25,780 bases of DNA from a virus. Positions within the stretch are counted from its first letter, which is position 1. Every line of letters begins with the position of its first letter. Below are positions 1 to 25,780 of the stretch, in pieces. A model generated the notes under the pieces. That model ran no database searches and was not told where the DNA came from. It saw nothing but the letters and a program-made list of their open reading frames with translations. The translations under genes and the position numbers were made by a program. The DNA lies in IMG/VR virus record IMGVR_UViG_3300031884_000120, positions 1 through 25,780 of that record. The stretch is one strand, 5' to 3'.

Positions 1-38
1 TCATAAACATAACCGTAATAATCTTTTTTGTATTTCAT
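1..38 (-). CDS. Start of an unidentified minus-strand gene (partial)
   Basis: Only the first 12 codons lie in the window (M-K-Y-K-K-D-Y-Y-G-Y-V-Y), then the frame runs off the left edge. A good Shine-Dalgarno, AGGAG on the minus strand (plus 49-53), lies 10 bases before the ATG. A late-type promoter box (plus 60-67) lies 21 bases before it. The frame follows the gp55-like gene on the same strand with a 61-base gap. The Lys/Tyr-rich N-terminus gives no clue to function. That this is a real gene start is inferred from the ATG, the ribosome-binding site and the promoter box together. Confidence 0.6.
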   Translation of the reverse strand, partial: MKYKKDYYGYVY

Positions 39-39
39 T

Positions 40-84
40 TCTGCCAATCTCCTATAAAGTATTTATTACTAGGCGACTGGCAGA
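40..84 (-). repeat. 7-bp inverted repeat flanking the late box and ribosome-binding site
   Basis: The arms are TCTGCCA (40-46) and TGGCAGA (78-84), perfectly complementary, with a 31-base interval between them. The interval holds the late-type box and the AGGAG site of the left-edge gene. In a transcript reading through from the gp55-like gene, the stem would sit directly before the start codon. A transcript starting at the late box would lack one arm. Folding was not computed. Confidence 0.4.
60..67 (-). promoter_or_regulatory. T4-type late promoter box (7 of 8) before the left-edge gene
   Basis: The minus strand reads AATAAATACT, one mismatch from the T4 late box TATAAATA and sharing ATAAATAC with the boxes at 1018 and 6863. 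A start about six bases downstream would give a leader of about 16 bases that begins just ahead of the AGGAG ribosome-binding site. The assignment rests on sequence match and position only. Confidence 0.5.
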
Positions 85-99
85 TATAATATCTTTTAA

Positions 100-981
100 C
101 TATTCTTCGTAATGGCCGCCACCAGCTCCCCATTCGCCTTGACGTGTATAGCTGGGATTATAGTTGTTCATTTCTAAAATATCATCACGGATATTTTGGT
201 TGCGTTTCTCAATGTTTAATACACGGGTAAAGCTATTAGTGATAGCTGCTGTGTAATAAGCAAATGGATTTTGGCTTTTGGCTTCGTCGAACTGTAGGCC
301 AATTTGGCTTAACTGTAGTAATGCTTGGCTACGCATTTCATCGTTGTAGGTATAACCACGCCAGTTTGACCTAGTAGCATAGCGTTCACATAGTTTGATA
401 AACATGTGTGCTAGTTTTGGTGTCATAGTGCCGTGATCTTTGCTGAACTTGCCTTTTTCTAAACCACCTTTCCAATGGCTTTTACCAACGCATACGGGAT
501 TTCCTTCTTCATCGACTTTATAGTGTTGGAAAGGAGGAAAGTTTACTTTAACATATTTTGCTGGGCCTTTGATCTGCATAGCAGGATCATCATATTCTGT
601 TTCGAAAAGGTCGTCTTCTTCTGCTTCTTCTTGTGCCTTGAGGTCTGCTTTTTTCTGTTTTACTTCATCAATAGGTATATGTTCCCATGTCATCACACGG
701 AAAACTACATCTGTTTGTGGGATATCTTTTGTAGGAGTTAGGTATTCGTCGAGTTTTTTCTTGATGCCATTTAATAAATCTTGTTCTTGTGCTTCTTTAG
801 CTAGTCTTTCTGCACGAGTTTTACGTGCTTCTTGGATAGCTTTTTTAGTAATTTTGTCTACGTTGGTTACGATTACATCATAGCTTTTAACGCTATCGTC
901 TACAAAACTACAGTAGGTTAACTTGCTTTTGTGTATCTCTTTCAATATGTCTTTATTGTTAAGATAATTTACTTTTCTCAT
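100..981 (-). CDS. 55: gp55-like sigma factor for late transcription
   Basis: Predicted phage sigma factor that directs host RNA polymerase to late promoters (TATAAATA-type -10 boxes, no -35). The C-terminal third carries the gp55 pattern: R-S-N-W-R-G-Y-T near 204-211, an EM helix at 215-216, then F-D-x-x-K-S-x-N-P-F-A-Y near 231-241 and a basic stretch near 255-262. From memory, T4 gp55 has the equivalents F-S-G-Y-T and K-N-P-H-A-Y-I-T. The N-terminus (N-Y-L-N-N-K-D-I-L, 5-13) resembles the T4 gp55 start, Y-V-N-N-K-E-L-L. At 293 residues it is much longer than T4 gp55 (185), and the extra length, about residues 25-195, lies between these two conserved parts. It includes a charged helix-like segment (45-80) and an acidic stretch (118-132). 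The C-terminus is Gly/Trp/His-rich and lacks the hydrophobic clamp-binding tail of T4 gp55. The ATG has an AGGA site 8 bases upstream (plus 990-993). It is divergent from the late baseplate operon it probably activates. Confidence 0.85.
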   Translation of the reverse strand: MRKVNYLNNKDILKEIHKSKLTYCSFVDDSVKSYDVIVTNVDKITKKAIQEARKTRAERLAKEAQEQDLLNGIKKKLDEYLTPTKDIPQTDVVFRVMTWEHIPIDEVKQKKADLKAQEEAEEDDLFETEYDDPAMQIKGPAKYVKVNFPPFQHYKVDEEGNPVCVGKSHWKGGLEKGKFSKDHGTMTPKLAHMFIKLCERYATRSNWRGYTYNDEMRSQALLQLSQIGLQFDEAKSQNPFAYYTAAITNSFTRVLNIEKRNQNIRDDILEMNNYNPSYTRQGEWGAGGGHYEE

Positions 982-1006
982 TTAGAGGTTCCTTTTAACT
1001 ACTACT

Positions 1007-1036
1007 ATTATATAGCCTATAAATACACAATAGCAA
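1007..1036 (-). promoter_or_regulatory. Host sigma70-like promoter for the gp55-like gene
   Basis: On the minus strand there is an exact TATAAT at plus 1007-1012. Eighteen bases upstream is TTGCTA (plus 1031-1036), which matches TTGACA at four of six positions. The -10 lies 25 bases before the ATG at 981. A host-type promoter fits a gene that must be expressed before late promoters work. The -35 is weak, so the call rests mainly on the -10 and its position. Confidence 0.5.
1018..1025 (+). promoter_or_regulatory. T4-type late promoter box, exact TATAAATA
   Basis: An exact match to the T4 late -10 consensus, in the context CTATAAATACA. It lies 28 bases before the ATG of the first plus-strand gene, with an AAGAGG ribosome-binding site (1035-1040) between them. 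As in T4, no -35 is required. The gp55-like sigma factor encoded just to the left is the expected reader. It is the only clear promoter found before the long plus-strand operon. Confidence 0.75.
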
Positions 1037-1053
1037 GAGGCTTTTGAAAAAAT

Positions 1054-2250
1054 ATGTCAAATACACAAGTAGACACCACAGCAGGCGGTTTTATATCAGT
1101 CCCTGACTCAGCAGCAGCCAGCACACCTGTCAGCGCACCTTACACTGTGACTGAAACAGCAGTGCCGCAAGTAGGCGCTATTGGTGGCGGTTACGACCCT
1201 AACAACCCTAATTATGGTAATCCAAATAGCCCAGTTAACAGTGATGTTTCTGTAACAGAAGGTTATACTAATGCACCTAATTTTAGCCCAGACTCTAATG
1301 GCTATGATCCTAATACTGTAGAAACCACAGGCGGCGGCTATGATGCTACACAAGCAGGCCTAGCTGATCCCAGTAATGCTAGATTAGGAGCCAGCGGACT
1401 TAATTTTGGTGGCGGCATAGGTGCACCAGCAGTCGCACCTAGCATAGCCTTCCAGTCAGTATCAGGTGCCACCGGTGCAGCAACTTCTAGTTCAAACGAT
1501 TGGCGAGTGCGTGTTAGTCTAGCTGATGGTGCCCAGATATTTTATAAAGATCCTACAGGTAGTAACAGCTTGATGGCACCGCTGATACAGACTAACGGAG
1601 TGATATTTCCCTATACTCCAAGTATATCGATACAGCATGCCGCACACTATTCACCGATAACACCTACACACAGTAACTATCCGATACCTTTTTATCAAAA
1701 CAGTGAAGTCAGTGATATCAGCATCAGTGGAGATTTCACAGTGCAAAGTATTGACGAAGGTCAATATCTGATGGCAGTCATATACTTCTTCCGTTCAGCA
1801 ACCAAAATGTTCTTTGGTCAAGGAACCAATGTAGGTAATCCGCCACCGATGGTATTTTTAGATGGGTATGGTGATCATTACTTTCCACATGTACCTTGTG
1901 TAATCACTGCATTTCAGCACACACTAGCTGATGATGTTGACTATATAGAAGTGCCTATTTCCAGCACTACCTTACAAAATGTCAATGTCAACTACAACGA
2001 TCTCAACATCAATAACAGTTTGACTACACCAAATGCACAGCAATTTGGTCCGCAACCACAATTTCCTGGATCACCAACGCAGTTCCAGACTATAGCAACT
2101 ACCACTCGATTACCAACCAAGAGTCAGATTTCTATCACATTGAAACCAGTATACAGCAGATTAGGTTTACATGAAAGATTTGATTTAAATCAATTTGCCG
2201 CAGGTGCGTTGTTACAAGATAGAAATAAAGGATATGGAGGATTCCTATAA
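1054..2250 (+). CDS. Tail tube cap/initiator-like baseplate protein (gp54/gp48 type)
   Basis: Probably the adaptor on the central hub from which the tail tube grows. About residues 1-145 are low-complexity and rich in Gly, Ala, Pro, Asn and Ser, with three related GYD units (near 46, 83 and 95). The conserved part starts near N-D-W-R-V-R-V-S-L-A (148-157) and includes G-V-I-F-P-Y-T-P (182-189), H-S-N-Y-P (206-210), the F-F-R-S-A-T-K-M-F segment (245-253) and P-P-P-M-V-F-L-D-G-Y-G (263-273). This pattern is the one I associate with gp48/gp54 homologues of marine T4-like phages, whose fold is tail-tube-like. T4 gp54 and gp48 are 320 and 364 residues. Only one such gene is present here, so which of the two it replaces is unresolved. 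The ribosome-binding site is AAGAGG with a long 13-base spacer. The stop overlaps the next start (TAATG). Confidence 0.7.
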   Translation: MSNTQVDTTAGGFISVPDSAAASTPVSAPYTVTETAVPQVGAIGGGYDPNNPNYGNPNSPVNSDVSVTEGYTNAPNFSPDSNGYDPNTVETTGGGYDATQAGLADPSNARLGASGLNFGGGIGAPAVAPSIAFQSVSGATGAATSSSNDWRVRVSLADGAQIFYKDPTGSNSLMAPLIQTNGVIFPYTPSISIQHAAHYSPITPTHSNYPIPFYQNSEVSDISISGDFTVQSIDEGQYLMAVIYFFRSATKMFFGQGTNVGNPPPMVFLDGYGDHYFPHVPCVITAFQHTLADDVDYIEVPISSTTLQNVNVNYNDLNINNSLTTPNAQQFGPQPQFPGSPTQFQTIATTTRLPTKSQISITLKPVYSRLGLHERFDLNQFAAGALLQDRNKGYGGFL

Positions 2251-2558
2251 TGGTCCAAGCAGTAACATATAATAAAAATAGTCCTTATGCCAACACACAG
2301 GTCTATTCATTTTTCTTAGATGTGGCTAATATACCCACTATCCCGATGAATGCCAGTGACACTCAATATCAAATTGATGCGATCTATGCTAATAGACCCG
2401 ATCTATTAGCCTATGATCTATATGGCGATGCTGGCCTATGGTGGGTGTTCAGTGTCCGTAATCCAAATACTATTCAAGATCCTGTTTTCGATTTCTTACC
2501 TGGTGCAGTAATTTATATTCCACAAAAAGCTACGATAACAGCCGCATTGGGGATATAA
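2250..2558 (+). CDS. 53: Baseplate wedge subunit gp53-like
   Basis: Small wedge protein of 102 residues with the gp53/LysM-like signature: R-P-D-L-L-A-Y-D-L-Y-G (49-59), L-W-W-V-F (63-67), V-R-N-P-N (69-73), and a closing L-P-G-A-V-I-Y-I-P (83-91) that resembles the end of a LysM-type domain. T4 gp53 is about twice as long, but short versions are usual in marine T4-like phages. Its start overlaps the upstream stop by one base, which suggests translational coupling, and TGGAGG (2235-2240) gives a 9-base spacing. In T4, gp53 joins neighbouring wedges around the hub, and the surrounding baseplate genes fit that role. Confidence 0.8.
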   Translation: MVQAVTYNKNSPYANTQVYSFFLDVANIPTIPMNASDTQYQIDAIYANRPDLLAYDLYGDAGLWWVFSVRNPNTIQDPVFDFLPGAVIYIPQKATITAALGI

Positions 2559-2561
2559 TCC

Positions 2562-5237
2562 GTGCAGACTTTATTTGGGGATTTATCACAGGCACAGATT
2601 ACCTATCTAGAAGGACAGGCCAATCTAGTCAATGTCGGTAATGCTTCTAATCCATCAGGTTTAAATATTACTAATCTGTTGAACAAACGACTAAGCGATT
2701 TTCCAGCTAGCCAACAACCACAAATTCAAACACAGATCAATGCAGTTAACGCACAGCTAGCAACACCGCAAGCACAACAACAAATCGCCTTGATCCAACA
2801 ACAGAACAATTCTTTACAAACACAAACACAGATAACCAGTACTGGTCCGACATCTGCTGATCAGGTAAACAATTCTACTCCTGGAGGAGCTACAAGTACT
2901 CCTACTACTGTTGCTGAAAATACTAATATCAGTCCTGGAGTGAATCCCAATCCTAATCCAGATCCGATCGGCTCGTCTGTAGAACCACCACCAGAACCAA
3001 ATCCTAATCCGGGCAGTAGTCGTGCTGATGTAGTCAATTCATTGAATGGAATAAACGCTAACCCAGATGTCATTGATCTAGCCGCACCAATGACCAATGT
3101 GTTGTTAGAATATCCCAGCTATACCTATGGCCTGAGTCTAGCACTACTCAGTGCCGCAGAATATAATAATCTGGTCGCAGGTGGCCAATATATTCCCAAT
3201 AGAGTATTAATAGCATCAGCGGGTAGATATAACAACACACCAGGACCAAATCAATTTATACGCAGTCCTTACTTCAGCGAAGATTTTTACTTTGAAGATT
3301 TTTCGATGACTACTGTCATTGGTACTAACGCTACAACACGCAACACTAATGCCATTGAATTGAATTTCACTATCATCGAACCTTATGGTATGACATTGAT
3401 CAATAGACTTTTAGATCAAGCTAATGATCCAGCGGTCAATGCCAGCAACTATCTCGACATGGTCTATTTGATACAGATCGATTTCTTTGCCACTGATGAA
3501 ACAGGTACTATCCAAGGCATCATTCCTGGATTAACCAAAATCATACCTATTAAACTTACGCAAATGGGCATCACTGCCAGTGTGTCAGGTGCTACTTATC
3601 AGATATCTGCTGTGCCATATAATCATGCGGCCTTTGATCAATCAGCAGTCAGCACACCTGCAAATTTTGAAATAGCATCAGGATCAGTCAGTGAATTTTT
3701 CCAATCAGGTAACGGTAGTAATAAGAGTTTTGCTGATGCACTAAATGGGTGGAACACGAATCTGGCTAATAATAATAAAATAGGTGTGCCTGATACATAT
3801 AATTTTGATTTACATCCTAGTATTGCACAATCATCTTTTACCACAGGTGGTGCATTAAGTCCACGTGATACCAGCATGGTCAATCCCAATAATACTACAT
3901 CAATACGTCAGAGCAACCTTGGTCAACCCAGTAAAGATTTTAATACTACATCAAGAACTATGAGCATCAATGCTGGTACTAGTATCGATAAAGTCATTGA
4001 CTATGTAGTACGTAATAGCGATTATATACAAAATCAAATGGCCATCCCCGATGGTGTAGATCCTCAGACCTATCTACAACAAAAAGCACAGAATGCCAAT
4101 CAACCTTTAAATTGGTACAAGATAGTGCCAACAGTTACAGTAGGACAATTTGACCCTATACGCAATATCAATGCTAAAAATTATACCTACAGCGTACAAC
4201 CTTATACGATTTATAATGTTAAAAGTGATGTAGCACCACAAGGTAAAGCCACTAACTTTGTCAAAGACTACAATTACATCTATACTGGTAAGAATGATGA
4301 TGTGATCACTTTTGATCTTAACTTTAACACATTGTACTATACAGCGCAGACAGCTTATAGATCAGCAGTTAGTAAATTATACAAGAGCCCAGACACAGCC
4401 ACACAAGGTAATCCCATACAAAATGCTGGAGCATATCAAGGAACAGGCCAAGCACCAAATTCAGTCATGCCCATGCAGGTCAAGCCACAGGTATATAATG
4501 CCAAAGCACGAGCTACAGGCGGGTCGATCAGTCCAAAAAGTGTCGCTGTTGCAGACCTAGAAGACAGCCTGATGACCTTGTCAGCTGCTGACATGTTAAA
4601 TGTACAGTTGACTATAGTGGGCGATCCACAGTTTATCAAACAAGATGATTGTTTTTACAGTCCGTTGTTAGCTGCCAGCAATACTGATGGTCGTCAAGGT
4701 ACGATCACAGCATCAGATCCTAGACTGACCCCTAATGGTAGTATTAGGACAGATTATACGGAAATCTATGTACGTCTAACTTTCAGGACCCCAGTTGACA
4801 TGGATGAAAATACTGGCCTATTGAAATTCAACAGCAACTATCAAACCAGTATTTTTTCAGGCTTGTATAAAGTATTGCAAGTGACTAGTGAGTTTAAAAA
4901 TGGCCAATTTACCCAACAGTTGAATCTCATACGTTTACCATTCCAAAACAAATATGATTACATGACACAACCACAGTCTAGCACTGGTCAACGTAACAGT
5001 GATCCTACTGCACAGACTACTGCTACATTAAGTAAAAACTTACCAGCACAGAATATTGGGTCGATACCATCAATGCCAACAGTAGAAGATTCAGGACAAC
5101 GACAAGCACAGAATCTATTACAGCCTCCGCCTATCGTAACTCAACAACAGCAGGCCTTGATAGACGTAAATAGTACAGCACCAACGCAGCCCATCAATGC
5201 ATCAAATGCACCAGTGGCAGTGATACCAGGACAATAA
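2562..5237 (+). CDS. Putative baseplate hub protein in the gp27 position (891 aa)
   Basis: Starts with GTG three bases after the gp53 stop, and GGGGA (2549-2553) supports this start. Residues about 50-92 are Gln-rich and coil-like, and 105-153 are Pro/Asn-rich. A first folded domain (about 175-375) contains an S-P-Y-F-S-E-D-F-Y-F-E-D-F motif and an E-L-N-F-T-I-I-E-P-Y-G-M-T segment. A low-complexity linker follows. A second folded region (about 510-800) ends with a conserved F-S-G-L-Y-K-V-L-Q-V-T-S segment near 765. The last 90 residues are Gln/Pro/Ala-rich. Two tube-like domains immediately before gp5 are what a gp27-type hub would show, and similar proteins occupy this place in marine T4-like phages. 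T4 gp27 has only 391 residues, and direct sequence similarity to it is not evident, so the identity is inferred from position and domain layout. Confidence 0.6.
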   Translation: MQTLFGDLSQAQITYLEGQANLVNVGNASNPSGLNITNLLNKRLSDFPASQQPQIQTQINAVNAQLATPQAQQQIALIQQQNNSLQTQTQITSTGPTSADQVNNSTPGGATSTPTTVAENTNISPGVNPNPNPDPIGSSVEPPPEPNPNPGSSRADVVNSLNGINANPDVIDLAAPMTNVLLEYPSYTYGLSLALLSAAEYNNLVAGGQYIPNRVLIASAGRYNNTPGPNQFIRSPYFSEDFYFEDFSMTTVIGTNATTRNTNAIELNFTIIEPYGMTLINRLLDQANDPAVNASNYLDMVYLIQIDFFATDETGTIQGIIPGLTKIIPIKLTQMGITASVSGATYQISAVPYNHAAFDQSAVSTPANFEIASGSVSEFFQSGNGSNKSFADALNGWNTNLANNNKIGVPDTYNFDLHPSIAQSSFTTGGALSPRDTSMVNPNNTTSIRQSNLGQPSKDFNTTSRTMSINAGTSIDKVIDYVVRNSDYIQNQMAIPDGVDPQTYLQQKAQNANQPLNWYKIVPTVTVGQFDPIRNINAKNYTYSVQPYTIYNVKSDVAPQGKATNFVKDYNYIYTGKNDDVITFDLNFNTLYYTAQTAYRSAVSKLYKSPDTATQGNPIQNAGAYQGTGQAPNSVMPMQVKPQVYNAKARATGGSISPKSVAVADLEDSLMTLSAADMLNVQLTIVGDPQFIKQDDCFYSPLLAASNTDGRQGTITASDPRLTPNGSIRTDYTEIYVRLTFRTPVDMDENTGLLKFNSNYQTSIFSGLYKVLQVTSEFKNGQFTQQLNLIRLPFQNKYDYMTQPQSSTGQRNSDPTAQTTATLSKNLPAQNIGSIPSMPTVEDSGQRQAQNLLQPPPIVTQQQQALIDVNSTAPTQPINASNAPVAVIPGQ

Positions 5238-5238
5238 T

Positions 5239-6453
5239 ATGGCGATAGACTTTCGAATCGGTACTAAGATACTTAAAAATTTACAAGCTGCACTAGCCCC
5301 AGCTACCAGCATCAATCCCTATCCTTATATAGGGGTTGTGCGTAACAATCTAGATCCTACACGCTGTGGTCGAGTACAGGTGTTTATTCCTGAACTAGGT
5401 GGCAACCCTGATGATCAAGCCAATTGGCGCACAGTGTCGTATGCTAGTCCGTTCATGGGCTATACCAGCACAGAAATCAACACTACAGATACGCCCGATA
5501 CTAAAAATGCTTGGGACCATGTAACACATACCTATGGCATGTGGATGGTACCACCTGATATTGGTGTAGAAGTTATCTGTATATTTGTGGCTGGAGACCC
5601 CATGCGAGGATATTGGCTGGCCTGTGTTAACGATAATCTCAGTCGTTATATGTTGCCCGGGCTCGCCGGCAGTAAAAATACTGATCTTACCTATGCATCA
5701 GCAAATGTGTTGGCATCATACACACAAGGTAATACAGCACCCGTTACAGAATTCAACGAAAATATTCCAGCTAACGAAACCAATCCTAATTTTTATAATC
5801 TAGCTAAACCTATACATGAAATACAATATGCTGTATTGAAACAACAGGGTTTAGATCGTGATACCACACGCGGTACTATTACTAGTAGTAGCCAACGTGA
5901 AACACCTAGTGCTGTATTTGGTATATCGACTCCAGGAAGACCGTTGAACGATCCTGCTGATGATCCTAATTATATAACCAATTTAAATGCAGGCACACTA
6001 ACAGAAGCATACTATCGCGTGAAAACACGCAAAGGTGGACATCAATTCGTCATGGACGATGGCAGTGTATTAGGTGTCGATCAATTGGTAAGATTACGCA
6101 CAGCCGGTGGACACCAGATCTTGATGCATGACACAGAAGAAACTATCTATATCAGCCATGCCAAGGGCAATAGCTGGGTAGAGTTAACCAAAGATGGCAG
6201 TATCAATATCTACAGCAAATCAGGATTCAATCTACGCAGTGAAGGCGATGTCAATATACACAGCGATAAAAATATCAATCTAAATGCAGGCGGTAATATC
6301 TATATGAATAAAACCGCTAGCAATAGCGCACCCGTGCATTCATTTAATGATGTGCGATTTAATGCTAATGTTGGCCTGTGGGCAGCTCAAGCTAATAGTA
6401 TCAGCAGCATAGTTACTGTAGCCCCTACACATGAGCCATATTTTAGAGGATAA
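5239..6453 (+). CDS. 5: Baseplate hub/spike protein gp5-like, without lysozyme domain
   Basis: Central spike protein. An OB-fold-like domain spans about 26-140: P-Y-I-G-V-V-R-N-N-L-D-P-T-R-C-G-R-V-Q-V (29-48), V-P-P-D-I-G-V-E-V (104-112) and G-D-P-M-R-G-Y-W (119-126), the pattern of gp5/VgrG-type proteins. Residues 260-360 form the base of a beta-helix spike, with repeats such as G-S-I-N-I-Y-S (320-326), G-D-V-N-I-H-S (336-342) and N-I-N-L-N-A-G-G-N-I (345-354). The intervening linker (140-255) has no lysozyme domain; T4 gp5 carries one between its OB fold and beta-helix. The ATG is one base after the previous stop, and its AGGA (5228-5231) lies inside the upstream gene. At 404 residues it is shorter than T4 gp5 (575), as expected if the enzyme is missing. 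Confidence 0.85.
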   Translation: MAIDFRIGTKILKNLQAALAPATSINPYPYIGVVRNNLDPTRCGRVQVFIPELGGNPDDQANWRTVSYASPFMGYTSTEINTTDTPDTKNAWDHVTHTYGMWMVPPDIGVEVICIFVAGDPMRGYWLACVNDNLSRYMLPGLAGSKNTDLTYASANVLASYTQGNTAPVTEFNENIPANETNPNFYNLAKPIHEIQYAVLKQQGLDRDTTRGTITSSSQRETPSAVFGISTPGRPLNDPADDPNYITNLNAGTLTEAYYRVKTRKGGHQFVMDDGSVLGVDQLVRLRTAGGHQILMHDTEETIYISHAKGNSWVELTKDGSINIYSKSGFNLRSEGDVNIHSDKNINLNAGGNIYMNKTASNSAPVHSFNDVRFNANVGLWAAQANSISSIVTVAPTHEPYFRG

Positions 6454-6461
6454 GTAATATT

Positions 6462-6839
6462 ATGGCTACCACATATAAAGGATTCTCAACTATTGGGCAA
6501 AATAAGAATTTTCGCCTGACAGATTTTGACCTGATAAAACGAGATATCTTAAACAATTTCAGCATTCGCAAGGGTGAGAAATTGATGAATCCAAAATTTG
6601 GCACCATAATCTACAATGTACTACACGAACCCTTTACAGAAGATCTAAAATCAGTGATCACCAACGATATTAAAAGCATAGCCAGCTATGATCCTCGTGT
6701 TAGCTATGACAATATAGTAGTCACTGAATACGATCAAGGCATACAGATCCTGCTACAACTGCGTTATTTGCCTACAAATCAAAGCAGTTTGCTCAGCATG
6801 CAGTTTGATAACAACAGCAAAACCATGTCATTAAAGTAA
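6462..6839 (+). CDS. 25: Baseplate wedge subunit gp25
   Basis: Compact wedge protein of the gp25/TssE family, which lies where the wedge meets the inner baseplate and sheath. Visible family marks are the I-R-K-G-E-K-L-M-N-P-K-F-G segment (35-47), E-P-F-T (56-59) and D-P-R-V (77-80), which corresponds to the conserved EPR motif with Asp for Glu. The length of 125 residues is normal (T4: 132). It begins 8 bases after the gp5 stop, and its purine-rich site (AGAGGA, 6445-6450) overlaps the end of gp5. gp25 next to gp6 fits because the two proteins contact each other in contractile baseplates. Confidence 0.9.
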   Translation: MATTYKGFSTIGQNKNFRLTDFDLIKRDILNNFSIRKGEKLMNPKFGTIIYNVLHEPFTEDLKSVITNDIKSIASYDPRVSYDNIVVTEYDQGIQILLQLRYLPTNQSSLLSMQFDNNSKTMSLK

Positions 6840-6853
6840 TTAACTACGCACTT

Positions 6854-6888
6854 TTTATTCCTGATAAATACTACATAATAGGAATAAA
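6854..6888 (+). repeat. 9-bp inverted repeat covering the gp6 ribosome-binding site
   Basis: The left arm TTTATTCCT (6854-6862) and right arm AGGAATAAA (6880-6888) are perfectly complementary, with one further G-U pair possible (6853 with 6889). The 17-base loop begins with the late-type box GATAAATA. The right arm contains the AGGA used to start gp6. In a readthrough message the stem would hide this site. A transcript starting inside the loop would not contain the left arm. It could in principle be a weak terminator, but no T-run follows. Confidence 0.6.
6863..6870 (+). promoter_or_regulatory. T4-type late promoter box (7 of 8) before gp6
   Basis: GATAAATA followed by CTAC, one mismatch from TATAAATA. 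It shares ATAAATAC with the boxes at 1018 and 60 (minus). It ends 20 bases before the gp6 ATG. A start about six bases downstream would give a leader of about 15 bases containing the AGGA site. It lies in the longest plus-strand gap between genes (51 bases), as expected for an internal operon promoter. Confidence 0.55.
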
Positions 6889-6890
6889 GC

Positions 6891-9800
6891 ATGGCAACCA
6901 CGACCAGACAAACCAGTTTATTAGTTACAGAAGATTGGACTAAATTATATCAAACCTTCCGTAGCGCAGACTTCCAAAGCTATGACTTTGAAACACTTCG
7001 TGCTTCAATGATCAGCTATTTGCGTTTATACTATCCCGAAGATTTCAATGACTTTATCGAATCGAGCGAATTTATCGCATTGATCGACATGATCTCCTTC
7101 CTTGGTCAGTCATTGGCATTCCGTGGTGATTTAAATGCACGTGAAAACTTCATCGATACAGCAGAGCGTCGTGACAGTATACTTAAACTAGCACGTCTAG
7201 TCAGCTATACACCTAAACGTAATATCACATCACAGGGTTATTTAAAATTTGATTCAGTCAGCACTACTGAAAATGTATTTGACAGCAATGGTATCAACCT
7301 TAGCGGTCTGGTAATCAATTGGGCAGATGCAGGCAATGACAATTGGCAAGAACAATTTACCGCAGTATTGAATTCATCATTGTTGACTAATACGGTTATC
7401 GGAAAACCCAGTGCTACAGAACTCATCAATGGCATTACCTATAATGAATATCAGATCAATTTAATCCCTAGCACAGTGGCGACTTATTCTTTCAGCGTAA
7501 ACATCGAAGGTACTAAAACCAATTTTGAAATGGTCAGCCCCACATTTGCTGGCCAGAATTATGTATACGAAACCGCACCAAGACCAAATTTACCATTTAA
7601 CATTCTATATGAAAATGATGGACTAGGTAATAGTAGTGCCAACACTGGTTATTTCTTGTATTTTAAACAAGGTGCTCTTAACAGTGTTGATGTAAATTTC
7701 TTAGAAAGTATACCTAATAGGGTTTACAGTATCAACGTTGACAATATCAACAACACAGACATTTGGGTATATAGTCTAGATAAAAATAATTTACCAGATG
7801 TGTTATGGACACAGGTTCCAGCTGTGGGCGCGACCAATATTATCTACAATACTGAAACAGTTAAAACCATTTATCAAGTAACCAGCCGTGCTAACGACCA
7901 GATCGATATAGTGTTTGGTGATGGATCATTTGCACAAATTCCACAAGGCAATTTCAGGATTTATTATAGAGTCAGTAATGGTTTGAGCTATAAGATTACA
8001 CCTAGTGAAATGCAAGGCATCGTAATGCCTATCAACTATACTAGCCGCAGCGGACGTATTGAGACATTAACCATACGTGCTAGCCTACGCTATACAGTAG
8101 CTAATGCTGTAGCACGCGAAACCATTGATGACATACGTCAAAAAGCACCGCAACAATACTATACACAAAATCGTATGGTAACAGGCGAAGACTACAACAT
8201 CTTACCGTATACACTATTCAGCAACATCTTAAAAGTCAAAGCAGTTAATCGTACCAGTAGTGGGGTGTCACGTTATCTAGACGTTCTTGATGCTACGGGC
8301 AAATATTCAAGTACAAATATTTTCTGTAGTGACGGTATCATCTACAGAGATCCATTTGTAAAATCATTTACATTTGACTATGCGACCACCAATGATATCT
8401 ATCGCGTGATCTACGATCAAGTAGCACCAATAGCATCTGAACAAGAAACACTGCAATTTTTCTATTCACAGTATCCATTGATTTCATTGACCAACGTCTT
8501 TTGGAATTTTAGCACTGCTGTTGCTAATGGATCAACAGGTTACTTCTATGATGTCAATGGCAAAATACTACAAGTTGGACAAGTGGTGTCTAACGATATC
8601 AGATATATCACTCAAGGTGCTATCGTACGCTTCTCAGCAGGCACGGGCAATTACTTTGATGCCCAGAATCAAATTCAAGTAGGAACACCTAGCCATTCAG
8701 GTGACAAATATTATATCTATGCCAAAGTAGAATTGGTGATCGGTGATGGTACCAATGGCGGCCTGGGTGACTTGTCTAATGGATCAGGACCTATCACACT
8801 AAACAAGTCAGTACCGTTAGGTGCTATCGCAGATAAAGTATTTGCGGTATTTAATGTTGACTTTGGTGCTGATCTAATCGCGTCAATGGTCAGTTATATC
8901 CAAGCATATGAAAACTTTGGTCTACGCTATGACATTAATTCAACTACATGGAAATTGATTTTACCAGCCGACCTTAACACCGGTGATTTTAGTCTGAACT
9001 ATGCTGGTGATACCAGTAGCAAAGGTCTTGATTCAAGTTGGTTAATCGATTTTGAAACAGCAGGTAAAACCTATACCGTCAGCTATCGCGGATTGAATTA
9101 TGTGTTTGAAAGTACCCAACAGACTAATTTCTACTATGACAACACAGTTAAAGTATTTGATCCTAATACTGGATTGACTATACGAGACCAAATCAATGTG
9201 TTAAAAGTCAATAGCCAACCTGATTCAGCGAGTCCATTGGCATTAGACTATTCATGGTACGTTTATAAAAGCATCATTGAAGCTGATGGATATGAAAATC
9301 CCAATGCTATCTACGTAACATTCCCTGACACTAATAACTCAGGTGTACCTGATAATCCTGAATTGTTTGAATTAATCGTTGATCCTACAGTCAACACCAG
9401 CAGCAAGTATGTATATTTCCAAGGTACATACGGCTATGATAACTTTGTAGTACAAACACCAGTGGATAATACCACTGTGGTATCTAGCTATAATTCATTC
9501 ACTGAAGCCCAGGTAGCAGCTACATTGTATCAAGACGGTCAATTATTTTACATTCCACCAGCTGATGCTTTCTATCAACTGTCAGTGAGTGGCAGCACAT
9601 ATACACTAAATCTGGTGACTGGTTATAGTGCTAAAATCGGTCGCCAAAGCCTATACTTCCAATATCGTCATAACAGTCCAAACTATAGACGTATTGACCC
9701 AAGCCCAAATAACATCATCGACTTGTATCTTTTAACACAGCAATACGCTACTGATTATGTAGCATGGTTACAAGACACATCAGGTAGCATAGCTGAACCT

Positions 9801-10283
9801 ACTGCACCTACAGGTGAAGAATTAGGTCTCGCTTACAGCAGCTTAGAAAATTATAAGACGATCAGTGACACTATCATTTACAATCCTGCTAAGTTCAAAC
9901 CAATCTTTGGTGACAAGGCTCCGTTGAGTCTACAGGCAACATTTAAAGTAGTAAAGAATACCAACGTGGTAGTCAGTGATAATGATATCAAGACACAGGT
10001 GATCGCTACTATCAACACATATTTTGATATCGCTAACTGGGACTTTGGTGAAACATTTTACTTCTCTGAATTAGCAGCATATTTACATCAACAGTTGGCT
10101 CCGAATATTTCAAGTATATTAATCGTACCTGCTAGCAACAGCAGTGTGTTTGGTAGCTTAATGCAGATCAATGCTGAATTCAATGAGATTATACAAAGTG
10201 CTGCGACTGTGAAAAATGTTGAAATTATAACTGCTATCACAGCCGCTCAGATCAATCAAACCGGCACTGTAGTGATTGCTTAA
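6891..10283 (+). CDS. 6: Baseplate wedge subunit gp6-like, enlarged
   Basis: Wedge backbone protein of the gp6/gpJ type, forming the inner baseplate ring in T4. The N-terminal 120 residues carry the gp6 pattern: Y-D-F-E-T-L-R-A-S-M (31-40), L-R-L-Y-Y-P-E-D-F-N-D-F (45-56), A-L-I-D-M-I-S-F-L-G (63-72) and the segment around A-R-E-N-F-I-D-T-A. A gpJ-like segment near 405-450 includes R-Q-K-A-P and M-V-T-G-E-D-Y-N-I-L-P-Y (429-440). The C-terminus (about 1015-1130), with D-N-D-I-K-T-Q-V-I and F-Y-F-S-E-L-A-A-Y, matches the dimerisation-type end of such proteins. T4 gp6 has 660 residues; the extra 470 lie mostly in the beta-rich middle (about 480-1000). The start is fixed by AGGA (6880-6883), 7 bases upstream. 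It follows gp25, its usual neighbour. Confidence 0.85.
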   Translation: MATTTRQTSLLVTEDWTKLYQTFRSADFQSYDFETLRASMISYLRLYYPEDFNDFIESSEFIALIDMISFLGQSLAFRGDLNARENFIDTAERRDSILKLARLVSYTPKRNITSQGYLKFDSVSTTENVFDSNGINLSGLVINWADAGNDNWQEQFTAVLNSSLLTNTVIGKPSATELINGITYNEYQINLIPSTVATYSFSVNIEGTKTNFEMVSPTFAGQNYVYETAPRPNLPFNILYENDGLGNSSANTGYFLYFKQGALNSVDVNFLESIPNRVYSINVDNINNTDIWVYSLDKNNLPDVLWTQVPAVGATNIIYNTETVKTIYQVTSRANDQIDIVFGDGSFAQIPQGNFRIYYRVSNGLSYKITPSEMQGIVMPINYTSRSGRIETLTIRASLRYTVANAVARETIDDIRQKAPQQYYTQNRMVTGEDYNILPYTLFSNILKVKAVNRTSSGVSRYLDVLDATGKYSSTNIFCSDGIIYRDPFVKSFTFDYATTNDIYRVIYDQVAPIASEQETLQFFYSQYPLISLTNVFWNFSTAVANGSTGYFYDVNGKILQVGQVVSNDIRYITQGAIVRFSAGTGNYFDAQNQIQVGTPSHSGDKYYIYAKVELVIGDGTNGGLGDLSNGSGPITLNKSVPLGAIADKVFAVFNVDFGADLIASMVSYIQAYENFGLRYDINSTTWKLILPADLNTGDFSLNYAGDTSSKGLDSSWLIDFETAGKTYTVSYRGLNYVFESTQQTNFYYDNTVKVFDPNTGLTIRDQINVLKVNSQPDSASPLALDYSWYVYKSIIEADGYENPNAIYVTFPDTNNSGVPDNPELFELIVDPTVNTSSKYVYFQGTYGYDNFVVQTPVDNTTVVSSYNSFTEAQVAATLYQDGQLFYIPPADAFYQLSVSGSTYTLNLVTGYSAKIGRQSLYFQYRHNSPNYRRIDPSPNNIIDLYLLTQQYATDYVAWLQDTSGSIAEPTAPTGEELGLAYSSLENYKTISDTIIYNPAKFKPIFGDKAPLSLQATFKVVKNTNVVVSDNDIKTQVIATINTYFDIANWDFGETFYFSELAAYLHQQLAPNISSILIVPASNSSVFGSLMQINAEFNEIIQSAATVKNVEIITAITAAQINQTGTVVIA

Positions 10284-10313
10284 ATATAATAATGACCGCT
10301 GAATAGGACTATA

Positions 10314-13300
10314 ATGGCTGTAACAAGAAAAACCCTTAATCTATTACCAACCGTATTCCAAACTGATACGAATCAAAAATTCTTATCAGCTACTATGGAT
10401 CAATTGGTCAGTGAACCCAATCTTACTACCTTATATGGATATGTAGGCCGTAAATTTGCACCTACCTATCAAGATGGTGACAGTTATGTTATCGAAGATT
10501 CTGCGGCTAGACAAAATTATCAACTTGAACCTAGTATCGTTGTTAAAAATGATCAACAGAATGTTACTTTCTTTAGTAGCTATGTAGATTTCTTAAATAA
10601 GATCAATTACTATGGTGGATTTACTAACAATCAAAGTAGATTATTTGATAATGAATATTACAGCTTTGATCCATTGATCAGCTATGATAAGTTTGTTAAT
10701 TTCAGTCAATACTATTGGTTACCAAATGGCCCAGCACCGGTTTCAATCAGCACATCAGGCACACCTTTAACAGCGACATTTAACGTCTATAGAAATGCCA
10801 GCAATGGTGATTATGTCTACACGTCAAATGGCCAACCAGTTCATGCCTTGACATTAGCCAGAGGTGGCGTATATAAATTTGTAGTTGATCAACCAGGATA
10901 CCCTTTCTGGATACAAACAGAATTAGGTACCAATGGAACATTAGCTGCGACTCCTACGATCAGTTCACGAACAGTATTAGGAGTTGACAATAACGGTACA
11001 GATTCTGGCACTGTTACATTTTTAGTACCGCAGTCAACAGCACAAGATAGATTTACAGCAATGACCACTGTGGCATCGATTGACTATGCCACTCCAATAC
11101 CTTATTATCTATTCCAAAATAAAACACAAAGTCAATTTGAAGCTGAATATCCGCAGTATGTGGGCATCGTTGGTGATATTAATAGTAAACAACTGGTATT
11201 CTTAGATCAAGACCTTTCTGATTCCACATGGACTACTCCAGTAGTACATGACAACAATGGTAATGTTGTTCCCGGATACAATGCAGGTACGATAGTACCA
11301 AATTCAGAACGTTATGGCATATGGCAAGTGTTGACTGTTGATGCTGGAATCACCAAACCTGATGGTTCACCTGACCTGTTGATCACTTTATTCTATGTCC
11401 GAGATGTGGTAGTCAATCAAAAGGTCTACATCAAATATGGTGTAGCTAATGCTAATAAAGAATTTTATAAGGACTATGATGGGTTCTTCCATCAGACCCC
11501 ATTACTCAGCAGCCTATTAGACACATTGTATGTCCAAGACCAATATAATGCTAATTTAAATAATGCTATTAAAATAGTAGAATATTCAGGATGGGTCATT
11601 GATGTTGAAAATGATATCCTAGGACAACAAAATTATACTAGCCCAAATGGGGTTGACTTTACTACAGGATTAAAAATTGAATTTGGTACAGATGTCACTC
11701 CTGCCAGCTATCAAAATAATCAATATTATGTTGAAGAAGTTGGTAGTCTTGGCACAGGTATCAGATTAATTCCAGTTAGCGAATTAGTCACTCCTGAAGC
11801 ATATAACACAGAAAATGCCACTTTATATCCAACTAACAAAATAGTTCTAGACACAGCTACCAATGATGTTATACCTGCTGGTACTACTATCACTATTGGC
11901 AGTACAGCAATAGTCACTGATACTTCTATATCAAAAGGATCATTGTACATAACAACATTAACCAGCATCGCTGATATAACTTATGGTATGTTAGTATCAG
12001 GAACAGGTATCGCCAGCGGAACATTAGTAAATGATGCTTATCTAGCAACAGTATTTCCAGATTATATCACTATCAATCGCAGCAGTTTAGATCGTAACGC
12101 ATGGTCACGTAACAATCGTTGGTTCCACGGTCAGGTTATAACAGACACAGCCAAGTACCGAGGTGAAGTAGTATCATTTGATCAGAATCTACGTGCTAAA
12201 CGTCCTATCATACAGTTTGACGCTGACATACAGTTATTCAATGCTGGACGCATAGGTAAAGTGCCTGTAGATATATTAGATACCACGACAGTAGATGCAT
12301 TTACACAGTTAGACGGACAGATATTAAACTTTGCATTTGGCGTTCCATTGTTTAATGGCATGCGAGTGATATTTGCTGCAGATAAAGATCCGTTGGTAAT
12401 CAATAAAATCTATGTGATAAATCTAGTCCAATATACCGTCGACAATGCGGGAGCTCCTTCAGGACCAAAATATATCAAACTAGATGTTGCCAGTGATGGT
12501 GTGGGACAACCCTATGACACTGTGGTAGTGACCAAAGGTCAGTATGCAGGTAGCCAATGGTGGTATGATGGTGTTCAATGGAACGCCAGCCAACAAAAAA
12601 CAGCACTACAACAAGAACCTTTATTTGATGTTTATAACAGCTCAATTGACTTAGTTAATGGACTTATCGTCAATGGTGCTAGCCTAAGCACACTAGATAG
12701 AAGTACATTTGCAGGTACTAAACTATTTGGCTATTTAAAAAATGCATCAGCGACACCAGACCCAGTCCTAGGATTTGGACTTACCTATAGAAGCCTAGGC
12801 ACACAAGGCGATATAGAATTCCAAAATTATTTTAATTCTGATACATTTACCTATGCAGTTGATAATGTTGTGGGTACTTACGATATTTCGATCGGGTTCC
12901 TACAAAAAATCGTTGACAGATATACATTAGCACCAAAAAATACTTGGCAAAGAGTCGCTGAATTTAGTAAACAATATCAATTGATTGGATATATCTATGA
13001 TGGCACCAGCAGTGTATTCCCTATAGATGTCACACCCAATGATGCGGCTACCATACCTTATATCAAAGTATTTAAAAACTTCAACTACCTAACTGATAGT
13101 CAATGGATATTGGTGTCAGGGCAAGTCAGACTCACTGACAGTCAGGTATTCATCGGTGATGGCACCACAACCCAATTTATATTAACCAATGTAAATTCTA
13201 CAACTAATGGTGTTATCGTTTTAATTAACAATATTCCAAGACAGTCAGCAGGATTATATTCTGTTGTTGGTACTACTATTACATTTGTTACAGCACCGGT

Positions 13301-16300
13301 AGTCGGCACAGTCATTGATATCAGAGTAATCACGACGCTAACTCTTGGTGATAAGATTGACATCTTAGTGTATAGTTCAGAACAAAGCAAGCTGGGCTAT
13401 TACGAAATTCCATTGAATTTAGATTTAAATGCGCAGAATGCAGATATCAATACACTAACGCTAGGCCAGATTCGTAACCATTTAGTAGCACTAGGACAAA
13501 ACACCACACAATTAATTGGCAACATCCTAAGCAGTAATAATTTAAGAGACATAGATATCAAACAACAAGGTGGTATCATCCTCCAACATGCGGCTCCAGT
13601 GCCATACGGTGAATTATTCTTGACCGATGATCAAGCTAACCTCATCGATTCTTTACGTCTGGCTACTAAAGAATATACTAAATTTAAAAATAAATTCTTA
13701 GAATTAAGTGTATCGTTAAATGGCATCAATCCTACAGATCCAATTAAGAGCGTTGACTTAATTTTAGCCAATATCAACGCATTAAAGAATACCACATTCC
13801 CATGGTACTATAGTGATATGGTTCCATACGGTACACAAAAAACCACTTTAAGTTATACAGTGTTTGATATCAATCAGACTGATTATGAAATCAATGCCGT
13901 ATTCAACAGCAATCAATTGAGTAATCGTGCTGTATTGGTTTATGTCAATGGTAATCAATTGGTCAAAGATCTTAACTTTACATTCTTAACAGATAGGCCA
14001 GCAGTAAGATTTATTGATACATTAAACTTAGGTGACAGCATATCTATCGTGGACTATGCTAATACTGATGGTAATTACATACCTGAAACACCAAGTAAAC
14101 TAGGCCTATGGCCAAAATCAATCCCCGAATTATTCTATGATAATAGTTATAGAACTCCTATCACTGTAGTGCGAGGTCATGATGGTAGTATCACTCCAGG
14201 ATTTGGTGACTATAGAGATAGTTTCTTATTAGAATTAGAATTAAGAATTTACAACAATATCAAACTTCCTGATACAGGAACCTATGGTGATATACTTTCA
14301 GTGATACCTGGTGCGTTTAGGCCTACTGATTATAGCCTAGCTGAAATTGATCAGTTAGTCGCACCAAGTTTCCTAAGTTGGATTGGTAATAACAGTCTAG
14401 ACTTTACGATCAATAATACATTTGATTCTAATGATCCATTTACTTGGAATTATTCAAGCTTCACTGACAAGATAACAGGTAACAGACTACAAGGCAGTTG
14501 GCGTGCTTGCTATCAATATTTCTATGATACATTTACCCCACACTTAACACCTTGGGAAATGTTAGGTTTTACTACTATGCCTGTTTGGTGGCAAGAAGAA
14601 TATGGTCCTGGACCATATACCAGCGGTAATAAATTATTGTGGCAAGATCTAGAAGCAGGCCTTATCCGTAACGGTACTCGCGCAGGAATTGATCCGCATT
14701 ATGCTCGCCCAGGACTGTCACAGATCATTCCAGCAGATGCCAACGGAAATTTATTGAGTCCAGCGGCAGTGTTGACGGTTGTGCCTAATCCTTATAGAGC
14801 TGCTGATGCTTGGGCTATTGGACAATATGGTCCTGTAGAATTTGCCTGGAGATCTAGCAGTGAATTCCCTTATGCTGTTCAGAGAGCCATCGCATTAGCT
14901 AAACCAGCTAGGTATTTTGGTCAGCAGATTGACACATACAATTATACCAATCTCAATGCTTTGTATGATTTAGCTATTGATGCTGGTCAATATCTCATCA
15001 GAGGTAATAATCATCACATTAGACAAACAGATATCAACTATAACGGTCAAACCGTCGATGGAATGATCTACCGTGGCGCAGGTTATCTAAATTACATCGC
15101 TGACTATTTGACCAGCTTAGGTGTCAATCCATCTAATAAGATCACTACATTATTACAAAATTATCAAGTTAACCTTGCTTATAAAGCTGCAGGGTTTACT
15201 GATCAAAATTATTTAAATGTTCTGGCTGAACAAAATTCACCTTCAAGCACCAATGATACCATTGTGATTCCTAATGAAAACTACAAGGTCTATCTAAATA
15301 AATCTACACCAACACAAACATTAAACTATAGTGCGGTGATAGTTGAAAAACAAGCCAATGGATATTCAGTGCGTGGATATGATATCAATAATCCTTACTT
15401 TACTATCATTCCTAGCATAGTCGATGGTAATGCTACCCAATTGTCTGTATTGAACAGCACAGCCACAGTGTTTAACAACTATCAAAAAGTTAAACTCACT
15501 GTTCCTTATGGATACGAATTTTCAAATCCTCAACAGATAGTAGATTTCTTGATCAGCTATGAAAGATATCTATTAAGTCAAGGATTTACGTTTAATGATA
15601 CAGACCCTAATCTAGGTGAACAAAGAGATTGGAAATTATCAGCTAAAGAATTCTTATATTGGGAACAACAAGGTTGGCAAACAGGAACTATCCTAGTATT
15701 AAGTCCAGTAGCTAATGTATTGAATGCTGTTAGCGTTGGTGCTATCACTGATGGAATATCAGACAGTCAATATGGCAGTCGTGTAATTGATCAAAACTTT
15801 AAATTGATCAAGAACGTTGACTATGATGTATTACGATCAGCTAATACATTTAAAGTTACGATAACAAATTCTGCGTCAATGATCGGCTTTGTAGAAGTAG
15901 ATCTAGTGCAATACGAACATGTATTGATATTTGACAATACCACAGTGTTCAATGATGTGATCTATCAACCAGATTCTGGTAATAGACAATTCCGTTTAAA
16001 ACTAATTGGTCAGAAAACTGCTGATTGGGATGGTAGCTTGTATGCTCCAGGATTCATCTACTGGGCAGGTCAGATCGATGAATGGAGTGCCGGTAACGAT
16101 TATCTACAAGGTGACCTAGTACAGTACAAGAATCAATATTATACTGCACTACAAGATGTGATCGCCAGCACTACATTCCAATTCCAATATTGGCAACAGT
16201 TAAACAAGAGCCAAATCCAAACTGGCCTATTACCTAACTTTAGTATGTTGGCCGCTGAAGGTAAAGCCTACTATAATGATTATCCAAGTATTGATAGTAA

Positions 16301-19300
16301 AAAACAAGTAGAGTTCAGTCACGGATTGATCGGATATCGCCCAAGACAGTATCTAAGTGATCTCGGGCTTAGCGACACCACACAGATAGAATTTTACAAA
16401 GGTTATATAGCACAAAAAGGTTCATTAAATGCTGTAACACAAATGACCAGTGCTACATTTAATAATCTCAGCAGTAACATCTCTCTATATGAAGAATGGG
16501 CCATGCGTGTTGGTGAGTATGGTGCTATCAGCAGCAATCCTTATGTAGAAGTTCCACTAAGTGAAAGCGCATTTGGTGCTAATCCTAGTATGGCAGAGTT
16601 TGTTGACATAGCTAATAGCAATCTAGCTGATGGTATCACGATTTTTAATCAACAACAACTTTATAAATCAGAAGGTATTTACACGGGTAATATCGCGCTG
16701 AATAGAACCATACACAGTAACTATGACAATGACATACCTACTGCTGGTTATGTTAATCTTAATGACATTGACGCCACACTGTTTGATATCAGCAACTACA
16801 GTTCATTGAACAGTCAGATCGATATTATCGGTAGCGGGTATAGGATTTGGGTAGCCAAAGATCAAAAACAAAACTGGAATGTATTCCGTGTTTCAGAAAC
16901 TAATAATTTTATTTCGAATGTCACAGTCGCATCAACAGGATATGTGACATTCAAATCAACACTACCACATGGGTTAGCAGTTGGTGATGTATTCCTCGTC
17001 AAAGGCCTATCAACAACATTTGATGGATTCCATCAAGTACATGCGGTAATAGATAATAATCATGTAACTGTGCCATTTACAGGTGACACAACAGCATTAC
17101 CATTGGCAGGCAAAGGCCCATTATTTGTTCTATATACCCTACGTTTCAAATATATGGAAGATGCACGTATATTTGGATTGAGCCAACCCATCGGTGGTTG
17201 GAAAGTAGGTGAAAAGATCTGGGTTGATGTCACGGCTGCGACGACGCTCAGTGAAGGTGTACCTTATGTTACTCCAAACAACGTCTGGAATGTATACGAA
17301 AAAGCCCATCCTTGGAACTCAACTCAACAATTACTCAAAGGATCAGGCGAATATACCACAGGTGACGGATTTGGAACCAGTGTGTCCATGAGTGCTGATA
17401 ACAGTGCTGTTGCTGTCGGATCACCATATGCTGCAACAACAGGTACAGTACAAATATTCTTAAAGAATTATCAGAATGAATTCAACGAAGGGTTCACCAT
17501 TTTACCTCTAACTACCAATACTGTATCATTTGGGTCAGCAGTAAGTCTAGCTGCAGACAGCAATAACAATAGTATATTAGCAGTCGGTGCACCACAAAGT
17601 TATGGCAATGTAGGTTATGTCATGCTTTACAGCAAAGCACCAGGATTTAATTCTTATACTGCTACGCAGGTTATCGTGGGTAATACAGTATCAGCAACAT
17701 CTGAAACATTTGGTTCTACGCTGGTATTGAACACTGATGCACATTGGTTATACGTTGGAGCTCCTGCTAATGATCGTGCTTATACCTATGGTCTAAACAG
17801 TCGTGTTCCATATAAACAACAGATCACATCTGTCAATAACACAAACTATATTCGACTTACAGGCAATGTTACAGTAAATGTAGGTGATATATTGACTGAA
17901 CCAGTATCAGGTGCGTCAGTTAAAGTATTAGCCGCAGGTACCAACATCAGTAATGTTAAAGTTAGCAGTCTAACTAATATTATTACCAATGGTATTCTAG
18001 CTAACATCGTATTAAGCGGCAATATCACTGCTAACATCGGTGATTCAATCACACAAACATCAAGCAATAGTTCTGCTATCGTCTACGGTGCAGTACAAAA
18101 CAGTAATCGAGTCTATGGACTTTACAGCACAGGACCTTTTGATACTACAGGTAATATCGCAATCAATGGTAATGTACAGGTCGTACATCCAACTTATGTT
18201 GGTTCAGGTAATATTTTCTTAAATGGCAATGATACTAAATTATATGCTAATGTGACCTACACCAGTGCTACTACAAATTCTATCGCATTGAACTTTGTGC
18301 CTTACGTGGCTAATGATGCTAGTTCATTGTTTATTACCAGTGGAGCAAAAACATTCTTACCAGGCCTTGACTATACATTGTCTGGAAATACTGTTAATTT
18401 TATTTCAGGTAATTTATCACCAAGCACTATCACTATAACACAACAACCTTATTATGCGAAAGTAGGTGATCCTTTACATGGTAATGTTGGTAGTAAATTT
18501 GGTACTACATTGTCAACCAGTGCTGATGGTGCACAATTAGCTGTTGGTGCTCCAGCTGACACAGTAGTTGGATTAAAATCTGCAGGTAGTATATTTGTCT
18601 ATGACAGAGTTATTGAAGCATTTAAGAGTACAGGAAATACTGATTACATAACTAAGAATCCAATTGGGTCAGTGTATAGGGTGACTATTGATGGAGTTGA
18701 AGTACCAACTACAGATTACGTTTTAATAGGTACTAATACCATACGTTTTGCTCCACCACCGCCAGTAGGTCATGTAATTTATATTGAAGTAAACTTAATC
18801 AATCTGCTAGAACAATTAATTGGTGTAGACAGTTTAGAAAATACCTTGACAGCATTACAGGCCAACGCGGCATTCGGTACCAGCGTAACAGTTTGTAGCA
18901 TTAACTGTGCGATCTATACAGGCGCACCATATTATAATAATGGGACTGAATATAGTTCAGGTGCTGTATGGAAATTCCACAACAGAGGTCGACTATATGG
19001 TACCAATACAGGTTATAAAGTCAATCCGGTGTTTACTCCTGGTGACAGTATCCGACTAAACAATTTTGAAATCGTAGTATCAGGTCGAATGATGCCGACT
19101 ACAGTTAATGGTGCGGCAGCAAATATACTTGCACTCAGCAGTAATGTATCAGCGACTGTAGGTCAATACATCACGCAAGCCAGCTCAGGTGCAAATGTGC
19201 GTGTGTTGGCAAACGTAACCAACGGTCAATTTATTACAGTAAGTAATTATTTAAATGCCAATACATGGAACTATGGTCAAAGTATCGCAGGTGCTAATTT

Positions 19301-22300
19301 AATATCTATAGGTGGCACAGTATCATCAGCACACCCAATGGCCAGCCTGGATAGTATAGTCAAGGATGTTAATGATGCTAAGATCTTAGGTGTTACAGCA
19401 GTTAACCAAGGTGGCCTGTTAAGATTAAATTCAGACGTTACCATCGTCAAAGATCAATTGCGTATCTTATCAGGTATACGCACTCCTGGTAGTTCAGGTG
19501 TTTATGCGGATGCTGACTTGCGACTATTCGCATTTATGCAGATCATCGTAAATCCATTTGGATCAGCTGATGAATATTTTGGCAACACGGTTAAAATCGC
19601 TCCTAATGCCTATATGTTGATCATTGGTAGTAGTCGTGGCACTACACATACATTTACATCATTTGATAAGAAAACAACAACCAATGGAACTACATTTGAT
19701 GCAGATTCCACTAGATTTGTTGCTACACTAGCTGGTAGCGGTAGTGTTTATATCTATGAATTGTATGATGATCCACGTAATGATGTTTATACTCCTGGAC
19801 GTTATCAATACTGTCAACAACTTGATCCAGGAGGTCTATCCTCAGGCGACCGTTTTGGTTATGCATCTGATATACAAGGAACTTACGCTGTCACGACAGC
19901 TCCAGGTACTACTGTTACCGGTGAACCTGCAAAATCAGGTACAGTCTACATATTCCATAATCCAACATTAGCCAGAGGTTGGGGATTGATACATAGTCAA
20001 GAAGATCTAATAGATGTAGATAGTTTAAGTAGAGCTTATCTTTACAGTAACCAAAGCAATACAATATTAATAAATCTACAGTTCATTGATCCAGCTAAAG
20101 GTCGCATACTTGGTGAAGCTGAACAAGAAATCAGTTATAAGACCGAATATGATCCAGCGGTGTATAACCACGGTACTAATGCATCAGCTGACATAAATTC
20201 TAGTTACTATTGGGGATCACAACAAGTTGGTCAAGTTTGGTGGAACTTATCAAAAGTACGTTATATCTTATACGAACAAGATACACTTTCATATCGCAGT
20301 ATCAACTGGGGTAGCACATTCCCAGGTTCGACTATCGAAGTTTGTGAATGGGTAGAATCTACGGTATTACCAAGCCAATACACTGGTGATGGTCAACCTA
20401 AATACGCTGATAATTCAGCTTATGTACAAATAACTTATGTTGATGCAGTTACTGGCATTATCAGCAGCAAATATTATTTCTGGGTGATCAATAAAAACAC
20501 AGTGGATCCAAATAATCCAACCAGACTGTTACCAATCACTACTATCGCAGATTACATACAAAATCCTAAAAATCAAGGTATTGCTTATGCCGCTGTGATA
20601 CAACAAAATGCAGTGATCTTGTATAACATTAGTCAGTATCTATCAGCTGACAATACTATCTTACATTTAGATTATCAATTGGTAATCAATACAAACATCA
20701 TACACAGTGAATATGAACTTGTACAAAAAGGCAATGCAGATGTTGAAGTACCACCTAAGTTAGTTGATAAATTAATAGACAGCCTAGCAGGCATCGATTC
20801 ATTTGGATCTGTGGTTCCTGACCCAGCATTGACCACAGCGGCCAGTTACGGTATCAGCATACGTCCAAGACAAAGCATGTTTATTGATAGATTGACTGCG
20901 GTCACTGAGTTGGTAGCTTATGTGAATGTTATTTTAGCCGCAAATCCAATCGCTAAGCAATTTGATCTCACACAGATGAATTCTCAAGATCCAATACCTA
21001 ATGTTAATTCAGGTGCATACGATCAAAGTGTGGCCGTTGATGCTGACTTAAATTACATTGATACCAGTGCGTTAGCTACTGGATACAAAGTTTTAGTAAT
21101 AAATGATACCACTCAAGATGGTCTATGGGTGATATATCAATTGACAGCCGACAAGACTTGGGATATTTATCAAGTACAATCTTATAAATCTAGTTTATAC
21201 TGGCACTATACTGATTGGTATGCAGACGGATATAGCGCATCAACACAGATTACATTTACAGTTGAAACTACCAATGATGCCATAGCATTAAAACCAGTAG
21301 CAGGTGATATAATCTTTATCACCAATGCAACAGGTAATGGTACATGGCAATTGGTGTTGGTCAATACTAACGGCATTTTTGAAGTGATTGGTATCCAAAA
21401 TGGTACTATACAATTAGATACTTCATTAGGTGATTTCGCCAATAACAGTTTAGGCTTTGGTAATCAAGGTTTCTCAACTGGTAGATACGATCAAAATCCA
21501 AATATTGAAACACGTTATATCATACAAGCATTGAGAGATAATATTTTCATTAATACTCTCAATGGCCAATTTAACAATTTATTCTTTGTTATGGTAAATT
21601 ACATATTCAATGAGCAAAAATATGTTGATTGGATATTCAAGAGCAGCTTTATCAGTATCAAACATAAACTTAGAACTCTAGCTCAGTTCCCAAGTTACAT
21701 ACAAGATAATCAGACTTATTATCAAAGTTATATTGAAGAAGTTAAGCCATATAGAACACAAATTAGAGAATATTCAATTGATTATACCGGCAATGACACA
21801 TTTGATGGTGATGTCACTGACTTCGACTTACCTGCATACTATGATACCAGCACTAGCTATAATATATTCCGTAGCCCAAGTGGAGAAGCACCATATACAG
21901 CTGAAGATGAAGCAACGTGGCAAACATATCCTTATAATCAATGGTACAATAATAGAAAATTACAACTTGATAGTATCTTGGTAGAAAATCCAGGTCTTGG
22001 TTATACTTCCATACCTGAAATTACAATCACTGGCGGTGGTGGTAGTGGTGCCACAGCTATAGCTGAAATCAATGGCAATACTGGTGCGTTGATTGGTATC
22101 ACTGTTACTAACAGTGGATCTGGATATACTTATACTCCAACTGTAACGATCAATGGTAGTGCAAATGTTGCTGCAACAGCGTATGCAGTGATTAAAAATC
22201 ATCAGGTTAGAAATTTTGACACAACGATCAAATTTGACCGCACAACATACAAGAGCACAGTACTACAATGGCAAGCTAACACAGCCTATACAGTTGGTCA

Positions 22301-23567
22301 GATAGTGACCTATGCACAACAAGAAGACAATGCTATGATAAGACGTGCTTATCAAGTTAATGCTAATACTGTGACACCAGCTATGTCATTTATCGCATCT
22401 AATTACACGCTGTATGCAGCCAACTTGTTTACTAATGCCAGCGATCGTATCGTAGGGTATTACCAACCAGCTGAAAACATGCCAGTGGTTGATGTTATTT
22501 CAGTACCACTTACAGTAGCTAATGCGGCAGTTAATACCAATAAGATCTATGTGTTCCCTGTAGACTTTATCATTCCAGGCATGTCAATTAGTGACAACGG
22601 AGTCACTGCTGGATTGATATCTAATGTAATATCAAATGTTTCGATCACTATCAGTAATGTAGTTGTAAGCGTAACTCAATTGACACTAAGTGTTAATGTT
22701 AGCCTAGCTACAGATACTACTATCACAGGAACATACAACAGTTTAGATCAATTGATCGCTGGCGTAACATACCCATCATTGCCCACAGTTGGTGCAGACT
22801 TTAAACTCAATCCGTTATTTGGTGAAACATTCGACAATGTGCCTTATGATGGTATAGAATATTCACAAGATGGTATCCCATTGTTATCAACTGCTGTGGT
22901 AGATACTATATTGCAAAGTAATTATACAGATGAATCACTTGGTATTACTCCAGGAGATATTACCACAGATGGTGGACAATACTTGGATCCATATCACAGC
23001 CATGCTCCAGAAGAACTAGTGCCAGGTATAGTATTTGATACCTTAGATATGAGAATTTACACTTCTAATGTTATGATTAATAGTGTTAGTTCAACTGTGG
23101 CCTATAGGATATTTGATAACATGATAAATCAACCTAGTTATCTACGTATCGCTGATGCTTATACCACAACACTAACAGCTAATTTATATCTAACTGACTC
23201 AAATGTTCATGTGGCTAATGCTTCAATATTACCAACTCCTAGCATTATACTTAATACTCCAGGAGTAGTGTTTATTAATAATGAACGTATTACCTATTGG
23301 ACTGCTAATACTATAACAAACACATTAGGACAAATACGTAGAGGTACACAAGGTACGGCTGTTCCAAATGTACAAGTAATAGGATCTAAGGTAATCGATG
23401 CTAGTCCACGTCAGATAATCCCAGGTACTAGCTTTGGTAATTTATTGGCCAATGTGGATGTATTCTATAACCCAGGACCAAATATTGCTACAGATGGTAC
23501 CGGAATCAATGGATCGAATGCTCAGGGAGCACTTTTCTTAAAAGCTAGCCCAGCAACAGTGTCTTAA
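10314..23567 (+). CDS. Giant virion protein in the gp7 position, with embedded FG-GAP propeller (4417 aa)
   Basis: One uninterrupted frame of 13.25 kb, probably a peripheral baseplate wedge protein. The ATG has AGGA (10305-10308) 5 bases upstream. The N-terminus (F-L-S-A-T-M-D-Q-L near 23-31, F-S-Q-Y-Y-W-L-P near 130) and a Trp/aromatic-rich core (about 1375-1480, with P-V-W-W-Q-E-E-Y at 1423-1430) resemble giant structural proteins of marine T4-like phages. Short sandwich modules start near 967, 1207, 2673 and 2788. Seven FG-GAP-type blades, each F-G then V-G-A-P or similar then G-x-V-x-I-F, have their F-G Phe at 2353, 2406, 2466, 2729, 2854, 3089 and 3181. A helix-rich part spans about 3734-3820. 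A Gly-rich repeat pair with G-Y-T-x-x-P lies at 3890-3961. A tail-type motif near 4317-4365 includes F-I-N-N-E-R-I-T-Y and L-G-Q-I-R-R-G-T. T4 gp7 has 1032 residues, and identity with gp7 is inferred only from position after gp6. Other outer baseplate functions could be fused in. Confidence 0.75.
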   Translation: MAVTRKTLNLLPTVFQTDTNQKFLSATMDQLVSEPNLTTLYGYVGRKFAPTYQDGDSYVIEDSAARQNYQLEPSIVVKNDQQNVTFFSSYVDFLNKINYYGGFTNNQSRLFDNEYYSFDPLISYDKFVNFSQYYWLPNGPAPVSISTSGTPLTATFNVYRNASNGDYVYTSNGQPVHALTLARGGVYKFVVDQPGYPFWIQTELGTNGTLAATPTISSRTVLGVDNNGTDSGTVTFLVPQSTAQDRFTAMTTVASIDYATPIPYYLFQNKTQSQFEAEYPQYVGIVGDINSKQLVFLDQDLSDSTWTTPVVHDNNGNVVPGYNAGTIVPNSERYGIWQVLTVDAGITKPDGSPDLLITLFYVRDVVVNQKVYIKYGVANANKEFYKDYDGFFHQTPLLSSLLDTLYVQDQYNANLNNAIKIVEYSGWVIDVENDILGQQNYTSPNGVDFTTGLKIEFGTDVTPASYQNNQYYVEEVGSLGTGIRLIPVSELVTPEAYNTENATLYPTNKIVLDTATNDVIPAGTTITIGSTAIVTDTSISKGSLYITTLTSIADITYGMLVSGTGIASGTLVNDAYLATVFPDYITINRSSLDRNAWSRNNRWFHGQVITDTAKYRGEVVSFDQNLRAKRPIIQFDADIQLFNAGRIGKVPVDILDTTTVDAFTQLDGQILNFAFGVPLFNGMRVIFAADKDPLVINKIYVINLVQYTVDNAGAPSGPKYIKLDVASDGVGQPYDTVVVTKGQYAGSQWWYDGVQWNASQQKTALQQEPLFDVYNSSIDLVNGLIVNGASLSTLDRSTFAGTKLFGYLKNASATPDPVLGFGLTYRSLGTQGDIEFQNYFNSDTFTYAVDNVVGTYDISIGFLQKIVDRYTLAPKNTWQRVAEFSKQYQLIGYIYDGTSSVFPIDVTPNDAATIPYIKVFKNFNYLTDSQWILVSGQVRLTDSQVFIGDGTTTQFILTNVNSTTNGVIVLINNIPRQSAGLYSVVGTTITFVTAPVVGTVIDIRVITTLTLGDKIDILVYSSEQSKLGYYEIPLNLDLNAQNADINTLTLGQIRNHLVALGQNTTQLIGNILSSNNLRDIDIKQQGGIILQHAAPVPYGELFLTDDQANLIDSLRLATKEYTKFKNKFLELSVSLNGINPTDPIKSVDLILANINALKNTTFPWYYSDMVPYGTQKTTLSYTVFDINQTDYEINAVFNSNQLSNRAVLVYVNGNQLVKDLNFTFLTDRPAVRFIDTLNLGDSISIVDYANTDGNYIPETPSKLGLWPKSIPELFYDNSYRTPITVVRGHDGSITPGFGDYRDSFLLELELRIYNNIKLPDTGTYGDILSVIPGAFRPTDYSLAEIDQLVAPSFLSWIGNNSLDFTINNTFDSNDPFTWNYSSFTDKITGNRLQGSWRACYQYFYDTFTPHLTPWEMLGFTTMPVWWQEEYGPGPYTSGNKLLWQDLEAGLIRNGTRAGIDPHYARPGLSQIIPADANGNLLSPAAVLTVVPNPYRAADAWAIGQYGPVEFAWRSSSEFPYAVQRAIALAKPARYFGQQIDTYNYTNLNALYDLAIDAGQYLIRGNNHHIRQTDINYNGQTVDGMIYRGAGYLNYIADYLTSLGVNPSNKITTLLQNYQVNLAYKAAGFTDQNYLNVLAEQNSPSSTNDTIVIPNENYKVYLNKSTPTQTLNYSAVIVEKQANGYSVRGYDINNPYFTIIPSIVDGNATQLSVLNSTATVFNNYQKVKLTVPYGYEFSNPQQIVDFLISYERYLLSQGFTFNDTDPNLGEQRDWKLSAKEFLYWEQQGWQTGTILVLSPVANVLNAVSVGAITDGISDSQYGSRVIDQNFKLIKNVDYDVLRSANTFKVTITNSASMIGFVEVDLVQYEHVLIFDNTTVFNDVIYQPDSGNRQFRLKLIGQKTADWDGSLYAPGFIYWAGQIDEWSAGNDYLQGDLVQYKNQYYTALQDVIASTTFQFQYWQQLNKSQIQTGLLPNFSMLAAEGKAYYNDYPSIDSKKQVEFSHGLIGYRPRQYLSDLGLSDTTQIEFYKGYIAQKGSLNAVTQMTSATFNNLSSNISLYEEWAMRVGEYGAISSNPYVEVPLSESAFGANPSMAEFVDIANSNLADGITIFNQQQLYKSEGIYTGNIALNRTIHSNYDNDIPTAGYVNLNDIDATLFDISNYSSLNSQIDIIGSGYRIWVAKDQKQNWNVFRVSETNNFISNVTVASTGYVTFKSTLPHGLAVGDVFLVKGLSTTFDGFHQVHAVIDNNHVTVPFTGDTTALPLAGKGPLFVLYTLRFKYMEDARIFGLSQPIGGWKVGEKIWVDVTAATTLSEGVPYVTPNNVWNVYEKAHPWNSTQQLLKGSGEYTTGDGFGTSVSMSADNSAVAVGSPYAATTGTVQIFLKNYQNEFNEGFTILPLTTNTVSFGSAVSLAADSNNNSILAVGAPQSYGNVGYVMLYSKAPGFNSYTATQVIVGNTVSATSETFGSTLVLNTDAHWLYVGAPANDRAYTYGLNSRVPYKQQITSVNNTNYIRLTGNVTVNVGDILTEPVSGASVKVLAAGTNISNVKVSSLTNIITNGILANIVLSGNITANIGDSITQTSSNSSAIVYGAVQNSNRVYGLYSTGPFDTTGNIAINGNVQVVHPTYVGSGNIFLNGNDTKLYANVTYTSATTNSIALNFVPYVANDASSLFITSGAKTFLPGLDYTLSGNTVNFISGNLSPSTITITQQPYYAKVGDPLHGNVGSKFGTTLSTSADGAQLAVGAPADTVVGLKSAGSIFVYDRVIEAFKSTGNTDYITKNPIGSVYRVTIDGVEVPTTDYVLIGTNTIRFAPPPPVGHVIYIEVNLINLLEQLIGVDSLENTLTALQANAAFGTSVTVCSINCAIYTGAPYYNNGTEYSSGAVWKFHNRGRLYGTNTGYKVNPVFTPGDSIRLNNFEIVVSGRMMPTTVNGAAANILALSSNVSATVGQYITQASSGANVRVLANVTNGQFITVSNYLNANTWNYGQSIAGANLISIGGTVSSAHPMASLDSIVKDVNDAKILGVTAVNQGGLLRLNSDVTIVKDQLRILSGIRTPGSSGVYADADLRLFAFMQIIVNPFGSADEYFGNTVKIAPNAYMLIIGSSRGTTHTFTSFDKKTTTNGTTFDADSTRFVATLAGSGSVYIYELYDDPRNDVYTPGRYQYCQQLDPGGLSSGDRFGYASDIQGTYAVTTAPGTTVTGEPAKSGTVYIFHNPTLARGWGLIHSQEDLIDVDSLSRAYLYSNQSNTILINLQFIDPAKGRILGEAEQEISYKTEYDPAVYNHGTNASADINSSYYWGSQQVGQVWWNLSKVRYILYEQDTLSYRSINWGSTFPGSTIEVCEWVESTVLPSQYTGDGQPKYADNSAYVQITYVDAVTGIISSKYYFWVINKNTVDPNNPTRLLPITTIADYIQNPKNQGIAYAAVIQQNAVILYNISQYLSADNTILHLDYQLVINTNIIHSEYELVQKGNADVEVPPKLVDKLIDSLAGIDSFGSVVPDPALTTAASYGISIRPRQSMFIDRLTAVTELVAYVNVILAANPIAKQFDLTQMNSQDPIPNVNSGAYDQSVAVDADLNYIDTSALATGYKVLVINDTTQDGLWVIYQLTADKTWDIYQVQSYKSSLYWHYTDWYADGYSASTQITFTVETTNDAIALKPVAGDIIFITNATGNGTWQLVLVNTNGIFEVIGIQNGTIQLDTSLGDFANNSLGFGNQGFSTGRYDQNPNIETRYIIQALRDNIFINTLNGQFNNLFFVMVNYIFNEQKYVDWIFKSSFISIKHKLRTLAQFPSYIQDNQTYYQSYIEEVKPYRTQIREYSIDYTGNDTFDGDVTDFDLPAYYDTSTSYNIFRSPSGEAPYTAEDEATWQTYPYNQWYNNRKLQLDSILVENPGLGYTSIPEITITGGGGSGATAIAEINGNTGALIGITVTNSGSGYTYTPTVTINGSANVAATAYAVIKNHQVRNFDTTIKFDRTTYKSTVLQWQANTAYTVGQIVTYAQQEDNAMIRRAYQVNANTVTPAMSFIASNYTLYAANLFTNASDRIVGYYQPAENMPVVDVISVPLTVANAAVNTNKIYVFPVDFIIPGMSISDNGVTAGLISNVISNVSITISNVVVSVTQLTLSVNVSLATDTTITGTYNSLDQLIAGVTYPSLPTVGADFKLNPLFGETFDNVPYDGIEYSQDGIPLLSTAVVDTILQSNYTDESLGITPGDITTDGGQYLDPYHSHAPEELVPGIVFDTLDMRIYTSNVMINSVSSTVAYRIFDNMINQPSYLRIADAYTTTLTANLYLTDSNVHVANASILPTPSIILNTPGVVFINNERITYWTANTITNTLGQIRRGTQGTAVPNVQVIGSKVIDASPRQIIPGTSFGNLLANVDVFYNPGPNIATDGTGINGSNAQGALFLKASPATVS

Positions 23568-23568
23568 A

Positions 23569-23578
23569 ATGCTAGCAT
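23569..23578. repeat. Perfect 10-bp palindrome ATGCTAGCAT
   Basis: A short perfect palindrome two bases after the stop of the giant gene. As RNA it could form only a tiny hairpin, and no T-run follows, so it is not a convincing terminator. Its function, if any, is unknown. Confidence 0.3.
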
Positions 23579-23589
23579 ATAATAAACAA

Positions 23590-23597
23590 GATAAATA
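23590..23597 (+). promoter_or_regulatory. Possible late promoter box (7 of 8) very close to a start codon
   Basis: GATAAATA lies only 5 bases before the ATG of the 221-residue protein, and no strong Shine-Dalgarno is present in this gap. If it is used like a T4 late box, transcription would begin at about the ATG and give an almost leaderless message. It may equally be a chance match in AT-rich spacer. Confidence 0.25.
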
Positions 23598-23602
23598 AGA
23601 AT

Positions 23603-24268
23603 ATGACTACTAATACACAAGAAAACCAACAAAAAATACAACGCCAACCAGACGAGCGCGGTGGAGTCCATGTCCAAGGGCATATCAAGATATTTGACCC
23701 TGAAACTAAGGAAGTTTTTGTAGACAAGCGTAATGCTATACACTATGAAAACATGAGCTTGGCTTTAGCAGAAAATATCGCCAATAAAGGCACTAACTTT
23801 ATCACTGAAATGCATTTTGGCAATGGCGGTACTACGGTTGACCCTACTGGTGTTATTACCTACTTACCAACAAATACTAATGTACAAAATGCTGACTTGT
23901 ACAATCCTACATATTACAAAATTGTAGATGATACAAATGCAGCCAATACAGATCCATTGCGTAATAAAATTACTGTCAATCATACTCCAGGATTGATCTA
24001 CACTGACATCGTGGTAACTTGTTTATTAGACTACGGTGAACCAAGTGGACAAGCAGTATTTGACAATAGCCAAAATCTTAGCGGTACTTATGTATTTGAC
24101 GAATTAGGTCTATTTGGTAGTTTACCAGGGGTAAGTGGACTAGGTGTTGGCTTACCGTTATTAACACACGTGATTTTTAGTCCAGTGCAAAAAGCAATGA
24201 ACAGACTTATACAAATCGACTATACTGTGAGAATTCAAACGCTGACTAACTTAACAGCAACAGGATAA
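23603..24268 (+). CDS. Virion structural protein of the outer baseplate/fibre region (221 aa)
   Basis: I do not recognise a named T4 equivalent. It follows the gp7-position gene and precedes fibre genes, where T4 has gp8-gp12, so a peripheral baseplate or fibre-attachment role is inferred. Visible segments are a polar Gln-rich start (1-20), then G-G-V-H-V-Q-G-H-I-K-I-F-D-P (20-33), a helix-like N-A-I-H-Y-E-N-M-S-L-A-L-A (44-56), F-G-N-G-G (72-76), and a C-terminal F-D-E-L-G-L-F-G (165-172) followed by a strand-rich end. The E-L-G-L-F pattern recalls domains at the start of tail-collar or fibre-attachment proteins, but that likeness is weak. No signal peptide or membrane segment is seen. Translation starts without a clear ribosome-binding site. 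Confidence 0.6.
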   Translation: MTTNTQENQQKIQRQPDERGGVHVQGHIKIFDPETKEVFVDKRNAIHYENMSLALAENIANKGTNFITEMHFGNGGTTVDPTGVITYLPTNTNVQNADLYNPTYYKIVDDTNAANTDPLRNKITVNHTPGLIYTDIVVTCLLDYGEPSGQAVFDNSQNLSGTYVFDELGLFGSLPGVSGLGVGLPLLTHVIFSPVQKAMNRLIQIDYTVRIQTLTNLTATG

Positions 24269-24281
24269 CTAGGAAGATAAA

Positions 24282-25658
24282 ATGTCGTACAATATAACAT
24301 TACCAAACGGAAATACGCTAGGCACAATCGCAGATGGTACCTATGATAATAAGGTTACTACTAGCTTACAACTTGTAGGACGTAACTACAGTAATTATGG
24401 TCAATTCATGACCAATAATCTAGTAGCACTACTAGCTAATTTTGCCTACGGTTCAGCACCAGCCAGCCCACAAGTTGGACAATTATGGTGGGATAGTGCC
24501 AACAATATATTAAAAGTCTGTTATGCTAATAGTCCGAGTATTGTATGGAAAGTAGTCGGAGGTGCGACAGCACAAAGTTCAGCACCAAGCTCAACAGTTG
24601 CAGGTGATCTTTGGTACGACACATTAAACAAACAATTATATGTCAATGATGTTAGTTCAGGTTGGATCCTAGTAGGTCCAGGCTATAGTGCTTTAACTGG
24701 TGAGAGCGGAGCGATCTGGGAACAGATAGTTGACACAGTCAATACATCACATGATGTAGTCAGTATCTATTTAGATGGTACACGCACAGCAATTATCGCT
24801 GCCGCTACATTTACTCCAAACGTAGCTATCTCAGGATTCTCAAGCATCAATTCTGGCTGGAATATGAATTCAGCTGACACGATCTACGGTACTGCTAACA
24901 ATTCAAATAATTTAGGTGGTATCGCAGCTGCTAATTATTGGAACAGCACAGCTAACAACACAGGTACTGGTAGCTTATCAGTACTAAGTAATGTTGGTAT
25001 CGCCCTGGGCTCAGCAGGACTTTTTTATGCTAATGTAAATGCTGCAGACGGTTCAGGTAGATTGTTTAATACATTCTCGGGTGGTAATGTAAGTTTTTAT
25101 GTTAATGCTACAAGTGGCGGCGTAACTAGAGGTTTATATGTAAGTGGTGCAGACAGCAAGGCGTATGTCGCTGCAGATCCTACAGGTGCACTAGGTGTAG
25201 CTACAAAACAATATGTTGACAATAGTTTTGTTAATGCTAATTTAACAGGGGTACCTACAGCACCAACCATGCCAGCTGGTGCGGCAAATACTTCTATCGC
25301 TACTACTGCGTTTGTAATTAACAATTCAGGATTTAAAGCTAATTTAATCTATCAAGGTAATAGTAGTTTTGGTATCACTGATACAGGTACAGGTTCAGCT
25401 AATTTACAAATTGATGGTACATCAGTGTTAACTGCCAGTGCCAGTGGTGTCAATCTATTAGCAGGTGCTACTGCACAAACACAATCACAAACATATTATG
25501 GTTCAGGTGACACTACAGTGGCTACTACGAGTTATGTAAAAACAGCTACCCAATGGTGGAATGGATCAGCTAAGTTTGTAAGTAATGCAGCTCCTGTATT
25601 AGGGGTTAATGATGCCGGTAGTAATAATGGAGATTTCTGGTTCCAATTATCCAACTAA
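24282..25658 (+). CDS. Tail fibre protein (458 aa)
   Basis: Trimeric-fibre-type protein built of short repeats. Its first 30 residues are shared with the next gene, suggesting a common attachment or assembly domain. Two copies of a G-x-L-W-x-D-x-x-N-x-x-L-x-V unit start at 66 and 108. N-N-L-G-G-I-A-A-A-N-Y-W near 207-218 and A-T-K-Q-Y-V-D-N-S-F (307-316) are common phage-fibre motifs. Two fibre repeats of the type T-x-x-A-T-T-x-x-V follow: one after L-T-G-V-P-T-A-P-T-M-P-A-G (321-333) and one ending in T-T-V-A-T-T-S-Y-V. The C-terminus N-N-G-D-F-W-F-Q-L is also typical. AGGAAG (24271-24276) lies 5 bases before the ATG. A receptor-binding role is possible but not shown. It may instead be an adaptor or collar fibre, since no distinct receptor-binding tip can be identified. 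Confidence 0.75.
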   Translation: MSYNITLPNGNTLGTIADGTYDNKVTTSLQLVGRNYSNYGQFMTNNLVALLANFAYGSAPASPQVGQLWWDSANNILKVCYANSPSIVWKVVGGATAQSSAPSSTVAGDLWYDTLNKQLYVNDVSSGWILVGPGYSALTGESGAIWEQIVDTVNTSHDVVSIYLDGTRTAIIAAATFTPNVAISGFSSINSGWNMNSADTIYGTANNSNNLGGIAAANYWNSTANNTGTGSLSVLSNVGIALGSAGLFYANVNAADGSGRLFNTFSGGNVSFYVNATSGGVTRGLYVSGADSKAYVAADPTGALGVATKQYVDNSFVNANLTGVPTAPTMPAGAANTSIATTAFVINNSGFKANLIYQGNSSFGITDTGTGSANLQIDGTSVLTASASGVNLLAGATAQTQSQTYYGSGDTTVATTSYVKTATQWWNGSAKFVSNAAPVLGVNDAGSNNGDFWFQLSN

Positions 25659-25691
25659 TTTTAAGGTAAATATATAAAATAGGTAAGAACA

Positions 25692-25780
25692 ATGTCATAT
25701 CCAATAAAAAATTCAGCTGGTGCAACACTAGCAACTATACAAGACGGTACCGTGAATAATTCCGCTACCAGTCTTACTCT
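25692..25780 (+). CDS. Start of a second tail fibre gene, paralogous to the preceding one (partial)
   Basis: The first 29 codons are in the window; the gene runs off the right edge. It begins M-S-Y-P-I-K and continues with A-T-L-A-T-I-Q-D-G-T. This aligns with the start of the 458-residue fibre protein (M-S-Y-N-I-T, then N-T-L-G-T-I-A-D-G-T), and both continue into a T-S-L-x-L segment. AGGTAAGA (25681-25688) supplies the ribosome-binding site. The two genes look like tandem duplicates sharing an N-terminal attachment domain. Confidence 0.75.
   Translation, partial: MSYPIKNSAGATLATIQDGTVNNSATSLT

Follow-up and report, generated by a model that had tools for sequence, protein, structure and literature searches.

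A predicted integrin-alpha-type beta-propeller inserted in a giant baseplate protein of uncultured jumbo phages

Our analysis indicates that a giant protein encoded in a jumbo-phage baseplate operon very probably contains, at residues about 2332-3225 and inserted at a modular hairpin site, an FG-GAP beta-propeller of integrin-alpha type whose seven blades close into a single ring, as judged from structure prediction. We lean towards the fuller reading that this inserted propeller also serves as a binding head.

The giant ORF and its baseplate operon

The window analyzed here is the whole of a 25,780-base IMG/VR virus record (G000), and its ORF set reads as a T4-type baseplate operon. The first named member is gp53-like (2250-2558), followed in listed order by hub and spike-like proteins and a gp25-like protein of 125 aa (6462-6839). 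Downstream of these, a gp6-like baseplate wedge protein (6891-10283, plus strand; phrog_10646, with tblastn matches to RaK2-like gp6) provides a synteny anchor. The window gp6 is closest to the gp6 proteins of the jumbo phages Atu_ph07, Phosso, 121Q, GAP32, RaK2 and PA5oct. Next comes the giant ORF of 4417 aa (10314-23567, plus strand, as are all features described below), and two more genes lie 3' of it in the window. ORFs and PHROG matches give the order gp53, gp25, gp6 and then the giant ORF, which is the position of gp7 in the T4 order 53-5-6-7; the label 'gp7' denotes synteny only. T4 gp7 also sits after gene 6, but has 1032 aa, and a profile comparison with this single T4 sequence, a weak test, detected no similarity (best probability 0.5%). 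Searches of PDB sequences with the whole giant protein, and with the C-flank of the propeller, gave no useful match.

The sequence-only reading of this DNA had called the giant ORF a baseplate protein. That setting is supported insofar as the ORF lies directly downstream of gp6 and mass spectrometry has detected its equivalents in virions, namely PA5oct gp355 by ESI-MS/MS and CBB_236 with 21 peptides (PMC5259590).

We also noted a carbohydrate-binding-like CBM_5_12 match in the same giant protein (16080-16196, residues 1923-1961), which at E 2.9e-6 is barely over the cut-off, and a PA5oct-group homologue of the protein is annotated as chitin-binding type-3. Further downstream, 21972-22223 (residues 3887-3970) encodes two GxGYTxxPxVTITGGG-type repeats that match an insert of ~1,500 aa in Atu_ph07 and Phosso.

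A predicted seven-bladed ring

The seven FG phenylalanines lie exactly where they had been placed in the 4417-aa translation, at residues 2353, 2406, 2466, 2729, 2854, 3089 and 3181. A regular expression for the motif matched seven times within residues 2340-3220 and not once in the remaining 3536 residues, and 2000 shuffles of the region gave a mean of 0.13 matches and a maximum of 3. This contrast flatters the case because the expression was composed after the motifs were seen, and the case therefore rests on Pfam, conservation and structure. In a profile search of the kind that the sequence-only reading had proposed, Pfam FG-GAP_2 (PF14312) matched, at E 4e-9 for the whole protein (37 bits) and E 4.8e-13 for the sub-region (49.5 bits), both above the curated cut-off of 23 bits; just two to three of the seven repeats score individually. 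FG and GAP-like halves are present in all seven blades, and a strict expression with the closing G-x-V-x-F fits five, with blades 3 and 6 departing from it. In an alignment of 73 rows (the window and 72 relatives), the FG glycine columns of blades 1 to 7 are conserved in 71, 73, 65, 69, 71, 69 and 73 rows, and the strongly conserved columns of the propeller region are mostly blade-motif positions. The family profile, from sequence alone, matches integrin alpha-M in the PDB at E 5e-7.

We modeled residues 2190-3345 (1156 aa) with AlphaFold2. The prediction (pLDDT 86.9, pTM 0.78) shows a single closed ring with insertions projecting from its loops, as had been proposed, and the strand order A-B-C-D runs through all seven blades. 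In VIA-align, model residues 143-1036, corresponding to protein residues 2332-3225, aligned with the integrin alpha-M propeller over 352 residues (Z 38.5, rmsd 2.5 Å). A model of the insertion-free relative L087 (646 aa; mean pLDDT 78.9, about 90 within the propeller) had integrin alpha-V beta-3 as its top Foldseek match and aligned with integrins over 328 residues (Z 38.0). Integrins fill all 50 best VIA-align rows for both models, rows that are re-ranked Foldseek matches and show integrins as best among those only. The predicted model and its alignment to complete integrin propellers agree on a single closed ring of seven blades with four strands each, the arrangement of the integrin-alpha type.

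The spacing of 263 and 235 residues between some consecutive FG motifs could instead suggest scattered FG-GAP-like repeats in separate domains, with no single ring. This alternative is highly improbable and, at the level of prediction, is refuted: the closed ring appears in two confident models (window and L087), the Z of 38 is to complete integrin propellers, and relatives without insertions keep the same seven blades. The last observation also bears out the earlier argument that a count of exactly seven points to a single ring.

Aligning the model with integrin alpha places the predicted propeller, loop insertions included, at 17307-19988; the 17361-20010 first assigned to it differs from this by no more than about 60 bases. 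Motifs and model strands together place blade 1 at 17370-17501 (FG at 2353), blade 2 at 17529-17678 (FG at 2406), blade 3 at 17709-18461 (FG at 2466), blade 4 at 18498-18818 (FG at 2729), blade 5 at 18873-19550 (FG at 2854), blade 6 at 19578-19820 (FG at 3089) and blade 7 at 19854-19958 (FG at 3181). Strand D of blade 3 (residues 2713-2716) follows an insertion and was assigned by comparison with relatives (L076). The first strand in the integrin alignment, which precedes blade 1, starts at integrin residue 1. We propose that an N-terminal strand at residues 2335-2340 (NSTQQL; 17316-17333) forms the outer strand of blade 7, which would complete that blade in a velcro closure as in integrins. 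With such a closure the domain would fold independently, and its gain or loss would spare the surrounding protein.

The insertion site and its occupants

A tblastn search of phage records with the window's own propeller returned no match, so relatives were taken from IMG/VR. Searching IMG/VR with the propeller region recovered one relative, L008, which has the same seven motifs with different intervening insertions. Searches with the C-flank and with the L008 alignment then yielded, among the matches listed, 73 distinct proteins in which both flanks are kept; these were selected by similarity, and the propeller's frequency among them is no measure of prevalence. FG-GAP_2 matched 22 of the 24 members of a minimal set, the relatives scanned individually. 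Relatives with an insert of ~360 residues, among them L087, L072 and L073, have seven blades and no large loops.

The sequence-only reading had also suggested surveying gp7-position proteins of related phages for the insertion. An insert is present at the site in all of the 73 kept proteins except L071, although in L067 a YHYH domain (PF14240, E 4.5e-29) replaces the propeller, and the propeller is absent at the site in RaK2, 121Q, GAP32 and PA5oct. L071, a single metagenomic contig, offers a clean empty site in a close relative. Its site reads WGVYQYDAVDNSWTVIRNQEPQVDINS, and the corresponding L087 flanks read WGVYTFNSPW... and ...AWNLTRQQTPQVDINS; from this comparison, the propeller opens a beta-hairpin (W-x-VY ... 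W-x-x-x-R-x-Q) at its turn. In the window, model strands place the first half of the hairpin at VWNVYEK (residues 2324-2330; 17283-17303), where the empty L071 site reads WGVYQYDAVDNSWTVIRNQ, and the second half, also by comparison with L071, at WGLIHS (residues 3223-3228; 19980-19997). The 133-kb contig of L071 contains no FG-GAP match elsewhere. In a core tree (FastTree, branch support left aside) L071 is nested among propeller carriers, which suggests that it lost the propeller.

Among isolates, RaK2, 121Q and GAP32 align to the conserved core that flanks the insertion on either side. RaK2 spans the whole propeller region with 17 residues, and 121Q and GAP32 likewise lack the propeller; we found no FG-GAP match genome-wide in PA5oct, RaK2, 121Q or GAP32. 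In Atu_ph07 and Phosso, a stretch of Gly-rich GxGY-type repeats about 1,500 residues long lies near the site, and the insert in their gp7-position proteins has no FG-GAP match. The site is thus modular, holding a propeller, a YHYH domain, other inserts or nothing.

Blade loops and possible functions

It is mainly in the C-D loops of blades 3, 4 and 5 that the propellers differ in length; these loops measure 217, 61 and 181 residues in the window and shrink to a minimum of 3 in relatives, consistent with the earlier description of insertions of up to ~200 residues between blades. The insertions are large, beta-rich and variable in length. That of blade 3 (residues 2496-2712; 17799-18449) ranges from 3 to 303 residues in relatives, that of blade 4 covers residues 2767-2827, and that of blade 5 (residues 2891-3071; 18984-19526) ranges from 3 to 351. 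By integrin convention, all three lie on one face of the propeller. A ~50-aa repeat, LSGNVTxxVGxxITQxxSGA, occurs within these insertions in three diverged copies, at 17838-18158 and 19113-19298 (residues 2509-2615 and 2934-2995); the blade-3 insertion holds two copies together with a DYTxSGNTVxF stretch, and similar stretches are found in the blade-3 loop of L078 and L085. An apparent resemblance of part of the blade-5 insertion (residues ~3010-3055) to Flagellin_IN was dropped, as Pfam gave no such match.

The blade-6 B-C loop (residues 3107-3142; 19632-19739) lies on the opposite face and is long and conserved, including G3143: D3118, D3129, T3133 and S3142 are kept in 64-72 of the 73 rows, and the first three of these in 69-72. 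With the pattern TTFD..T.FD..ST.F.D.I..SG it is the most conserved long loop, a possible metal or partner site.

We propose that the propeller would act as an accessory binding head on the baseplate, its decorated face touching the cell surface and aiding attachment. The site in relatives holds other modules or nothing, which suggests that the propeller may well be a swappable binding head. Modularity, dispensability and the decorations on one face favor binding; even so, this function, taken by itself, is a serious possibility that falls short of probable. Receptor-binding tips are expected to evolve quickly, and a comparison of identities revealed no faster evolution of the propeller core than of the adjacent N-flank (0.28 versus 0.29, 0.48 versus 0.49 and 0.58 versus 0.58 for core and flank). 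Propeller distances track N-flank distances (r 0.87). These equal rates do not look like an arms race over receptor binding and count against a binding head; we also identified no sugar-binding residue in the propeller.

In the main rival explanation the propeller is a docking platform, a rigid adaptor for another part of the virion (fibre, spike or neighboring wedge protein) that would be held through the conserved face of the blade-6 loop. In favor of docking, the propeller and the protein around it are inherited together and diverge equally fast, and conservation of the blade-6 loop across very different phages is more in keeping with a conserved partner in the virion than with a ligand on the host. 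Repetitive fibre-like genes also adjoin the giant ORF. Yet L071, which lacks the propeller, retains downstream genes of the same kind, and unrelated modules occupy the site in other phages. Docking is a credible but less probable role, and we would rank the binding head slightly ahead of it. It is unlikely that the propeller is structural filler, a ride-along domain that binds nothing in particular and only adds bulk or stiffness. The site does tolerate emptiness and unrelated inserts, and the giant protein bears further repeat modules, but the blade motifs and the blade-6 loop are conserved down to about 28% identity, which argues for selection on the fold at least.

Comparison with known propellers

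A large domain, the I domain, is inserted in integrins too; the window propeller differs in that blades 3-5 receive its insertions, in their C-D loops. It resembles integrin alpha propellers (PDB 9t3y, 5es4 and 1jv2), which form the ligand-binding heads of animal integrins, in its seven blades, its FG-GAP motifs, its alignment from the N-terminal strand and its top structural match. In integrin-alpha propellers, the A-B loops of several blades bind calcium through a DxDxDG motif (PMC3192720), whereas a motif scan found none in the window propeller, which shares 16% identity and has no integrin context; DxDxDG-like strings are scattered in 12 relatives, at positions unassigned relative to the blades. 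The propeller is not an integrin: it lacks the calcium loops, and where an integrin alpha subunit would have thigh and calf domains, a membrane anchor and a beta-subunit partner, its flanks are the conserved core of a phage virion protein.

FG-GAP proteins are already annotated in phages and giant viruses. FG-GAP_2 repeats occur in annotated virion proteins of cyanophages S-TIM66 (UYE96926) and S-TIM5 (H6WG31), but there as a stand-alone 407-residue protein with regular repeats, outside any baseplate wedge protein. Two jumbo phages whose baseplate operon is related, Sinorhizobium phage Phosso (ORFs 107/108) and Atu_ph07 (a 'hemagglutinin protein'), also have FG-GAP repeats, but in separate genes rather than in the gp7-position protein. 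The two giant Phosso proteins (L125 1-14979) hold most of that phage's 42 FG-GAP_2 matches and are apparently propeller strings. RaK2 gp465, 121Q 582, GAP32_230, CBB_236 and PA5oct gp355 share the homologous core flanking the insertion and the same place after gp6; those of RaK2, 121Q, GAP32 and PA5oct differ in having no propeller at the site. Phage CBB has beta-propellers in a jumbo-phage virion, but of Kelch type and in separate genes (PMC5259590). We found no paper on FG-GAP, baseplates and phages in a partial search of the literature, with subscription journals outside its scope; within that coverage, the novel part is the propeller insertion and its site, FG-GAP phage proteins themselves being known.

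None of the isolate genomes examined has a propeller at this site, yet dozens of distinct contigs from uncultured jumbo phages have a predicted integrin-alpha-type propeller that is built into a baseplate protein and can be removed from it. An integrin-like propeller bearing inserted domains also occurs here in a virus of bacteria. With a clean empty site and alternative modules at hand, its role is testable by domain deletion. We tentatively suggest that uncultured jumbo phages may keep a dedicated plug-in site in the giant baseplate wedge protein, which could be left empty or filled by an integrin-type propeller, Gly-rich repeats or a YHYH domain as an interchangeable host-binding head, with a further layer of variable domains on one face of the propeller.
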